NCBI GenBank assembly: GCA_020852835.1
Contig: JADZAC010000037.1
Coordinates: 1 to 64,000, forward strand
Direction: 5' to 3'
Source of the DNA: Flavobacteriales bacterium
GTDB lineage: Bacteria; Bacteroidota; Bacteroidia; Flavobacteriales_F; PHOS-HE28
DNA length: 64,000 nucleotides
Positions within the stretch are counted from its first letter, which is position 1, and each line of letters starts with the position of its first letter. The notes below the pieces were generated by a model. It was not told where the DNA came from. It saw nothing but the letters and a program-made list of their open reading frames with translations, and made no database searches. Positions 1 through 64,000 of this stretch are shown here, piece after piece. Position numbers and translations under genes: made by a program.

Positions 1-800
1 CCTTCCGCAACGAGATCGTGGCGCGCCAGTTCATCTTCCGCATGCGCGAGTTCGAGCAGATGGAGATGCAGTTCTTCATCAAGCCCGGCACCCAGCAGGA
101 GTGGTATGAATACTGGAAGACCAAGCGCATGGCCTGGCACCGTGCGTTGGGCCTGCACGCGGAGAATTACCGTTACCACGACCACATCAAGCTGGCGCAC
201 TACGCCGATGCGGCCTGCGACATCGAGTTCAAGTTCCCCATGGGCTTCAAGGAGCTCGAAGGCATCCACAGCCGCACCGATTTCGACCTGGGCAACCACG
301 AGAAGTTCAGCGGCAAGAAGCTGCGCTACTTCGACACGGAGACCAACGAGAGCTACGTGCCCTACGTGCTGGAGACCAGCATCGGCTTGGACCGCATGTT
401 CCTTGCGATCCTTAGCGCAGCGTATGAAGAGGAGAAACTTGAGAACGGAGAAACACGCGAAGTGCTGCGCATCCCCGCCCCGCTGGCACCCGTGAAAGTG
501 GCCGTGCTGCCACTGATCAAGAAGGACGGCCTGCCCGAGAAGGCCCGCGCCATCATCGACGGGCTGAAGCTTTCGCACAACTGCCAATACGACGACAAGG
601 ACAGCATCGGCAAGCGCTACCGCCGCCAGGATGCCATCGGCACGCCGTACTGCATCACCGTGGACCACGACACGCTGAACGACGATGCCGTGACCATCCG
701 CGAACGCGACAGCATGCAGCAGGAGCGCGTGAAGATCAGCGAGGTGGAACGGATCGTGGGCGAGAAGGTGGACCTGCGGGGGTTGCTGCGGAAGTTGTGA
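1..800 (+). CDS. glyS: glycine--tRNA ligase, C-terminal part (5' end outside window)
   Basis: This class II aminoacyl-tRNA synthetase charges tRNA-Gly with glycine in the cytoplasm. The reading frame is open from base 3 and begins inside the protein with FRNEI, followed by REFEQMEMQFF, typical of the catalytic core of the alpha2-type bacterial/eukaryotic GlyRS. The class II motif 3 region (TSIGLDRMFLAIL) follows, then the C-terminal anticodon-binding domain (APVKVAVLPL onward). About 265 codons are visible; the N-terminal part lies upstream of the window. The gene ends with DLRGLLRKL. The last 93 bp recur at 1413-1505 beyond a toxin-antitoxin pair, and the likely terminator lies after that second copy. 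The identity is very secure. Confidence 0.96.
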   Translation, partial: FRNEIVARQFIFRMREFEQMEMQFFIKPGTQQEWYEYWKTKRMAWHRALGLHAENYRYHDHIKLAHYADAACDIEFKFPMGFKELEGIHSRTDFDLGNHEKFSGKKLRYFDTETNESYVPYVLETSIGLDRMFLAILSAAYEEEKLENGETREVLRIPAPLAPVKVAVLPLIKKDGLPEKARAIIDGLKLSHNCQYDDKDSIGKRYRRQDAIGTPYCITVDHDTLNDDAVTIRERDSMQQERVKISEVERIVGEKVDLRGLLRKL

Positions 801-809
801 GGAACACCC

Positions 810-1148
810 TCACGCCAACTCCATCACCGCAGGACTGCCCTCCTCCGCATCATCCGCGAAGCGCTGGATATGCGCTTGTTTCATCACGAGCAGTGCAGCG
901 ATCACCGCATGCCTCGGGTTCTTCAGTGTCAGCAGGAGCACCTTCGGAGGTGCTCCGTACAGCGCGGCGAACTGAACGAAGTCCGTATCGAAGGTGACCA
1001 GCACGTAACCATGCGACCCGGCGTGCAACCAAATAGCCTTGTCCCCTTTGAGGCCGGAAACATCAGTGACGTGCTTGGTTCCTGGGAATGCAGCGTCCAG
1101 CACACGCACCAAGCGGTACGAGATATTCTCGTCCAGCAGAAGCTTCAC
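810..1148 (-). CDS. DUF5615 PIN-like toxin
   Basis: The product is a 112-residue protein of the DUF5615 (PIN-like, Mut7-C related) family, the probable toxin of a type II toxin-antitoxin pair. It starts KLLLDENIS, with the acidic D-E-N at the first beta strand, and carries GYVLVTFDTDF about two thirds of the way along; these acidic residues are the expected metal-binding nuclease site of PIN-like folds. The gene overlaps the upstream DUF433 gene by 4 bp on the minus strand, so the two are translationally coupled. It runs toward glyS and ends 9 bp from the glyS stop. Nuclease activity is inferred from the family, not shown by the sequence. Confidence 0.85.
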   Translation of the reverse strand: MKLLLDENISYRLVRVLDAAFPGTKHVTDVSGLKGDKAIWLHAGSHGYVLVTFDTDFVQFAALYGAPPKVLLLTLKNPRHAVIAALLVMKQAHIQRFADDAEEGSPAVMELA

Positions 1149-1366
1149 GTGGCCCGTTTGAGGGTTTGCTCACGCTCGGCTGCGTACGCCAGGCACGCCC
1201 GGATATCATCCTCGGTCAACTGCGGAAAGTCCTGGATGATCTCCCCGTGGCTCATCCCGGCTGCCAGCCAACTCAGTACATCGTATACAGCGATGCGCGT
1301 ATCCCGGACACACGGCTTCCCGAATCGGCGATCGGGATCGATGGTGATGGTCTCGCGGTAATCCAT
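1145..1366 (-). CDS. DUF433 antitoxin
   Basis: This 73-residue DUF433 protein has a small helix-turn-helix-like fold and is regularly paired with DUF5615/PIN-like toxins as antitoxin and probable autorepressor. The characteristic opening is visible: ITIDPDRRFGKPCVRDTRIAV, matching the family pattern of a conserved G-x-P-x-(I/V)-x-G/D-T-R-(I/V) segment, followed by VLSWLAAGMSHGEIIQDFPQLT. It is the first gene of the minus-strand pair and overlaps the toxin start by 4 bp. A promoter -7 element is 15 bp upstream. The pair lies exactly between two copies of the glyS 3' end. Confidence 0.88.
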   Translation of the reverse strand: MDYRETITIDPDRRFGKPCVRDTRIAVYDVLSWLAAGMSHGEIIQDFPQLTEDDIRACLAYAAEREQTLKRAT

Positions 1367-1380
1367 GCGGGGTTGTTCCC

Positions 1381-1388
1381 CAAAGGTA
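1381..1388 (-). promoter_or_regulatory. -7 promoter element of the DUF433/DUF5615 pair
   Basis: On the minus strand this reads TACCTTTG, an exact match to the Bacteroidota -7 consensus TAnnTTTG, with the DUF433 start codon about 15 bp downstream. No convincing -33 TTG was found at the usual distance. The module therefore appears to bring its own promoter and is transcribed against glyS. Confidence 0.5.
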
Positions 1389-1412
1389 GATGATCAGCGC
1401 CGTAAGGGGAAC

Positions 1413-1505
1413 GACAACATGCAGCAGGAGCGCGTGAAGATCACCGAGGTGGAACGGATCGTGGGCGAGAAGGTGGACCTGCGGGGGTTTTTGAGCAAGC
1501 TCTGA
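1413..1505 (+). repeat. second copy of the glyS 3' end (93 bp)
   Basis: Bases 1413-1505 align without gaps to 708-800, the last 31 codons of glyS including the stop. By direct count 85 of 93 bases match. Six of the eight differences fall in the last 18 bases, so this copy would end DLRGFLSKL instead of DLRGLLRKL. It has no upstream glyS sequence and is not a gene. It is followed directly by the hairpin at 1528-1560 that probably terminates glyS. The most likely origin is insertion of the toxin-antitoxin pair at the glyS end with restoration of the gene end by an incoming copy. Confidence 0.93.
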
Positions 1506-1527
1506 CCATATTGTAACTTCGGTCAAA

Positions 1528-1560
1528 CAGGTCCGTCGTAGAACGGACCTGCTTTCATTC
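1528..1560 (+). terminator. rho-independent terminator, probably original to glyS
   Basis: CAGGTCCG pairs with CGGACCTG around an 8-base loop and is followed by CTTTCATTC. It lies 22 bp after the stop of the duplicated glyS end and just before the M61 peptidase gene, which supports the copy at 1413-1505 as the original end. Confidence 0.7.
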
Positions 1561-1566
1561 CACGTC

Positions 1567-3090
1567 ATGCGGACCCTCGCACTTTTGCTACTTGTTGCGG
1601 CCGGAAACGCCCTCGCCCAACAACCCATCACCGCCCGCATCGACCTGCGCGATCAGCGGAACGACCGGCTGGAGGTGGAACTGGAAGTCCCTTCATTTGG
1701 AGCGGAAGAACTGGTCTTCGCCTTGCCGCGCATCGTCCCCGGCATCTATGGGGCCATGGACCATGGCCGCCTTGTGGGGGCCGTGGAAGCCTTCGATGGC
1801 GAAGGCCATCCCCTGCCCGTTCAGCGCATCGGAGTGGACCGCTGGAAGCTGCCCGCCCCGCAGGGCTTGGAGCGCATCACCTATTCAGTGGACGATGGCT
1901 GGGAGGAGTTCGACATCCGCTTCTCCATCGGCAACTACCGCTCTTCCGAAGGCACCGTGAAGCCCGGCGCCGTGGTGCTCAACCACAATACGGTGATCGG
2001 CTACTTCGAAGGGTTCGAACACCTCCCCTACACGCTTCACCTGGAAAGGCCCGTCGGGCACTACGTGGCCACCAGCCTGCCCCGCACCAGCGACCAAGAA
2101 GAGGCCACCACCTTCCGGGCAAGCAGCTATCGCCACCTGGTGGACAACCCCATGCTGGTGGCCCCGCCGGACACGGCGCTGATCCGCCTGGAGGACATCC
2201 GCGTGACCGTGGCCTGCCACAGCACCACCGGAGAGGCCATTGCACGGAAGGTGGCCGAACACATACGCCCCTTGCTGGCCGACCAGCGCGCCTACCTCGG
2301 CGGCACGCTTCCGGTGAAGGACTACACCTTCCTGATCTACCACAACCCAAGCGACCGGGAGGGCAACAGCATGGGCGATGGGCTGGAACATGCCGCCTCC
2401 ACCTTGATCCTGCTCTGTATGCCGTTGGACCCCGAAGCCATCGCGCAAAGCGTGTACGGCATCGCCAGCCATGAATTCTTCCACACCATCCTGCCCCTGA
2501 GCGTACACAGCGAAGAGATCGAGCACTACGACTTCCAGGCACCGCGCATGAGCCGCCACCTCTGGCTCTACGAGGGCATGACCGAGTACTTCGCCATCCA
2601 CATGCCCGTGAAGCAAGGGCGGCAGAGCCTGGATGAATTCCTCGCCGTGTTGCGCGAAAAGGTGCGCATGATGCGCAAATTCTCCGATGAAGTCCCGCTC
2701 ACCACGTTCAGCCAGCAAGCCATGGAGCGGCAGGACCAGTACTACAACTTCTACCTCAAGGGCACGCTCTTCTGCATGGGACTGGACATCGCCCTGCGCG
2801 AACGGTCGAAAGGGAAGTACGGTGTGGTGCAGCTCGTGCAGGATCTGCAACACGAATACGGCCCGGGCAAGCCGTTCAAAGACGAGGAACTGTTCGCCGC
2901 CATCGAACGCCACACGGGGCCGGACATCGGTGCGTTGCTGCAACGCTGCCTGAACGGGTCCGGACCATTGCCTTTGGACCAGTGGTTGCGCCAGGCGGGC
3001 ATTGAAGTCGGCCCGGATGACACGTTGAAAGCCATGGCCCGGCCCACCAAGGGGCAACTTCGTGTGCGCAAATGGTGGTTGGGCCAATGA
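1567..3090 (+). CDS. M61 family metallopeptidase, secreted
   Basis: This zinc peptidase belongs to the M61 (glycyl aminopeptidase-like) family. Residues 1-17 form a hydrophobic signal peptide ending ALAQ, so it is exported. The zinc site is HEFFH at residues 302-306, and the third ligand is probably Glu336 in WLYEGMTEYF, a spacing normal for gluzincins. At 507 residues it is shorter than many M61 members, and I see no clear C-terminal PDZ domain, which many relatives carry. The gene stands alone between the glyS terminator and tRNA-Leu. Substrate unknown. Confidence 0.88.
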   Translation: MRTLALLLLVAAGNALAQQPITARIDLRDQRNDRLEVELEVPSFGAEELVFALPRIVPGIYGAMDHGRLVGAVEAFDGEGHPLPVQRIGVDRWKLPAPQGLERITYSVDDGWEEFDIRFSIGNYRSSEGTVKPGAVVLNHNTVIGYFEGFEHLPYTLHLERPVGHYVATSLPRTSDQEEATTFRASSYRHLVDNPMLVAPPDTALIRLEDIRVTVACHSTTGEAIARKVAEHIRPLLADQRAYLGGTLPVKDYTFLIYHNPSDREGNSMGDGLEHAASTLILLCMPLDPEAIAQSVYGIASHEFFHTILPLSVHSEEIEHYDFQAPRMSRHLWLYEGMTEYFAIHMPVKQGRQSLDEFLAVLREKVRMMRKFSDEVPLTTFSQQAMERQDQYYNFYLKGTLFCMGLDIALRERSKGKYGVVQLVQDLQHEYGPGKPFKDEELFAAIERHTGPDIGALLQRCLNGSGPLPLDQWLRQAGIEVGPDDTLKAMARPTKGQLRVRKWWLGQ

Positions 3091-3130
3091 TGGAGTTGAC
3101 CAGCTCGCTATCTTTGCCGCCCCAACACCT

Positions 3131-3215
3131 ACCCAGGTGGCGGAATCGGTAGACGCGCTGGTCTCAAACACCAGTGATGCAAGTCGTGCGGGTTCGAGTC
3201 CCGCCCTGGGTACCA
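3131..3215 (+). tRNA. tRNA-Leu(CAA)
   Basis: The cloverleaf can be folded by eye. Acceptor ACCCAGG (3131-3137) pairs with CCTGGGT (3205-3211), followed by discriminator A and an encoded CCA. The D-arm has GGAATCGGTAGAC. The anticodon stem CTGGT/ACCAG (3158-3162 and 3170-3174) encloses loop CTCAAAC with anticodon CAA at 3165-3167. A long class II variable arm lies at 3175-3187. The T-arm is GCGGG-TTCGAGT-CCCGC. The long variable arm and TTCGA loop agree with tRNA-Leu reading UUG. Confidence 0.97.
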
Positions 3216-3217
3216 TC

Positions 3218-3249
3218 ACAACGGCCGCGGCGCGCGGCCGTTGTAATTT
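3218..3249 (+). terminator. strong hairpin after tRNA-Leu
   Basis: A perfect 12-bp stem (ACAACGGCCGCG against CGCGGCCGTTGT) with a 3-base loop begins 3 bp after the tRNA CCA end and is followed by AATTTC. The U-run is weak, but position and stem strength support a tRNA terminator. Confidence 0.75.
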
Positions 3250-3261
3250 CGGCCCCGGCCC

Positions 3262-3717
3262 ATGTCCACAGCCCAGGATTCGTTGGTTCACCCCAACCCC
3301 GCCAAACAGGCGCGTTACGACAAAGCCTACATGCGCATGGCCTTGGAATGGGCCAAGCTCAGCCACTGCACCCGTAAAAAGGTCGGCGCATTGCTGGTAA
3401 AGGACGGCATGATCATCAGCGACGGCTACAACGGCACCCCCTCGGGTTTCCCGAACGACTGTGAGGACGAACAAGGCCTCACGCTCTGGTACGTGCTGCA
3501 CGCGGAGGCCAACGCCATCATGAAGGTGGCCCGCAGCACCAACAATGCCCGCGGTGCCACGCTCTATCTCACCCACAGCCCCTGCAAGGATTGCAGCAAG
3601 CTCATCCTGCAGGCCGGCATCCGGCGGCTGGTTTACATGGATGCCTACAAGGACACGGCGGGGTTGGACCTGCTGGAGCGCGGCGGCTTGCTTATCCAAC
3701 AGACCCACGCCTCGTGA
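3262..3717 (+). CDS. deoxycytidylate deaminase (ComEB-like)
   Basis: This zinc-dependent deaminase is of the dCMP deaminase type and converts dCMP to dUMP for thymidylate synthesis. The zinc site is clear: HAE at residues 80-82 (His ligand and catalytic Glu) and PCKDC at 107-111 (Cys108 and Cys111). Length, 151 residues, is normal. The ATG at 3262 follows the tRNA terminator. The stop overlaps the start of the S41 protease gene (GTGA at 3714-3717), so the two are translationally coupled, an arrangement seen in other Bacteroidota. Choice between dCMP and a related nucleotide substrate rests on family similarity. Confidence 0.92.
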   Translation: MSTAQDSLVHPNPAKQARYDKAYMRMALEWAKLSHCTRKKVGALLVKDGMIISDGYNGTPSGFPNDCEDEQGLTLWYVLHAEANAIMKVARSTNNARGATLYLTHSPCKDCSKLILQAGIRRLVYMDAYKDTAGLDLLERGGLLIQQTHAS

Positions 3718-5351
3718 GCACCGAAGGACAACAACGGAGAACTTGGGCGGTATTCCATCCGCTCTTGCTGGGTGCGGCCTTGGCCGGCGGATACTACCTC
3801 GGTACCAACTTCGGAAGCAGCGCTGGTGCCACCATGCAATTTCCCGAGTTCCGGGGCGCGGGGCCGGGTGCCAAATTGCAGCAGGTGTTGGACCTCATCG
3901 ACCGGCAGTACGTGGATACGGTCCAGGAGGGCAAGCTGGTGGATGAAGTGCTGCAGAACATGCTGCAGCAACTGGACCCGCACAGCTACTACATCAGCGC
4001 GGCGGAACTGCGCGCTGCGGAAGAGCCCTTGGAAGGCAGCTTCATGGGCATTGGCGTGGAGTTCAGCATCCAGCGGGATACCATCGTGGTTGTTTCCACC
4101 ATCGAAGGAGGACCGAGCGAGGCGCTTGGCCTCCGCGCCGGGGACCGGTTGGTATCCGCGGACACCACCAAGCTTGCCGGGGTGGGCGTAACCAACGAAA
4201 TGGTGATGAAGGCCCTGCGCGGCCCGGCCGATACCCAAGTTACCGTGGGCGTAGTGCGCGGTGGCGGAAAGCCCTTCCAGGTCACCATTACCCGCGGACC
4301 CATTCCCATCAACAGCATTGCCGCCGCCATTTTGGATAAGGATGGAACAGGTTACGTGAAGTTGTCGCGGTTTGCCCGCACCACCTACGATGAGTTCCTG
4401 AAGACCACTGCGGACCTCAAGGAGCGGGGCATGAAACGGCTGGTGCTTGATCTGCGGGGGAATGGGGGCGGCTACCTGAATGCGGCCATCGGCATTTGCG
4501 AGGAGCTGTTGCCCAAGGGCAGCAACATTGTATACACCCAGGGGCGCTCTTCGCCGCGCCAAGACTACAAGGCGGACGGCAACGGATCGATGACCGAGGT
4601 GCCGCTTGCCATCCTGATCGATGAAGGTTCGGCTTCGGCCAGCGAGATCGTGGCCGGGGCCGTGCAAGACAACGACCGCGGTATCGTTGTAGGGCGCCGC
4701 TCATTCGGCAAGGGACTGGTCCAGGAACAAGTGGACCTGCGTGACGGCAGTGCCGTGCGGCTCACCACCGCACGCTACTACACGCCCAGCGGCCGCTGCA
4801 TCCAGCGCCCGTACGGCCGCGGAATTGATTACAGCGACGACCTGGAAGCGCGATACCTCCATGGCGAGATGGTGAACGTGGACAGCATCCAACTGGATTC
4901 GACCTTGGCATACACTACCAAACAAGGCCGTACGGTCTATGGCGGAGGGGGCATCATGCCGGATCTCTTCGTCCCGGCCGATACTTCCGAGCATTCTTCC
5001 TATTTCAGCGAGCTCTTCTTCTCCGGTGCCTTGAATCAATTTGCCTTTGATCTTACCGACCGGCACCGGGCCGAATTGGCCAAATACGGTTCTCCGGAAG
5101 GGTTTGCAGCCAACTATGTGGTTGGCCCGGCCATGCTCCATGCCCTGGCTGCCGATGCCACAAAGCTTGGCGTTGCGGGAGACCCGCAGGGAATGATGCG
5201 TTCGGCTGCCGCCATCGGTTTGCGGCTCAAAGCGATCATCGCCCGCAACATGTGGGGCGACAACGGCTATTACCGGGTGTTGTTGGGAACGGATGCCATT
5301 TACGGGCAGGCCCGATCGGCATTGACTTCGGGCGCGGCAATGGTCAAGTGA
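3714..5351 (+). CDS. S41 family carboxy-terminal processing protease
   Basis: This is a C-terminal processing (Tsp/CtpA-type) serine protease of 545 residues acting in the cell envelope. I take the GTG at 3714, which overlaps the deaminase stop; the frame is open further upstream but that would overlap the deaminase. An N-terminal membrane anchor (about residues 15-32) is followed by a PDZ domain (about 110-190) and the S41 core. The catalytic Ser is most likely Ser308 within GSASASE and the general base Lys333 in SFGKG, spaced as in CtpB. A C-terminal domain of about 150 residues follows. A bidirectional terminator lies 65 bp downstream. Confidence 0.92.
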   Translation: MSTEGQQRRTWAVFHPLLLGAALAGGYYLGTNFGSSAGATMQFPEFRGAGPGAKLQQVLDLIDRQYVDTVQEGKLVDEVLQNMLQQLDPHSYYISAAELRAAEEPLEGSFMGIGVEFSIQRDTIVVVSTIEGGPSEALGLRAGDRLVSADTTKLAGVGVTNEMVMKALRGPADTQVTVGVVRGGGKPFQVTITRGPIPINSIAAAILDKDGTGYVKLSRFARTTYDEFLKTTADLKERGMKRLVLDLRGNGGGYLNAAIGICEELLPKGSNIVYTQGRSSPRQDYKADGNGSMTEVPLAILIDEGSASASEIVAGAVQDNDRGIVVGRRSFGKGLVQEQVDLRDGSAVRLTTARYYTPSGRCIQRPYGRGIDYSDDLEARYLHGEMVNVDSIQLDSTLAYTTKQGRTVYGGGGIMPDLFVPADTSEHSSYFSELFFSGALNQFAFDLTDRHRAELAKYGSPEGFAANYVVGPAMLHALAADATKLGVAGDPQGMMRSAAAIGLRLKAIIARNMWGDNGYYRVLLGTDAIYGQARSALTSGAAMVK

Positions 5352-5415
5352 GGAGCGCCAAGGTGCTGCACTCGGCATTTGCCGGCATCAGCCACAGGTA
5401 CCGGCATCAACAAGG

Positions 5416-5447
5416 AAGGGGCCGTCTCTTGCGAGACAGCCCCTTTT
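5416..5447. terminator. bidirectional terminator between convergent genes
   Basis: AAGGGGC-C-GTCTC and GAGAC-A-GCCCCTT form an interrupted stem with a 4-base loop. It is followed by T-runs on the plus strand and by AAGGAA/TTCCTT on the other side, so it can end the S41 gene (+) and the small lipoprotein gene (-). Confidence 0.8.
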
Positions 5448-5468
5448 CCTTTCTTGCAGTTTATCGGC

Positions 5469-5708
5469 TTACTTGGTCACAGCCTCGGTAGCCTGGTTCA
5501 CGGCCGCTTTGGCGGTGTCCACAACGGCGTTGGCGGTGCTGTCCACGGCAGCAGCAGCTTGCTCAACCGTTGCTTGGGCCTGGTCAACGGTCTGGGTGGC
5601 CTGCTCGGTGGCGGCGTCCATCGCGTCGGTGGCGGTTTCTTCAACGTTGCTTCCGCAGGCTACGAACAGAGCGGCGGCGGCGGCAACCATGGCGAACTTC
5701 CTGATCAT
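5469..5708 (-). CDS. small alanine-rich lipoprotein
   Basis: The product has 79 residues. The first 17 form a lipoprotein signal and LFVACGS gives a lipobox with the lipidated Cys at position 18. The mature part is almost entirely Ala, Thr, Val, Gln, Asp and Glu in an 11-residue-like rhythm (ATEQATQTVDQAQATVEQAA), predicting one long amphipathic helix or coiled coil. No enzyme motif is present. Such short helical lipoproteins are common in Bacteroidota and resemble periplasmic spacer or stress proteins. It converges with the S41 gene and diverges from the superoxide dismutase gene. Function unknown. Confidence 0.85.
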   Translation of the reverse strand: MIRKFAMVAAAAALFVACGSNVEETATDAMDAATEQATQTVDQAQATVEQAAAAVDSTANAVVDTAKAAVNQATEAVTK

Positions 5709-5737
5709 CCTTGTTGTTGGTTTGGTGAAAGTGGGCG

Positions 5738-5745
5738 CAAATGTA
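5738..5745 (-). promoter_or_regulatory. -7 promoter element of the small lipoprotein
   Basis: The minus strand reads TACATTTG, an exact TAnnTTTG match, 30 bp upstream of the start codon. A T-rich stretch lies at the -33 position but is not a clean TTTG. Confidence 0.55.
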
Positions 5746-5835
5746 ATAGAATCGGCCGTGATGCGAAAAAAATGTTAACCTGCCCCCGATTAACTTGCCG
5801 CCCGTATCGTTGAACCCGAAAAAACACCCTACCAA

Positions 5836-6444
5836 ATGGCCTTTGAGCTTCCTGCTCTTCCCTACGCATTCAACGCTTTGGAGCCGCATATTGATGCGCG
5901 GACCATGGAGATCCACCACGGAAAACACCACCAAGCCTACATCACCAACCTGAACAAAGCCATCACCGGCACGCCCTTGGAAGAAAAATCCCTCGAGGAG
6001 ATCATCAAGGGGCTGGATATGGCCAACATGGCCGTGCGCAACAACGGTGGCGGACATTACAATCACAGCCTGTTCTGGTCGGTCATGGCGCCCAACGCTG
6101 GCGGTGTTCCCAGCGGGGAGCTGGCCGACGCCATCACCAGGGACCTGGGCGGCATGGAGGCCTTCAAGGAAAAATTTGAACAGGCGGCGGCCACCCGCTT
6201 CGGAAGCGGTTGGGCATGGCTCTGTGCGCACAAAGGGGGCAAGTTGGAGATCTGTTCCACCCCCAACCAGGACAACCCGTTGATGCCCGCAACAGGTTGC
6301 GGAGGCACGCCGGTACTGGGTGTGGACGTGTGGGAGCATGCCTACTACCTCCACTACCAGAATCGGCGCCCGGATTATTTGAAGGCGTGGTGGAACTTAG
6401 TGAACTGGAATGCCGTTGCCGCACGGTACGCTGCGGCCAAGTGA
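5836..6444 (+). CDS. sodA: superoxide dismutase, Fe/Mn family (Mn-like signature)
   Basis: The enzyme converts superoxide to oxygen and hydrogen peroxide. The 202 residues have the full Fe/Mn-SOD layout: N-terminal His27 within [22 protein letters not shown] in the second helix, and [19 protein letters not shown] with the Asp and His ligands. The GGxHYNH pattern with NQDNP later on resembles Mn enzymes more than Fe enzymes (which have AxQxWNH), but cambialistic members share it, so the metal is not certain. No signal peptide is seen, so it is cytoplasmic. A terminator hairpin follows 15 bp after the stop. Confidence 0.96.
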
Positions 6445-6459
6445 GCCTTCACAGTAGCT

Positions 6460-6500
6460 GGGCGGCACCGGAGCTTCAACGGTGCCGCCCATTACTTTTG
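6460..6500 (+). terminator. terminator after superoxide dismutase
   Basis: GGGCGGCACC (6460-6469) pairs perfectly with GGTGCCGCCC (6481-6490) around an 11-base loop, followed by ATTACTTTTG. The tail of the terminator is also the -7 element of the next gene. Confidence 0.75.
6493..6500 (+). promoter_or_regulatory. -7 promoter element of the TM2 gene
   Basis: TACTTTTG matches TAnnTTTG exactly and ends only 4 bp before the ATG at 6505, so the transcript would start at or next to the start codon (leaderless). Confidence 0.5.
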
Positions 6501-6504
6501 GGCC

Positions 6505-6906
6505 ATGTCCCGGTCCCTGTCAATTGGAATGGTACTGTGCATGGCCTTGTTGGGCATACGGCCTGTAAGGGCTTTGGCGGGAGGTCCCTATCAAGACCGG
6601 GCCCAACCCCTGGTAGGAGCGATTCCGTCGGAATACCGTTGGAGCAGTTCCGCCACGCAAGAACCCAAGCGCTTGGTGGCCGCTACCTTGGCGGTGACTT
6701 TAGGGGCTTTCGGGGCGCACCGGCTGTATTTGGGCACGGATGCCAAGGTGCCGGTGGTTTACGGGCTCACGTTCGGAGGATTCGGGGTGCTGGTGCTTAT
6801 CGACCTTGCACATATCCTCTTCACCAAGGACTTGCAGGCCTATCAGGCCAACAACCAAGTATTCATGTGGGCCACGGGCAGCCCCCAGCGGCTCACTCCA
6901 CCGTAA
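6505..6906 (+). CDS. TM2 domain-containing membrane protein
   Basis: The protein has 133 residues with an N-terminal signal-like hydrophobic segment (about 5-25). Its second half is a TM2 domain: LGAFGAHRLYLG (conserved G-x-HR-Y-G motif) followed by two membrane helices with VPVVYGLTFGGFGVLVLIDL between and within them. TM2 proteins are small inner-membrane proteins of uncertain role. The last 14 bp overlap the 3' end of glmS on the other strand, so the genes converge with no room for a terminator. Confidence 0.8.
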   Translation: MSRSLSIGMVLCMALLGIRPVRALAGGPYQDRAQPLVGAIPSEYRWSSSATQEPKRLVAATLAVTLGAFGAHRLYLGTDAKVPVVYGLTFGGFGVLVLIDLAHILFTKDLQAYQANNQVFMWATGSPQRLTPP

Positions 6907-8737
6907 CGCTCTTGGCGAGGTTGCGGGGTTGGTCCACATTGCAGCCGCGCATCACCGCAATGTGGTAGCTCAGCAATTGCAGGGGCACCACCGCCAACAG
7001 GGGCACGAAGGCGTCGGGCGTGGAGGGGATCTCAATGGTATGGTCGGCAATGTCCTTGACCGTGGTATCCCCTTCGGTCACAATGGCGATCACCTTGCCC
7101 TTGCGTGCCTTCACCTCTTGGATGTTGCTGACCACCTTCTCGTAGCTGGCTCCTTGGGTGGCGATCACGATCACCGGCATTTCCTCGTCGATCAACGCGA
7201 TCGGGCCGTGCTTCATCTCCGCTGCCGGATAGCCTTCGGCATGGATGTAACTGATCTCCTTCAGCTTCAATGCGCCTTCCAAGGCTACAGGGAAGGAATA
7301 ACCACGGCCCAAGTAAAGGGCGTTCCGGGCATCCTTGTAGATATCGGAGATGTAGTTCACTTGAGCTTCGGTCTTCAGCACCCTTTCCACCTTTCCCGGT
7401 ATGGCGTCAAGCTCCAGCAGCAGTTGCTGCAGTTTGGCCCCATCGATCGTTCCTTTGCGTTGGCCGATCATCAAGGCCATCAAGGTGAGCAGGGTGACCT
7501 GCGCGGTGAACGCCTTGGTGCTGGCCACGCCGATCTCGGGGCCGGCGTGGGTATAGGAACCGGCATGGGTCTGGCGGGCTATGCTGCTGCCCACCACGTT
7601 GCAGATGCCGATGATGGTGGCACCGCGACCCTTGGCCAGTTCAATTGCCGCCAGGGTATCCGCCGTCTCACCGCTTTGGCTGATGGCGATCACGATGTCG
7701 TCTTCATTGATCACCGGGTTGCGGTAGCGGAACTCGCTGGCATACTCCACTTCCACGGGAATGCGTGCGAATTCTTCGAACAAATACTCCCCCACCATCC
7801 CCGCATGCCAACTGGTCCCGCAGCCTACGATCAGGATGCGTTTGGCATTCACCATGCGCTGCTCGTAGTCCTTGATACCGCCCAAAGTGATGGTGCCCTG
7901 GGCCAGGTTCAAGCGCCCGCGCATGGAATCCCGGATGCTCCGGGGCTGCTCATAGATCTCCTTGAGCATAAAATGTTCGAAGCCACCCTTCTCCAGGGTC
8001 TCCAGCTGGATCTCCAAGGCTTGTATCGAGGGGCGTTTTTCCTGGTTCTTAATGTTGCGAACGCGCAGCCCGTGGCTGCGGTCCAGTATGGCGATCTCCC
8101 CATCCTCCAGGTACACCACGTTGCGCGTGTGCTCCACAATGGGCGTGGCATCACTGGCCAAATACAAATCGCCGTCGTCACCGATGCCAATGACCAAGGG
8201 GCTGCTCTTGCGGGCGGCCACCAAGGTGCCCGGTGCTTTCCGGTCCACCACCACAATGGCGTATGCGCCCACCACGCTTCCCAAGGCCAAGCGAACGGAT
8301 TCGGCCAGGTCGGTGCCTTCGTTGCGCTGAATGTCGTCGATCAAATGAACCAGTACTTCGGTGTCGGTTTCACTGGTGAAGGTGTAGCCCCGGCTGATCA
8401 ATTCCTCCTTGAGCGGTGCATAATTCTCAATGATGCCGTTGTGGATCAACGCCAATTCACCGTTTGTGGAGATGTGCGGGTGCGCATTCACGTCGTTGGG
8501 TTCACCGTGTGTGGCCCACCGGGTGTGGCCAATGCCCACCTCACCGGTCAGGTCCTGTCCGGCCACATAGGCCTCCAGGTCGCTCACCCGGCCCTTGCAC
8601 TTGTTGACCCGTAGCCCGGTTTCGCCCAGCAGGGCCACGCCAGCGCTGTCGTAGCCCCTGTATTCCAGGCGTTTCAGCCCACTGATCAACACCGGGTAGG
8701 CTGGTTTCTTACCTACGTAGCCGACAATGCCGCACAT
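6893..8737 (-). CDS. glmS: glutamine--fructose-6-phosphate aminotransferase (isomerizing)
   Basis: GlmS makes glucosamine-6-phosphate from fructose-6-phosphate and glutamine, the first step to UDP-GlcNAc for peptidoglycan and lipid A. The protein is 614 residues, close to the usual 609. Cys2 after Met1 in MCGIVGYVG is the N-terminal glutaminase nucleophile. Two SIS domains follow (VGCGTSWHAG and SQSGETADT in the first, LGRGYSFPVALEGALKLKE in the second), and the protein ends PRNLAKSVTVE, the conserved tail. It is the last gene of a minus-strand operon with DUF4270 and the glycogen-synthase-like gene, 10 bp after DUF4270. Confidence 0.98.
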   Translation of the reverse strand: MCGIVGYVGKKPAYPVLISGLKRLEYRGYDSAGVALLGETGLRVNKCKGRVSDLEAYVAGQDLTGEVGIGHTRWATHGEPNDVNAHPHISTNGELALIHNGIIENYAPLKEELISRGYTFTSETDTEVLVHLIDDIQRNEGTDLAESVRLALGSVVGAYAIVVVDRKAPGTLVAARKSSPLVIGIGDDGDLYLASDATPIVEHTRNVVYLEDGEIAILDRSHGLRVRNIKNQEKRPSIQALEIQLETLEKGGFEHFMLKEIYEQPRSIRDSMRGRLNLAQGTITLGGIKDYEQRMVNAKRILIVGCGTSWHAGMVGEYLFEEFARIPVEVEYASEFRYRNPVINEDDIVIAISQSGETADTLAAIELAKGRGATIIGICNVVGSSIARQTHAGSYTHAGPEIGVASTKAFTAQVTLLTLMALMIGQRKGTIDGAKLQQLLLELDAIPGKVERVLKTEAQVNYISDIYKDARNALYLGRGYSFPVALEGALKLKEISYIHAEGYPAAEMKHGPIALIDEEMPVIVIATQGASYEKVVSNIQEVKARKGKVIAIVTEGDTTVKDIADHTIEIPSTPDAFVPLLAVVPLQLLSYHIAVMRGCNVDQPRNLAKSVTVE

Positions 8738-8747
8738 GTTCCGTTGT

Positions 8748-10094
8748 TCAATAGGTGGTGAAAGTAAGCTCCATTTTCATGGGGGCTTGGCCATTGGCCG
8801 GCCCGCCCAATGCCGCCCGGTTCACGGAGATCCCGTTGCTTCCGGGCACCAAGGCCAACCCGGTATTGGGGTAGGTCCCGCTGATCACGCCCTGCACCCA
8901 TCGGGTGAGGTTGAAGCGATACGCCCGTTCCTCGGCGTCATAAATACCGCCCACCTGGCCTTGGCCCGCGATCTGGTCCGGCACAAACAAGTCTTCGCCC
9001 GAATCGCCCTTTCTGAAAGCGAACAACTGCGTGGGCGGCAGGTAGGTATCGTGGAACTCGCCGGCAATGGGTACCAACAGTTCGGCCTTGGCAAGTGCTT
9101 GCAGTTCGGTGCCCCGGTAGCGGTCCAGAAAAGGGAACCGCAATTCCGTGCGCAGCCCGCCCAAGGATTGCACATAGGTTACGGTTTGCCCCAAGGTGCT
9201 GTCGGCCAAGGCGGCGGGCAGTTCCGGCAAGGAGGCCGCGGCATGATCGAACACCCCATAGCTGTACCGGGCGCTGCTGCTGCCAATGATGAAATCGAAC
9301 GATTGGGCGGTTCCGGTGCTGTTGTGGTAGTACAGGGTCATTTTGGATGCGCCGCTGAGCAGGTTGAAGCGCCAGGTACCGCCTTGCAGCGGTGCTTGGC
9401 CGGGGTTGTCGGGCACAATGGCCAAACCCTTGAACCATGCCAGGAAGGAAGCATTGTCGGCCAGCGTGGGTTGTCCCCATTGCGCCAGGAGCTCGCTGCC
9501 CAAGTCGTTGCTAAGCCGAAGGCGCAACTGGGCCTCCAAGGTATCGCCGCCGATCACGGGCCCTTGGGTGGGTGATGGGGCAACGGTCAACGGGGTGCCG
9601 TGCACCAGATCGGTGGTGCCCATGGCCGGCAGGCGATCGCTCTTGTAGATCGAATCCAAGTACAGGTCTTCGTTCAGGCGGAAAACGCGGATCACTTGGG
9701 GGTCGAGGCCGCCATAGATCGGGTCCGTGGTGAGGAAGGCCAGGCTCAGCACCAGGGAATCGCACACCAAAGTCGGGTCGGCAGGGCCGATATTATTTAT
9801 GCTCAGCCGCAATTGGGTTGCTGTTCCGGTGGTTACCGGACCGAACACGTCATCCACATAGCTGCCCACCAAGTTGGTGCTCAATGCATTGGTGCGCACG
9901 GGCAGGTCAATTCGGGGCCAACTGATGATCCGCACCGTGTCAGTGCGCACCGTTCCCAAGGTATCGGCCGGGTTCAGGACCGCAAGGCCCAGATCATCCT
10001 CCGGTTTTTTGCAGCCGTTGGCGCCGATCATCCCGGAAAGCAGTACGGTGGCTATCGCCGACCGTACCACAAATGCATGGTGTCGCGTGTTCAC
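8748..10094 (-). CDS. DUF4270 family lipoprotein
   Basis: The product is a 448-residue envelope protein of the DUF4270 family, confined to Bacteroidota and of unknown function. I choose GTG at 10094, 4 bp after the stop of the upstream gene; it is followed by a hydrophobic segment and a Cys in ANGCKKPEDDLG that probably is the lipidation site, although the lipobox is not a perfect match. The frame is open further upstream but would overlap the previous gene. The body is rich in beta strands, with no enzyme motif. The order glycogen-synthase-like, DUF4270, glmS is conserved across the phylum, hinting at a shared role in envelope polysaccharide supply. Confidence 0.85.
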   Translation of the reverse strand: MNTRHHAFVVRSAIATVLLSGMIGANGCKKPEDDLGLAVLNPADTLGTVRTDTVRIISWPRIDLPVRTNALSTNLVGSYVDDVFGPVTTGTATQLRLSINNIGPADPTLVCDSLVLSLAFLTTDPIYGGLDPQVIRVFRLNEDLYLDSIYKSDRLPAMGTTDLVHGTPLTVAPSPTQGPVIGGDTLEAQLRLRLSNDLGSELLAQWGQPTLADNASFLAWFKGLAIVPDNPGQAPLQGGTWRFNLLSGASKMTLYYHNSTGTAQSFDFIIGSSSARYSYGVFDHAAASLPELPAALADSTLGQTVTYVQSLGGLRTELRFPFLDRYRGTELQALAKAELLVPIAGEFHDTYLPPTQLFAFRKGDSGEDLFVPDQIAGQGQVGGIYDAEERAYRFNLTRWVQGVISGTYPNTGLALVPGSNGISVNRAALGGPANGQAPMKMELTFTTY

Positions 10095-10098
10095 GGTA

Positions 10099-10923
10099 TC
10101 ACACCAGGGCTGCCTCCAGTACGCCTTGATAGAATTCCAGGTGGGCCTCCAGGCGCTCATCCACCTCATTCTGGTAGCCCAGCACGGGCTTGTCCATCCC
10201 CTTCAAGGCATTTTCCATGGTGCGGTTCAGTTTTGGGCTGCCCTTCACCACGCCATCACACATGCCCATGGCAAACTTCTGGATCTCGTCGGTGGAAGGC
10301 TTGGTCAGTCCCTTGAGCAGGGTTTTGTCGAAACCCTCCAACGTGAGCTTTTTGGCCAAGTCCTTGTCCAGCTCCCGGGTGGGCTCATCATAGGCGGTGA
10401 AGACGATCTTGGCTTCCTCGAAGTGCGGGTCATCATTGAAGAAGTGCCTTACGTACAGGGGGATGAAGCTGGTCATCCAACCGTGGCAATGGATGATGTC
10501 GGGGCTCCAGCCCAGCTTGCGCACGGTTTCCAGCACCCCCCTGCAAAAGAACAGGGCGCGCTCATCGTTGTCCGGGAAAAAGTTCTCCTCGTCGTCCTCC
10601 AATTCCGATTTGCGCTTGAAGAACTCCTCGTTATCGATGAAATAGACCTGCATTCGGGCGTTGGGCACGCTGGCCACTTTGATCAGCAACGCATGGTCGG
10701 TATCGTTGATGATCAGGTTCATTCCGCTCAGGCGGATCACCTCGTGGAGCTGATGGCGCCGCTCGTTGATGGAACCGAACTTGGGCATGAAGACCCGGAT
10801 CTCATTGCCGTTCTCCAAGGTACCCTGGGGAAGCTGGCGGGCCACCTTGGCCATGCCGGTACCGTCGATAAAGGGGTGGATGTATTGGGAGATGGTGAGG
10901 ACCTTCGCGTTCTTCAAGCTCAT
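10099..10923 (-). CDS. glycogen/starch synthase-like protein, GT5 N-terminal domain only
   Basis: The 274-residue protein matches the N-terminal half of GT5 glycogen synthases: KVLTISQYIHPFIDGTGMAKVA corresponds to the ADP-glucose-binding KxGGLxDV region, and PDIIHCHGWMTSFIPLYV is the conserved H-x-HGW segment. The C-terminal GT-B nucleotide-binding half is missing, and KxGGL is replaced by GTGMA, so normal glycogen synthase activity is doubtful. This short form is a regular Bacteroidota gene upstream of DUF4270 and glmS, not a local truncation. The start at 10923 is chosen because a promoter lies 29 bp upstream and MSLKNAKVLTIS begins the fold. Confidence 0.85.
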   Translation of the reverse strand: MSLKNAKVLTISQYIHPFIDGTGMAKVARQLPQGTLENGNEIRVFMPKFGSINERRHQLHEVIRLSGMNLIINDTDHALLIKVASVPNARMQVYFIDNEEFFKRKSELEDDEENFFPDNDERALFFCRGVLETVRKLGWSPDIIHCHGWMTSFIPLYVRHFFNDDPHFEEAKIVFTAYDEPTRELDKDLAKKLTLEGFDKTLLKGLTKPSTDEIQKFAMGMCDGVVKGSPKLNRTMENALKGMDKPVLGYQNEVDERLEAHLEFYQGVLEAALV

Positions 10924-10951
10924 GGGAAAGTAAAGTCTAGTGTTCAATCCA

Positions 10952-10983
10952 CAAAAGTATAGAGAATTTCCGCGATATTCAAC
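10952..10983 (-). promoter_or_regulatory. promoter of the glycogen-synthase-like/DUF4270/glmS operon
   Basis: On the minus strand GTTG (10983-10980) is followed after 20 bp by TACTTTTG (10959-10952), matching both elements and spacing of the Bacteroidota vegetative promoter. It lies in the divergent region shared with panC. Confidence 0.65.
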
Positions 10984-10994
10984 CTTTCGTTAGT

Positions 10995-11864
10995 TTGGGC
11001 CCCTTGCACCGGCTCGCATTGGAAACCCTCATCCACCCCCCGGATGCTGCTGCATGGGCGGCCCGCCAAAGGCGTAACGGGAAACGCATCGCATTCGTGC
11101 CCACCATGGGCGCCCTGCACGAGGGGCACTTGGCTTTGATGCACGCAGCCCGCCTCCATGCGGACGTGGTGGTGGCCAGCATCTTCGTCAATCCCTTGCA
11201 ATTCAACGATCCGGTAGACTTGGCACGCTATCCGCGGCAACCCGAGGCGGACTGCCGGCTGTTGGCCGGCGCGGGCGTGGACATGGTGCTGCTGCCCGGA
11301 AACGGTAGCATCTTCCAGGATTTCAACCCTGTGCACTACGACCTTGGCCCTTTGGAATTCCTCTTGGAAGGTGCTTCGCGGCCCGGCCATTTCCAAGGGG
11401 TGGTGAACGTAGTGGAGCGGCTGTTCCATTTTGTCAGGCCCGATATCGCCCTCTTCGGGGAAAAGGATCGCCAACAACTGGCAGTGATCCGTTGGGCTGC
11501 CCGCGCACACCGCTGGCCGGTAACCATTTTGGGGCACCCCATTATCAGGGATGGGGACGGGCTGGCCTTGAGCTCCAGGAACCAGCGCTTGTCGCCGGCG
11601 GAAAGGAAACAGGCCTTGGTATTGTACAGGTCGTTGTGCGCCGTGCGGGAGGCCGCCTATCGCGGCACTGTGGAGGAGGCGCTTGCCGCAGGCCGGCGGG
11701 TGCTGGAGCAAGTACCCGCCGTGAAACCGGATTACCTGACCTTGGTGGAACCCTTGACCCTCCAACCCTTGGTCCAGTGGGAGGGGGTGCAGGAAGCCAT
11801 AGTGTTGGTGGCCGCCCAAGTGGGGCCCGTGCGATTGATCGATAACATCGCCCTTTACCGGTAA
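10995..11864 (+). CDS. panC: pantothenate synthetase
   Basis: PanC joins pantoate and beta-alanine with ATP to make pantothenate (vitamin B5). The sequence shows FVPTMGALHEGHLALM (nucleotidyltransferase HxGH motif), FVNPLQFN, LFGEKDRQQLAVI (KDxQQ) and LSSRNQRLS, all family signatures. From TTG 10995 it has 289 residues. No ATG is available; TTG at 11004 or 11019 is also possible, and because TTAGTTTG at 10990-10997 looks like a -7 element, a later TTG may be the true start. panD follows 42 bp downstream, supplying the beta-alanine substrate. Confidence 0.96.
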   Translation: MGPLHRLALETLIHPPDAAAWAARQRRNGKRIAFVPTMGALHEGHLALMHAARLHADVVVASIFVNPLQFNDPVDLARYPRQPEADCRLLAGAGVDMVLLPGNGSIFQDFNPVHYDLGPLEFLLEGASRPGHFQGVVNVVERLFHFVRPDIALFGEKDRQQLAVIRWAARAHRWPVTILGHPIIRDGDGLALSSRNQRLSPAERKQALVLYRSLCAVREAAYRGTVEEALAAGRRVLEQVPAVKPDYLTLVEPLTLQPLVQWEGVQEAIVLVAAQVGPVRLIDNIALYR

Positions 11865-11869
11865 TTTTG
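11862..11869 (+). promoter_or_regulatory. possible internal -7 element before panD
   Basis: TAATTTTG matches TAnnTTTG and overlaps the panC stop codon, 37 bp before the panD ATG. No good -33 element is present, so it may be coincidental. Confidence 0.3.
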
Positions 11870-11906
11870 CGGCCCCCGTGCCGGGACGATCCGGCAAGCT
11901 CCTCCC

Positions 11907-12260
11907 ATGACCATTGAAGTACTTCGCGCCAAGCTGCATCGCATCACCATCACGGAAGCCGATGTGGATTACATCGGCAGTATCACACTGGACCGCGACC
12001 TGATCGATGCTGCAGGATTTGTGGAAGGGGAAAAAGTGCATGTGCTCAACGTGAACAATGGCAACCGGCTGGTCACCTACGTGATCCCCGGTGAACGGGG
12101 CAGCGGCCAAGTGTGCTTGAACGGCCCGGCGGCCTTGCAGGCCTCGGTCGGCGACATTGTGATCGTGGTGGCCTACGCCCACATGACGCCGGAGGAGGCC
12201 AGGGTGTACAAGCCCACGGTGGTATTCCCGGACGAACGGACCAACAAATTGGTTTCGTGA
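11907..12260 (+). CDS. panD: aspartate 1-decarboxylase
   Basis: PanD makes beta-alanine from aspartate for pantothenate synthesis. It is a pyruvoyl enzyme made by self-cleavage of a proenzyme. The 117 residues match the normal size; Gly24-Ser25 in YIGSITLD is the cleavage site, and NVNNGNRLVTYVI and GDIVIVVAYAHM are conserved. The stop overlaps the GTG start of the next gene (GTGA at 12257-12260), so panD is translationally coupled to the membrane protein gene. panC lies immediately upstream. Confidence 0.97.
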   Translation: MTIEVLRAKLHRITITEADVDYIGSITLDRDLIDAAGFVEGEKVHVLNVNNGNRLVTYVIPGERGSGQVCLNGPAALQASVGDIVIVVAYAHMTPEEARVYKPTVVFPDERTNKLVS

Positions 12261-13276
12261 AGCAAAATCTCATCAGCCTGCTGAAGGTGGGGATTCCCCT
12301 GGCCATCGGCGTTTGGCTGGTGTTCTACTTCTACGATGCGTTGGACCCGGCACAGCGCGATGAACTGTTCGCCGCATTGGGCAGGGCAGATCTGCGTTGG
12401 CTGGGGTTGGCCACGCTGGTGGGCTGGCTCTCCCATGTCGGCCGGGCTTGGCGTTGGCGGTACCTGCTGGAGCCCTTGGGCCACACGCCCGGGTTCTGGA
12501 ACTGCTACCACGCCGTGATGATCGGCTATTTCATGAACCTGTTCCTGCCTCGGGCCGGAGAGGCCAGCCGGGCTGTATCACTCTACCGAACGGAGCGGGT
12601 ACCGTTTGAGCAAGGCTTTGGCACCATCCTGGCGGAGCGTGCCGTGGACATGTTGATGTTGCTGGGAATTGCGGGGGTCACCCTGTGGTTGCAGCTGGAA
12701 AAGCTGGACCTCTTCCAAGAGCGGATCGCGGCATTCAGGCTGTCGCAAGGCCCTGCAGGGGAGGGTGGTGCAGCATGGTGGCCGTGGATTGCCGCAGCCT
12801 TGGGCATTGTCGTGCTGGGCGCGGCTTATACGGTGATCAGCCGACCGGCCTTGCGCTACCGGTTGCAGGAACTGGTGCGTGGCTTCGGCCAGGGGCTACA
12901 GTCGGTTTTTCGCACCAAGGACCGCACGGGCTTCGTGGTGCACACCGGCCTGATCTGGGCAGCCTACCTGGGCATGTTCATGTTGGGCTTTTTTGCCTTG
13001 CCGGAAACGGCCGGGGTGCCCATGGCGGGCGTTTTGGCCGGTTTTGTGGCAGGGGCCGTGGGCATCGTGCTGGTACAAGGAGGCATCGGCGTGTATCCTG
13101 CTTTTGTGGCGCTCATCGTCAGTGTGTACATGTTACCGCCGGACGGGGGCGGCTACATCCGGCCCGAGGCACTGGCCATGGGGTGGCTGTTGTGGGCCGC
13201 ACAAACCTTGATGTTGATCGTGCTCGGCGGAGTCTCCCTACTTTTGGTAGCCATCAAAGGCACTGTCCGGCCATGA
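12257..13276 (+). CDS. lysylphosphatidylglycerol synthase-type transmembrane (flippase-like) protein
   Basis: This is a polytopic inner-membrane protein of 339 residues belonging to the UPF0104 / lysylphosphatidylglycerol synthase TM region family. I start at GTG 12257, overlapping the panD stop. About eight hydrophobic helices can be counted. The family hallmark is near the first third: GYFMNLFLPRAGEASRAVSLYR, and ALVQGGIGVYPAFVALIV-like glycine-rich text lies near the end (VLVQGGIGVYP). It has no aminoacyltransferase domain, so it is not a full MprF; a lipid-flipping or other membrane role is inferred from the family only. It overlaps the next gene by 4 bp. Confidence 0.88.
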   Translation: MKQNLISLLKVGIPLAIGVWLVFYFYDALDPAQRDELFAALGRADLRWLGLATLVGWLSHVGRAWRWRYLLEPLGHTPGFWNCYHAVMIGYFMNLFLPRAGEASRAVSLYRTERVPFEQGFGTILAERAVDMLMLLGIAGVTLWLQLEKLDLFQERIAAFRLSQGPAGEGGAAWWPWIAAALGIVVLGAAYTVISRPALRYRLQELVRGFGQGLQSVFRTKDRTGFVVHTGLIWAAYLGMFMLGFFALPETAGVPMAGVLAGFVAGAVGIVLVQGGIGVYPAFVALIVSVYMLPPDGGGYIRPEALAMGWLLWAAQTLMLIVLGGVSLLLVAIKGTVRP

Positions 13277-13764
13277 GCGGTCTTTCCTCCCCCCACGTCA
13301 TCGACCTGGTAACAGCCCAGCGGTTGGTCCATGTTTGGAGACTGAAGAGCGACCGCATTGTCTTCACCAATGGGGTATTCGATATCCTGCATAGCGGGCA
13401 TGTCACGTATTTGGAGCAGGCCGCAGCACAAGGTCACCGCTTGATCATAGGGCTGAACAGCGATGCCAGCGTGAAACGGCTGGGCAAAGGGGAGGATCGC
13501 CCCTTGAACAACGAGGATGACCGGGCCCGCGTACTGGCCGCACTGCGTTGCGTGGATGCCGTGGTGATCTTTGAACAGGACACGCCCATGGAGCTCATTC
13601 AGGCACTGGGGCCCGATGTATTGGTGAAAGGGGGTGACTGGAGCGTGGAAAAGATCGTTGGAGGCGAATACGTCAGCCAATACGGCGGCGTGGTGCTTTC
13701 CCTGCCGCTCGTGGAAGGGCGTTCCACCACCCAGCTTGTTGAGCGCATCCGCCATGGCGGCTAA
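13273..13764 (+). CDS. rfaE2: D-glycero-beta-D-manno-heptose 1-phosphate adenylyltransferase
   Basis: This cytidylyltransferase-fold enzyme activates heptose-1-phosphate to ADP-heptose for lipopolysaccharide. The 163 residues include FTNGVFDILHSGHVTYL (T-x-GxFDxxHxGH nucleotide-binding motif), IIGLNSDASVKRLGKG, PLNNEDDRARVLAAL and DVLVKGGDW, all typical of the C-terminal half of HldE. The kinase half is absent, so this is the stand-alone type; a separate kinase should exist elsewhere. ATG 13273 overlaps the upstream stop by 4 bp, and the 3' end overlaps radA by 11 bp. Confidence 0.92.
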   Translation: MSGLSSPHVIDLVTAQRLVHVWRLKSDRIVFTNGVFDILHSGHVTYLEQAAAQGHRLIIGLNSDASVKRLGKGEDRPLNNEDDRARVLAALRCVDAVVIFEQDTPMELIQALGPDVLVKGGDWSVEKIVGGEYVSQYGGVVLSLPLVEGRSTTQLVERIRHGG

Positions 13765-15124
13765 GTTGCGCACCCGTTTCGTATGCCGGAACTGCGGTGC
13801 GGCCCATGCCCAGTGGCTGGGCCAATGCGGCACGTGCAAAGAGTGGAACACCCTGGCCGAGGAAGTGGTGGACCGTGTGGAAGAGCGGCGCGGCACCCCG
13901 GCAGGCTTGCGCGATCAAGACCAGCGCCCGCTGCCGATCGCGCAGATCGATGCCCAAGGCGGGCCCAGGATCCAGCTGGGCGACCGGGAGCTGGACCGCG
14001 TGCTGGGGGGCGGCATCGTGCCGGGGTCGCTGATCTTGGTAGGAGGTGATCCCGGCATCGGCAAAAGCACCTTGCTGCTGCAAACGGCCTTGCGCACCAG
14101 CCAGCTGTCGGTGCTCTATGTGAGCGGGGAGGAAAGCGCGCAGCAGGTAAAGATGCGGGCTGAGCGGCTCGGCCTGCAACCCGGGGCAGCCTCGTGCTAT
14201 GTGCTTACCGAAACCAATACCCAGGCCATTTTCCGGCACATTGCCGAATTGCAGCCCGGATTGGTGGTGGTGGACAGTGTACAAACCCTGCACACCGCCG
14301 TGCTGGACGGAAGCCCGGGTACCGTGGGCCAGGTGCGCGAGTGCACCAGCGAGCTCATGCGCTTTGCCAAGGCCACGAACATTCCCGTGGTGCTCATCGG
14401 GCACATCACCAAGGACGGTGCCATAGCGGGGCCCAAGATCTTGGAGCACATGGTGGATTGCGTGCTGCAGTTCGAGGGTGACCGCGACCATGCTTACCGG
14501 TTGCTGCGCCCGTTGAAGAACCGCTTCGGCAGCACCAATGAACTGGGCATTTATGAAATGCGGGGCAGCGGCCTGGCCATTGTGGAAGACCCCAGCCAAG
14601 TACTGCTCGGTGACCGCGGGGCCCGCCCAAGCGGCGTGTGTGTGGCGGCCACCTTGGATGGCATGCGCCCGATGCTGATCGAGGTGCAGGCCCTGGTAAG
14701 CTCTGCGGTGTACGGCACCCCTCAGCGCAGCGCTACCGGGTTCGACCTGCGCCGGTTGAACATGTTGCTGGCCGTGCTGGAGAAACGCTGCGGTTTCCGG
14801 TTGGGCCAGAAGGACGTGTTTCTCAACCTGGCCGGAGGGTTCCGTGTGGAAGAGCCCGCGATCGACCTGGCCGTGGTATGTGCGGTGCTGGGCAGCAACG
14901 CGGACATCCCCGTGCCCATGGATTGTTGTTTCGCAGGTGAAGTGGGCCTCACCGGTGAAGTGCGACCGGTGCCCCGCACGGAGCAGCGCATAGCGGAGGC
15001 TGAAAAGCTCGGGTTCAGTCGCATCTTCTTGGCACGGAACACCCAGGGCATCACCAAGCAAGCAGGTATTGAGGTGGTGCCGGTGGCAAGGGTGGATGAC
15101 GTGCTGGGCCACCTGTTCGGTTGA
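13754..15124 (+). CDS. radA: DNA repair protein RadA
   Basis: RadA/Sms is a RecA-like, DnaB-type helicase that drives branch migration during recombination. The 456 residues show an N-terminal zinc finger (Cys11, Cys14, Cys25, Cys28), Walker A GGDPGIGKST at 97-106, the RadA motif KNRFG at 255-259, and a C-terminal Lon-like domain with GEVGLTGEVRPV. ATG 13754 is supported by the zinc finger that follows, and lies inside the end of rfaE2, so the four-gene run from panD is tightly packed. A 228-bp gap without a convincing terminator follows (a GCCGCC/GGCGGC hairpin near 15270 lacks a T-run). Confidence 0.97.
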   Translation: MAAKLRTRFVCRNCGAAHAQWLGQCGTCKEWNTLAEEVVDRVEERRGTPAGLRDQDQRPLPIAQIDAQGGPRIQLGDRELDRVLGGGIVPGSLILVGGDPGIGKSTLLLQTALRTSQLSVLYVSGEESAQQVKMRAERLGLQPGAASCYVLTETNTQAIFRHIAELQPGLVVVDSVQTLHTAVLDGSPGTVGQVRECTSELMRFAKATNIPVVLIGHITKDGAIAGPKILEHMVDCVLQFEGDRDHAYRLLRPLKNRFGSTNELGIYEMRGSGLAIVEDPSQVLLGDRGARPSGVCVAATLDGMRPMLIEVQALVSSAVYGTPQRSATGFDLRRLNMLLAVLEKRCGFRLGQKDVFLNLAGGFRVEEPAIDLAVVCAVLGSNADIPVPMDCCFAGEVGLTGEVRPVPRTEQRIAEAEKLGFSRIFLARNTQGITKQAGIEVVPVARVDDVLGHLFG

Positions 15125-15352
15125 GCCAATGCCCCTCTGAACGTGAGGCGCCGCCCGTTGCGGATGCGGCCGGATGTGCGGGTGCGCCTTGGGCCATGGC
15201 CCCCATTGGAACGTTGCCCCATTACAAGTGATCCCGCTTCCCGGGGCAAGTCCGGAGAACGCCGGAGTGCCGCCAATGGCGGCGGGAACCGATCCCCGGG
15301 TGAAACTTTTTCACAGATTTGATGTAGTATTGCTGTTTGCTGACTGCTGCCC

Positions 15353-17494
15353 ATGCGTGTATTGCTGCTTCTTATCGCCTTCATTGGATCCATTTCCGGC
15401 CTGCTAGGCCAAGTGGTATTCCAGAATGTCTCCACCACCGCCGGGTTGGACTACCAAGGCAGGTCGTTCGGTTCTTCCTGGGGAGATATCAACGGTGATG
15501 GGCATTTGGACATTTTCATGTCCTGCCACCAGAACAATGTCGCGGAAATGTTCAACCCGGGCGATACGATCCGGATCTTCCTGAACCTGGGCAATGGCCA
15601 GTTCGATGACGGGGCCTGTTTGTTGGATGATGGACACCGGTCCGATTTCCACGGAGGAGTGTACTTCGACCGTGAGAACGATGGCGATCAGGACATGCTG
15701 CTGCTGACGGGCGGAACCAAGAAAAACGTGTTCCTGCTCAATGATGGCACCAACCAGCTGATGGACCATGCGGAAGAACTGAACATTGACCTCAACAAGA
15801 GCCGTGGCAGGCAGAGCACGTTGATGGACATCAACAACGACGGCTTCACCGATGTGCTGGTCAATAACGACATCGTGAACAATCCGCTGGGCCACGGAAC
15901 GGTATGGATGAAATACGACGCCGATGCGGGATACGAAATAGCCACGGATGTGGGGGAAGTTGGGCCGCACAGCTGGGTGAGCACCATCTCGGACCTCGAC
16001 TTGGACGGCAAGAGCGACCTGATCGTTGTAAACTTTGACAGCCTGCGGCTCTTCAGTTTGTCGCAGACCGGTGTGTTCCAGTTGCAGAACCGGATCGATT
16101 ACACCAATATTTCGGACATCAGCGTGGCGGACTTCAACGGCGACCTGCTTCCGGACCTGTTCATTACCCGTAGCCTGCCGCTGGCCACCGACATCCAGCA
16201 GTTCAACGATTCCGCCATTCACGCCTCGTGCAACATGGAACTGGGCGAACCGCCCGGTGAGCTCAGTTTCAAGGCGGCATGCCCCCTGGAAGTTTCCCTC
16301 ATGACCCTGAGCACAGATAACTTCAACCTCAACATCGGCAACGACTCAACACAGGAGGTGTTGTCGATCTTGGGCCCGTTGTCCTTCACGTTGGATCCTG
16401 CCGACACCGCAGTCCATGGGTTCCCGAACATTGCCGCACTCCCCGTGGGCATGAACTGCTCCTTCGGCTACCTGCTGCCGGACAGTGTTTGGCAGATCAA
16501 ATTGGCCAACACCGGCCCTGGGGAGCGCTCGTTCATCCTGCAAGTGCTCTCCCAAGGCGCTCCCATCACCGAGTTCGCTTCCACGGGCACACCCACGCCC
16601 GGGGAAGAGTCGCGCAACAAATTGCTGCTCAACCAAGGCAATTTCCAGTTCGCCGAATCAACCGATCCGGCCTTCACCTTTGACGAGTTTTCCATGAACG
16701 TGACCTCCGGAGATTTCGACAACGATATGGACGTTGACCTGATCGTGGTTGAAACGGGACGAGCCAAAAACCGCCCGAACCACCTCTACGAGAATATTGG
16801 GAACGATCACTTTGTGGTGCATGAGAATGGTTGGGGGACCAAAGGTGATGTAGCGGGTATTGGCGATGCCGTAACCACTGCGGATTTCAACAATGACGGG
16901 TTCTTGGACCTGTTCGTAACCAACGGTTCCACCTCCTTTTTCCTGGACAGTGCCGGTATCGACCTTTACCAGAACCAGGGCAACAGCAACCATTGGCTCA
17001 CCCTGAAGCTGGAAGGCACCGCTTGCAATGTTGACGGCATCGGGGCGCAGGCCTTTGTATTGGCCGGAGGCGTTACGCAGGTGGCGCAGATGACGGCCGG
17101 CATACATGCGTCCAGCCAGGATGATCCGCGGCTGCATTTTGGCCTGGGTCCCCATACTGTGGCCGCCCAGGTTGTTGTGCGCTGGCCGAACGGTGTGGTG
17201 GATGCGCTGACCAGTGTGCCTGCCGACCAGTTCTTGACCGTTGTGGAAGGTGAACACCTGGTGACGGGGATCCCGGACCTGCCCTTCCCTTGGAATTCTC
17301 CCGGTAGGCCTGATGATACCCAATTGGACCATGTAGTAGTTCTTGATGCTTTGGGCAAGAACATCGGTCAATTCACCATGGGGGCATGGGAAAGCATGAC
17401 CCAAGGCAGGCAATTGGACGCCGGCCTGTACATCGTCACCTATTTCAACAAGGGGGGCGAGGTAATGGGCACGAAGAAGCTGGTTCAACCTTGA
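15353..17494 (+). CDS. secreted CRTAC1/FG-GAP repeat protein with T9SS sorting tail
   Basis: This 713-residue exported protein begins with a signal peptide (about 1-19, ending GLLGQ). It contains repeated FG-GAP/VCBS units with calcium-binding-like acidic loops (DINGDGHLDIF, DINNDGFTDVL, DLDLDGKSDLI, DFNGDLLPDLF, DFDNDMDVDLI, DFNNDGFLDLF), which fold as a beta-propeller. An ASPIC/UnbV segment follows (WLTLKLEGTACNVDGIGAQ to VRWPNGVVD), as in CRTAC1 proteins. The last about 60 residues (VVVLDALGKNIGQF to GTKKLVQP) look like a type A sorting domain for the type IX secretion system. It is likely on the cell surface or released. Ligand unknown. Confidence 0.88.
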   Translation: MRVLLLLIAFIGSISGLLGQVVFQNVSTTAGLDYQGRSFGSSWGDINGDGHLDIFMSCHQNNVAEMFNPGDTIRIFLNLGNGQFDDGACLLDDGHRSDFHGGVYFDRENDGDQDMLLLTGGTKKNVFLLNDGTNQLMDHAEELNIDLNKSRGRQSTLMDINNDGFTDVLVNNDIVNNPLGHGTVWMKYDADAGYEIATDVGEVGPHSWVSTISDLDLDGKSDLIVVNFDSLRLFSLSQTGVFQLQNRIDYTNISDISVADFNGDLLPDLFITRSLPLATDIQQFNDSAIHASCNMELGEPPGELSFKAACPLEVSLMTLSTDNFNLNIGNDSTQEVLSILGPLSFTLDPADTAVHGFPNIAALPVGMNCSFGYLLPDSVWQIKLANTGPGERSFILQVLSQGAPITEFASTGTPTPGEESRNKLLLNQGNFQFAESTDPAFTFDEFSMNVTSGDFDNDMDVDLIVVETGRAKNRPNHLYENIGNDHFVVHENGWGTKGDVAGIGDAVTTADFNNDGFLDLFVTNGSTSFFLDSAGIDLYQNQGNSNHWLTLKLEGTACNVDGIGAQAFVLAGGVTQVAQMTAGIHASSQDDPRLHFGLGPHTVAAQVVVRWPNGVVDALTSVPADQFLTVVEGEHLVTGIPDLPFPWNSPGRPDDTQLDHVVVLDALGKNIGQFTMGAWESMTQGRQLDAGLYIVTYFNKGGEVMGTKKLVQP

Positions 17495-17906
17495 ACCGGC
17501 TCGTGGAGCCCTGCCGAGTTGGCCGAAGTTGCGGGTGCTGCATGTACCGGCCAAGTACCGTACAGGGTGCAAGTTGAACATGCTACGAGGGCCTGTAAGG
17601 CGATAAGCTGACAGGTACGGCGGCGGCGCTGAAGAAAGCGGGCACCGATCAATGGAGCAGCAGGGTGCGGAAGTGCTCGGCTTGCTGCACGGCAAGGCGT
17701 GTTGTTCCATCCCCCCCCGGGCCAACCAAGATCGGAACTCGGTTGCTGTTTTCCAGCCTGTCTGCAGCGCCGCCGTTCGGGAACAGCGGGCCTGTAGTCA
17801 TTTCCCGGAAAGCCCGCCGGGGCCTACTCAGGTGCCCTGATCGGACCTGGGTACGGGGCTTCCGAGAACTTCCGTTGGCTCGTTGCGGCTGAAGAACGGG
17901 GAGCTG
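17495..17906. other. 412-bp intergenic region without recognised gene
   Basis: The region lies between the FG-GAP protein (+) and the end of tonB (-). Short open frames here have no recognisable product or family motif. A C-run of eight occurs near 17712. I see no clear terminator, promoter or repeat shared with other parts of the window. Confidence 0.6.
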
Positions 17907-18755
17907 CTACTTCAGTTTGAAGTCCACCGGAATGGTGAAGCGCACCTTCACGGGCTTGCCGTTCATTTTGCCCGGGCTCCATTTGGGCATGGACTTTACG
18001 GCGCGCACAGCTTCCTTGTCCAGACCAGGGCTTACGCCCCGGCGCACCTTCACGTCGGAGATATCGCCGTCCCGTTCCACCACGAACTCCACGAACACCT
18101 TGCCTTGGATCCCGGCGTCGAACTCCATGTCCGGATACTTCGTGTTGTTCTGCAGGTACTGGTACATTTTGGCCATGCCTCCGGGGAATTCCGGCTGCTC
18201 CTGCACAGCGGCCAGGTCAAAGGCCTCTTCTTCCACGGGCGGGGGCGGGGGCGGGGGCGCGTCGATCTTTTGGCCTTCCTGCGTGGTGGTGCTTGCCGTG
18301 GTTTCGCTGAGGTCCTCCTGGGTGGGGGGCGGCTCTTCCACAGGCTCGTCCGAGGCTTCCACGGCCACGAACTGCACGGTTTCGATCTGGGGCTGGGGAG
18401 GAGGGATCACCTCCGGGGGAGGAGGAGGTTCTTCCGGTTTGTTTTCCTCGATGAAATTGTCCAGGTTCACTTCCACGATCTGCACCTTTTCCGCAGCTTC
18501 CTCCTTGGGCCCGAGCTTGGAGAGGGCGTAGGGGGTGCCAACGACCACGCCAAAGAGCACGATGGCGCCCACCATGGCCCAGCCCAAGCGCCGGGTGTAG
18601 TCCGTGCGCAATTCGTAGGCGCCATAGGCCTTGTTGCGGTTGGCGAAGATCAACTCGTTGCGCGTGCCCTGCAACAGGTTCATCCACGAGGTATCGAAAG
18701 TGAGCAGCACGCTCAGCAGCACCAGTAGCGCAACGAGGATCACGTAGGCCATCAT
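17907..18755 (-). CDS. tonB: energy transducer TonB
   Basis: TonB couples the proton motive force from ExbB/ExbD to outer-membrane TonB-dependent receptors. The 282 residues have a membrane segment (about 52-72) after a cytoplasmic stretch, a periplasmic Pro/Glu-rich linker (EENKPEEPPPPPEVIPPP), and a C-terminal TonB domain (YPDMEFDAGIQGKVFVEFVV to FTIPVDFKLK). A first hydrophobic helix at the N-terminus and the GAYELRTDYTRRLG segment are features of the Bacteroidota TonB type. It is the last gene of exbB-exbD-exbD-tonB, 2 bp after exbD. A related TonB is at 54502-55359. Confidence 0.92.
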   Translation of the reverse strand: MMAYVILVALLVLLSVLLTFDTSWMNLLQGTRNELIFANRNKAYGAYELRTDYTRRLGWAMVGAIVLFGVVVGTPYALSKLGPKEEAAEKVQIVEVNLDNFIEENKPEEPPPPPEVIPPPQPQIETVQFVAVEASDEPVEEPPPTQEDLSETTASTTTQEGQKIDAPPPPPPPVEEEAFDLAAVQEQPEFPGGMAKMYQYLQNNTKYPDMEFDAGIQGKVFVEFVVERDGDISDVKVRRGVSPGLDKEAVRAVKSMPKWSPGKMNGKPVKVRFTIPVDFKLK

Positions 18756-18757
18756 GC

Positions 18758-19384
18758 TCAGAATTTGAGTTTTTCGGCGTCGATCATCAACCGCTCCTCG
18801 GGCTTGATCGTGTCCTGCACCGCGAATTTGCCAATGCCGCTGATGTCCATCTCGTCCACCATGTCGATCATGTTGCGGTATTTGGCATCCACATCGGGCT
18901 TGATGATCACGAACAATGCTTCGGGCTTCTTTTCAACGTTGTTCCGCAGCGAATCGTAGGCCAGCTTGTCGATCTCGTCGGCATTGTATCGGCGCTTCAG
19001 CTCCTGCACCTGCTCAAAGGTGGAGCGGTTCTCTTCGATGAGCAGCTTGGTGATCTGGCTGAAGTCCGTGCGGCTCAACTGTGTTTCTCCGGGTTTCAGG
19101 GCGTCGCGGTAGTACAGGATCTGGTCGTCCTTGGTGAGGAACACGGTCAATGCGTTGTTGACCTTGTCCAACGCCTTCTGTTGTTGGTCCTCCTGCGGCA
19201 CCGGGAAGGTAAGCTGCAGGGTGGACGGCTTGTACATGGTGGTGGTGAGGATGAAGAAGGTGAGCAGCAGGAAGGCCAGGTCCACCATCGGGGTCATGTC
19301 GATGTGGGTGCTGCCCTTTTTGGCGCGCTTCTTCTGGTGCCGTCCTCCGCCACCTCCACCGTCTCCTTGTTGTACTTCTGCCAT
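18758..19384 (-). CDS. exbD: biopolymer transporter ExbD (second copy)
   Basis: ExbD is the proton-channel partner of ExbB in the TonB motor. The 208 residues show a Gly/Lys-rich N-terminus, then DMTPMVDLAFLLLTFFILTT, the single membrane helix with the conserved Asp that conducts protons. The periplasmic domain that follows is longer than in proteobacterial ExbD (about 140). Two tandem ExbD genes are usual in Bacteroidota and may form a heterodimer. It sits between the other exbD (65 bp upstream) and tonB (2 bp downstream). Confidence 0.92.
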   Translation of the reverse strand: MAEVQQGDGGGGGGRHQKKRAKKGSTHIDMTPMVDLAFLLLTFFILTTTMYKPSTLQLTFPVPQEDQQQKALDKVNNALTVFLTKDDQILYYRDALKPGETQLSRTDFSQITKLLIEENRSTFEQVQELKRRYNADEIDKLAYDSLRNNVEKKPEALFVIIKPDVDAKYRNMIDMVDEMDISGIGKFAVQDTIKPEERLMIDAEKLKF

Positions 19385-19449
19385 GGTGCTTACTGGTCAG
19401 TGCTGCCGATGTTCGCTCCCGGGTTCAAACACGCTGTACACGCGTGGCG

Positions 19450-20103
19450 TCATTTGGTTGAAGAGGTTGCCGCCATGCGGCTTTCCTCCAGGTTGGTGAT
19501 CATCTTGAAGCGGTTGATCTTCACGGTGGGGCTTTGGAAGATCTTGATCACCTTGTTCATCACGGCGTAGTCCGTGTTGCCGTCGCCCTTGAGGGCCACA
19601 ATGGGGTTCTTTCCATCGGCTCCGCTGCTGAAGATCAGCTGGGTTACCCGGATCCAGTTCAACAGTTCGTTGTTGGTGCTGTCGATGGGGATGCCCTTGG
19701 AGCGTTGGTCCACTTGGCGCCGTTCGCCGGCGGATTCCAAGGCGAGGTAGCTGGGAAGCTGTTGCATGGGGATGCCGATGGCGCCTAAGTTGACGAAGCG
19801 CTGTTCCGCTTCAGGGGTGAAGGTCACCTTGTACCGGTTGCCCATCTCCTTGATCACCTCGCGGCGCACCTTCTTATCGGTGAAGTCCCAATACACGCGG
19901 CCCGCGCTGTCCACCACCACGGTCATCAGGTTTTCGGTGGGGATGGCCGATTGGCTGCGGCTGCTGGGGATGTCCACCACCACGGCTTCCTCAGGCCGGA
20001 ATTGTGCGGTGAGCATGAAGAAGGTGACCAACAGAAAGCCCAAGTCCACCAGCGGCGTCATATCCATCGCCGGGCTGGACCGGGGCATCTTGATCTTGGA
20101 CAT
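19450..20103 (-). CDS. exbD: biopolymer transporter ExbD (first copy)
   Basis: This is the first ExbD-like protein of the operon, 217 residues. Near the N-terminus AMDMTPLVDLGFLLVTFFMLTAQF is the transmembrane helix with the conserved Asp. The periplasmic part includes a segment (TVVVDSAGRVYWDFTDKKV) resembling the ExbD/TolR core with an insertion of about 50 residues after it. It differs strongly from the downstream ExbD, so the two are old paralogues, not a recent duplication. It follows exbB by 47 bp. Confidence 0.92.
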   Translation of the reverse strand: MSKIKMPRSSPAMDMTPLVDLGFLLVTFFMLTAQFRPEEAVVVDIPSSRSQSAIPTENLMTVVVDSAGRVYWDFTDKKVRREVIKEMGNRYKVTFTPEAEQRFVNLGAIGIPMQQLPSYLALESAGERRQVDQRSKGIPIDSTNNELLNWIRVTQLIFSSGADGKNPIVALKGDGNTDYAVMNKVIKIFQSPTVKINRFKMITNLEESRMAATSSTK

Positions 20104-20150
20104 GGTGCTTTAGCTTGTTTCGTTGGATCGGTTCCTTGGCGGACGGGGGC

Positions 20151-20963
20151 TTACTTATGGTTGGCCAAGGTTTGGCTTACGCTGAAGCCGGCCTCGTCGA
20201 TCCCGTGGGTAATGCCGTCGATCTTGGTGCTGAAGTAGTTGAACATGATGATGGCAATGGCCGATCCGGAGATACCGAGGGCGGTGTTGATCAGGGCCTC
20301 GGAAATACCGGTGGAAAGGGCCGTGGCATCGGGCGCACCGGCGGTGGCCATCGCGCTGAATGCACGGATCATGCCCAGCACGGTACCGATCAGGCCCAAC
20401 AGAGTGCTCACGCTGGCGCAGGTGGAGATGATCACCAGGTTTTTGCTCAACATGGGCAGCTCCAGTGCGGTGGCTTCCTCGATCTCCTGCTTCACGGTAT
20501 TGATGCGCGTTTCCTTGTCCAGCGCCGAGTCGTTCATCACCGTCTGGTATTTCACCAATCCGCTGCGCATCACATTGGCCACACTGCCCTGCTGCTCGTC
20601 GCACACGGTCATGGCTTCGTCCACGCGGTCGCTGGCCAACAGCTGGCGCACGTTGTGCAGGAACTCGTCCACGCGGCCCTTTCCGGTGGCGCGGCTCAGG
20701 GTGATGAAGCGCTCAATGGAGAAGATGATCACCAGCAACAGCACGGTGGTCAGGATGGGCACGATAAAACCGCCCTTGTGGATCAGGCCGAAGGTATGCG
20801 CGGGGTTCTCTGCCACCGGGTGCCCGTGCACCGGATCGCCGCCTTCAAAGTTTGCAGGGTCGCCAAGCACCATGGTGTAGAACAGGATGCTGGCACCGAG
20901 TGCCAAGGGAAAGGCCAAGGCCACGAACAGGCTGGACAACTTTCCGGATTTGCTTGCGCTCAT
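20151..20963 (-). CDS. exbB: MotA/TolQ/ExbB proton channel family protein
   Basis: This is the stator subunit of the TonB energy-coupling complex, 270 residues. Membrane helices are at about 15-33, 70-90 and a C-terminal pair; the family signature lies in the C-terminal part (LVIISTCASVSTLLGLIGTVLGMIRAF and the following helix with ISEALINTALGISGSAIAIIMFN). It is the first gene of exbB-exbD-exbD-tonB. A promoter is seen about 86 bp upstream. Together the operon would energise import across the outer membrane. Confidence 0.93.
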   Translation of the reverse strand: MSASKSGKLSSLFVALAFPLALGASILFYTMVLGDPANFEGGDPVHGHPVAENPAHTFGLIHKGGFIVPILTTVLLLVIIFSIERFITLSRATGKGRVDEFLHNVRQLLASDRVDEAMTVCDEQQGSVANVMRSGLVKYQTVMNDSALDKETRINTVKQEIEEATALELPMLSKNLVIISTCASVSTLLGLIGTVLGMIRAFSAMATAGAPDATALSTGISEALINTALGISGSAIAIIMFNYFSTKIDGITHGIDEAGFSVSQTLANHK

Positions 20964-21048
20964 GAATGAAGGGTTTCGTTTTTGAGTTCGGCACGTTGGC
21001 TATTTCGCAGGTCGGTCAGGGCTGTGGATCGTATGGCCCCGGGGGGCA

Positions 21049-21078
21049 CAAACATAGGAAGATCATCTTTTCAACAAC
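21049..21078 (-). promoter_or_regulatory. promoter of the exbB-exbD-exbD-tonB operon
   Basis: The minus strand reads TATGTTTG (21056-21049), an exact TAnnTTTG match, with GTTG at 21078-21075, 18 bp upstream. Start of transcription would leave a leader of about 80 nt before exbB. Confidence 0.5.
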
Positions 21079-21317
21079 CCTTTCAGGGTAACATTCTGCA
21101 AAGGAAGGCGACTGCATTCGGCTGCCTTGGGGAAACGGCCTCCGGTCTTGATCCTTGCCCGGCAGACTGCCCTCGGCCGGGGAACGGGCGGAAGAGCACG
21201 GGCAACGGCAGTTATTGGGCAGCAAGTGCCGGGCCGTCTTGGGCGCTCAGGGGGAGTTCAGGAAACGGGAATCCAAGATTGCGGAAATATGTATATGGAA
21301 GAAGATTACATGTAAAA

Positions 21318-21325
21318 TAAATTTG
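21318..21325 (+). promoter_or_regulatory. -7 promoter element of the pirin gene
   Basis: TAAATTTG matches TAnnTTTG and lies 20 bp before the ATG at 21346 in an AT-rich pocket. No clear -33 element was found. Confidence 0.5.
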
Positions 21326-21345
21326 CAGTCACAACGCGGGAACAA

Positions 21346-22089
21346 ATGGGCACCACGACAGATGTGATCAGCACCGTACTGCACAAAGCAGGCGATCGCG
21401 GCCATGCCGACCATGGCTGGCTGCAGGCCAGGCACTCGTTCAGCTTCGCCGGGTGGTACAACCCGGAGCGCATGCATTTTGGCGCGCTGCGGGTACTGAA
21501 TGACGACACCATTGCGGCAGGCCAAGGCTTCGGCACCCACCCGCACGACAATATGGAGATCATCACCGTGGTGACCGAAGGCGCCTTGGAACACCGGGAC
21601 AGCATGGGCAACCAGGGCATCATCCGGGCAGGTGAGGTGCAGGTGATGAGCGCCGGCACCGGTGTGCAACACAGTGAATTCAATGCGGACAAACATCGGC
21701 GCACGCGGCTGTTCCAGATCTGGATCTTTCCGCGCCAGCGGGGCGCAGCGCCCCGCTACCAGCAGATCGCCCTCGATCCGCAACAAGGCACCGGCCGGTT
21801 CCAGCAGCTCGTATCACCGGATCCCGGTGATGCCGGGGCCTGGATCGGCCAGGACGCATGGCTCCACCTGGGCAAGTTCACCAAGGCGCAAACCGAGCGG
21901 TATCTGCTGCGGCGCCCGGGCAATGGACTTTACGCCATGGTTGTCGCCGGCAGTGCCACCATCGCGGGCAACGTGCTGGGCGAACGTGATGCCGTGGGCA
22001 TCAGCGGGCTGCAAACGGTGGAAATGCACATCGGGGCCGAAGGGGCCGAACTGCTTTTGATCGATGTGCCCATGGAGGCCGGCCACTGA
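21346..22089 (+). CDS. pirin family protein
   Basis: The product is a 247-residue bicupin. The N-terminal cupin carries RHSFSFAGWYNPERMHFGALRVLNDD, FGTHPHDNMEIITVV (His-x-His and Glu metal ligands) and GTGVQHSEFN, which are pirin signatures. The C-terminal cupin (from about 150) is degenerate, as in most pirins. Bacterial pirins have been linked to quercetinase activity and redox regulation; which applies here cannot be told. The gene is followed 39 bp later by yceI-like and probably shares its transcript. Confidence 0.93.
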   Translation: MGTTTDVISTVLHKAGDRGHADHGWLQARHSFSFAGWYNPERMHFGALRVLNDDTIAAGQGFGTHPHDNMEIITVVTEGALEHRDSMGNQGIIRAGEVQVMSAGTGVQHSEFNADKHRRTRLFQIWIFPRQRGAAPRYQQIALDPQQGTGRFQQLVSPDPGDAGAWIGQDAWLHLGKFTKAQTERYLLRRPGNGLYAMVVAGSATIAGNVLGERDAVGISGLQTVEMHIGAEGAELLLIDVPMEAGH

Positions 22090-22128
22090 ACCACTCGCCA
22101 ATTCAACAACGCCAATTCAACAACACCA

Positions 22129-22683
22129 ATGAACACTGCAGAAACCGCCACGGGCGTAAAATGGACCATTGATCCCGCGCACAGCGAGATCCAATTCAAA
22201 GTGAAGCACATGATGATCTCCACGGTGACGGGGAGCTTCGGAAGATTCACCGCCGATGTAGAGGCCGACGGGGATGACCTGAGCCAGGCCAAAGTCCGGT
22301 TCCAAGCGGAGGTGGACAGCATTGACACGGGCAACGCCAACCGCGACAACCACCTGAAGAGCACGGATTTTTTCAGCGGAGGCCGGCATCCGCAGATCCT
22401 CTTCACCTCAACGGGCAGCAAGTCCGTGGACGGCGATGGAAGTTGGACGCTGTACGGCGACCTCACCATGAACGGGATCACCAAGCCCGTGGCACTGGAC
22501 GTGGAATGGGGCGGCGTGATGAAGGACCCGTACGGCAACACCAAAGCCGGTGTGAGCATCCACGGCAAGGTGAACCGGAAGGACTGGGGCATCAATTGGA
22601 ATGCGGCGTTGGAAGCAGGTGGCTTGATGGTGAGCGATGAAGTACGCATTGCCTGCGAAGTGCAGTTGGTGAAGCAGGGCTGA
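22129..22683 (+). CDS. YceI family protein
   Basis: This 184-residue protein has the YceI lipocalin-like beta-barrel fold, which binds polyisoprenoid or other amphiphilic lipids. The opening WTIDPAHSEIQFKVKHMMISTVTGSFGRF is the family signature, with DSIDTGNANRDNHLKSTDFF and the final KDWGINWNAALEAGGLMVSDEV. I see no signal peptide, so unlike E. coli YceI it appears cytoplasmic. Just before it, a roughly 15-bp sequence based on AATTCAACAACNCC is repeated twice (22098-22127). A terminator hairpin follows 20 bp after the stop. Confidence 0.93.
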   Translation: MNTAETATGVKWTIDPAHSEIQFKVKHMMISTVTGSFGRFTADVEADGDDLSQAKVRFQAEVDSIDTGNANRDNHLKSTDFFSGGRHPQILFTSTGSKSVDGDGSWTLYGDLTMNGITKPVALDVEWGGVMKDPYGNTKAGVSIHGKVNRKDWGINWNAALEAGGLMVSDEVRIACEVQLVKQG

Positions 22684-22703
22684 GCATTGGGCCCTGTGGT
22701 GAC

Positions 22704-22730
22704 GGAAAGCCCGGCATGCCCGGGCTTTCC
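22704..22730 (+). terminator. terminator after the YceI gene
   Basis: GGAAAGCCCGG pairs with CCGGGCTTTCC around a 5-base loop, followed by TGTTG. The stem is perfect but the T-run is short. Confidence 0.65.
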
Positions 22731-22817
22731 TGTTGATGCCAACGGACATCCGCTGCCGGCATCCGGGGCGCACCCTCCCCTTTGCCCGCTCCTTGGGCCT
22801 GTGCGCGGGTCCACATC

Positions 22818-22825
22818 TACTTTTG
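22818..22825 (+). promoter_or_regulatory. -7 promoter element of uvrC
   Basis: TACTTTTG matches TAnnTTTG and ends 8 bp before the uvrC ATG, implying a leaderless or almost leaderless transcript. TTGG at 22793-22796 lies about 21 bp upstream as a possible -33 element. Confidence 0.55.
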
Positions 22826-22833
22826 TTTTCCCC

Positions 22834-24657
22834 ATGTCGGAACCCTTGGACGTACGCGAAAAAGTGCGGCTGCTGCCCCACAAGCCCGGCGTGTACCAGT
22901 TCTTCGACGCCGACGGAAAGATCCTCTACGTGGGCAAGGCCACCAGCCTGCGCAGCCGCGTGGGCAGCTACTTCGCCAAGGACCACCCCGACGGCAAGAC
23001 GCGCGTGCTGGTGCGCAAGATCGCCGACCTGCGCACCATCATCACCGAAACGCCCTACGACGCCCTGTTGCTGGAGAACTCGCTGATCAAGGAGTACCAG
23101 CCGCGCTACAACATTATGCTGCGCGACGACAAGAGCTACCCGTGGATCCGCATTCGCAATGAGCACTACCCGCGGATCGAGGGCATGCGCAACCCCGTGG
23201 ACGACGGCTCGGAATACATCGGCCCCTTCGCCAGCGTTCGTTCCATGCGCACCGCGCTGAAGCTCGTGCACCAGCTGTACAAGCTGCGCACCTGCAACTA
23301 CGACCTCAGCCCGGAGAACGTGGCCAAGGGGAAGTACAAGCGCTGCCTGGAGTGGCACATGGGCAACTGCCGCGGCCCGTGCGAGGGTTTGCAGAGCGAA
23401 GAAGATTACGATGCCAACGTGGCTTTGGCCCGGCAGGTGGTGAAGGGCCGCATCGGCGGCGTAGTGAAGCTGCTGAAGGAACGCATGCACGAACATGCTG
23501 AAAAGCTGGAGTTCGAAGAAGCTGAAGAAGCCCGCCAACAGATCGCGCTGCTCGAGGGCTACCAGGCGCGCAGCACCGTGGTAAGCCCCACCGTGGGCGA
23601 TGTGGACGTCTTCGCCTTGGCGCGCAATTCCTCCAGCACCTTCGTCAACTACATGCGCGTGATCGACGGCGCCATCGTGCACGGCATTACGGTGGAAATG
23701 AAGCGGCGGCTGGACGAGCCCGACGAGGAAGTGCTTCAGTACGCCATCGCCGAACTGCGACAGCGCTTCCGCAGCAACGCACCCGAGGCCATCGTGCCCA
23801 TGGAGCCCGGCATCGAAATGCCCGGACTCGGCTTCACCGTGCCACAGCGTGGCGACAAGAAGCACCTGCTGGAAATGGGCGAACGCAACGCGCAGTACTT
23901 CATGCTGGAGAAGCAGAAGCAGGAAAGCCTGGTGGACCCCGAGGCCGCCACGGACCGCATCCTGGAGCAGATGAAACAGGACCTGCGCCTCAGCGAATTG
24001 CCGCGCCACATCGAGTGCTTCGACAACAGCAACACCCAAGGCACGGATCCGGTGAGCGCCTGCGTGGTGTTCAAGAACGCCAAGCCCAGCAAGAAGGATT
24101 ACCGCCACTTCAACATCCGCACGGTGGAAGGCCCGGATGATTTTGCCAGCATGGAGGAGGCGGTTGAGCGGCGCTTCGCGCGACTGGTCACCGAAGGGGA
24201 ACCACTGCCGCAATTGGTGGTGATCGACGGCGGCAAGGGCCAGCTGCACGCCGCCATGAACGTTTTTGACCGCTTGGGCTTGCGCGGCAAGGTGGCGCTA
24301 CTGGGAATCGCCAAGCGCCTGGAGGAACTCTACTTCCCCGATGATCCCGCGCCGCTCCACATCGACAAGCGCAGCACCACCTTGCGCGTGATCCAACAGA
24401 TGCGCGACGAGGCCCACCGCTTCGGCATCACCCACCACAGGGGCAAGCGCAGCAAGCGCATCGTGAAGACCGGCCTGGAGGAGATCGCGGGCATCGGCCC
24501 GGCCACGGCGCAAAAACTGCTCCAGCGCTTCGGCTCCATCAAGGGTATCCGCGAGGCAACGCGAGCGGACGTGGAGGCGGAAGTGGGGGAGAAGAAGGCG
24601 GGGGTGGTGCTGAAGGGGATTGCAGCACTACCTTTGAACAACAACGCGGCCGAATGA
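22834..24657 (+). CDS. uvrC: excinuclease ABC subunit C
   Basis: UvrC makes both incisions around DNA lesions in nucleotide excision repair. The ATG at 22834 gives 607 residues, normal for the family. Domains in order: GIY-YIG nuclease (KPGVYQFFDADGKILYVGKA from about residue 13), a Cys-rich cluster, UVR motif that binds UvrB (about 215-250, VKLLKERMHEHAEKLEFEEAE), RNase H-like endonuclease (IECFDNSNTQG with catalytic Asp), and C-terminal helix-hairpin-helix (LEEIAGIGPATAQKLLQRFG). Its stop overlaps the start of a small antitoxin gene by 4 bp. Confidence 0.98.
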   Translation: MSEPLDVREKVRLLPHKPGVYQFFDADGKILYVGKATSLRSRVGSYFAKDHPDGKTRVLVRKIADLRTIITETPYDALLLENSLIKEYQPRYNIMLRDDKSYPWIRIRNEHYPRIEGMRNPVDDGSEYIGPFASVRSMRTALKLVHQLYKLRTCNYDLSPENVAKGKYKRCLEWHMGNCRGPCEGLQSEEDYDANVALARQVVKGRIGGVVKLLKERMHEHAEKLEFEEAEEARQQIALLEGYQARSTVVSPTVGDVDVFALARNSSSTFVNYMRVIDGAIVHGITVEMKRRLDEPDEEVLQYAIAELRQRFRSNAPEAIVPMEPGIEMPGLGFTVPQRGDKKHLLEMGERNAQYFMLEKQKQESLVDPEAATDRILEQMKQDLRLSELPRHIECFDNSNTQGTDPVSACVVFKNAKPSKKDYRHFNIRTVEGPDDFASMEEAVERRFARLVTEGEPLPQLVVIDGGKGQLHAAMNVFDRLGLRGKVALLGIAKRLEELYFPDDPAPLHIDKRSTTLRVIQQMRDEAHRFGITHHRGKRSKRIVKTGLEEIAGIGPATAQKLLQRFGSIKGIREATRADVEAEVGEKKAGVVLKGIAALPLNNNAAE

Positions 24658-24890
24658 CCAAGCTCGACCTGAAGCAGGCGGCTATCGCCAAACAAGTGTT
24701 CAACACAACGAATGAGGAAGTGTTGGATCAAGTAAAGGCCGTGCTGGAGTCCCAGAACGATGCTTGGTTCCAAAACCTTCCGGCCAAGGTGCGCAAGGAA
24801 ATTGAGGAAAGTTTAGCCCAAGCGGACCGAGGCGAGACGGTGAGCCACCAACAGGCCATGAAGCTCGTTCGGGCATGGCAAAAACGGTAA
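24654..24890 (+). CDS. probable antitoxin of a ParE/RelE-type module
   Basis: The product is a 78-residue helical, charged protein. The last third (KEIEESLAQADRGETVSHQQAMKLV) follows the pattern of small Bacteroidota antitoxins that precede RelE/ParE toxins: an acidic helix, GETxSH, then another helix. ATG 24654 overlaps the uvrC stop, so it is translated by coupling to uvrC. The toxin start codon at 24875 lies inside its last 16 bp. The antitoxin role is inferred mainly from this position. Confidence 0.75.
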   Translation: MTKLDLKQAAIAKQVFNTTNEEVLDQVKAVLESQNDAWFQNLPAKVRKEIEESLAQADRGETVSHQQAMKLVRAWQKR

Positions 24891-25192
24891 GATGGACACC
24901 GAAAGCCATTGATTCCTAAATCAATGTGCTCAACTGGTTGCGTACACACTGGACAGACAAGGAAGAACAACGCTTCGCGGATAATGTGGAGCGCACCATC
25001 CGCTACATCGTAAAGTATCCACAGGGATTTCGCAGTGCTGGCCATGCACGGTTGCGCGAAGCGCCCATCAAGCCATACAATATTCTGCTCTATCGCATTG
25101 ACCCCTCCGCCATTGTCATTATTGGATTGTTCGATCTGCGCAGGCACCCCAAGGCCCTGGCTGCTTTCAAACGGGGATGGAGGGATTTATAA
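24875..25192 (+). pseudogene. ParE/RelE-type toxin interrupted by an in-frame stop codon
   Basis: From ATG 24875 the frame reads MAKTVRWTPKAIDS, then TAA at 24917-24919, then continues INVLNWLRTHWTDKEEQRF to the natural stop at 25192. The first part fits the usual ParE N-terminal strand (a VRWT-like start), and the rest gives the remaining fold (NILLYRIDPSAIVIIGLFDLRRHP near the end). Joined, the protein would have about 105 residues. A shorter product could start at GTG 24926 but would lack the first beta strand. A single change such as TTA to TAA would explain the stop. The toxin is therefore probably inactive while its antitoxin is intact. Confidence 0.8.
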
Positions 25193-25270
25193 TTCGTGGG
25201 ATTGAGTGGCACAAACGCAACTGAAGGGGTGCCTCCTGATCGATCCCCGAAGCTTCCCCCGCAGCGCGTA

Positions 25271-26554
25271 TCAATTGCCCACCATCAAGCGCTGCACCGA
25301 GCTGGACCCGCCCATAGTCAGCCGCACCATGTAGTTGCCGCTGCGGAGGCCCTCCAGATCAAGCTGCTGCGGGTGGCCGGGCACCAATTGCATGGACCGG
25401 GTGCGGACCACACGGCCGGTAACATCCATGACCTCCACGGTCCCCACGCCGCTCCTGCCGCTGTATTGCAGCTGGAACGATCCCGTGCCCGGATTGGGGT
25501 AAACGTTCCATGCCTGGGCCAGCCCCCGCTCATCAACTCCCAAGTTGATTCCCGACCCTTCGACCAGGCAGATGCCGAAATCGGCTGGTGCCGGATATCC
25601 GGGGTTCCAGTCGTAGACGCGCAGGAGGTAGGTCTCGCCCACATTGAGGGTGGTGGCAATGAGCTGCTCGGCCTGGCCGGCCAAGGAATCATCCGCGCAG
25701 GCCAGGGAGGTCAAGCTGCCGCAATCGCCCGAGAACAGTTCGAGCACGGCATTAAAGCTGGAGTCCATGCCCATGGCACCAATGGTCATGGTGCCGGCGG
25801 TGGCGGTGAAGGTGAACCACACATCGTCATTGGCGAAACCGGCACCGGGGCCGCAATCCACCGCAGGCATGGATCCGCTGGCGCCAGCGGTGGTGAAATA
25901 GCTGAAGCTGCACCAATTCTGGGCCGCAAGGGCAGCAGCATTCGCGCAATCGTCATTGGCCGGCGGCACGGCGCAGGCCGTTGCGGATACCTGTACCGAG
26001 TAAGGCCCCACGGCACCGACGAACGTATTGGCCATCACCGGCAGGTACCAGGTTCCGGCAGGCACGGATTGGTAGTAGATGGTGCCATTCCCGTTACCGC
26101 AATCCTCATAGTTGTAGCTGAAATAGTTCTGGTAGTCGCCACCCGTGGGGCAGGAGGGTGAAAGAATCGCCAGCACGGCTTGGAATGCCGGCGAGGTGGC
26201 GCAATAAGAAACCGTGATGTCGGCGCAGCCCGAGGTGGTGAACTTGTGCCAAACGCACGGGTCCACGCCGTCCAAGGGGCTTCCCGGCTCAAAATCATTG
26301 GCCGAGGTGGCCCCGGTGTTGTCGCCGATGAATACGATCGATCCGCCCAAAGGGAGGGTGGCGTCCGGCAAGGTGGAACAATCATCGTTCAAAGGTCCAC
26401 CGCCGCGGACATCGGCAGCGGTCTCAGGGTGCCAGGAAACGCCCGGTGCCGTGATCACCGGCAGCGCACGGCTCGATCCGGACGGTGTGGATTGGGCGTG
26501 AAGGGCAGAGGAAAGACAGATGGCCAATGCCGAAAGGGCGTAGGTAGGTTTCAT
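25271..26554 (-). CDS. secreted beta-sandwich protein with T9SS type A sorting domain
   Basis: The product has 427 residues from ATG 26554, chosen because a clear signal peptide follows (MKPTYALSALAICLSSALHA). Two similar modules occur at about 55-200 and 205-340, each opening with a (N)DDC motif (PLNDDCSTLP, PANDDCANAA) and containing DVWFTFTA- or CVWHKFTT-like strands and a VLAILSPSC/VLELFSGDC strand, resembling pre-peptidase C-terminal-like beta-sandwiches. The tail WNVYPNPGTGSFQLQY to SVQRLMVGN is a type A sorting domain. No catalytic domain is seen. It is probably a surface or released adhesin-like protein. Confidence 0.87.
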   Translation of the reverse strand: MKPTYALSALAICLSSALHAQSTPSGSSRALPVITAPGVSWHPETAADVRGGGPLNDDCSTLPDATLPLGGSIVFIGDNTGATSANDFEPGSPLDGVDPCVWHKFTTSGCADITVSYCATSPAFQAVLAILSPSCPTGGDYQNYFSYNYEDCGNGNGTIYYQSVPAGTWYLPVMANTFVGAVGPYSVQVSATACAVPPANDDCANAAALAAQNWCSFSYFTTAGASGSMPAVDCGPGAGFANDDVWFTFTATAGTMTIGAMGMDSSFNAVLELFSGDCGSLTSLACADDSLAGQAEQLIATTLNVGETYLLRVYDWNPGYPAPADFGICLVEGSGINLGVDERGLAQAWNVYPNPGTGSFQLQYSGRSGVGTVEVMDVTGRVVRTRSMQLVPGHPQQLDLEGLRSGNYMVRLTMGGSSSVQRLMVGN

Positions 26555-26627
26555 GGTCGGGGGCCTTGGGGAGGATGGGGCTACAAGTATACCGCAACGC
26601 CCTTGCACCCCTGGCGGACATCGGGGT

Positions 26628-27188
26628 TTAATCCCCGAACCTGACCACCTCCCGCAGCCGTTCTTGTCCTTCCGCATTCCGGTATTTCTCCTTCAGCTTG
26701 ATGTAGGCCGGGCTGAGTTCGCGCTGCAGCCACATCGTAAGCAAGGCAGTTGCGCCGAGGAGCAGGACGGGCAGAAGCCCTGTGACATCCGTTGCCTGTG
26801 GCAGGTTCCCGGACTGCACGACCTCCAGGAATGCAAGAAGGCCGGCGTAGGCATGAGCTCGCCGCCAATACTTCGCCACGGCAATGAGGGCTGTGAGGTA
26901 ACCTAGCCCAAAGATCGCCATGAGCACCACGTTCATCTTCACGGGCATTTCCACAGATGCCCATGCGGACAGGTTCCAACCTGCCGCCACGAGCAGCAGG
27001 CCCATCAGCACGTAATGGCCGGTGCGGTACTTCGCGCGGCGCTCCATGGTGGGCACGTAGCGCACGGCATCGGCCAACTTCTCGTCCGCCACATTGCCCG
27101 GCCCATATAGCTCATCATACACCTGCTGCGGAGCTACCCCTGACTCGATCTTGCTGCGGATCAATTTGCGTTGTTCACGGGTTGTCAT
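26628..27188 (-). CDS. membrane protein of unknown function
   Basis: The product has 186 residues. The first about 55 are soluble and charged (REQRKLIRSKIESGVAPQQVYDELY), resembling a small helical DNA- or protein-contact region, and are followed by four hydrophobic helices (about 58-75, 85-103, 110-122 and 138-152) and a charged tail. I recognise no family. The gene is alone on the minus strand between a T9SS protein and VapC. Its stop lies inside a small inverted repeat (TCGGGG/CCCCGA, 26621-26638). Confidence 0.7.
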   Translation of the reverse strand: MTTREQRKLIRSKIESGVAPQQVYDELYGPGNVADEKLADAVRYVPTMERRAKYRTGHYVLMGLLLVAAGWNLSAWASVEMPVKMNVVLMAIFGLGYLTALIAVAKYWRRAHAYAGLLAFLEVVQSGNLPQATDVTGLLPVLLLGATALLTMWLQRELSPAYIKLKEKYRNAEGQERLREVVRFGD

Positions 27189-27240
27189 TGATGTGAATGA
27201 TGTGAGATGTGTCCAATTGCGTATTTGTTCAGGAAGGAAA

Positions 27241-27618
27241 TCACGCCAACCTCAGCCCCTTGATGCCCTTGAAGTGCTTTTTGTTCAGCGTGAGCAACGC
27301 ACAGTCGTGGGCCATGGCGGTCGCCGCGATCAGCCGGTCCGCCAGATAAGAACCCCGCTCGTGCCCTCCATGGAACAGTATTTGCCGAAACCGCTCGGAA
27401 ACCTCCGCAGTGAAGGGAAGCACTTCGAACTTCGTGGTCAATTCATCGAGCAGCATGGCATGCTCGGCCTTGTTCCTCGCGCCATCCAACATTTCCGAAA
27501 GCACCACATCGCAAATGCAAAAAGCGGCACTCTCCATCCCGGCCAAGGCATGCTCCGCCGCCCTTTGGTTCCGGGTGATGCCGATCAGGATGTTCGTATC
27601 GATCAAGACCTTTTCCAT
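27241..27618 (-). CDS. vapC: type II toxin VapC, PIN-domain RNase
   Basis: This 125-residue PIN-domain protein is expected to cleave specific tRNAs or rRNA when free of its antitoxin. The acidic metal site is visible: Asp7 in VLIDTNILIG, Glu near 42 in VVLSEMLDGA, and Asp in YLADRLIAATA. The tail LLTLNKKHFKGIKGLRL is typical. It overlaps vapB by 16 bp on the minus strand, so expression is coupled. The pair sits between a membrane protein and a glycosyltransferase. Confidence 0.92.
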   Translation of the reverse strand: MEKVLIDTNILIGITRNQRAAEHALAGMESAAFCICDVVLSEMLDGARNKAEHAMLLDELTTKFEVLPFTAEVSERFRQILFHGGHERGSYLADRLIAATAMAHDCALLTLNKKHFKGIKGLRLA

Positions 27619-27821
27619 GCCCGCTCACGGATCTCGTCGGCATCAATGTCCCGGTCCTTCCAGATCCCCCGCAGGTTGGCAAAGGGGTCCTTCTCCTTTT
27701 TCGCCTCCCGCTCGATCAGCTCCACCACCAGCGCACTGATGCTCTTGCCGCGCTGTTGGCTGAGCCGACGGGCCGTGCGCTTGAACTTCAGCGGAACGGA
27801 AAGCGTCAACTTGGTGGTCAT
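27603..27821 (-). CDS. vapB: antitoxin VapB (ribbon-helix-helix type)
   Basis: The product is a 72-residue protein beginning TTKLTLSVPLKFKRTARRLSQQRGKSIS, which fits a ribbon-helix-helix DNA-binding domain, followed by a C-terminal tail (KDPFANLRGIWKDRDIDADEIRE) of the kind that blocks the VapC active site. ATG 27821 is chosen because it begins the DNA-binding strand; the longer upstream frame crosses the divergent promoter region. Its 3' end overlaps vapC by 16 bp. The palindrome just upstream is the likely operator. Confidence 0.85.
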   Translation of the reverse strand: MTTKLTLSVPLKFKRTARRLSQQRGKSISALVVELIEREAKKEKDPFANLRGIWKDRDIDADEIRERAWKRS

Positions 27822-27826
27822 TGGGA

Positions 27827-27874
27827 ATACGTAATCTTTTACGAAGATACGTAGCTCCGACATCCCGGAGCTAC
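27827..27874 (-). promoter_or_regulatory. probable VapBC operator
   Basis: Upstream of vapB lie two copies of ATACGTA (27827-27833 and 27847-27853), then an inverted repeat with perfect 9-bp arms GTAGCTCCG (27851-27859) and CGGAGCTAC (27866-27874). This is the position and design expected for autorepression by a VapB2-VapC complex. It also lies 17 bp upstream of the divergent glycosyltransferase start. Confidence 0.6.
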
Positions 27875-27891
27875 CTTCCTCCCGAATACGC

Positions 27892-28890
27892 ATGCCCGCC
27901 ATCACCCTGCTACTTCCCTTCCGCAACGCTGCATCCACCCTGGATGAAGCCATCGCCAGCATCGCCACCCAGACCTTCGCAAACTGGGAGCTCCTGCTGA
28001 TCGACAATGCGTCCACGGATGTAAGCACGGAGGTCGCGAAACGATGGGCTGCGCAGGACGAGCGCATCCGTGTGATCAGCGAACCTACTGTCGGCATCGC
28101 ACACGCGCTGAACACCGGTCTGCAACATGCACAAGGCCGTTACATCGCCCGCATGGACGCGGACGACACCAGCCATCCTGAGCGCCTTGCCAAACAAGTG
28201 GCGTACATGGATACACATCCGGAGATCGGCGTGCTGGGCACGCGCACCTCCTTCGCCACCACGGTGCAAAAAAGCAGCGGCATGCGTTGGTTCGTTCAGT
28301 GGCAAAATGCGATCCTCTCTCCGCACGAGCACTTTGTAAAACGCTTCGTGGACGCGCCGCTCGCCCACCCCACGGTGATGTTCCGGCGGGAGCTGGTGGA
28401 ACGGCACGGCAACTATAACTCGGGACCACTGCCGGAAGATCACGATCTCTGGCTGCGCTGGATGGACGCCGGTGTACGCTTCGCGAAGCTGCCCGAGGAA
28501 CTGCTCACTTGGAATGACCATGCGCAGCGCCTCAGCCGCACGCACGCCAACTACAGCACGGAGGCCTTCTTCAGCGCCAAGGTGAAATGGCTTGCCAAGT
28601 GGCTGAAGCGGAAGCTCGATGGCCGCCCGGTGATCATCGCCGGCACGAGCAACATCTGCCAACAACGTGCGCGTTTGTTGGAGGCGGAAGGGATCACCAT
28701 CTCGGCCTTCACCGACGTGAAGCCTCGTGAAGTTCCGGGCTACGCCTTCATTCCGCACGACGGATTGCCGCCAACGGGCGAGGCGTTCGTCGTCTCGTTC
28801 ATCTCGCAGCGCGGTACCGGTGACCGCATCGCGGAGTTCCTTTCCAGCCGTGGACTGGCGGAAGGTGAGGATTTTGTACTGGCAGCGTAA
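27892..28890 (+). CDS. glycosyltransferase family 2
   Basis: The product is a 332-residue GT-A glycosyltransferase. The N-terminal domain has ITLLLPFRNAASTLDEAIASIATQTF, ELLLIDNASTD and the metal-binding DxD as ARMDADDTSHPERL; later PLPEDHDLWLRWMDAG carries the likely catalytic Asp (ED). The last about 110 residues after LAKWLKRKLDGRPVIIAGT form a separate alpha/beta domain of unclear role, with no membrane helix. It diverges from vapBC and has no sugar-biosynthesis neighbours, so its acceptor is unknown. Confidence 0.88.
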   Translation: MPAITLLLPFRNAASTLDEAIASIATQTFANWELLLIDNASTDVSTEVAKRWAAQDERIRVISEPTVGIAHALNTGLQHAQGRYIARMDADDTSHPERLAKQVAYMDTHPEIGVLGTRTSFATTVQKSSGMRWFVQWQNAILSPHEHFVKRFVDAPLAHPTVMFRRELVERHGNYNSGPLPEDHDLWLRWMDAGVRFAKLPEELLTWNDHAQRLSRTHANYSTEAFFSAKVKWLAKWLKRKLDGRPVIIAGTSNICQQRARLLEAEGITISAFTDVKPREVPGYAFIPHDGLPPTGEAFVVSFISQRGTGDRIAEFLSSRGLAEGEDFVLAA

Positions 28891-28996
28891 GGCACTGGAT
28901 ATCAAATGTATATGATGAATTATGTTTGATACTATTTTGATTGCATTTTAGTATTAAGGAATAATCTACTAATTTAGTGATCCATTAGCACATTCT

Positions 28997-30343
28997 ATGA
29001 AAAGACCGATTCCTCTGCCTACCGGTCCTTCCTCAAGTGCCGAATTCGATGCGTTGGGCGGCTCAATGGAAAGGCTGTTCTCCACCCCTGGCACGGCTGC
29101 GCGATTGGCGGAGGCCGAGAGGGATCATCCGTACTGGGAAAAGTTCATGCGCAGGACTGCGGGCATGGGTATTGAACCCAAGCACTTGTGGTGGATCGTG
29201 AAAAGCCAACGGCGCATCACGGCGAAGCCGATCCACATCACCCAGGACCCGGACTTCCGCTTCAGTTTCAACCTCACCGGTTCCATGCAGCAGACGCTGC
29301 ACCGGCTTGACATGAAACTGGGCGGCACCATCGGTGGCCCCACGACCATTCCCGAAGGCACGCGCGAACAGGTCCTGTTAAGCTCACTGATGGAGGAAGC
29401 CATTGCAAGCAGCCTGTTGGAAGGCGCAGCCACCACCCGTGAATTGGCCAAGGACATGCTCCGGGCCGGCCGTCCTCCAAAGAACCGTTCCGAACGCATG
29501 GTGCTCAATAATTACCTCACTATGCAGCAACTGGTGGGCTGGAGCAAGGAGACCATGACCGTGGACCGCCTGCTGCAGATCCATCGCACGGTGACCGGTG
29601 GCACATTGGAGCATGCTGCGAACGAAGGGCGGGTGCGGACGAACAACGACGTGCATGTGGTGGACGGCTATAACGAAGTACTGCACATCCCGCCATCACA
29701 TGAACGGCTCAACACCTTGCTGGAAGCACTTTGCGCTTTCGCGAACCACACTGCGGACGAGCCTTTCATCCATCCTGTGGTCCGGGGGATCACCTTGCAT
29801 TTCCTGATCGGCTACATCCACCCGTTCGTGGACGGCAATGGCCGCACCGCCCGGGCGCTTTTCTACTGGTACCTGCTGCGCAGCGGCTATTGGCTCGTGG
29901 AATTCCTCGCCATCTCCAAGATCATCCTGCGCGCCCCGGCCCAATACGGAAGGGCTTACCTGCACACGGAAATGGACGGGAGCGACCTGACCTATTTCTT
30001 GGACTTCAACTTGCGCTCGCTCCACTTGGCCATGGAGGACCTGGACCTTTACTTGCATCGAAAGCTCGATGAACGCAAGCAGCTCTTCTCCGTTATGCGC
30101 AACACGCCGATCAATGATCGGCAGGCCGATCTTGTAGCCCTTTGGTTGCGTGAGCCGGAGAAAGTATTGACCATAGCCGAAGTGAAAAACCGGTTCAACG
30201 TGGTTTACCAGACCGCACGTACGGACCTGATGGGCTTGGAGCGGATGAAATTGGCCACGCACCGCAAATCCGGAAAGGCATTGCGCTATTTCCGCAGCCG
30301 GGAATTCGAAACGGAACTCTCCAGGTTGAAACGTGGTGCTTGA
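28997..30343 (+). CDS. Fic family protein (AMPylase) with built-in inhibitory helix
   Basis: The product is a 448-residue Fic-domain enzyme that probably transfers AMP, or another nucleotide part, to a protein hydroxyl. The active-site motif HPFVDGNGRTAR begins at His275. An inhibitory motif of the S-x-x-x-E-G type is at Ser138-Gly143 (SSLLEG), placing it with class II Fic proteins in which Glu142 would block ATP. The C-terminal about 100 residues look like a winged helix (TIAEVKNRFNVVYQTARTDLMGLERM). The 106 bp before the start are distinctly AT-rich, unlike the neighbours, which suggests transfer. No partner antitoxin is visible; the inhibitor is in cis. Confidence 0.92.
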   Translation: MKRPIPLPTGPSSSAEFDALGGSMERLFSTPGTAARLAEAERDHPYWEKFMRRTAGMGIEPKHLWWIVKSQRRITAKPIHITQDPDFRFSFNLTGSMQQTLHRLDMKLGGTIGGPTTIPEGTREQVLLSSLMEEAIASSLLEGAATTRELAKDMLRAGRPPKNRSERMVLNNYLTMQQLVGWSKETMTVDRLLQIHRTVTGGTLEHAANEGRVRTNNDVHVVDGYNEVLHIPPSHERLNTLLEALCAFANHTADEPFIHPVVRGITLHFLIGYIHPFVDGNGRTARALFYWYLLRSGYWLVEFLAISKIILRAPAQYGRAYLHTEMDGSDLTYFLDFNLRSLHLAMEDLDLYLHRKLDERKQLFSVMRNTPINDRQADLVALWLREPEKVLTIAEVKNRFNVVYQTARTDLMGLERMKLATHRKSGKALRYFRSREFETELSRLKRGA

Positions 30344-30409
30344 TAGTCCGACACCTTGATCTGCACTGTTAGATACTGGCACGGAACTCCGTCCATGAGA
30401 AATTGAGCC

Positions 30410-31804
30410 ATGAAATCCAACGCTGAGGTCCATGCCGGGAAGTTGGGCGCCCTCCGCGCCCATTTCCAAAGCGGTGCCACCCGCCCCTACGCCGCCCGCC
30501 GCAATGCGCTGAAGGCACTCAAACGCTCCTTGCAGAGACACGAGGAAGCGCTCCTCTCCGCCATGCACGCCGATATGCGCAAACCGCGCTTCGAGGCGTA
30601 CATGGCGGACATCGGCTTGGTGCATGCCGAGATCGACCACGCGCAAAGCAACCTGCGCGACTGGATGCGGCCGGAACAGGTGCCCACGCCGCTGGCGCTG
30701 TGGCCGGCGCACAGCAGCATGCACCCGCAGCCGTTGGGCGTGGTGCTGATCATCGCACCGTGGAACTACCCGGCCCTGCTGGTGCTTTCGCCGTTGGTGG
30801 GTGCCATCGCCGCAGGCAACTGCGCCGTGGTGAAGCCCAGTGAAGAGACCCCGCACACGGCGGCCGTGCTGGAAAAGCTCATCGCGGAAGCCTTCGCCCA
30901 GGAACAGGTGCTGATGGTGCAAGGGCCAGGGGCCGATGTGATCCCGCCGATGATGGAAGGCTTCCGGTTCGACCACATCTTCTTCACCGGCAGTCCGGCA
31001 GTAGGTCGCAAGGTGCTGGCCATGGCTGCCCCGCAGCTGGTGCCCGTCACCTTGGAGCTCGGCGGCAAGAGCCCCGCCATCGTGGACCGCAGCGCCAACG
31101 TGGACACCGCCGCGAAACGGATCGCCTGGAGCAAGTTCTTCAACGCCGGGCAAACCTGCATCGCCACGGACTACGCCTTGGTCCACGCCGATGTGATGGA
31201 TGCCTTCCTGGCCGCCATGGCCAAGCACACCACGGCTTTCTTCGGAACAGACCCGCAGCGCTCGCCCCACTTTGCGCGCATGGTGAACGACAAGCATTTT
31301 CAGCGGGTGAAGCGCTACCTGGCGGAAGGAAAGCTGCTCTTTGGCGGTCAGGCGGATGCGGCCGGGCGCTACATCGCGCCTACGGTGCTCACGGATCTAC
31401 CGAAGGAAAGTTTGGTGATGCAAGAGGAGCTCTTCGGTCCCGTGCTGCCGGTGATCCCATGGAAAGAGCCGAAGGAGGTGTTGGCAACGGTTGCGCGGAA
31501 CCCCACGCCCTTGGCGATATACGTCTTTTCACGTAGCCGCCACGTGCAGCGTTTCTTCACGGAGCGCATCGCTTTCGGCGGTGGTTGCATCAACCACTGC
31601 CTGCTGCACTTCGGAAACCTGCAACTGCCCTTGGGCGGGGTGGGCACCAGCGGCATGGGGCGCTACCACGGCAAGCGGAGTTTCGATGTGTTCAGCCACA
31701 TCCAAGGCAGGGTGACGGCTTCCCGGCTGCTGCCGGAACCCGGTGTACACTATCCGCCTTATTCAACGTGGAAGGAGAAGGTGCTGCGGTGGGTGATGGG
31801 GTGA
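30410..31804 (+). CDS. aldehyde dehydrogenase (ALDH3-like)
   Basis: The enzyme is an NAD(P)-dependent aldehyde dehydrogenase of 464 residues, short as in the ALDH3/coniferyl-aldehyde group. The general base is Glu216 in LELGGKSPAIVD and the catalytic Cys is Cys250 in NAGQTCIATDY. PWNYPALLVLSPLVGAIAAGN and GSPAVGRKV form the cofactor site. The C-terminus runs to PPYSTWKEKVLRWVMG, and a hydrophobic membrane tail is absent. It is the first gene of the co-directional run of amine- and amide-related genes. Substrate not known. Confidence 0.93.
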   Translation: MKSNAEVHAGKLGALRAHFQSGATRPYAARRNALKALKRSLQRHEEALLSAMHADMRKPRFEAYMADIGLVHAEIDHAQSNLRDWMRPEQVPTPLALWPAHSSMHPQPLGVVLIIAPWNYPALLVLSPLVGAIAAGNCAVVKPSEETPHTAAVLEKLIAEAFAQEQVLMVQGPGADVIPPMMEGFRFDHIFFTGSPAVGRKVLAMAAPQLVPVTLELGGKSPAIVDRSANVDTAAKRIAWSKFFNAGQTCIATDYALVHADVMDAFLAAMAKHTTAFFGTDPQRSPHFARMVNDKHFQRVKRYLAEGKLLFGGQADAAGRYIAPTVLTDLPKESLVMQEELFGPVLPVIPWKEPKEVLATVARNPTPLAIYVFSRSRHVQRFFTERIAFGGGCINHCLLHFGNLQLPLGGVGTSGMGRYHGKRSFDVFSHIQGRVTASRLLPEPGVHYPPYSTWKEKVLRWVMG

Positions 31805-31814
31805 TCAAGGTTGC

Positions 31815-32045
31815 TCACCCCAGTCTTTCCGCCCGCTTGGGCCGCAGCAGGTCGCGCACCAGGAGCATGTGTTGCTCATCGCATTCCAGCGAGGCTACAG
31901 AGCGCCCTTGCAGAACCGTGGTGAAGGTGCGGGGGTCGGCGATGTGGTGCAGCTCACAGAACTCCTCCAGGTGGTGGCAGAAATGTTCGGCCGTGATCCT
32001 GGCGTCCGGGCCGAGGAAATCCCAATGGAAACGGAGCGTGGGCAT
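31815..32045 (-). CDS. small conserved-looking protein of unknown function
   Basis: This 76-residue protein starts MPTLRFHWDFLGPDARITAEHF and contains CHHLEEFCELHHI. The frame has a protein-like composition and ends 10 bp from the aldehyde dehydrogenase stop, convergent with it. The many His, Cys and Asp/Glu residues could bind metal, but I recognise no family. Its upstream end faces the promoter of the aminotransferase gene, so it is divergent from that gene. The gene is judged real by composition and fit between neighbours, not by homology. Confidence 0.65.
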   Translation of the reverse strand: MPTLRFHWDFLGPDARITAEHFCHHLEEFCELHHIADPRTFTTVLQGRSVASLECDEQHMLLVRDLLRPKRAERLG

Positions 32046-32120
32046 GGGGCAAAGGAACGAGATCACCGCACCGGCGGGAAGCAGCGCCTCTGGTGCACGG
32101 CGGCCCGCACGGGCAATGAC

Positions 32121-32152
32121 TTTGGTCACTTCGGGCGAAAAGGGGATCTTTG
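32121..32152 (+). promoter_or_regulatory. promoter of the class III aminotransferase gene
   Basis: TTTG (32121-32124) is followed after 20 bp by GATCTTTG (32145-32152), which differs from TAnnTTTG at the first base. The ATG is 16 bp downstream. Confidence 0.45.
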
Positions 32153-32168
32153 CCGCCGAATTTCCCCA

Positions 32169-33479
32169 ATGACCGAACAAATGACCCGCAGCCAAGAGCT
32201 GCTCGCCCGCCGCAAGGCTGCAGTGCCCAATGGCGTGGGCCTCTTCAACAATGCCACCGCCGTAAAGGCCGAAGGCGCCGTGATCACCGATGCCGACGGC
32301 AACGAGCTGATCGACTTCGCCGGGGGCATCGGCGTAGTGAACGCCGGGCACTGCCCCCCGCCGGTAGTACAGGCCATCCAGGAGCAGGCCGAAAAGTTCC
32401 TGCACGTCAGCTTCAACGTGGCCAGCTATGAGCCGTACATCGCCCTTTGCGAAAAGCTCAACAGCCTGATGCCGCACGGCGCACCCGCCAAAACGTTGCT
32501 GGTGAGCACCGGTGCCGAGGCGGTGGAGAACGCCGTCAAGATCGCCCGCCAGGCCACCGGCCGCCAAGGGGTGCTCTGCTTCACCGACGCCTTCCACGGC
32601 CGCACCCTGATGGCCATGACGCTTACGAGCAAAGTAGGCTACAAGCCAGGCTGCGGGCCGTTCGCACCGGAAGTGTACCGCACCCAGTTCCCCAATTTTT
32701 TCCGCTATGGCGCGGGTCGGAGTGAGGCCGAATTCGTGAAAAGCGAACTGCACCGCTTGGAGGAACTCTCGCACAACACCGTGGACCCCAAGCAGCTGGC
32801 CTGCGTGATCATTGAGCTGGTGCAGGGCGAAGGCGGCTTCAACGTGGCGCCGAAGGCTTACGTGGAGGGCTTGCGCAAATGGTGCGACAAGCACGGCATC
32901 CTGCTGATCTTCGACGAGATCCAAGCGGGCTTCGGCCGCACCGGCGCATGGAGCGCCTACAGCCACTTCGGCGTACTGCCGGACCTGAGCACATGGGCCA
33001 AGAGCCTCGGCAGCGGCCTGCCGATCGCCGCCGTGATGGGCAAGGCGGAGCTCATGGACAAGGCCGGCCCCAGCAGCATCGGCGGCACCTACATCGGTAG
33101 TCCGATCAGCTGCGCGGCGGCGTTGGCCACGATCCAGTACATGGAGGAGATCGACATCAACGCCAAGGGCCGTCACGTGGGCGAGGTGGTGCGCAAGCGC
33201 TTCGAGAAGATGAAGGCCAAGCACGACTGCATCGGCGATGTGCGCGGGCTGGGCGCCATGCTGGCCATGGAGTTCAACACGGGCCGCGACCCGCTGAAGC
33301 CCGATGCCGATACCTGCACCAAACTGATGAACGCCTGCGCCAAGCGCGGCTTAGTGGTGATCACCGCCGGCACCGACAAGAACGTGATCCGCATCCTCAG
33401 CCCCTTGGTGATCAGTGATGAACTGCTGAACAAGGGCCTGGACATCATGGAAGAGGAATTGGACAAGATCTGTGCTTGA
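32169..33479 (+). CDS. class III aminotransferase (GABA/diamine aminotransferase-like)
   Basis: This PLP-dependent omega-aminotransferase has 436 residues from ATG 32169. Signatures: DFAGGIGVVNAGHCPP, STGAEAVENAVKIAR (phosphate-binding), DAFHGRTLMAMTLT, FDEIQAGFGRTG (Asp that holds the pyridine nitrogen), and catalytic Lys278 in TWAKSLGSGLPIAAVMG. Overall it is closest in pattern to 4-aminobutyrate and related omega-amine aminotransferases. Given the neighbouring decarboxylase-fold enzyme and aldehyde dehydrogenases, an amine or omega-amino acid substrate is likely. A palindromic repeat fills the gap to the next gene. Confidence 0.93.
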   Translation: MTEQMTRSQELLARRKAAVPNGVGLFNNATAVKAEGAVITDADGNELIDFAGGIGVVNAGHCPPPVVQAIQEQAEKFLHVSFNVASYEPYIALCEKLNSLMPHGAPAKTLLVSTGAEAVENAVKIARQATGRQGVLCFTDAFHGRTLMAMTLTSKVGYKPGCGPFAPEVYRTQFPNFFRYGAGRSEAEFVKSELHRLEELSHNTVDPKQLACVIIELVQGEGGFNVAPKAYVEGLRKWCDKHGILLIFDEIQAGFGRTGAWSAYSHFGVLPDLSTWAKSLGSGLPIAAVMGKAELMDKAGPSSIGGTYIGSPISCAAALATIQYMEEIDINAKGRHVGEVVRKRFEKMKAKHDCIGDVRGLGAMLAMEFNTGRDPLKPDADTCTKLMNACAKRGLVVITAGTDKNVIRILSPLVISDELLNKGLDIMEEELDKICA

Positions 33480-33483
33480 ACAG

Positions 33484-33597
33484 TTCACCACAGAGGCACA
33501 GAGAGCACAGAGAAATCAATGAAAGTCCGCATGCGGGAGGACCTTGGATCGAATGCACCCGGCATTCCCTCCGTGTCCTCCGTGCCTCTGTGGTGAA
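33484..33597. repeat. inverted repeat of the CACAGAGGCACAGAG type
   Basis: Arms of 29 bp at 33484-33512 and 33569-33597 match at 25 positions by direct count and enclose 56 bp containing the palindrome CCGCATGCGG. The arms begin TTCACCACAGAGGCAC. The element fills the whole gap between the aminotransferase and amidase genes and carries no gene. Its arms resemble the repeats at 39324-39402 and around 41094-41713 in design. Confidence 0.85.
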
Positions 33598-33606
33598 GCA
33601 TTCCCC

Positions 33607-34548
33607 ATGAAACCCTTTTCCATCGCCGGCATCCAGATGCGCGTGAGCGCCTCATACAGCAATGTGGAGGCCATGAAGCTCAAGCTGGACATCCTGATGA
33701 ACCTGTACCCTTGGGTGGACATGGCCCTGTTCAGCGAGCTGTGCGCCTTCGGGCCGCTCACCCACTTCGCCCTCACCCGCATCGAGGACTTCGAGGAGCC
33801 CATGCAGGAAATGGCGGCCAAGCACAAGATCTGGCTGCTGCCCGGCTCGGTGTTCCACAAGGTGGACGGCAAGATCTACAACACGGCCAGCGTGATCGAC
33901 CCTGCGGGCAACGTGGTGGCGCGCTACCGCAAGATGTTCCCCTTCTACCCGTACGAGGTGGGCGTGACCCCGGGCAGCGAATTCTGTGTGTTCGACGTAC
34001 CTGACGTGGGCCGGTTCGGGGTGAGCATCTGCTACGACATGTGGTTCCCGGAGACCACGCGCACCCTGGCCGTGATGGGCGCGGAGGTGGTGCTGCACCC
34101 CACGCTTACCGGCACCATCGACCGGGAGGTGGAGCTGAGCATCGCGCGGGCCACGGCCGCCATCAACCAGTGCTACTTCTTCGACATCAACGGGCTGGAC
34201 GCGGGCGGCGCCGGGCGCAGCATCATCTGCGGGCCGGAAGGCCGCGTGGTGTACCAGGCGCAGAACATCGAGGAGATCATCCCCATCGAGATCAACCTGG
34301 AGAAGGTGCGCCGCAGCCGCGAACTGGGCCTGCTGCGCCTGGGGCAGCCGTTGAAGAGCTTCCGCGACCACGCCGGGGATTTCGAGATCTACCGCAAAGA
34401 CTATCCAATGCCGTACCTTGACAGCCTCGGGCCGCTGATCAAGCCGCAACGGGTGAAGGAACTGGGGGACCTGATCCAGCAGGAAACGCCCTCGCCGGGC
34501 AAACCCACTTTTGTCCCCTCCATTCCGCCGGGCGGGAAACAGGCCTGA
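33607..34548 (+). CDS. carbon-nitrogen hydrolase (nitrilase superfamily amidase)
   Basis: The product is a 313-residue hydrolase of amide or carbamoyl bonds. The catalytic triad is Glu44 (LFSELCAFG), Lys109 (RYRKMFPFYPYE) and Cys142 (SICYDMWFPE). The ATG at 33607 starts the first strand directly (KPFSIAGIQMRVS); a longer upstream frame runs through the repeat and is rejected. The family includes N-carbamoylputrescine amidase, omega-amidase and aliphatic amidases; the sequence alone does not decide between them. Its setting between an aminotransferase and a basic-amino-acid-decarboxylase-fold enzyme favours a polyamine-like or amino-amide substrate. Confidence 0.9.
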   Translation: MKPFSIAGIQMRVSASYSNVEAMKLKLDILMNLYPWVDMALFSELCAFGPLTHFALTRIEDFEEPMQEMAAKHKIWLLPGSVFHKVDGKIYNTASVIDPAGNVVARYRKMFPFYPYEVGVTPGSEFCVFDVPDVGRFGVSICYDMWFPETTRTLAVMGAEVVLHPTLTGTIDREVELSIARATAAINQCYFFDINGLDAGGAGRSIICGPEGRVVYQAQNIEEIIPIEINLEKVRRSRELGLLRLGQPLKSFRDHAGDFEIYRKDYPMPYLDSLGPLIKPQRVKELGDLIQQETPSPGKPTFVPSIPPGGKQA

Positions 34549-34622
34549 ATTGAACCAACATGGCGCCGCAACCTGGCGTACACACAATGGGAAGCACAGC
34601 AAGCACGGGGGTTGGGGGGGCC

Positions 34623-35102
34623 ATGAAGAGATTCACGGCATGCAAGGAATACGTTACCTGGTTCGAGATCCCGGCCTACGACATGCTCAGGGCCAAGGCC
34701 TTCTATGACCAGGTCTACGGCATCACCATGGGCACCTCGCTGGTGGGCGACTTCGCCATGGCCTATTTCCCCACGGAAACCGGCATTGGGGGCGCCGTGG
34801 TGCAAGGCCCCGGCTGCTTGCCCAACGATACCGGCGCGCTGCTCTATTTGAATGCAGCCGTAGGCCTGGATACGATGCTCGACCGGGTGGTACAAGCCGG
34901 CGGCCGCGTGGTGATGGGGCGCACACTGATCGGCGAGGATGCCGGCTGGTTCGCCCTGATCATCGACACCGAGGGCAATCGCCTGGCGCTTCACGAACGG
35001 CCCGCAGCCAAGAAAACCGCGTCGGCAAGGAAACGGGTGGCCGCCAAGCCCGCCGCCGCGAAAAAGACCTCGGCGAAAAAAGCGGCACGGAAGAAAAAGT
35101 AG
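34623..35102 (+). CDS. VOC family protein with Lys/Ala-rich tail
   Basis: The product has 159 residues from ATG 34623; an ATG at 34560 would add 21 low-complexity residues. Residues 5-118 form a glyoxalase/bleomycin-resistance (VOC) fold: TWFEIPAYDMLRAKAFYDQVYG, LYLNAAVGLDTMLDRVVQAGGRVV and GWFALIIDTEGNRLALHE with the usual final Glu. The last about 37 residues are almost only Lys, Ala, Arg, Thr and Ser (KKTSAKKAARKKK end), like histone H1-type tails that bind nucleic acid or acidic polymers. Whether tail and VOC domain work together is unknown. It lies within the amine cluster. Confidence 0.85.
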   Translation: MKRFTACKEYVTWFEIPAYDMLRAKAFYDQVYGITMGTSLVGDFAMAYFPTETGIGGAVVQGPGCLPNDTGALLYLNAAVGLDTMLDRVVQAGGRVVMGRTLIGEDAGWFALIIDTEGNRLALHERPAAKKTASARKRVAAKPAAAKKTSAKKAARKKK

Positions 35103-35265
35103 GCGGGGTTCGGGCAACTTGACAACCGCTGAGGAAATGTGCTCCGCTGTGTCCACCTCTGGCCCGGCCGCGCCAAAAGGCTGCGGTTGAAAATAGGCCC
35201 GACCGTTGTGTGCCTTGTGCAATTCGCCCACGGAAGCCTACATTTCGCGGAGCATACCCCCGGCC

Positions 35266-38034
35266 ATGCCCCAACGCAACAAACCCGCCGCGCCGCCTGA
35301 ACCGCCGCAGGAATTCTACAACGCAGGCCGCCTGCGCACCCACAAGTGGGAAGCGCTGAAGGCCGCCACCGCGCGGTTGGTGGCCGTGAAGGACAAACGC
35401 GCCGCCGCGCAGGCCGTGGAAGACCTGCTGGCGGAGCTGTTGGTGATCGAGCTCTATTGGGCCTATCCGGGCCGTGAAGTGGTGCGCGCCATGCAAGCCC
35501 GCTTATTGCGCGGGGAATACGCGGCACTGGTGACCTTGGTGGAGAAGGTGGTACGCACCTTCGTGAGCGGCCTGGTGCGCCTGGATGCGGGCCTGCCCCC
35601 GGTGGAAGAGGAGGGCCACCAAGAAGAAGGGGAGGAGCGCAACCGCAACAAGTACTTTGAGCTGTTGGTGGTGGACGACCTGGACGAGCGGGGCGAGCGC
35701 GACCTCAAGGACCGCATCGCCGAGATGCGCAGCCACACCGATGCCTTCACCTACGACCTGATCGTGGTGCCCACCGTGCAGGATGCCCTTATCGCATTGC
35801 TCTTCAACCCCAACATACAGGCCTGCGTGATCCGCTATGGCATGCCCTTCACCTCGGCCAATGCCAAGGGCTTCCTGAGCGACTACATCCGCGCCATCAA
35901 GGAAGTGGACCTGGGCAACCGGCCCCGCGCCGACATGGGCCCGCTCTTAGGCAAGATCATGCGCTGGTTCCGCCCCGAGGTGGACCGCTACTACGTCACC
36001 GATACGCCGCTGGGCGAGCTCAAGGACACCACCGTGCAGAACTTCAAGCGCATCTTCTACCGCCAGGAAGACATCCAGGAGATGCACCACACCATCCTGC
36101 GCGGCATCCAGGAGAAGTACGATACCCCCTTTTTCACCGCGCTGGTGGACTACAGCCGCAGGCCCATGGGCGTGTTCCACGCCATGCCCATCTCCCGCGG
36201 CAACTCCGTGTTCAAGAGCCGCTGGATCCAGGATTTCGGCGCATTCTACGGCCGCAACCTCTTCATGGCGGAAACATCCAGCACCGGTGGCGGCCTGGAT
36301 TCCCTGCTGCAGCCCACCGGCCCGCTGAAGGCGGCGCAGCAACGCGCCGCCCACGCCTTCGGCGCGCAGTTCACCTACTTCGCCACTAACGGCACCAGCA
36401 CCAGCAACAAAATTGTACTGCAGGCCCTGGTGGAACCCCATGACATGGTGCTCGTGGACCGCGACTGCCACAAGAGCCACCACTACGGCCTGGCGCTCAC
36501 CGGCGCCTTCCCCGTGTACCTGGACAGCTACCAGCTGCCGCCCTTCAGCATGTATGGCGCGGTGCCGCTGGAAGAGATCCGCGCCAAGCTCCTGGAGCTG
36601 AAGCACGCCGGCAGGCTCCAGCACGTAAAGATGCTCCTGCTCACCAATTGCACCTTCGACGGCGTGGTGTACAACGTGCAGCGCGTCATGGAGCAGGTGC
36701 TTGCCATCAAGCCGGACATGATCTTCCTGTGGGACGAGGCGTGGTTTGCCTACGCCGGCTTCAGCTACATCTTCAAGCAGCGCACCGCCATGTTCAGCGC
36801 AGCACGCCTGCACCGCAAGTACCACAGCGAGGCCTACCGCCAGGAATACGCCGAACACATCGCCTCGCTCAAAAAAGGGGAAGAACCCCGCCTGCCCGAT
36901 CCCGACAAGGTGCGCATCCGCGTCTACGCCACCCAGAGCACCCACAAAACGCTCACCTCCATGCGGCAGGGCAGCATGATCCACATCTGGGACGAGGACT
37001 TCAAGCGCAAGAGCGAGGACAGCTTCCACGAGGCCTACATGGCGCACACCAGCACCAGCCCCAACTACCAGATCCTCGCCAGCCTGGACATCGGCCGCCG
37101 CCAGGTGGAGTTCGAGGGCTACGAACTGGTGGAGAAGGCCATTGAACAGGGCATGCTGCTGCGCCACAAGATCAACGAGCACCCCAAGCTGCGGCGCTAT
37201 TTCGACATCATCACGGTGGAAGAGCTGGTGCCCGCCAAGTACCGCCCCTCGGGCCTCAAGGAATACTACAGCAAGGTGAGCAAGGGCTGGAACCGCATCG
37301 AGAAGGCGTGGGCCGATGACGAGTTCGTGGTGGACCCCACCAAGATCAACCTGTACACGGGCAAGACCGGCGTGGACGGCGACACGTTCAAGAACCGGTA
37401 CCTGATGGACAAGCACAACATCCAGGTGAACAAGACCTCGCGTAACAGCGTGCTGTTCATGACCAACATTGGCACCACGCGCGGGTCGGTCGCCTATCTG
37501 CTGAAAGTGCTGCTCACCATCGCCGATGAGCTGGAGGCCCGCAACAACGCGCTGAACCCTGCGGAGAAAAAGATCCACATCGACCGCATCCGCTCGCTCA
37601 CGCAGGAAGTGCCGCCATTGCCGGACTTCAGCCAGTTCCACGACTCCTTCCGCGCCGTGCCCGGCGTGCCCGGGGGTGACCTGCGCAAAGCCTACTTTCT
37701 CACCTACGACGAGCGGAACTGCGACTACGTGAAGCTGCGTGAATGTTTGGACCGCACCTGCAAAGGCGAAGTGTTCGTATCGGCCAACTTCGTTATCCCC
37801 TACCCGCCGGGCTTCCCGGTGCTGGTGCCTGGCCAGGTGATCCGCAAGGACGTGCTGGAATTCCTGATCGCCCTGGACGTGAAGGAGGTTCACGGCTTCC
37901 GCGCCGACCTGGGCTTGCGCGTATTCACCGAGCAGGCCCTTGGCCGCCAACGCACCGGCACCGCCATGGGCGGGATGCGCAGCGCGATGCAGGGTAACGG
38001 GGCGGAGGCAGAGGCGAAGAAGAAGAAGGCGTGA
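35266..38034 (+). CDS. Orn/Lys/Arg decarboxylase-family PLP enzyme
   Basis: This large fold-type I PLP enzyme has 922 residues from ATG 35266, longer than typical bacterial lysine, ornithine or arginine decarboxylases (700-750). An extra N-terminal region (about 1-120) precedes a response-regulator-like wing (LLVVDDLDERGERDLKDRI). The PLP domain has AETSSTGGGLDSLLQPTGP, FATNGTSTSNKIV, VDRDCHKSHHYGL, FLWDEAWFAYAG (Asp for the pyridine nitrogen) and catalytic Lys561 in QSTHKTLTSMRQGS. A C-terminal domain follows. Decarboxylation of a basic amino acid is the family expectation; substrate is unproven. The gap to the next cluster gene holds a toxin-antitoxin pair. Confidence 0.9.
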   Translation: MPQRNKPAAPPEPPQEFYNAGRLRTHKWEALKAATARLVAVKDKRAAAQAVEDLLAELLVIELYWAYPGREVVRAMQARLLRGEYAALVTLVEKVVRTFVSGLVRLDAGLPPVEEEGHQEEGEERNRNKYFELLVVDDLDERGERDLKDRIAEMRSHTDAFTYDLIVVPTVQDALIALLFNPNIQACVIRYGMPFTSANAKGFLSDYIRAIKEVDLGNRPRADMGPLLGKIMRWFRPEVDRYYVTDTPLGELKDTTVQNFKRIFYRQEDIQEMHHTILRGIQEKYDTPFFTALVDYSRRPMGVFHAMPISRGNSVFKSRWIQDFGAFYGRNLFMAETSSTGGGLDSLLQPTGPLKAAQQRAAHAFGAQFTYFATNGTSTSNKIVLQALVEPHDMVLVDRDCHKSHHYGLALTGAFPVYLDSYQLPPFSMYGAVPLEEIRAKLLELKHAGRLQHVKMLLLTNCTFDGVVYNVQRVMEQVLAIKPDMIFLWDEAWFAYAGFSYIFKQRTAMFSAARLHRKYHSEAYRQEYAEHIASLKKGEEPRLPDPDKVRIRVYATQSTHKTLTSMRQGSMIHIWDEDFKRKSEDSFHEAYMAHTSTSPNYQILASLDIGRRQVEFEGYELVEKAIEQGMLLRHKINEHPKLRRYFDIITVEELVPAKYRPSGLKEYYSKVSKGWNRIEKAWADDEFVVDPTKINLYTGKTGVDGDTFKNRYLMDKHNIQVNKTSRNSVLFMTNIGTTRGSVAYLLKVLLTIADELEARNNALNPAEKKIHIDRIRSLTQEVPPLPDFSQFHDSFRAVPGVPGGDLRKAYFLTYDERNCDYVKLRECLDRTCKGEVFVSANFVIPYPPGFPVLVPGQVIRKDVLEFLIALDVKEVHGFRADLGLRVFTEQALGRQRTGTAMGGMRSAMQGNGAEAEAKKKKA

Positions 38035-38184
38035 GCGCTTTTTCCTCCCGCGAGATCTCCGCTTTGTCAGGCTTGGGCAGCTCAAAGACCCGGATGCTTC
38101 CCATCCCATTGACTGACGAAGCTGGGCGAACGCATGCCGATCGGACAGCAGGGCCGTAACTTAATCGGACCAACAGGAATTACC

Positions 38185-38436
38185 ATGGATAGCGCAGCGA
38201 TCAAGCTCGAACTGATCCAGCAACTCATGTCCATCGTGGACGACAAGACCTTGCGGAAGGTGGCCAACTTCTTCAAGAAGGAGGTCGTGGCCGACGAAGA
38301 CAATGACATCACGGATGTGGAGTTCGCACAGTTCCGAGTGGAACCTGCCCGTCGGGACAGGGGTGAGATCAAGTTCCACACGCAGGAGGAATCCATGGCG
38401 GAGATCCGCCGGTTGATCGCTGGGAAGGGCAGATGA
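38185..38436 (+). CDS. antitoxin of a RelE/ParE-type module
   Basis: The product has 83 residues from ATG 38185: KLELIQQLMSIVDDKTLRKVANFFKKE, an amphipathic helix pair common in Bacteroidota antitoxins, then an acidic middle and a tail with QEESMAEIRRLIAGKG. It overlaps the toxin start by 4 bp (ATGA at 38433-38436). No standard DNA-binding motif is obvious. The assignment comes from size, pairing and overlap with the toxin. Confidence 0.82.
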   Translation: MDSAAIKLELIQQLMSIVDDKTLRKVANFFKKEVVADEDNDITDVEFAQFRVEPARRDRGEIKFHTQEESMAEIRRLIAGKGR

Positions 38437-38729
38437 AGTACAGGTTGGACATTGCTCCGCGCGTCAGCAGAGAGGTGGCCCACATCTACCTGTACCGGGA
38501 AGAGAATCAAGGCAAGGGTGCTGCCGACCGGTTCGTCAAGGCTTTGGATGATTGCTATGCACATATCCTGGCCAATCCATACGGCAGCCAGGTCCGCAAG
38601 GAGCCGTTCGGGCATATCATGCTGCACCGCCTGAAATACCGGGTGGTCAATAAGGTGGAAGACGAACTGGTGTCGGTCGTCCAAGTGCGGCACACCAGCC
38701 GCAAGACCGGGAAGAAGTTCGGTCCCTGA
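38433..38729 (+). CDS. RelE/ParE family toxin
   Basis: The product is a 98-residue protein with the ParE/RelE fold: KYRLDIAPRVSREVAHIYLYREENQGKGAADRFVKALDDCYAHI followed by HIMLHRLKYRVVNKVEDELVSVVQVRHTSR. The strand pattern and the final VxQVRHTSR resemble ParE-type toxins; gyrase or ribosome as target cannot be told. It overlaps its antitoxin by 4 bp. A strong palindrome begins 27 bp after its stop. Confidence 0.88.
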   Translation: MKYRLDIAPRVSREVAHIYLYREENQGKGAADRFVKALDDCYAHILANPYGSQVRKEPFGHIMLHRLKYRVVNKVEDELVSVVQVRHTSRKTGKKFGP

Positions 38730-38756
38730 AGATCGTGAACTGCCGAGCCCTCCCGC

Positions 38757-38802
38757 TCGCACGCGTTTGCAACGCGTGCGAAGATCTAGGCGCTTGCAGC
38801 GC
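38757..38802. repeat. REP-like palindrome
   Basis: Bases 38757-38781 are an inverted repeat with perfect 11-bp arms TCGCACGCGTT/AACGCGTGCGA and a TGC loop. A smaller hairpin GCGC-TTGCA-GCGC follows at 38790-38802. It lies between the toxin gene and the truncated membrane-protein gene, and could mark the junction where that gene lost its 5' part. It has no T-run, so it is not a typical terminator. Confidence 0.8.
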
Positions 38803-38899
38803 GCTCCTTCAACAAAGGGCGGACGGGTATTTGGATTGGAACAGGGATGGCCGTTACGAACGATCGGGGAGGATATACCTGCGTTGATTACGCGAACAG

Positions 38900-39304
38900 G
38901 TGCGAGTGTTCACCTTTTGGCAAAAGAGCAACATCAACTTCGCCTTTGCCACCGTGCAGTTCAACAGTTCACCCAAGGAAATGACCGCCACAACCTTCAC
39001 GGATGCCAACGTGATCGAGGGCAAAAAAGCGTTCTTCTTCCTGAACTACGGCTTCAGCATCGCCGCGGCCATCAACAAGAATTTCGGGGAACGCGTGCAG
39101 TGGGTGAACAACACGCGCTTCTTCGGCAATGGGCTGGACCGCGACCATGTGAACCTGCAGCTCAGCAACATGGTGATCGTGAAGCTGTGGAAATACCTGC
39201 AACTGCGCTTCGATACACGCCTGGCGTACAACCCGCTGCTGAACTACAAGATGCAGTTCCGGCAGGAGGCGCTGATCGGGTTCTTTTACGAAAGGAATAA
39301 GTGA
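38900..39304 (+). pseudogene. 3' remnant of an outer-membrane protein gene (DUF3078-like)
   Basis: The frame (134 codons from GTG 38900) encodes beta-strand-rich text without a signal peptide: INFAFATVQFNSSP, FFFLNYGFSIAAAINKNFGERVQWVNNTRFF, then VNLQLSNMVIVKLWKYLQLRFDTRLAYNP. This looks like the last strands of a Bacteroidota outer-membrane barrel; it is reminiscent of the C-terminus of DUF3078 proteins, but the family call is tentative. Real DUF3078 proteins are about 300 residues with a signal peptide, so the 5' half appears lost. The toxin pair and REP-like palindrome lie just upstream. Confidence 0.55.
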
Positions 39305-39323
39305 GGGGAACTTTGGCTTCGCC

Positions 39324-39402
39324 TACCGCAAAGGGCACGAAGGGCGCAAAGGGGGGGGGGCGCCACAGGTAGTTCTTTGTGTCCTTCGTGTGCTTTGTGG
39401 TA
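39324..39402. repeat. inverted repeat of the CGCAAAGGGCACGAAG type, no gene inside
   Basis: Arms of 28 bp (39324-39351 and 39375-39402) match at 23 positions by direct count and enclose 23 bp including a run of G. The left arm begins TACCGCAAAGGGCACGAAG, the same sequence as the arms that bracket the GxxExxY pseudogene at 41094-41713. This copy looks like a solo or non-autonomous version. Confidence 0.85.
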
Positions 39403-39520
39403 ATACCCCCGCCACTGAACGGAGGATACAGGCAGTCGGGCCACCGCCATCCAACCCCGCTTCCCTACATTCGTCGGGTCCGGTGAAACCTGATCACCAC
39501 CGCCAACAATACCCGGAGCC

Positions 39521-41035
39521 ATGTGCGCCAAAGCGAAGAAATCCCCCACCCGCAAGCCCGCCAAGGTGAAGCAACCCATGCTGAATGGCCTGAGCGACAT
39601 CCGCCGCTTCTTCCACCGGAATGAAACGCCCATCTACTTCATCAGCGCCACCAACTTCAACCTGCTGGGGGCCGATGAATGGGTGAAGGGCTTCAAGTTC
39701 ATCACCTACATCGACTGTTTCGATGGGCTGCACCCCAACCTGATGTGCCCGGTGACCGAGGAGCCCCACGAGGAGTTCCAGAGCATAGAGGACATCAACA
39801 ACTACCTGCTCACCCACAGCGAGGTGAAGGACTACATCGCCAAGCGGGCCAAAGGGGGAAAGGCGGGCAAGGCCCTATTCCTGATGTTCGACGAGAAGAC
39901 GGAAAAACTGGCGCGTAAACTGGGCTTGGAGGTGATGTTTCCCCCGGCCAAGCTGCGCACCTTCATGGACAACAAGGTGAACACCAACCGGGTGGCCGAG
40001 AAGGCCGGCGTGCCGCCGGTGCCTTATGTGCTCAGCCCGGTGAAGAGTTACGAACACCTGCTGAAGGTGGCGGCCAAGCTGGGCACGGACCTGGTGGTGC
40101 AAACCCCCTTCGGCGACAGCGGCCACACCACCTTCTTCATCAAGGACGAGGCGGACTACCGCAAGCACGCCCACGAGATCGAGAAAGAGAAGGAGTGCAA
40201 GGTGATGAAGCGCATCAACTGCCGCGGCGCGGCCATGGAAGCGTGCGTCACCCGGCACGGCACCATCGTGGCCCCGTTGATGACCGAGCTGGTGGGCTTC
40301 AAGGAGCTCACCCCCTACAAGGGCGGCTGGTGCGGCAACGAGATCTACGCCGAGGCCTTCACGCCGTCCATCCGCCGCAAGGCGCGCAAGTACACGCAGC
40401 TCTTCGGCGACCAGTTGCTGAAGGAAGGCTACAAAGGCTATTTCGAGCTGGATTTCCTCATCGACCAGGACAACGGGGAGATCTACCTCGGGGAGCTCAA
40501 CCCCCGCATCACCGGCGCCAGCAGCATCACCAACCATGCGGCCTTCGCCATGGGCGACGCCCCGCTTCATCTCTTCCACATGCTGGAATGGATGGAACAG
40601 CCCTACACGCTGAGCGTGAACGCGCTGAACCGCCGCTGGGCCAAGGCGGAGAACATCGACTCCTGGGGGCAGATGGTCATCAAGCACACGGTGGACGACA
40701 TCCGCCGGGTGACCGAAGCCCCGCGCAGCGGCATCTGGCGCATGCGCCCCGACGGCAGCATCCACTACTGGCGCATGGACACGCACCGGCGCTACGTGGA
40801 GAATGAGAACGAAGCCTTCTTCCTGCGCATCAGCCGCGTGGGCGATTGGCTCTACGAGGGCGCCGATATGGGCATCCTGGTGATGCGCGGCCGCATGATG
40901 ACCGACGACTTCAAGCTCACTGCCCGCGCCAAGCGGTGGCTGGATGCGATCCGCGCACAGTACGCCAGCGAACTGCCCGGCGGAGGCCGCAACGCCCAGC
41001 AGACCATGGAGATCGGGGGGTTCAAGATGATGTGA
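39521..41035 (+). CDS. ATP-grasp ligase (biotin carboxylase-like fold)
   Basis: The product is a 504-residue ATP-grasp protein. After a Lys-rich start, residues about 20-140 form a pre-ATP-grasp domain, followed by the ATP-grasp core with VVQTPFGDSGHTTFFIKDE (nucleotide loop) and GYFELDFLIDQDNGEIYLGELNPRITGASS, where Glu, Asn and Arg are the usual Mg-ATP ligands. No biotin-carrier or other carboxylase subunits are nearby, so a carboxylase is unlikely; a carboxylate-amine or peptide-like ligase is more plausible, with an amine supplied by the neighbouring enzymes. The last 10 bp and the following repeat are duplicated downstream. Confidence 0.85.
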   Translation: MCAKAKKSPTRKPAKVKQPMLNGLSDIRRFFHRNETPIYFISATNFNLLGADEWVKGFKFITYIDCFDGLHPNLMCPVTEEPHEEFQSIEDINNYLLTHSEVKDYIAKRAKGGKAGKALFLMFDEKTEKLARKLGLEVMFPPAKLRTFMDNKVNTNRVAEKAGVPPVPYVLSPVKSYEHLLKVAAKLGTDLVVQTPFGDSGHTTFFIKDEADYRKHAHEIEKEKECKVMKRINCRGAAMEACVTRHGTIVAPLMTELVGFKELTPYKGGWCGNEIYAEAFTPSIRRKARKYTQLFGDQLLKEGYKGYFELDFLIDQDNGEIYLGELNPRITGASSITNHAAFAMGDAPLHLFHMLEWMEQPYTLSVNALNRRWAKAENIDSWGQMVIKHTVDDIRRVTEAPRSGIWRMRPDGSIHYWRMDTHRRYVENENEAFFLRISRVGDWLYEGADMGILVMRGRMMTDDFKLTARAKRWLDAIRAQYASELPGGGRNAQQTMEIGGFKMM

Positions 41036-41121
41036 GGGAAGGTACCGCAAAGGGTATCAAGAACACGAAGTTGTCAGGATGATGTGAAGAAGATACCGCA
41101 AAGGGCACCAAGAACACGAAG
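41026..41121 (+). repeat. direct repeat of the ATP-grasp stop region with the left repeat arm
   Basis: GATGATGTGA plus a spacer and a 28-bp arm occurs twice: 41026-41070 and 41078-41121. The arms (41043-41070 and 41094-41121) match at 26 of 28 bases, and the spacer differs by one base in length. The first copy contains the ATP-grasp stop codon. The second arm is the left partner of the inverted arm at 41686-41713. Confidence 0.85.
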
Positions 41122-41162
41122 GCGGAAAGGGGGGATCCAGCGCCTCAACCAAACCATGCACT

Positions 41163-41565
41163 ATGAGTAAATTCTCCCACATGACAGCCAATGAGCTGTC
41201 GCATATTGTGATAGGCAGGGCCATTGAAGTTCACCAGTTGTTGGGGCCCGGGCTCTTCGAGCGGATCTATGAGCATGCCTTGCTGCATGAACTTCGCGAA
41301 GGCGGAATGGAAGTTCAATCCCAACTGGAACTTCCTGTGATTTACAAGGGATCGACCTGGGCATCGGATATCGCCTTGACCTGCTGGTGGAGCAGAAATT
41401 GATCGTGGAAGTCAAGGCGGTTGCGGCATTCGATGAATCCACATGTCCCAAGCGATGACTTATCTGAAGCTCACTGAATGTGCCTTGGGATTGCTGCTCA
41501 ATTTCAACGTGGACCTCATGAAACACGGCATCAAGCGTGTGGTGCTCGGCGACCCTGATGCCTGA
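41163..41565 (+). pseudogene. GxxExxY family protein (PD-(D/E)xK-like), two frameshifts
   Basis: From ATG 41163 the frame gives IVIGRAIEVHQLLGPGLFERIYEHALLHEL, with the naming motif G-L-F-E-R-I-Y, up to VIYKG. Then a missing base near 41346-41352 shifts the frame; the next frame reads IDLGIGYRLDLLVEQKLIVEVKAV, holding the D-x-L and E-V-K residues expected of a PD-(D/E)xK nuclease site. A second missing base near 41434-41440 shifts again into MSQAMTYLKLTECALGLLLNFNVDLMKHGIKRVVL, ending at TGA 41563-41565. Corrected length is about 134 residues, normal for the family. The gene is bracketed by inverted repeats. Function of GxxExxY proteins is unknown. Confidence 0.88.
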
Positions 41566-41685
41566 GCGGATGGACTTCTGTAAGTGCACTTGGGATACAT
41601 CCGCGGTATCGCGTCCAATCCGCTCCCCAAGCGTATTTTGGCCTTCTCCACCTCGTAGGGTACATCAGTCCAAACGCCATGCATT

Positions 41686-41713
41686 CTTCGTGTCCTTCGT
41701 GCCCTTTGCGGTA
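41686..41713 (-). repeat. right inverted arm of the GxxExxY element
   Basis: The reverse complement begins TACCGCAAAGGGCACGAAG and matches the left arm at 41094-41121 at 26 of 28 positions. The two arms enclose 564 bp containing the GxxExxY pseudogene. The arm ends 7 bp before the C45 gene start. Confidence 0.88.
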
Positions 41714-41720
41714 GCCTTCC

Positions 41721-42713
41721 ATGTACATCACCCTTAAATTCATCCGCGAACCCAAGCCATCCGAGCGATGGCAGCGCTTCTTCCTGCGCGTGTGGCCTTT
41801 GTACCGCAACTGGTACCTGGGCGAAGGGGAGGATGCCCGCCCCACGCGCGCGGCGTGCCTCAACGCCCTGGGGATGCACATGCCCGAGCTGGTGCCCACC
41901 TACGAACGCCTGTGCGAACTGGCCGGCGGCGGTGATCTGGAGGCCCGCTTTCTGAGCATGTGGTGCCCCCCGCCTTACATGGCCGGCTGTTCCCAAGCCG
42001 CTTGGGTGCGCGGCAACCCCACGCTGATCCGCAACTACGACTACGATCCGCGCTACTTCGACGGGCGGATGCGTTTTACCGAATGGCGCAAGCCCGTGAT
42101 CGGCATCCAGGACAGTGCCTGGGGCATGCTGGACGGCATGAACGCCGACGGCCTGGCCCTGGCCCTGGCCTTCGGCGGGAGGAAGGTGAGCGGCAAGGGC
42201 TTCGGCATACCGCTGGTGGTGCGCTACGTGCTGGAAACCTGCTCTACCACCGAAGAGGCCGTGCGCACCCTCAGCCGCATCCCCGTCCACATGAGCTACA
42301 ACGTGCTGGTGCTCGACCGCGAGGGGCACTACGCCGTGGTGTACCTCAACCCGGACCGGCCCGCCAAGACCGTACACCAGCCCGTTTGCACCAACCACCA
42401 AGGCAGCATTGAGTGGGAGGAGTATGCGGCCTTCACCCAAACACTGCAGCGGCGCGATGAGCTGGAGGAATTGCTGCGTGATGAGAACGTGGACCGGGCG
42501 CAGCTCCTCAAGCGCTTCCTCAAGCCGCCGCTTTACCACCAGCAGTACCTGCGCGGCTTCGGCACGCTGTACGGCGTGGCCTACGACCTGAAACGCAAGG
42601 TGGTGCGCGTTTTCTGGCCGGAGCAGCACGTGGAGGCGGGCTTCAAGGAGTTCACCGAGCAGGAGCTGAAAGTGGTGCTGCTGCGGCCCGTGGGGCGCTA
42701 CATGGCGAAGTAG
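41721..42713 (+). CDS. C45 family autoproteolytic acyltransferase/hydrolase
   Basis: This Ntn-hydrolase is of the acyl-CoA:6-aminopenicillanate acyltransferase (C45) type, 330 residues. The nucleophile is probably Cys90 in MAGCSQAAW; cleavage between Gly89 and Cys90 would free it, as between Gly102 and Cys103 in the fungal enzyme. Following motifs NPTLIRNYDYDPRYFDG, GIQDSAWGMLDGMNADGLALALAFGG and SYNVLVLDREGHYAVVYLNPD with TNHQGSIEW are typical. Members transfer or hydrolyse acyl groups on amines. It follows the ATP-grasp gene once the inserted repeat element is set aside, which suggests joint action on an N-acyl amine. No signal peptide. Confidence 0.9.
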   Translation: MYITLKFIREPKPSERWQRFFLRVWPLYRNWYLGEGEDARPTRAACLNALGMHMPELVPTYERLCELAGGGDLEARFLSMWCPPPYMAGCSQAAWVRGNPTLIRNYDYDPRYFDGRMRFTEWRKPVIGIQDSAWGMLDGMNADGLALALAFGGRKVSGKGFGIPLVVRYVLETCSTTEEAVRTLSRIPVHMSYNVLVLDREGHYAVVYLNPDRPAKTVHQPVCTNHQGSIEWEEYAAFTQTLQRRDELEELLRDENVDRAQLLKRFLKPPLYHQQYLRGFGTLYGVAYDLKRKVVRVFWPEQHVEAGFKEFTEQELKVVLLRPVGRYMAK

Positions 42714-42801
42714 GCCAACGGGGGGCGGGGCAACAGCACCTGAACTTCAGTATGGTCGTGCCTCATAGAGCAGCACGGTGGTCTTATCAGGCTTCATTGT
42801 T

Positions 42802-42848
42802 GGGCCTTCGGCTCCTCGGATGCACTGCATCCGAGGAGCCGAAGGCCC
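42802..42848. repeat. perfect 47-bp palindrome
   Basis: Arms of 23 bp (42802-42824 and 42826-42848) are exact reverse complements separated by a single C. The left arm begins GGGCCTTCGGCTCCTCGG. It lies between the C45 and aldehyde dehydrogenase genes. A following CTTCAC gives no T-run, so terminator function is possible but not the only reading. Confidence 0.92.
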
Positions 42849-42895
42849 TTCACAAATCCGCACATCAGCCGGGTGGAGGCGCGTGCTCAAGCGGG

Positions 42896-42928
42896 GTTGA
42901 ACCCTCCCGGCGGCATTCGGTACCTTTG
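42896..42928 (+). promoter_or_regulatory. promoter of the second aldehyde dehydrogenase
   Basis: GTTG (42896-42899) is followed after 21 bp by TACCTTTG (42921-42928), a full match to the Bacteroidota promoter. The ATG at 42936 is only 7 bp beyond, so the mRNA would be leaderless. Confidence 0.65.
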
Positions 42929-42935
42929 CCGCACC

Positions 42936-44399
42936 ATGTCGCACACCCTTACCGCCCCCGATCTGAAGCACGCACTGTACCCCCAGGCCAACTACATCAA
43001 CGGAATTTGGCACCAGGAAGGCGACGGCAAGTTCACGACCGTGGTGGACAAATACCACGGCACCGAAATGGCCAAGCTGCCGCTGGCCACCGCCGGCCAG
43101 GTGGAGGAGGCCGTGGCCGCCGCCTACGCCAGCCGGTCCGAGCTGCGCCACATGAGCGCCGGTGAGCGCAGCGAAAAGCTGGAGGCCTTGGCCAAGCTGA
43201 TGGAAGAACGCAAGGAAGAGCTGGCCAAGCTGATCATGCAGGAGGCCGGCAAGCCCATCGGCTATGCCCGGGACGAGATCGCGCGCAGCCTCACCACCGT
43301 GCGCACCGCCGCTGCGGAAGCCCTGCGCTTCGCCGGGGAGGTCACGCCCATCGACTTCGGCAAGGGCACCGGCAAGACTGCCTTCACTAAACGTATTCCC
43401 GCCGGCGTGGTGCTGGCCGTCACACCGTTCAATTTCCCGCTGAACCTGGTGCTGCACAAGGTGGCCCCGGCCATGGCCACGGGCTGCCCCGTGGTGCTGA
43501 AGCCCGCCAAAAAGACACCGTTGAGCGCATTGGCCTTGGGGAAGATGATGGAGGAGATCGGTTGGCCCAAGGGCGGGTTCAGCGTGCTGATCTGCGCCAC
43601 CTCGCTCACCGAAACCATGGTGAAGGACGACCGCATCGCCATGTTCAGCTTCACGGGCAGCGATACCGTGGGCTGGGGCTTGAAGGCCATCTGCGGCAAG
43701 AAGAAGGTGACCCTGGAGCTGGGCGGCAACGCCGCGGTGATCATCGACCAGGGCACGGACCTCGCGGCCGCCGCCAAGGGCGTGGCCATGGGCGCCAACC
43801 TCTATGCAGGCCAAACCTGCATCAGCACCCAGCGCGTGTTCGTGGTGAAGCCGGAGTTCGAGAAATTCCGCGACCTGCTCGTGCAGGAGTTCAACGCCTT
43901 GAAAAGCGGCGACCCCGCCGACCCGGCCGTGAGCGTGGGCCCGTTGATCGGCAAGGGCGATTTTGAGCGCATCGGCACTTGGGTGGACGAAGCCGTGAAG
44001 GGCGGCGCCACGCTGCTCGCCGGCGGCAAGCCTGTGGATGCGCAACGCAACGTGTACGCCGCCACCCTGCTCACCGGAACCAAGCGCTCCATGAAGGTGG
44101 ATTGCGCCGAGGTCTTCGGGCCCATCACGGTGATCGAGCCCGTGCAAGACTTCGCCGACGGCATTGCCCGGGTGAACGATAGCAACTACGGCCTGCAGGC
44201 GGGGGTGTTCACCAACAGTTTCGCGCACGTGAAGCTGGCCCACGAGGAACTGGAGGTGGGCGGTGTGATCATCAACGGCATCCCTGGCTTCCGCATCGAC
44301 AGCATGCCCTACGGCGGCGTGAAGGACAGCGGACTGGGCCGCGAGGGCCTCCGCTACGCCATGGAAGAGATGACCGAGCCAAGGTTGATAGTGTACTGA
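42936..44399 (+). CDS. aldehyde dehydrogenase (non-ALDH3 class)
   Basis: The product is a 487-residue NAD(P)-dependent aldehyde dehydrogenase. It has TPFNFPLNLVLHKVAPAMATG and FTGSDTVGWGLK (cofactor site), LELGGNAAVIID with the general-base Glu, and catalytic Cys295 in YAGQTCISTQRVFV. The end YGGVKDSGLGREGLRYAMEEMTEPRLIVY is typical of the lactaldehyde/succinate-semialdehyde/GapN-like groups. It starts at ATG 42936 directly after a promoter, so it may be expressed on its own. With the aminotransferase it could oxidise an amino-aldehyde to the acid; the substrate is an inference. Confidence 0.93.
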   Translation: MSHTLTAPDLKHALYPQANYINGIWHQEGDGKFTTVVDKYHGTEMAKLPLATAGQVEEAVAAAYASRSELRHMSAGERSEKLEALAKLMEERKEELAKLIMQEAGKPIGYARDEIARSLTTVRTAAAEALRFAGEVTPIDFGKGTGKTAFTKRIPAGVVLAVTPFNFPLNLVLHKVAPAMATGCPVVLKPAKKTPLSALALGKMMEEIGWPKGGFSVLICATSLTETMVKDDRIAMFSFTGSDTVGWGLKAICGKKKVTLELGGNAAVIIDQGTDLAAAAKGVAMGANLYAGQTCISTQRVFVVKPEFEKFRDLLVQEFNALKSGDPADPAVSVGPLIGKGDFERIGTWVDEAVKGGATLLAGGKPVDAQRNVYAATLLTGTKRSMKVDCAEVFGPITVIEPVQDFADGIARVNDSNYGLQAGVFTNSFAHVKLAHEELEVGGVIINGIPGFRIDSMPYGGVKDSGLGREGLRYAMEEMTEPRLIVY

Positions 44400-44438
44400 T
44401 CGCCGGAACGGATAAGCAGGGCCGTAGGACACAGGAAA

Positions 44439-44498
44439 CAGGACGTAGGGCGTAGCAGGGTAGTGATGCGACCCTCACGCCCTACGAACTACATCCTG
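44439..44498. repeat. imperfect inverted repeat rich in CGTAGGGCGTAG
   Basis: The left arm (44439-44461) CAGGACGTAGGGCGTAG... faces a right arm (44471-44498) whose reverse complement is CAGGATGTAGTTCGTAGGGC..., with a 5-base insertion. It lies in the 206-bp gap between the convergent aldehyde dehydrogenase and lpxD genes and may act as a bidirectional terminator or be another repeat family. Nothing else was recognised in this gap. Confidence 0.6.
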
Positions 44499-44605
44499 CG
44501 ATCCACGCCCAAACAACTGACAACGAACAACCGGGACCTGCTCCCCCGGATCCGCTCAGGGTGAATGGAAGAGAAGCAGGTGATCGGTGGACCGGGTACC
44601 ACGGA

Positions 44606-45619
44606 CTAGGCCCCACGCTCCAGCTTCGCCACCCGCTCCACGATCTTCTCCAAGTTGCGGAAGTGGATGTAGCTCTTGCGGTACTTGCCGGCCTCCCATG
44701 CGGGGCTGCCCATGTAGCTCTCGCCTGCCTTGGTATCCTTGCTGATGCCGCTCTGCGCTGCGATGATGGTGCCGTCGGCGATCTTCAGGTGGCCGATGAT
44801 CCCCACCTGCCCGCTGAACATGCAGTTCTTGCCGATCTTGGTGCTGCCTGCCACCACGCCGCCCGCCGCGTAGTACGTGTTCTCGCCCACTTCCACGTTG
44901 TGCGCGATGTGGATCAGGTTGTCGAATTTCACGCCCTTGCGCAGGATGGTGCTGCCCAGCGTGGCGCGGTCGATGGCGCAGTTGGCCCCGATCTCCACGT
45001 TGTCCTCGATCACCACGTTGCCGATCTGCGGGATCTTGGCCCCGCCGTCCGGACCCGTGGCAAAGCGGAACCCATCGCTGCCGATCACCGTGCCGCTGTG
45101 GATGATGCAGTCCTTGCCCACCACACAGTCGGAGTAGATCTTCACACCCGCATAGATGGTGGTATTGTCGCCGATGGTGACGTTGTCGCCCACGTAGGCC
45201 TGCGGGTAGACCTTCACGTTGTTGCCCAATTTGGCGTTCTCGCCGATGAAGGCCAGGGCACCGATGTAGCAATCCGCGCCGTGCACGGCCCCTTCGGAGA
45301 GCACCGCCTGGGGCGAGATGCCCTTCTTGTTCCGCTTGATCTGGTCGTAGACCTCAAGCACCTTCGCGAAGGCACTTTGGGCATCGGCCACGCGCACCAA
45401 GGTGGTCTTCACCGGGGCCGTGAGCGCATGGTCCTTGCCGATGATCACCACAGAGGCCGTGGTGCCGTACACGTACTGTGTGTAGGCCGGGTTGGCCAGG
45501 AAGGAGAGCGACCCTTCACCGCCTTCCTCGATCTTCGAGAGGCGCGTTACGGTGGCATTGGCATTGCCTTCCACGGTGCCTTGAAGCAGGCCGGCAAGTT
45601 GTTGTGCGGTGAATTCCAT
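44606..45619 (-). CDS. lpxD: UDP-3-O-(3-hydroxyacyl)glucosamine N-acyltransferase
   Basis: LpxD adds the second hydroxy-fatty acid in lipid A synthesis. The 337 residues have an N-terminal uridine-binding domain and then a long left-handed beta-helix of hexapeptide repeats ([20 protein letters not shown] onward, about 110-300). The catalytic His is probably His240 in [11 protein letters not shown], one residue from E. coli His239. ATG 45619 is preferred to an ATG 18 bp upstream because [12 protein letters not shown] starts the fold. A TATTTTG sequence (45625-45631, minus) just upstream resembles a -7 element with one base missing. Confidence 0.96.
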
Positions 45620-45836
45620 CGGCCCAAAATAGGCCAAAGCGACCGCGTGCCTGCCCGATCGGTCTCTATGCGGAGGTCGGACGCCGGACTATTGCAGGTT
45701 GCATGGGGGGAGGGCGCCAGGAACGGCGCTGGAAGACCATATCCCCTGCCGCCCCAAGCCACCAAACATTCCAGTTGTGCGTCACATGGTTTAGTTTTAC
45801 GATTCACACGGCCTAAGCGCGCGATCGTCCACCACC

Positions 45837-48800
45837 ATGAAATGGATATTACGTTATGTCTGGATCCCTGCCTTTGCGGTATGGATGGGAAGGGCAAATG
45901 CCCAGAATGGGATCATTCCCACCATGGGCACCGAGTTTTGGCTGGGGTTCATGGAAAATTATCCGAGCGGGGACAACCAGCTCAGCTTGTACATTTCCAG
46001 CTACCACAACACCTCGGGCACGGTGAGCATGCCGTTGCAGGGCTACACCCAGAACTTCACGGTGATGGCCAACACGGTGACCACGGTGAACCTGCCGGTA
46101 TCGGCCATGCATACTTCATCTGAAACGGTGGACAACAAGGCGATCTTGGTGCAATCGGCCGATACGGTGGCGGTGTACGCCTTGAACTTCGGCTCGGCCA
46201 CGGCGGATGCGGCGGCGATCTTCCCGATCATGACCTTGGGCACGGACTACCGGGTGCATTGCTACCGGGGACTGGATGCATCACTGCCATCGGAATTCCT
46301 GGTGGTGGCCACCAAGGATGGCACACAGGTGGAGATCTCACCACGGACCTCCACGGCGGGCGGCCACGCGGCCAATGTGCCATTTGTGGTGGACCTGGAC
46401 AGCGCGGAGAGCTACCAGGTGAAGGCGGCCACGGCCACCGGCGACCTTTCGGGCAGCCGCATCCGGGGCACGGACCTCAGCGGGAGCTGCCGACCGTTTG
46501 CGGTATTTGGCGGCGCCGTGTGCACCAACATCCCCTCGGGGTGCGTAGCCTGCGACCATGTGTACGAGCAAATGCTTCCTTCGCCCGGTTGGGGGCGGCG
46601 CTACTATTTGGTGCCATGGGTGGGGCCCAGCAACTACACCTACCGGGTGATGGCCAATACCAATGGCACAACCTACACCGTGAACGGCGTGGCCCAGGCC
46701 GCGCTCAATGCCGGGCAGTTTGCCGAGGTGAACATGGCCACGGGCGCCAAGGTGATCGAGAGCACGGTGCCGATCAGCGTAGCGCAGTACATCCAAGGCC
46801 AGGATTGCTCGGGCAATGTGGGCGATCCCGCCATGCTGGTGCTCAACGCCATTGAGCAGCGCATTTCCGATATCAGTTTTGCCACGGTGGTTTCCACCAA
46901 CATCACCTCGCAATCCATTGCGGTAGTGGTGGAAACGGCAAGCTCCGGGCAGGTGGTGCTCGATGGCGCCACCATGGCCGCCTCGGCCTTCACCCCGTTC
47001 GTTGCCGATCCCACCTTCAGCCATGCCACCTTCGCGTTGAACCAAGGCAGCCACACCATCAGCTGTCCCACGGGATTGACCGGTTACGTCTACGGCGTGG
47101 GTTCCAACTACGAGACCTATGCATACAGTGCCGGTTCATTCTCGCCTTTGCCGCCGATCACGGTGGATTCCGTGTTCTGCGGGGTGGACAGCACCGGAAT
47201 GCTCACCTTGGTGGCAGAGAGCGGCATGAACAACCCTTGGTGGGCGTTACTGTCGGCCCCGGACGACACCCTGCACACCGGCCAAACCTATACGTTCGCC
47301 CCGCAGGGCAGCGATGTGTACGTCGTTACCGGAACCGAATTCCTGAGCGCCTGCACACAGCAGTATTTCTACAGCGTGGAAGTGGAGGCCCCCCCGGTGC
47401 TGACCGTCAGTGCGAGCGCCACCAACATTTGTGCTTACGAAGAAGTGCAGTTGGCCGTGGGCGTGCAGCCGGCGGGAACCTACTTGTACAACTGGTGGCC
47501 GGACCCCCCATTGAGCTCCGGCACCATCCCCGATCCCGTTGCCACCCCGGCGCAAAGCGGCTGGTTCCATGTGAGCGTGAGCTCGCTCTCGGGCTGCTCG
47601 GTGGCCGCGGACAGCATCTACATTTCCGTCACACCGGGCAATGTGCTGCGCTATGAGGCGGAAGTGGATGATGCACAGATCTGCATCGGGGATACGGCCC
47701 AGCTCAGCGTGAGGGTGTACCGGATCATCGCCGCAGACACGCTGGATACGGTGTTGGCACCTGGGCTCTGGGGGACCATCAGCGGAGGAGCCATCGGGAA
47801 CGCCTGCGGGGCGATCTCCGGAAGCGCCCTGTATTTCAATGGGGCGGCCCCTTTGCGGCAGGCACAAACGGTGGACCTGGATGTTTCGGCAGGCGGTGTG
47901 GTCCGGTTCAACATCAAGCTGGGGAGCGGAGCAGCACCCTGCGAAGCAGTGGATGCCGGGGAGAACGTCCTGGTGCAATACAGCACCAATGGCGGAGGGA
48001 GCTGGACCACCTTCAGTACCTGCTACGCCTACCAATACGTGAATTGGACGCAGGTGGAACTGGACATACCCACGGCCGCCGCCACAGCCAGCACGCGGTT
48101 CCGATGGGCGCAGCCGGTTTTCGGCGGGGTGGGGCAGGACAATTGGTCGCTGGACAATGTTGCCGTGGGCGTAGAATCCACCACGGACCTTGACTTTGCA
48201 TGGACACCCGGCGGATCCCTTGCCGACCCGACGGCTTCCGCCACTTCCGCATGGCCTTCCACCACGGGATGGTACCATGTGGGCAGTTTGGACAACACCA
48301 CCGGATGTGCATACGCGGACAGCCTCTACCTCACGGTCGGGCAGCAATTCACCTTGGCCATGACGCCGGATACGGCGATCTGCGATGTGGCCGGCATACA
48401 ACTGCAGGCCGTGCCCAGCAGTGGAACCGGGGTGGCCTACACCTGGTCGCCCAATGTGAACATCAGCAGCGTGGTGGCCGCCTCGCCCGTGGTAACGCCC
48501 ACCACCACCACAACCTACACGGTAGTGGCCACCAGTGCAGAAGGATGCGAGGCTACCGGTGATGTGGAGATCACCGTGGCCACCTTGCTCAACTTGGTCG
48601 CCACGGTGAGCGATGATGACATCTGCGTGGGCGAAACGGTCACCTTGAACGCTGCGGTGGCCAACGCACCGAACATTGCGTACCTCTGGTCGCCCGCCGC
48701 CGGGTTGAGCAGTACCACCGTCCAGAATCCCACGGGGCAACCGCTTCAGAACACTTGGTACCGGGTGGAGGCCACTGACACGCTGAGCGGCTGCGTCCTG

Positions 48801-50426
48801 CGCGACAGCGTGTACATCGCGGTGGACAATCCCGGCGGTATCAGTGCGGGGAACGACACCACCGTATGCAACGCCCTAGGCCTGGCGCTGCACGTGGACC
48901 ATGGGATCAACAACCCGCAGATCCAATGGCAACCCGCCAACCTGCTGCTGGGAGCCACCACGGCCAACCCGGTGGTCAACTTCAATGGGACGATGACCTA
49001 CATCGTATCCGTGGGCGGCAACAGCGGCTGCGCATCGTTGGACACGGTGGTGGTCACCGTGTCCTTCCCGCAATTGATCCAATTGGCCGATAGCTCGCTG
49101 TGTGCAGGCGACCTCGCTGTGCTGGACCCGGGCTTCCCCGGATCCCCGAGGCTGTGGAGCACGGGAGATACTACCCAGACAATTACCGTGGGCACGGCGG
49201 GAACCTACACCTGCACGCTCTCCGATCCCTTCGCCGGGTGTACGGTGGACGCCGTGATGCAGATCACCGTGGATCCCTTGCCCTTGGTGGCCTTGGGCCC
49301 GGACACTTCCCTGTGCATTGGTGAAAGCTGGACCATGAACGCAGGCGGACCGGGCACCACCGTGCTGTGGAGCACCGGAGCCATCACACCAACGATAACC
49401 ACCACGGAGAACGGGTTGTACCATGTGGCGGTGACCGACCAAGAGTCCTGTACGGGCAGGGATTCCATTCTGGTGACCTTCGAGCCCGTTCCTGTGATCG
49501 CTTTGTCCGACACGGCGGTATGCGTGAGCGAAACCGTAACGCTGGACGCCGGCAATGCAGGAAGCAGCTACTTGTGGTCACCGACCGGGGAAACCAGCCA
49601 AAGCATCCAGGTGCAGGCCAGCAACGGCACCTACTCGGTAACGGTGGTTACGCCATCATTCTGCAGCAACAGCGCCCAAGCCACCCTGCAGTTCATGCCC
49701 TTCCCGGTGGTTGAACTGGGGCCTGATACGGCGTTGTGCCATTTGGAAAGCTTGGTACTGGACGGAGGCTGTGACACGTGCAGCACATTGTGGAGCACCG
49801 GTGCGGACACGCGCATGATCACGCTCTACGCCACGGAGGCGGTGCATGTAGCCGTGAACAATGGTTACTGCACCACCACGGACAATATCAACGTCACCTT
49901 CAACCCGTTGCCCAACGAGCTGACGGCGCATGAGATCTCGGCGTGCTTTGACTATCCGCCGAACCAGATGGTGCTCGACGGGGAGAACCCGGGCAACACC
50001 TACTTCTGGCATCCCGGCGGCCAAACCAGCCGCACCATTGTGGTGGACCGATACGGCCTGTACACCGTGGACCTTACCACGCCGGAGCACTGCTCCATTT
50101 CGCAAAGCATCCTGGTGAATGAATATTGCATGAGCGTGGTGCACCTGCCCAACTCCTTTACCCCGGAAGGTGACGGCCACAACGATGTGTTCATGCCCGT
50201 AGGCACCAACCTGGCAGAGCTGGAGCTGCTCATCTTCGACAGGTGGGGCAGTGTGATACGCCACGGCTTGGGCGCCGATGCCAAGTGGGACGGTCAGGTG
50301 AACGGCGAACCCTGCCCGATGGGGGTTTACCCGTGGAAACTGCGGTACCGCTATTACGAGGACGCGGGCAGGACGGTACTGGGCGAATGGCAGGAAGCCA
50401 ACGGCCATGTGAGCCTGTTGCGCTGA
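45837..50426 (+). CDS. giant secreted protein with IgGFc-binding-like domain and T9SS type B tail
   Basis: The product has 1529 residues with a signal peptide (about 1-22, ending ANAQ). Residues about 28-430 resemble the IgGFc-binding protein N-terminal domain (GTEFWLGFMENYP, DYRVHCYRG, CDHVYEQMLPSPGWGRRYYLVPW). A long middle of repeated beta-sandwich or PKD/Ig-like units follows, many with a Cys and an LWSTG or YLWSP motif (residues about 1050-1440). The last about 85 residues, from HLPNSFTPEGDGHNDVFMP, form the gliding-motility-associated C-terminal (CHU_C, type B) sorting domain. It is probably a large surface adhesin. It converges with the phosphosugar isomerase gene. Confidence 0.92.
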   Translation: MKWILRYVWIPAFAVWMGRANAQNGIIPTMGTEFWLGFMENYPSGDNQLSLYISSYHNTSGTVSMPLQGYTQNFTVMANTVTTVNLPVSAMHTSSETVDNKAILVQSADTVAVYALNFGSATADAAAIFPIMTLGTDYRVHCYRGLDASLPSEFLVVATKDGTQVEISPRTSTAGGHAANVPFVVDLDSAESYQVKAATATGDLSGSRIRGTDLSGSCRPFAVFGGAVCTNIPSGCVACDHVYEQMLPSPGWGRRYYLVPWVGPSNYTYRVMANTNGTTYTVNGVAQAALNAGQFAEVNMATGAKVIESTVPISVAQYIQGQDCSGNVGDPAMLVLNAIEQRISDISFATVVSTNITSQSIAVVVETASSGQVVLDGATMAASAFTPFVADPTFSHATFALNQGSHTISCPTGLTGYVYGVGSNYETYAYSAGSFSPLPPITVDSVFCGVDSTGMLTLVAESGMNNPWWALLSAPDDTLHTGQTYTFAPQGSDVYVVTGTEFLSACTQQYFYSVEVEAPPVLTVSASATNICAYEEVQLAVGVQPAGTYLYNWWPDPPLSSGTIPDPVATPAQSGWFHVSVSSLSGCSVAADSIYISVTPGNVLRYEAEVDDAQICIGDTAQLSVRVYRIIAADTLDTVLAPGLWGTISGGAIGNACGAISGSALYFNGAAPLRQAQTVDLDVSAGGVVRFNIKLGSGAAPCEAVDAGENVLVQYSTNGGGSWTTFSTCYAYQYVNWTQVELDIPTAAATASTRFRWAQPVFGGVGQDNWSLDNVAVGVESTTDLDFAWTPGGSLADPTASATSAWPSTTGWYHVGSLDNTTGCAYADSLYLTVGQQFTLAMTPDTAICDVAGIQLQAVPSSGTGVAYTWSPNVNISSVVAASPVVTPTTTTTYTVVATSAEGCEATGDVEITVATLLNLVATVSDDDICVGETVTLNAAVANAPNIAYLWSPAAGLSSTTVQNPTGQPLQNTWYRVEATDTLSGCVLRDSVYIAVDNPGGISAGNDTTVCNALGLALHVDHGINNPQIQWQPANLLLGATTANPVVNFNGTMTYIVSVGGNSGCASLDTVVVTVSFPQLIQLADSSLCAGDLAVLDPGFPGSPRLWSTGDTTQTITVGTAGTYTCTLSDPFAGCTVDAVMQITVDPLPLVALGPDTSLCIGESWTMNAGGPGTTVLWSTGAITPTITTTENGLYHVAVTDQESCTGRDSILVTFEPVPVIALSDTAVCVSETVTLDAGNAGSSYLWSPTGETSQSIQVQASNGTYSVTVVTPSFCSNSAQATLQFMPFPVVELGPDTALCHLESLVLDGGCDTCSTLWSTGADTRMITLYATEAVHVAVNNGYCTTTDNINVTFNPLPNELTAHEISACFDYPPNQMVLDGENPGNTYFWHPGGQTSRTIVVDRYGLYTVDLTTPEHCSISQSILVNEYCMSVVHLPNSFTPEGDGHNDVFMPVGTNLAELELLIFDRWGSVIRHGLGADAKWDGQVNGEPCPMGVYPWKLRYRYYEDAGRTVLGEWQEANGHVSLLR

Positions 50427-50488
50427 GCTGCCTCCTTGCGGACTGGAAACGGGACGATGACGCCGGACAGGACCCGGGTCAGGGGCCG

Positions 50489-51475
50489 CTACTTCACCCC
50501 CGCCAACTTTTCCTTGAGCATGTTGATCACCCCGATCTCGATGGCGTCCACGCCCTTCAATTCCGCAAGGAACCAACTGGCCCAATCACCCAGGTGCACC
50601 AAGTAGATCTGCCGTCCCAAGTGGTCGTCTCCCTGGCTCCATACCTCGTGGATGTGGGGGGTGTGCTTGGCAAAGACCTCCTTGTTGATCTCCATGCGCA
50701 CCTGGCTGCGCGCATGGTCGTCCTTGTGGCGGAAGATCACCACGGACAAGCTGTTGTCGCCGCCGGCCCAGCCCACCAGTTCGTTGTGGTTCATTTCGGG
50801 GATGGCGTGGTGCCAGCACAGCTCCTTGCTGTTTTCATTGACTTGCTGGCGGAACCGGATGCTTACGGCTTCGGTGGCGGCCTCACTGTAAATAATGGTG
50901 CGCTTGCCGTGCAACTTGCCTGCCAGGTCCTTGCCGATGGCCTTGATGGCATCTTGATCGGCCTTGAGCTTGAGCGCGGCCTTGCCGATGGAAGCTTCAA
51001 AATCGCTGCGAATGATGCCGAAGTGCTTGAGGATGAAGAACTGCTGGGTAAGCGAGTAGGCCAGCATGGTGCGGGGCGGGTTGCCGCCGGGTATCACGAT
51101 GTGGTCCAAGCTCTTGGCCTTGGCCGTTTCCAGCATGGCACCGCCGCTGGTGATGCACACCACGCGGGCACCATTGGCCAGGGCCTGTTCCATGGCGGCG
51201 AGGGTTTCCTCCGTGTTCCCGCTGTAGCTGCAGGCGATCACCAAGCTGCCTTTGCCCACGTAGGCGGGTAAGTAGTAGTTGCTGAACACCTCAATGGGGC
51301 AGCTGGCTTCCCGTGCCACGGCTTGCGAGGCGATGCGCCCGCCGATACCTGAGCCCCCCAAGCCGGTGATCACCACGTTGGCATACGCGGCGTCCGGGGC
51401 CTTGAGCTTGGCGTTACGGCCGATGGAAAGTGCTTCAAGCAAATGGTCGGGGAAGTCCTTGATGAGGTCGTACAT
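50489..51475 (-). CDS. bifunctional phosphoglucose/phosphomannose isomerase
   Basis: The product has 328 residues with two SIS domains, of the small bifunctional PGI/PMI type that interconverts fructose-6-phosphate with glucose- or mannose-6-phosphate. Signatures: VITGLGGSGIGGRIASQ, ACSYSGNTEETLAAME, and ENSKELCWHHAIPEMNHNEL with the catalytic Glu and His. ATG 51475 is preferred to an upstream ATG because MYDLIKDFPDHLLEAL starts the family domain. A TATTTTG sequence lies about 35 bp upstream. It links to supply of sugar nucleotides for surface polymers. Confidence 0.9.
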   Translation of the reverse strand: MYDLIKDFPDHLLEALSIGRNAKLKAPDAAYANVVITGLGGSGIGGRIASQAVAREASCPIEVFSNYYLPAYVGKGSLVIACSYSGNTEETLAAMEQALANGARVVCITSGGAMLETAKAKSLDHIVIPGGNPPRTMLAYSLTQQFFILKHFGIIRSDFEASIGKAALKLKADQDAIKAIGKDLAGKLHGKRTIIYSEAATEAVSIRFRQQVNENSKELCWHHAIPEMNHNELVGWAGGDNSLSVVIFRHKDDHARSQVRMEINKEVFAKHTPHIHEVWSQGDDHLGRQIYLVHLGDWASWFLAELKGVDAIEIGVINMLKEKLAGVK

Positions 51476-51565
51476 GGGGTGGTAAGGGGTAGTTGCGGGA
51501 GGCACTGGCGCAAAATAGGCACCTCCTACGCGGAAGAGCGGCACAGGGTTAAGGGAAACCGCTTG

Positions 51566-53362
51566 TTACGGCTGGCCTTCAATGGTGCATGCACCTGCCG
51601 GGGCGAGGTCTTTCAGTTCCTTCATCTTCAGGAACACCTCGTTGACCTGCTTGGTGATGCTGGTGCCCGCGTTGAGGGCGCCCACTTTTTCGAACCAGCA
51701 TTTGGCCATGGCCGGGTCCTTGGCGTCGGCGCTGTACAGGAAGTAGAGGCCCATGTAATTGTAGGCTTCCTCCAGGTCGGCTTTGCGGCTTTGCTGTTCT
51801 TCGGGCTTCATCTTGCGGATCACCTCCTCATAGAAGGGCTTGGCCGTCCAGGATTTCACATCGGCTGTGTCCATGCCGGCATGGGCGCGGGCGCGATACA
51901 GGTAACCTTGGTAGATGTTGGGCTGTTTGCTGATGTACATGGCCCAAGCGCTGTCGGCCGTGCTGAACAGCCCCGCCCTGTTGGCCATGGAGCCCAGGTA
52001 GTACCAATCATTCACCTCGGCACGCCCGTCCTTGACCTTTTCGCGCATGGCGGCAACAGCCTTTCCGTAGGCCTTGGCATCGGTGAAGGCCTTGGCGGCC
52101 TCCAGGAAGAGGTAGTCCTTGGCGGGATCCATGCGGGCCGCCATCAGGTAGGTGGCGCCGGCAAGGGAATCGTACGGGGTGAGCTTGAAGCTAAGGGTGG
52201 TTGAACCGTCAGGATTTTGCGTTTGCCCGGTGAGCGTGGTTTTGTTGCCGTCCACGATGGCCGTGCCATTCACGATCTTGATGGGGGGATTTTTTTCTTG
52301 CTCCCGGGCCAGGCCTTGATAGATCTTGGCCTTGTACTCGTAGTCAACGCTGATCACCTTGGCCTTGGGTTGCTGGGTGAAATAGGCTTGCAGGGCGGTA
52401 TCCGCCGCTTGGAAACGGCCTTGTTCGGCAAAGTCGAAGGCTTTGAGGCGTTTGAGGGTCATGTTCTTCACCCCCTCGCGCTCCAAGGCTTGGATCTCTT
52501 GGAGGCTCTCGTCGTATTTCTTCACCAGGAAGAGGAACTGGGCGTTGCGCACGCGTGCGCTGGTGTTGCCCACGTTGAGTTCCAAGTATTTGCGCATGTC
52601 GGTAGTGGCCTTGTCGAAGTCGCGGGCCATGAAATAGGCTTCGGCGCGGCCGCGGTAGGCCGGGGCAAAGCCGGGTTCCAGGGCGATGGCCTTGGTATAT
52701 TCCTCCACCGAGCCGGTGAAGTTCTTGGCCCGGTAGTACATAAAGGCCTTGCGCGCCACGGGTTTGGCGCTCAACGGCTCCAGGTCCATGGCCAGTTTGT
52801 AGTTCTCCAGCGGGGCCGATCCGTCGCGCGGGTTCTGGTCGAAGAGGGCATCGCCTTTGATGATGTATGCCTCGGCATCCTTCGGGTAGAGGTCGATGGC
52901 TTTTTGCAGCAGGGCCAATGCGGCGGCAAAGTCAGGTTGTTTGCCGGCGAGCAGGCCTTCGGCCACCTCGCGGTAGGAACTGGCGACCTGCTGCTTGCTG
53001 TACTTGTTGGTCTTGAGGGTGGCCACCTCGGTGGCCTTGTCGAACTCGGCTTGCGCCTCGGCGGCATGACCCTCATCGCGCAGCACCTTTCCCAAGCCGG
53101 CGTAGTTGAGCGGGTAGTTCGGGTTCACTTCAATGCCATGCCGGAAGGCCAAGGCGGCGCTGTCGTTGCGCCCGTCGGCAAAGTAGTTTTCGCCCATGTA
53201 GAACCAGGCCTCGCCGCTTTTAGGATTGGCTTTCACGATGGCCATGAAGGCGGACGTGGCTTTTTCGAACTGTTCCTGTTCGGTGAGCTTGATGGCCTCG
53301 GGAAGTTGCGCGAAAGCCGCAACGGTGGCACAGGAGAGGCCGATGGAAAGGAGGTGTTTCAT
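51566..53362 (-). CDS. periplasmic tetratricopeptide repeat protein
   Basis: The product is a 598-residue exported protein starting with a signal peptide (MKHLLSIGLSCATVAAFAQ). Most of the length is TPR helices, with recognisable units such as GEAWFYMGENYFADGRNDSAALAFRHGIEVNP and AYRGRAEAYFMARDFDKATTDMRKYLELN. It is the last gene of a minus-strand run of TonB-like, small membrane protein, PstS-like and TPR genes. In Bacteroidota this TPR protein usually ends an exbB-exbD-exbD-tonB-pstS-TPR operon. A scaffold role in the envelope is inferred. Confidence 0.9.
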   Translation of the reverse strand: MKHLLSIGLSCATVAAFAQLPEAIKLTEQEQFEKATSAFMAIVKANPKSGEAWFYMGENYFADGRNDSAALAFRHGIEVNPNYPLNYAGLGKVLRDEGHAAEAQAEFDKATEVATLKTNKYSKQQVASSYREVAEGLLAGKQPDFAAALALLQKAIDLYPKDAEAYIIKGDALFDQNPRDGSAPLENYKLAMDLEPLSAKPVARKAFMYYRAKNFTGSVEEYTKAIALEPGFAPAYRGRAEAYFMARDFDKATTDMRKYLELNVGNTSARVRNAQFLFLVKKYDESLQEIQALEREGVKNMTLKRLKAFDFAEQGRFQAADTALQAYFTQQPKAKVISVDYEYKAKIYQGLAREQEKNPPIKIVNGTAIVDGNKTTLTGQTQNPDGSTTLSFKLTPYDSLAGATYLMAARMDPAKDYLFLEAAKAFTDAKAYGKAVAAMREKVKDGRAEVNDWYYLGSMANRAGLFSTADSAWAMYISKQPNIYQGYLYRARAHAGMDTADVKSWTAKPFYEEVIRKMKPEEQQSRKADLEEAYNYMGLYFLYSADAKDPAMAKCWFEKVGALNAGTSITKQVNEVFLKMKELKDLAPAGACTIEGQP

Positions 53363-53375
53363 GCCTTGTAGATTG

Positions 53376-54329
53376 CTATTGGTGCACGATCTGGATATTG
53401 CGTTCGGGCACCCTGATCGGGACCAATCCCAGCTTGAGGATGATGCGTTGACCTTTGATGTTGGCAACAAAGGAAACAAAACCGGTGCCAAGACCGCTCT
53501 TTCCTTCGGTAAGCACCATGCGCACAGTGCGTGGGAGCGGGTATGAGCCGTCGCCGATGGTGGTTTGGTTCAGGGATACGGGCGGATCGGCGGCGGTGCG
53601 TGCAATGGGCAACAAGCGCACCTGGTCGCGCAATCCCCGCATGGCGGGGTCGTCCAGGTCGCTGATGGCCTCGAAGGGCAGGAAGCCGATGACCCGATCG
53701 TTCCGGGCGGCCTGGTGCACCACCGCAGCGGCATCGGGGAGCGCCTGTGCCCGCAGTTTTGCCATGCCGAGCGTATCCATCAGTTGGCGTGCCACTCCGC
53801 TGCCGCTACCGGCAAAGAGGGCCGTAAGGCTGTCCCATCGGGGAATCTGCTCTGCATCCGTGGTAACCTGCAAGGTACCGACCTTCCCCAGCAGGGCGGC
53901 CACCTGGTCCAGACGGAGGTGTTGCAGCGGGCTATTCTTGTTCACCACCAGGGCAATGCCTGAGCGGTAGGCCGGCACCATGGGCGCGGAAATGTTGCGT
54001 TTGTTGAAATAGGCCTGCTGCGCACCGCCGGGCTCCACGGCGGTCACCACGCAGCGCACGGAATCGTTGAGCATGGCTTGGAGCATTTCCGCTTCATGCA
54101 GGTACCGCACGCGGATGTCTGCCTTGGGGTAGAAATCGCTGAAGACAAGCAGTTCCTTTTCCACCACGGGCCTGCAATCGGCATCGGCCAAGATCAGGAT
54201 GCTGCCGGAGGTGGGCGTATCATCGCGGGCGGGGTCGGGCGCAGAGCAGGTGCAACCGCCCAGCAGCAGCAGGCAGGCCAAAAGCAGGCTATGGGCGGTG
54301 TTATTCACCTTGGTGGCGCTTTGGTGCAT
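53376..54329 (-). CDS. PstS-like phosphate/substrate-binding lipoprotein
   Basis: The product is a 317-residue periplasmic-binding-protein-like lipoprotein. The signal segment LLLACLLLLGGC gives a lipobox with the lipidated Cys at residue 26. ILILADADCRPVVEKELLVFS and the GSGSGVARQLM loop resemble PstS/SBP type 2 proteins; anion binding is uncertain. No ABC transporter genes are nearby, so uptake by a Pst transporter is not indicated here. ATG 54329 overlaps the small upstream gene by 29 bp; GTG 54308 is an alternative start. The TPR gene follows 13 bp later. Confidence 0.85.
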   Translation of the reverse strand: MHQSATKVNNTAHSLLLACLLLLGGCTCSAPDPARDDTPTSGSILILADADCRPVVEKELLVFSDFYPKADIRVRYLHEAEMLQAMLNDSVRCVVTAVEPGGAQQAYFNKRNISAPMVPAYRSGIALVVNKNSPLQHLRLDQVAALLGKVGTLQVTTDAEQIPRWDSLTALFAGSGSGVARQLMDTLGMAKLRAQALPDAAAVVHQAARNDRVIGFLPFEAISDLDDPAMRGLRDQVRLLPIARTAADPPVSLNQTTIGDGSYPLPRTVRMVLTEGKSGLGTGFVSFVANIKGQRIILKLGLVPIRVPERNIQIVHQ

Positions 54330-54492
54330 ACTTGCGTTTCCACATGGCCGCCCGGAGCAGGCCGTAACCGATCAGCACAATGCCCAAGGGTGCTCGAAAG
54401 CGCGTGATCTGCGGCAGAAACCCTTGGGCCAGGAGCACCGAGGCGCCCACGCCGATGTAGGCCAGGCCCATGACCAAGGCGAAGTATTTCAT
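54301..54492 (-). CDS. small two-helix membrane protein
   Basis: The product has 63 residues with two hydrophobic helices (about 3-22 and 33-49) and a basic tail (MWKRKYAPKRHQGE). I recognise no family. It starts 9 bp after the TonB-like gene stop and overlaps the PstS-like gene, so it belongs to this operon. Its short size, clear membrane pattern and tight packing support a real gene. Confidence 0.72.
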   Translation of the reverse strand: MKYFALVMGLAYIGVGASVLLAQGFLPQITRFRAPLGIVLIGYGLLRAAMWKRKYAPKRHQGE

Positions 54493-54501
54493 GCCGCAAA
54501 G

Positions 54502-55359
54502 CTACCGGGTCTCGCAACGGATCGGCAAGGTCAGGCGGCAGCGCACCGGGTGGCCGTTCATGCGCCCCGGGCTCCAGGGCGGCATGCGCCGCACCGCCCG
54601 CTCGGCGGCCTCTTTCAGGGTTTTGGTTTTTCCCTTCACGGCCTGTACTTGCCGCACAGCCCCGTCCTGCATCACGGTGAACTGCACAAATACCGTTTCC
54701 CTGCCCGGGGGGCCGGACGGCAGCAGGAGGTTATCCTGCATCCACGCTTGCAAGGCGGCTTCCCCACCGGGGAAAGCGGGCAGTTCCTGCAGGTCCGCGC
54801 CGTTCCAAACGCTGTCGATGCCGGCCAGGAGCCCTGTCCCTTGGGGGGAGCCGGCCTGCCCACCGCCGGTGCCGATCGCAGCGCCGCTACTGCTGGTGCC
54901 CTGCCCGTGGGCGTATTGGGCCGTGTCCTTCAAAGGGACCTTCGGGGGCACCATGCTGTCCACGGCTTCTACGGGGCGCTCTTCCGCCAGCGGTTTGCGG
55001 ATCGGTGGTGCTACGGCACCGGCGGCCGGTCGTGGCTTGGGCGCCAACGGCACCACGTAGGTGCGTTCCAGGTCCACGTCCACCACCGTACCGGTCGTTG
55101 GTGGTGGAGCGATGGATGGCCCTGTGAAGGCGAGCTTGGCAAGGGTAATGGCCACAGCCATCAGGCCGAACGTGGTGATGATGGCCAACAGCAACCGGTG
55201 GCCATAGTCCCGGCGCAAGGGGTAGGCGCCGTAGGCCTGGTTGCGGCCCTGGAAGACGAGGGCGTTGCGTTCCATCCGGGTTTCGTCGCTCCAGGAGCGT
55301 ATACTGCCCAAGGCCAGGCAGGCCAGGGTGAAGAGGGCCAATAAAGCTGCGGTGATCAT
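54502..55359 (-). CDS. TonB family protein (second copy)
   Basis: The product has 285 residues with two N-terminal hydrophobic helices around RNQAYGAYPLRRDYGHRLLLAI, which matches the layout of the TonB at 17907-18755 (RNKAYGAYELRTDYTRRL). A Pro/Ala-rich linker and a C-terminal TonB-type domain (ETVFVQFTVMQDGAVRQVQAV to VRCRLTLPIRCETR) follow. No exbB/exbD is adjacent. It probably uses the ExbB/D complex encoded at 18.8-21.0 kb or another one. First gene of the tonB-like, small membrane protein, PstS-like, TPR run. Confidence 0.87.
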   Translation of the reverse strand: MITAALLALFTLACLALGSIRSWSDETRMERNALVFQGRNQAYGAYPLRRDYGHRLLLAIITTFGLMAVAITLAKLAFTGPSIAPPPTTGTVVDVDLERTYVVPLAPKPRPAAGAVAPPIRKPLAEERPVEAVDSMVPPKVPLKDTAQYAHGQGTSSSGAAIGTGGGQAGSPQGTGLLAGIDSVWNGADLQELPAFPGGEAALQAWMQDNLLLPSGPPGRETVFVQFTVMQDGAVRQVQAVKGKTKTLKEAAERAVRRMPPWSPGRMNGHPVRCRLTLPIRCETR

Positions 55360-55491
55360 GTTGCAGGGGGATCAATGGCAGGAAGTGCCGTTTCATGCCT
55401 GTACAACCGGGAACGGGTGCGGTTCATTGCACCGATCCCGGGCGGGCACCACCGTTGCCGGATCTCTTTTGCAGTACCGGTTGAAACGGCC

Positions 55492-57291
55492 TTATTGGCC
55501 GGGAACCGCGAACACCCGCATGCGGCCGGAGAAGCCGAACCGTTGGCGATGGGCATTCCAGAAGTACACCACCAGGCGGTTGGCATCGGGCGGTACGGCG
55601 GGGATCAAGCGCACCGTATGCAGGCTGTCGTCCCGCGCGGGGTTGCGCATGAAGGGAACGATGACATCCTCATAGAACCGTTGGGAGGTGTCGGCATTGA
55701 CCTCCACAGCGAGGGCACCGGTCATGATGCCTTGGCCTGGAGGCACCGCCAGGTCGAGCTGCACCAGGTAGCGCAGGCCTCGGAGCGGTGCCACTGCGGG
55801 GTGCCAGAGCTCCATGAACTCGTTGGTGGAAGGCTCGGCGGCGACCAGGGTGTCCAACAGCAAGGTGCCGGCCAGAAAGGGCTCGCGGGCATACAAGGCC
55901 ACATGGCCGCCCGGGGCTTCTTCCACCAGGCGATAACCCGTTGGTGCCACGGCACGCCCCGGCTCCAGGAGCAGGAGGTCCTGGCCTCCGTTGGGGTAAT
56001 TGGTGGTGCCGGAAGGGTTCAAGGCCAGTCCGTGTTGGCGCAACCCGAACGCCCAAACTCCCTGTTCCATGCGGTAGGAGCCGATGGTGAGCAGGCGTGG
56101 CGATGCCTGCTGCAAGGAAGCTGCGGCGTTAAAGATCGAGCTGGGCAGTGCTTCCCAGGGCCAATAGCTGGTGCGTTGGAGGTTGGCCGTGGCCAAGGTG
56201 CGCAAGGGGAAGGCCAACAAGAGCAGGGCGAGCCATTTGGCTTGGGGCTGCTGTACGGCCCAGCGGTCCAGGGCGAATAGGGCCATCAGCACGAAGAGGG
56301 GCACCCACTGCAGGGCGGTACGATCCTCCGGGTAGAGCGTGCCGTTCCAGGCGAAGAGCACCATTCGCCCCAGCACATCGGCCCAGAGCAGGCCGGAGCA
56401 CAGGATCAAGGCCGTTGTGGCGAAAGACCATGGTTTGCGGCGTGTGCGCCAAGCAGCCCAAGCGGCCCAAGTGGCGGCGAGCATGGCCGCCAGCACGAGC
56501 CAGCGCGCAGGCAAGGCGGCATCGCCGAACATGGCTTTGAGCAGGGAGGGGAGGGTGCCGCTGAAGACGCCGTTCCTGAGCCCGTAGTACAAGCTTCCGT
56601 GATCGGCGAGCTCGTGCAGCCAAGCGGCGGTGAAAGCCCACGGTGCCAAGCCCAGCAGGAACCAGAGCAGGAAGCGGCGGCCGCGCTGCGCCGGCGGCGG
56701 CGTGCGTCTCCACAGGGTAAGCAGCAGCACGGCGAGCACGGCGGCCCACAGGGTGAGCAGGCTCAACCCGCTGAAGGTGGCACAAGCCGCAGCGATGAGC
56801 GTCAGGATAAGGGATCGGGGGGTACGTTTCTCAAGCCAGGTGCACAGTTCGTACAGCGCCATGGACCAGCAGGCGGCGGAAAGGCCGTAGCCGCGGAACA
56901 GGGAAAAGAAGTCCAGCAGAAAGGGCATGCCCAGCAGCGCGGCCCACAGGCCGTAACGCACCAGTGGAGTGCGGAGCTGCAGGCCCCAGCGCCAGGCATA
57001 GGCGGCATAGAGGATGAAGGCCAGCACGCTGGGCAGCCGCAAAGCCCATAAATGGAAGCCGAACAGCTTCCAGGCCAACCAGCCCAGCCCGGTGCTGAGC
57101 AGGTGGTTTCCTGCATCCCATCCTCCGCGGAAGGGCAGGAAATCCTTGGTCTCCACGAAATAGAAGAAGACCATGGCCTCATCGTGGATCGCGGGCACCA
57201 GTACCGCCCGCAGGGCGATATAGGCGAAAACGGCGGCGGCAAATGCCCCGAAGCCCAGGCGTTCCCAACGGGCAGCGGGCGCTACAACCAT
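55492..57291 (-). CDS. GT-C-like membrane protein (glycosyltransferase 39-like)
   Basis: The product has 599 residues with about ten or eleven membrane helices in the first 400 and a soluble C-terminal part of about 190. The pattern near the first periplasmic loop (VPAIHDEAMVFFYFV) contains an Asp-Glu pair as found in GT-C transferases that use lipid-linked sugars, and LLSTGLGWLAWKLFGFHLWALRLPSVL is typical of the PMT/ArnT-like group. The acceptor is unknown. It starts 3 bp after the CoA-transferase gene stop, and probably shares its transcript. Confidence 0.7.
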   Translation of the reverse strand: MVVAPAARWERLGFGAFAAAVFAYIALRAVLVPAIHDEAMVFFYFVETKDFLPFRGGWDAGNHLLSTGLGWLAWKLFGFHLWALRLPSVLAFILYAAYAWRWGLQLRTPLVRYGLWAALLGMPFLLDFFSLFRGYGLSAACWSMALYELCTWLEKRTPRSLILTLIAAACATFSGLSLLTLWAAVLAVLLLTLWRRTPPPAQRGRRFLLWFLLGLAPWAFTAAWLHELADHGSLYYGLRNGVFSGTLPSLLKAMFGDAALPARWLVLAAMLAATWAAWAAWRTRRKPWSFATTALILCSGLLWADVLGRMVLFAWNGTLYPEDRTALQWVPLFVLMALFALDRWAVQQPQAKWLALLLLAFPLRTLATANLQRTSYWPWEALPSSIFNAAASLQQASPRLLTIGSYRMEQGVWAFGLRQHGLALNPSGTTNYPNGGQDLLLLEPGRAVAPTGYRLVEEAPGGHVALYAREPFLAGTLLLDTLVAAEPSTNEFMELWHPAVAPLRGLRYLVQLDLAVPPGQGIMTGALAVEVNADTSQRFYEDVIVPFMRNPARDDSLHTVRLIPAVPPDANRLVVYFWNAHRQRFGFSGRMRVFAVPGQ

Positions 57292-57294
57292 GGC

Positions 57295-57993
57295 TCAGGC
57301 GCGTTGGCGCACGGTGCGCTGCTCAATGCGCTTCTCGTAGTTCTTGCCTTGGAAGATGCGGTGCACGAAGATGCCCGGCGTGTGCACTTGGTCGGGGTCG
57401 ATCTCGCCGGGCTGCACCAGGTGCTCCACCTCGGCAATGGTGATGTGGCCGGCCATGGCCATCATGGGGTTGAAGTTGCGGGCGGTGTGGCGGTACACCA
57501 AGTTGCCAAGGGTATCGCCCTTCCAGGCTTTGATCAAGCTGAAATCGGCGCGCAACCAGTGCTCCATGACGTACATCTTGCCGTCGAACTCGCGTGTTTC
57601 CTTGCCTTCGGCCACCTCGGTACCATAGCCGGCGGGCGTGAAGAATGCGGGGATGCCCGCGCCGCCTGCCCGGCAGCGTTCGGCCAGAGTGCCTTGCGGC
57701 ACCAGGTCCACCTCCAGCTCACCGGCCAGGAGCTGGCGCTCGAATTCCGCATTTTCGCCCACATAGCTGGCGATCATCTTCTTGATCTGTCGGGTCTTCA
57801 GTAATAGGCCCAGGCCGAAGTCGTCCACGCCGGCATTGTTGCTGATGCAGGTGAGCCCCTTGGCGCCGTTGCGCACCAAGGCGGCGATGAGGTTCTCCGG
57901 GATGCCGCACAGCCCGAAGCCGCCTACCATCAGGGTCATGCCGTCCTGCAGCCCGGCCAGCGCCGCGTCGGCATCTTTCACTTGTTTGTTCAT
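57295..57993 (-). CDS. 3-oxoacid CoA-transferase, alpha subunit
   Basis: The product is a 232-residue CoA-transferase subunit A (ScoA/AtoD-like), which moves CoA between succinate or acetate and 3-oxo acids. Signatures: [31 protein letters not shown] and [31 protein letters not shown]. The beta subunit, which holds the catalytic Glu, is normally adjacent but is absent on either side here; the neighbours are a membrane protein and nuoN. The enzyme needs a partner encoded elsewhere, or the pair has been split. Confidence 0.93.
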
Positions 57994-58182
57994 AGGGGAT
58001 TACGTGAGCGACGAAGATAGCGGGGGGCGGAAAAGCGGTGCAAAGCGGTTTTGGTCGGGAGCCGGGAAAGCGTGAAAGGACGGTAGAAGCTGCGGTGGTC
58101 CAACGTCCCAGGGCATCCCGGCATGGGGCGAATGCAGGCGCTGCCGTACGGGCCGGGATATGGCGGAAACCGCCCTGCAGGC

Positions 58183-59544
58183 TCAGATCAGCCACGCCGG
58201 CCAGAGGCCCAACGCCAGCACGGCAATGGTGCAGAGGGTGATCACCAGCCCGTTGAGCGGTGCCACGGTAAAGGTGACCGGTTGTTCGGCGGGCAGGAAC
58301 AGTTCCCGTGCCACCATCACGTAGTAGTAGATGCCCACCAAGGCCATCAGCACGCCGAAGGCCATCACCTTCAGCCAGCCCGCGCCGATGGCCAGCAGGA
58401 ACACTTGATACTTGGCGACGAAGCCGGCGGTGAGCGGGATGCCCGCTAGGGAAAGCAGCAGGGCCAGTGCGCAGAGTGCCATTACGGGATTGGCCGCGAA
58501 CAGGCCCTTGAAGATGCCCAGGTGCTCGGCACCGTTGTTGGCGCGCTTGGCGATGGTGAAGAGGATGAACAGGCCCACAGTGGCCAGCGCATAGGTGAAC
58601 GTGTAGTAGAGCAGGGTGCTGCCCACGGTATCGGCATTGGCCAACAGGGCCAGCAGGAGGAAGCCGCTGTGCGATACGCTGGAGTACGCCATCAGGCGCT
58701 TGAAGTTGGTTTGTCGCAGGGCCAGCAGGTTGCCCACCAGCAGGGTGGCGAGCACGAGCAGGGCCATGGTGGCGGCGAGGCTTTGGGGCATGCCGGTCAC
58801 GTCGATGAAGCGGTGGAGGCCCACTATGGCGGCCATGAGCACCACGGTGGCCATGAAGGTGGTGACCAGTGTGGGAGCGCCTTGGTACACGTCGGGTTTC
58901 CAGAAGTGCAGGGGCACGGCGCCCACTTTGAAGGCCATGCCGGCCAGCACGAAGAAGAGGCCGAAGTTGAGCATCATGTTGGGCGCGGCCTGTGCAGCCA
59001 TGAAGGTGCCCAGCACGCCCATGTCGAAGGAGCCGGTGAGGCCGTAGAGCAGGGTGATGCCCATGAGCAGGAAGGCGGTGGCGAAGGAGCCCAGCAGGAA
59101 ATACTTCAAGGAGGCCTCGCTGCTGCGCAGGCTGCGCTTCTTTCCTCCGGCCAGCACGTACAAGGGGATGCTGAGCACCTCGATGCCCAGGAAAAGCATG
59201 AGCAGGTTGGTCCAGGAGGCCAGCAGCAGCCCGCCTACCAGGGAGAAGAGCATCAGGGCGTATTGCTCGGCCACGTGCCACTGCTTGCGGGCGTAGTAGT
59301 CAGGGCCGAAGGCGAAGACGAGCATGGCGACCACGGCCATGCCCATGCTGAAGGCGGTGGCGGTACGGTCGAAATCCAGCATGCCATGGAGCAGGTCGTG
59401 CGGGATGTACCAACCGGAGGCCAAGAGGGCGGTGGCCGCCACCAGGCCCAGGATGGTCACCGGGGCCAGCACGTTCTTGTTGCTGAAGATGCCGAGGTAG
59501 AGCACCGCTACGGCCAGCACGGAGATCACGATCAGCGCGCTCAT
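58183..59544 (-). CDS. nuoN: NADH-quinone oxidoreductase subunit N
   Basis: This is one of the antiporter-like proton-pumping subunits of respiratory complex I, 453 residues with about 13-14 membrane helices. The core helices carry the conserved charged residues of the family (LLSLAGIPLTAGFVAKYQVFLLAI with Lys; FLGIEVLSIPLYVLAG with Glu; AEASLKYF-like EASLKYFLLGSF with Lys). It is the last gene of nuoJKLMN and follows nuoM by 1 bp. Confidence 0.96.
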   Translation of the reverse strand: MSALIVISVLAVAVLYLGIFSNKNVLAPVTILGLVAATALLASGWYIPHDLLHGMLDFDRTATAFSMGMAVVAMLVFAFGPDYYARKQWHVAEQYALMLFSLVGGLLLASWTNLLMLFLGIEVLSIPLYVLAGGKKRSLRSSEASLKYFLLGSFATAFLLMGITLLYGLTGSFDMGVLGTFMAAQAAPNMMLNFGLFFVLAGMAFKVGAVPLHFWKPDVYQGAPTLVTTFMATVVLMAAIVGLHRFIDVTGMPQSLAATMALLVLATLLVGNLLALRQTNFKRLMAYSSVSHSGFLLLALLANADTVGSTLLYYTFTYALATVGLFILFTIAKRANNGAEHLGIFKGLFAANPVMALCALALLLSLAGIPLTAGFVAKYQVFLLAIGAGWLKVMAFGVLMALVGIYYYVMVARELFLPAEQPVTFTVAPLNGLVITLCTIAVLALGLWPAWLI

Positions 59545-59545
59545 C

Positions 59546-60994
59546 TCAAGGCAGCGAGGTGAAGGAGTTCAACAATTGCTGCACCGGGGCATCCACCAGT
59601 TGCAGCACCAGGTTGGGGAAGAGGCCCACGAGGAAACAGATGGCGATCAGGGGCACCAGCAGGAAATGCTCCTCGCCGTCGGCGTCCGGTGCGGTGTGGC
59701 TGCGGTCGGGGCCGAGCAGCACGCGCTGGTAGGCATACAGCATGTAGATGGCGCCGAGCACGATGAGCACCACACCGGCCAGGGCCAGCCAGGGCTCCAT
59801 GCGCCAAAGGCCGGTGAACATGAGCCATTCGCCGGGGAAGCTCTGGGTGAGGGGCATGGCGATGGCATTGCCCACCACCAGCATGAAGAGCAGTGCCAAG
59901 CGTGGCATGGCGGACTTCATCCCGCCCATCTGCGCGAAGTGGTGGCTGCCCACCCGCTGGTGCATCATGCCCGCAATGTAGAAGAGGCATACCATGAGCA
60001 CCCCATGGGCGAAGGTCTGGTAGAGGCCGCCGCTGATGCCGTAAGTGTTGAGGGCGAAGAGCGCGGCGCACATCAGGCCCATGTGGCTCATGGAGGAATA
60101 GGCCACCAGGCGTTTGAAGTTGTCCTGGCGGAAGGCGATGACCGCAGCGTAGATGGCGCCGAAAAGACTGAGGCCCACCACCACATGGCGCCAGTGGGCG
60201 CTGCCTTCCGGCAGAATGGTGAAGAGGAATACCACGATGCCGTAGATGCCCATTTTGCCCATCACGGCGCTGAGCACCATGGTGCCCTGGGTGGGGGCCA
60301 TGGTGTAGGTCTCGGGTTGCCAGCTATGGAAAGGGAAGATGGGCATTTTGATGGCGAAGGCCAGGAACATGGCCCAGAACAGCCACAGCTGCACGTCCAT
60401 CGGCAGGTCCAGCGCCGCCAAGGCGGTGAAGTCGGCACTGTGCGGCACCGGAGTTTGCAGGGTGACGTAGGCGATGGAAAAGAGCAGGGCCAAACCGCCC
60501 AGCAGGGTGTAGAGGAAGAAGCGGATGGTGATGCTGCGCTTGTGTTCACCGCCCCAGCGCAGCAGCAGGAAAAAGATGGGGAGCAGGGTGAGCTCGAAGA
60601 AGATGTAGAACAGGAAGGCGTTCTGTGCCATGAACACGCCGAAAAGCGCGGCTTGGCAGAAGAGGAGCAGGGCGTTCACCAAGGCTCCGTTGCCCACGGG
60701 TTGCTTGTATCCCGTGCCGATGATGAACGGGAAGAGCACGGCGGTGAGCACCAGCATGAGCAGGCCGATGCCGCTGTAGCCCAGCACCAAGCGCATGCCC
60801 CAGGCGGGCACCCAATCGTGGTTGATGGCGGTGACGGCGGTGCCGTTCCAAGTGTACCACAGCCAAAGGGTGAGGGCGAGGGTGAGCAGCGAAGAGGTAA
60901 GCGCGAGCCCGCGGGCGGTGGCTGCGGCCGGGCGCAAGGCCAGCAGGAGCACAGCGGCGATCAAGGGGATGAGGACCAGGGCCAGCAGTACCAT
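59546..60994 (-). CDS. nuoM: NADH-quinone oxidoreductase subunit M
   Basis: This is an antiporter-like subunit of complex I, 482 residues and about 14 helices. Conserved parts include FYIFFELTLLPIFFLL (key Glu in helix 5), RFFLYTLLGGLALL, PIFPFHSWQPETYTMAPTQGTMVLSAVMGKMGIYG (with the HSW motif and Lys) and AYSSMSHMG. It is packed between nuoL (1 bp) and nuoN (1 bp). Confidence 0.97.
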   Translation of the reverse strand: MVLLALVLIPLIAAVLLLALRPAAATARGLALTSSLLTLALTLWLWYTWNGTAVTAINHDWVPAWGMRLVLGYSGIGLLMLVLTAVLFPFIIGTGYKQPVGNGALVNALLLFCQAALFGVFMAQNAFLFYIFFELTLLPIFFLLLRWGGEHKRSITIRFFLYTLLGGLALLFSIAYVTLQTPVPHSADFTALAALDLPMDVQLWLFWAMFLAFAIKMPIFPFHSWQPETYTMAPTQGTMVLSAVMGKMGIYGIVVFLFTILPEGSAHWRHVVVGLSLFGAIYAAVIAFRQDNFKRLVAYSSMSHMGLMCAALFALNTYGISGGLYQTFAHGVLMVCLFYIAGMMHQRVGSHHFAQMGGMKSAMPRLALLFMLVVGNAIAMPLTQSFPGEWLMFTGLWRMEPWLALAGVVLIVLGAIYMLYAYQRVLLGPDRSHTAPDADGEEHFLLVPLIAICFLVGLFPNLVLQLVDAPVQQLLNSFTSLP

Positions 60995-60995
60995 C

Positions 60996-62882
60996 TCACA
61001 CGCTCAATAAGGTGAACAGCAGGAGCACCACCACGCCCAGCATCATGCCGAAGAGGTAGAAGCTGGTATTTCCCGACTGCAGTTTGCGCATCCATTCGGC
61101 CACGCTGTGGGCGGCCTTTCCGGTTCCGGCGGTAAGGGGTACGGCCAGCCTGGTTTCACCCACGCTGAAGAACGCGCGGCTGAGCCAGCCGTAGGGTTTT
61201 TCGAACACGGCGGCATAAAGCTCGTCCAGCATCCACCGCTTGGCCACCAAGCGCTTGGGCAGGGGCATATCGGCCGGTTCGCCTTCCAGGGTGGTCTTCT
61301 TGCCGTAGATCGTCCAGGCATACCAGATGGTCAACACCACCAAGGCGGTGCTCAAGGCCATCAACAGGTACTCGGTGGAGGCGGAAAGCGCGAGGTGCTC
61401 GGCGCCCACGGCCTCCACGGCGGTGGCCAGTTGCTGCTTGAGCCACTCATGCCCGCCGAAGACGTGGGGGATGTTGAGGGCCCCTCCAATGGCGCTGAGC
61501 ACGGCCAGCACCACCAAGGGCACCGTCATGATGGCGGGGCTCTCATGCGGGTGGGCCTTGCCGCGGTAGGTGCCGAAGAAGGTGAGGAAGAGCAGGCGGA
61601 ACATGTAGAGGGCGGTGAGCATGGCCGCGAACACAAGCACGGCGTAGGCCAAGGGGCTTTGGGCGAAGGTGCTGGCCAGGATGCCGTCCTTGCTGAAGAA
61701 GCCGCTGAGGGGCGGGATGCCCGCAATGGCCAAGGTAGCGATGAGGAAGGTGAGGTAGGTGGTCCGGGTGGTATTCTTCAAGCCGCCCATCTTGCGGATG
61801 TCCTGTTCACCGCCCAAGGCGTGGATCACGCTGCCGGCCCCCAAGAAGAGCAGGGCCTTGAAGAAGGCGTGGGTGGTTACGTGGAACATGCCTGCGCTGT
61901 AAGCGCCCACGCCGAGCGCGGCGAACATGTAGCCCAGCTGGCTCACGGTGGAATAGGCGAGCACCTTCTTGATGTCGTTCTGGAAGAGGCCCACGGTGGC
62001 GCCGAAGAGGGCGGTGGCCACGCCTACCCATAGGATGATGTCCTGGGTGTAAGGGGCCAGTTCGAAGAGCACGGAAGAACGTACCACCAGGAAGATGCCG
62101 GCGGTGACCATGGTGGCGGCGTGGATGAGCGCGCTTACCGGGGTAGGGCCGGCCATGGCGTCGGGCAGCCAGGTGAGCAGGGGCAACTGGGCGCTTTTGC
62201 CGGTGGCGCCCAGGAAGAGCAGCAGGGTGGCGCCCACCAGCAGGGGATTGCCCGGGGAGAAGTTGGCGGCTTGGGCGGAAACCTCGGTGTAGTTCAGTGT
62301 GCCGAACTGCAGGAAGAGCAGGGCCATGGCCAGCACCATGCCCACGTCGCCGATGCGGTTCATCACGAAGGCCTTTCGCCCGGCGTAGTTGTACTCGGGG
62401 TTGGTGTACCAGAAGCCGATCAGCAGGTAGCTGCAGATGCCCACGCCCTCCCAGCCGATGAAGGTGACCAGGAAGTTGGAACCCATCACCAGCAGCAGCA
62501 TGGCGAAGCTGAAGAGGTTGAGCTGGGCGAAGAAGGTGGCCACGCGCGGGTCGTTGTGCATGTAGCCGATGGAGTAGGCATGGATGAGGGTGCCCACGCC
62601 GGTGACCACCAGCATCATCCACAGGCTGAGCGAATCGACCTGGAAGGCGAAGGGGATGTGCATGGTGCCCACCGTGATCCAATTGAAGAGGTGCACGATG
62701 CGGGTACCGCCATCATGGCCGAAGAACAGCAGCAGGCTGCACACGAAGGAGAGGCCCACCAAGGCGGTGGCCAGGCCGCCGGCGGCGTTGGCCGAGAGCT
62801 TGCGGCGGCCGAAGCCGATGGACAGCGCGCCCAGCAGAGGCAGGGCCGGCACCAAGGTGGCGAGCAGATCGGCGCTTACCAT
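60996..62882 (-). CDS. nuoL: NADH-quinone oxidoreductase subunit L
   Basis: This is the largest antiporter-like subunit of complex I, 628 residues, with the long lateral helix at the C-terminus. ATG 62882 overlaps the end of nuoK by 7 bp and starts MVSADLLATLVPALPLLG. Conserved motifs: FLVTFIGWEGVGICSYLLIGFW, GKSAQLPLLTWLPDAMAGPTPVSALIHAATMVTAG and AYSTVSQLGYMFAALGVG. The normal length is about 613. Confidence 0.97.
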   Translation of the reverse strand: MVSADLLATLVPALPLLGALSIGFGRRKLSANAAGGLATALVGLSFVCSLLLFFGHDGGTRIVHLFNWITVGTMHIPFAFQVDSLSLWMMLVVTGVGTLIHAYSIGYMHNDPRVATFFAQLNLFSFAMLLLVMGSNFLVTFIGWEGVGICSYLLIGFWYTNPEYNYAGRKAFVMNRIGDVGMVLAMALLFLQFGTLNYTEVSAQAANFSPGNPLLVGATLLLFLGATGKSAQLPLLTWLPDAMAGPTPVSALIHAATMVTAGIFLVVRSSVLFELAPYTQDIILWVGVATALFGATVGLFQNDIKKVLAYSTVSQLGYMFAALGVGAYSAGMFHVTTHAFFKALLFLGAGSVIHALGGEQDIRKMGGLKNTTRTTYLTFLIATLAIAGIPPLSGFFSKDGILASTFAQSPLAYAVLVFAAMLTALYMFRLLFLTFFGTYRGKAHPHESPAIMTVPLVVLAVLSAIGGALNIPHVFGGHEWLKQQLATAVEAVGAEHLALSASTEYLLMALSTALVVLTIWYAWTIYGKKTTLEGEPADMPLPKRLVAKRWMLDELYAAVFEKPYGWLSRAFFSVGETRLAVPLTAGTGKAAHSVAEWMRKLQSGNTSFYLFGMMLGVVVLLLFTLLSV

Positions 62883-63205
62883 TTCAGGCGGTTCAATTGG
62901 TTGATGTCCACCCCGTCGGCATTGCGTTTGAGCTGCACCAGGATGGCCAGGCCCACGGTGACCTCGGCGGCGGCCACCAGCATGATGAAGAAGACCATGA
63001 CCTGGCCGCCGGGGTCGCCGTGGAAAGCACTGAGGGCCACCAGCAGCAGGTTCACGCTGTTGAGCATGAGCTCCAGGCACATGATCACGATAATGATGTT
63101 GCGGCGCAGCAGGGCCCCGGCCATGCCGATGCTGAACAGCAGGAAGCTGAGGAAGAAGTAGTGCTCCAGAGGCACCACGCGGATGGCGGTGATCACGTTG
63201 TCCAT
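62876..63205 (-). CDS. nuoK: NADH-quinone oxidoreductase subunit K
   Basis: The product is a 109-residue complex I membrane subunit with three helices. It contains the two conserved Glu in helices 2 and 3 (LELMLNSVNLLLVAL and MVAAAEVTVGLAILVQL pattern). The start overlaps the nuoJ stop by 1 bp and the end overlaps nuoL by 7 bp, so the five genes are tightly coupled. Confidence 0.96.
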   Translation of the reverse strand: MDNVITAIRVVPLEHYFFLSFLLFSIGMAGALLRRNIIIVIMCLELMLNSVNLLLVALSAFHGDPGGQVMVFFIMLVAAAEVTVGLAILVQLKRNADGVDINQLNRLKW

Positions 63206-63747
63206 CAGGCGGCCTTGTCGCGGGGTTCACTGCTGGGGGGCAGGTTCACATCTTCGGTACCGTCCTTCTTGGCCAGCATCATGGCGCCGGCCATGGCGCT
63301 GAGGAAGAGCACGCTGCTCACTTCAAAGGGTACCAGGAAATCCTGGAAGAGGGACATGCCGATGTTGCGCACCAGGCCGATGCCCGGGTTGAACGCCTCG
63401 GGCGCTGGCAGGGCGAGGCCTTGGCGCGTGGCGGCCAGCAGCACCAGCAGCATCATGCCTCCAGTGACCACGGCCATCAGGCGTACGGCCAGCGGTTTCC
63501 GTTGTTCCACGGTGGCGTTCATGTTCAGCAGCATGATCACGAAGAGCATGAGCACCAAGATGGCGCCGGTGTACACGATCACATGCACCATGGCCAGGAA
63601 CTGCGCGTTGAGCAGCACATAGTGCCCGGCGATGCTCAGGAAGCATACCACCAGCGCGATCACGCTGTTGATCGGGCTCCTGGCGGCCACCACCACCACG
63701 GCAGCGATGATGGAAACAGCGGCGAGGAGGTAGAAGAGGTAGAGCAT
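63205..63747 (-). CDS. nuoJ: NADH-quinone oxidoreductase subunit J
   Basis: The product is a 180-residue complex I membrane subunit with five helices. NAQFLAMVHVIVYTGAILVLMLFVIMLLN is the conserved pi-bulge helix 3 region. It is the first nuo gene in this window; the 250 bp upstream on the same strand do not encode nuoI (no CxxCxxC ferredoxin motif), so nuoJKLMN appears to be separated from nuoA-I. A TACTTTCG sequence in the upstream hairpin loop resembles a -7 element. Confidence 0.95.
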   Translation of the reverse strand: MLYLFYLLAAVSIIAAVVVVAARSPINSVIALVVCFLSIAGHYVLLNAQFLAMVHVIVYTGAILVLMLFVIMLLNMNATVEQRKPLAVRLMAVVTGGMMLLVLLAATRQGLALPAPEAFNPGIGLVRNIGMSLFQDFLVPFEVSSVLFLSAMAGAMMLAKKDGTEDVNLPPSSEPRDKAA

Positions 63748-64000
63748 GGATCACCCGAAGGGGAACGGCGGCGAAAGTAAACCCTTCGGGCGAATTGCAA
63801 ACCGGCAAGGCTCAGGGCTGGTGCAACCGCCGTTCAGCCTGGCGGGGCACACCGGGTTCCACGCGATAGACCAGGAAGCTGAAGTGCAAGGGTGTACCGG
63901 ACCATCGCCTGGCCTGTCGGCCGTTATGGGGAGCAGGGCAAACGCCTATGAACAGGCCTAACGTCGGCCCTATTGGAGACTGGAACGTGAAGTGCATGTG
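63748..64000. other. region upstream of nuoJ with an inverted repeat, no gene recognised
   Basis: CCCGAAGGG (63754-63762) and CCCTTCGGG (63782-63790) form a 9-bp stem around a 19-base loop that holds TTTACTTTCG on the minus strand. The rest to the window end has open frames but none with a recognisable product or motif. A gene may begin beyond the window edge. Confidence 0.5.

Follow-up and report, generated by a model that had tools for sequence, protein, structure and literature searches.

The window, a 64,000-nt stretch of a Flavobacteriales contig, contains a perfect 47-base palindrome at positions 42802–42848 that is probably a solo copy of a REP-like hairpin dispersed through the genus, its 3′ arm turned into an exact inverted copy of its 5′ arm, with no regulatory role needed. 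The arm has kin elsewhere in the genome and the genus, both arms of the palindrome correspond to the 5′ arm of the hairpin family, the palindrome is absent from seven orthologous spacers, and relatives of its arm lie inside transposon-like elements.

Structure, rarity and position of the palindrome

The palindrome comprises a left (5′) arm (42802–42824, + strand), a single C as the loop (42825) and a right arm (42826–42848, + strand). A direct check confirmed that the left arm equals the reverse complement of the right arm, giving 23-bp arms that are 100% complementary with no mismatch, as the initial annotation had described. Among the eight inverted repeats of the window (arms of at least 14 nt, within 30 nt), none is longer than the palindrome and no other shows 100% complementarity.

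We counted 11 perfect hairpins with arms of 15 or longer and loops no longer than 12 in a 450,553-base sample of the same genome, made up of the window and 20 further stretches. The stretches were mostly picked near element ends, so that the count should not be read as a genome-wide average. When sequences of 450,553 bases were simulated three times with a first-order Markov model, none contained a perfect hairpin with arms of at least 15, the longest having arms of 13, and the palindrome is far above chance expectation. Eight of the 11 are situated between two element ends and one (C39:40001–40037) adjoins a single element end. Another (C49:68532–68564), which may be an ordinary terminator, precedes TTCCTTTG; the last is the window palindrome. 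The initial annotation had called the palindrome unusual, which is correct insofar as perfect palindromes are rare by chance, but it is not unique, and others with 19–23-bp arms are present in the genome.

The palindrome lies where that annotation had placed it, in a 222-bp spacer (42714–42935) between a gene for a C45-family autoproteolytic acyltransferase/hydrolase (41721–42713, + strand; NF040521, 2.2e-50; PF03417) and an aldehyde dehydrogenase family gene whose ATG begins at 42936 (42936–44399, + strand; PF00171, 1.5e-135). It starts 88 bases past the C45 stop codon and ends 87 bases ahead of the ATG. Downstream of it is a −7-like motif, TACCTTTG (42921–42928, + strand), with a TTG at 42897. 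The −7 element of Bacteroidota promoters has the form TAnnTTTG, and both the form of the motif and its spacing from the TTG are typical of such promoters. Together, TACCTTTG and the TTG make up a putative promoter-like motif for the aldehyde dehydrogenase gene, and TACCTTTG is also present in the corresponding spacer of the closest relative, G006. Open reading frames across the palindrome on either strand overlap the two recognized genes and were set aside.

Both arms correspond to the 5′ arm of a dispersed hairpin family

The usual unit of the family, about 65 bases long, is an imperfect hairpin whose 5′ arm, CCTTCGGCTCCTCG(G/C)ATGC, differs from its 3′ arm, TGCAT(C/G)CTG(C/T)GGAGTGCCGCT(A/T/G)CGC. 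We collected eight imperfect units, four from G006, one each from G002 and G044 and two from the own genome, where the unit on contig C49 is the most deviant of the eight. A profile of all eight recovers both strands of the palindrome (E = 7e-7 and 3.8e-6 in 450,553 bases), a result that is partly circular because the four G006 units came from a search with the window as query. The profile of the four other units, which were themselves reached via arm relatives, detects the palindrome with a modest score (E = 1.5e-4 and 0.002) and the G006 units with strong ones (3.2e-12 to 1.2e-17 in 7,202 bases). Direct BLAST searches with the window as query are non-circular; the E-values lie between 1.6e-9 and 1.9e-5 for the own genome, and the best in G006 reaches 1e-5.

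Whichever profile is used, either strand of the palindrome matches from positions 2–4 to positions 39–41 of about 70, which is the 5′ arm and the tip. The matches end there, and the family's 3′ arm, beginning GGAGTGCCGCTACGC, was not found in the palindrome; its place is taken by the exact reverse complement of the left arm. Compared with each of the eight units, the right arm resembles the complemented left arm of the family more than the family's own right arm; this partly follows from symmetry, and the informative point is the missing family 3′ arm. Because both arms match the family's 5′ arm, while the two arms of the family hairpins differ, the palindrome is most likely a derived, symmetrized copy of the dispersed REP-like hairpin.

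A search for further copies of the arm, as the initial annotation had proposed, found the 20-base arm core with at most three mismatches at four other places in the own genome, each inside a repeat of about 290 bases with CAGGGCAAACGCATC-type ends. In two more copies of this element, on contigs C85 and C70, the core is simpler and consists of one long stem without the extra hairpin. Other genomes of the genus also have imperfect hairpins that include relatives of the arm, and hairpins without element ends were seen by eye in contig C207 of G006. The arm pair CTTCGGCTCC/GGAGCCGAAG within 31 bases is found in one of 39 genomes, and the perfect tip in one of the 395 genomes of a class sample, in both cases the own genome. 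A longer perfect-arm pattern scan of genome contigs, which may leave out very near genomes, returned a single record, the metagenome-assembled Bacteroidetes bacterium isolate SZAS-77. A second, near-identical perfect palindrome occurs there after the left half of the ~290-bp repeat; the right half was not recognized by half-element profiles.

Relatives of the arm lie in elements with ISAs1-like ends

The own genome contains 37 end-like sites (at most two mismatches), compared to none for a reversed control. Inspection by eye showed that five of 14 own-genome element pairs (L004, L101, L142, L130 and L118) are bounded on both sides by an exact direct repeat of 10 bases or more. In a second set of 11 rows, exact direct repeats are present in six (five elements), and two more match at 9 of 10 bases. 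An element with the same ends in G367 encloses a 376-residue frame matching ISAs1 transposase (NF033564, 1.3e-101; PF13808, PF01609), although its flanks carry no target duplication and the frame extends beyond the right end. In G004, three ISAs1 copies, each with one internal TAG, have CAGGGCTATCGCGTCTTA ends and exact 10-base duplications. A search of the own genome for an autonomous ISAs1 returned no matches. Exact ends occur in seven of the 39 genomes and an ISAs1 match in four, with an overlap of three (hypergeometric p = 0.014, kinship ignored); of the four, G004 has proteins that are 39–40% identical and the matches in G044 and G016 are partial. We infer, with good support, that the related elements were mobilized by an ISAs1-type system.

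The elements L203, L204, L205, L206, L210 and L212, together with L118 and L136 of the own genome, combine the same ends with hairpins of the GACCCC...GGGGTC type. Because their insides are unrelated, one end type carries several unrelated palindrome sets. L203 2753–4669 (G004:C2) contains two left ends in the same orientation at a distance of 1.7 kb; the 14 bases ahead of each are identical, suggesting a tandem duplication. Most matches of L130 in other genomes of the genus are due to a nested segment of about 167 bp (query ~436–603); the whole L130 query has some match in 17 of 29 genomes.

At the window site itself, half-element profiles found no CAGGGCAAACGCATC ends around 42802–42848 (left flank, E = 0.64 over 64 kb; right flank, none), and the insertion of a full miniature element at the palindrome is unsupported by these profiles. 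Pairwise alignment of the left flank gave p = 0.003 to one copy and 0.635 to SZAS-77, and that of the right flank gave 0.224 and 0.388.

The palindrome is absent from the same spacer in relatives

We searched 39 genomes (the own genome included) with the 501 bases around the site, and obtained matches in 14. Ten of the 13 relatives with a match were examined at the corresponding place. The C45 and aldehyde dehydrogenase genes occur together in seven of these, while the stretch contains only one of the two genes in the other three. The palindrome was not found in any of the seven relative spacers with both genes adjacent and, therefore, it is special to the own lineage among the relatives seen. 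Compared to the 222 bases of the window, the spacer has only about 29, 38, 66, 97 and 119 bases in G021, G001, G006, G012 and G011, respectively, and the palindrome accounts for only the smaller part of the window's extra length. The spacer is about 732 bases long in G003 and 1,476 bases long in G019, and it holds an additional open frame in each, of 131 residues in G003 and 444 in G019. The G019 frame (L038 538–1872) and the G003 frame (L037 440–835) look like putative Fic and GxxExxY proteins. The spacer between the two genes seems to receive insertions.

The initial annotation had put forward three ideas, a recently placed element, a regulator site and a strong RNA hairpin isolating the next promoter. 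The first is the best supported of them, the arm having relatives in the genome and the genus and the palindrome being absent from the seven relatives' spacers.

A single template switch would suffice

The palindrome is real and largely explained; we infer the conversion of its arm by a template switch, the route of the copy's arrival and the lack of a dedicated function. A unit of the dispersed imperfect hairpin family would have been present at the spacer in the own lineage. During replication, a template switch (quasipalindrome correction) would then most likely have copied the 5′ arm, making the 3′ arm its exact inverted copy, and one such switch would be enough to produce the observed sequence. 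Template switching converts quasipalindromes to perfect repeats, according to PMC7202029. A precursor hairpin was not seen at 42802–42848, and the same sequence would also result from a pair of short deletions in a unit resembling the one on contig C56, or from two truncated units placed head to head.

Arms of other hairpins change together

Three elements of 580–660 bp in the own genome, L158 (G000:C85:12903–13573), L165 (G000:C24:38598–39262) and L166 (G000:C44:15068–15651), share the same ends. Each contains a pair of perfect hairpins, one with 23-bp and the other with 19-bp arms, both with 3-base loops. Arm sequences vary between the copies while their complementarity is kept.

We aligned two other hairpins in nine copies of a longer own-genome element and counted base pairs between their arms, with relatedness ignored, identical rows kept and gaps that shift in hairpin 1. 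Hairpin 1 has 179 standard and 19 non-standard pairs (shuffle mean 166.6, maximum 177), and two or more standard pair types at seven of 23 pairs. The corresponding counts for hairpin 2 are 123 and nine (shuffle mean 115.5, maximum 121), with two or more standard pair types at three of 19 pairs. None of 2,000 shuffles reached the observed number of standard pairs for either hairpin. The pairing supports, and does not prove, arm-to-arm copying or selection. Co-changing arms in two hairpin types and the perfect copy in SZAS-77 fit repeated arm copying, and they are compatible with selection on the hairpin as well. As a tentative generalization, which we regard as possible and rather doubtful, arm-to-arm copying in the genus may repeatedly make, or keep, the arms of dispersed hairpins perfectly complementary. 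Perfect palindromes with arms of some 19–23 bp would then be a standing product of ISAs1-type miniature elements and solo hairpins, and the window copy would be one end state.

Regulatory, transposase-associated and assembly explanations

Transcription of the palindrome would yield a very stable RNA stem after the C45 gene, with a predicted fold of −52.3 kcal/mol (z = −10.9). Its stability, its start 88 nt past the stop codon and its location upstream of the promoter-like motif are what one might expect of a transcription terminator, or of a stabilizer of the C45 mRNA's 3′ end, that shields the aldehyde dehydrogenase promoter. Such a function is nonetheless unlikely. A terminator and sigma-70 scan of 41500–44500 found no sites, the stem is followed by TTCACAAA rather than by a T-run, an Rfam search of 40000–46000 returned no match above the gathering score, and the seven orthologous spacers do without the palindrome. 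An RNA hairpin isolating the next promoter is a possible side effect of the stable fold. A role in mRNA stability is possible and unneeded to explain the sequence.

Mobilization as a REP by a REP-associated tyrosine transposase (RAYT) would agree with a short, extragenic palindrome in a genome with five matches to Y1 transposases. Yet we found the arm core TTCGGCTC/GAGCCGAA a single time among the five own Y1 regions and a single time among five G006 regions (covering six Y1 matches), in neither case as a hairpin, and positions 42796–42856 contain none of GTAG, CTAC, CGTC and GACG, the REP tags in either direction. We consider this route very improbable and rejected the association.

Little more can be said for the proposed regulator site. 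A perfect dyad upstream of a promoter-like motif could serve as an operator at which a dimeric protein regulates the aldehyde dehydrogenase gene, but the related arms elsewhere in the genome lie within mobile-element-like repeats and the dyad is missing from the seven orthologous spacers. Operators usually have shorter arms than the 23 bp found here, and we give this function hardly any credence.

The unlikeliest reading is an assembly artefact, an inverted chimera of the kind that a draft genome of 96 contigs might contain, against which stand a symmetry that stops after 23 bp, flanking genes that are also adjacent in seven relatives, a near-identical perfect palindrome in another assembly (SZAS-77) and relatives of the arm elsewhere.

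Comparison with known systems

Reading the palindrome as a symmetrized family hairpin links an odd-looking sequence to a repeat family, of which it becomes a traceable end state. It also cautions against reading an isolated perfect palindrome straight as an operator or a terminator. The dispersed imperfect and perfect hairpins could serve as a natural set for measuring arm-to-arm template copying outside reporter genes. A limited literature search found no paper naming the repeat, from which we do not claim its absence from print.

As in miniature inverted-repeat elements (MITEs) of the ISAs1 family, relatives of the arm reside in transposase-less elements of about 290 bp whose ends are like those around the G367 ISAs1 transposase. 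Unlike them, the window copy has no recognizable ends from which a target duplication, about 10 bp in other elements, could be located. REP elements of the GTAG and CGTC superfamilies, as PMC3733652 presents them, are likewise short, dispersed, extragenic palindromes that form hairpins, solo or grouped. The palindrome differs from these REPs in that no GTAG or CGTC tag was found, in having no RAYT seen to be flanked by it, and in arms that are perfect over 23 bp. Compared to the quasipalindrome template-switch mutations of PMC7202029, the window palindrome is an end product recognized by comparison, within a dispersed repeat and with no mutation observed in a lineage; in both, an imperfect inverted repeat would be perfected by copying one arm from the other.
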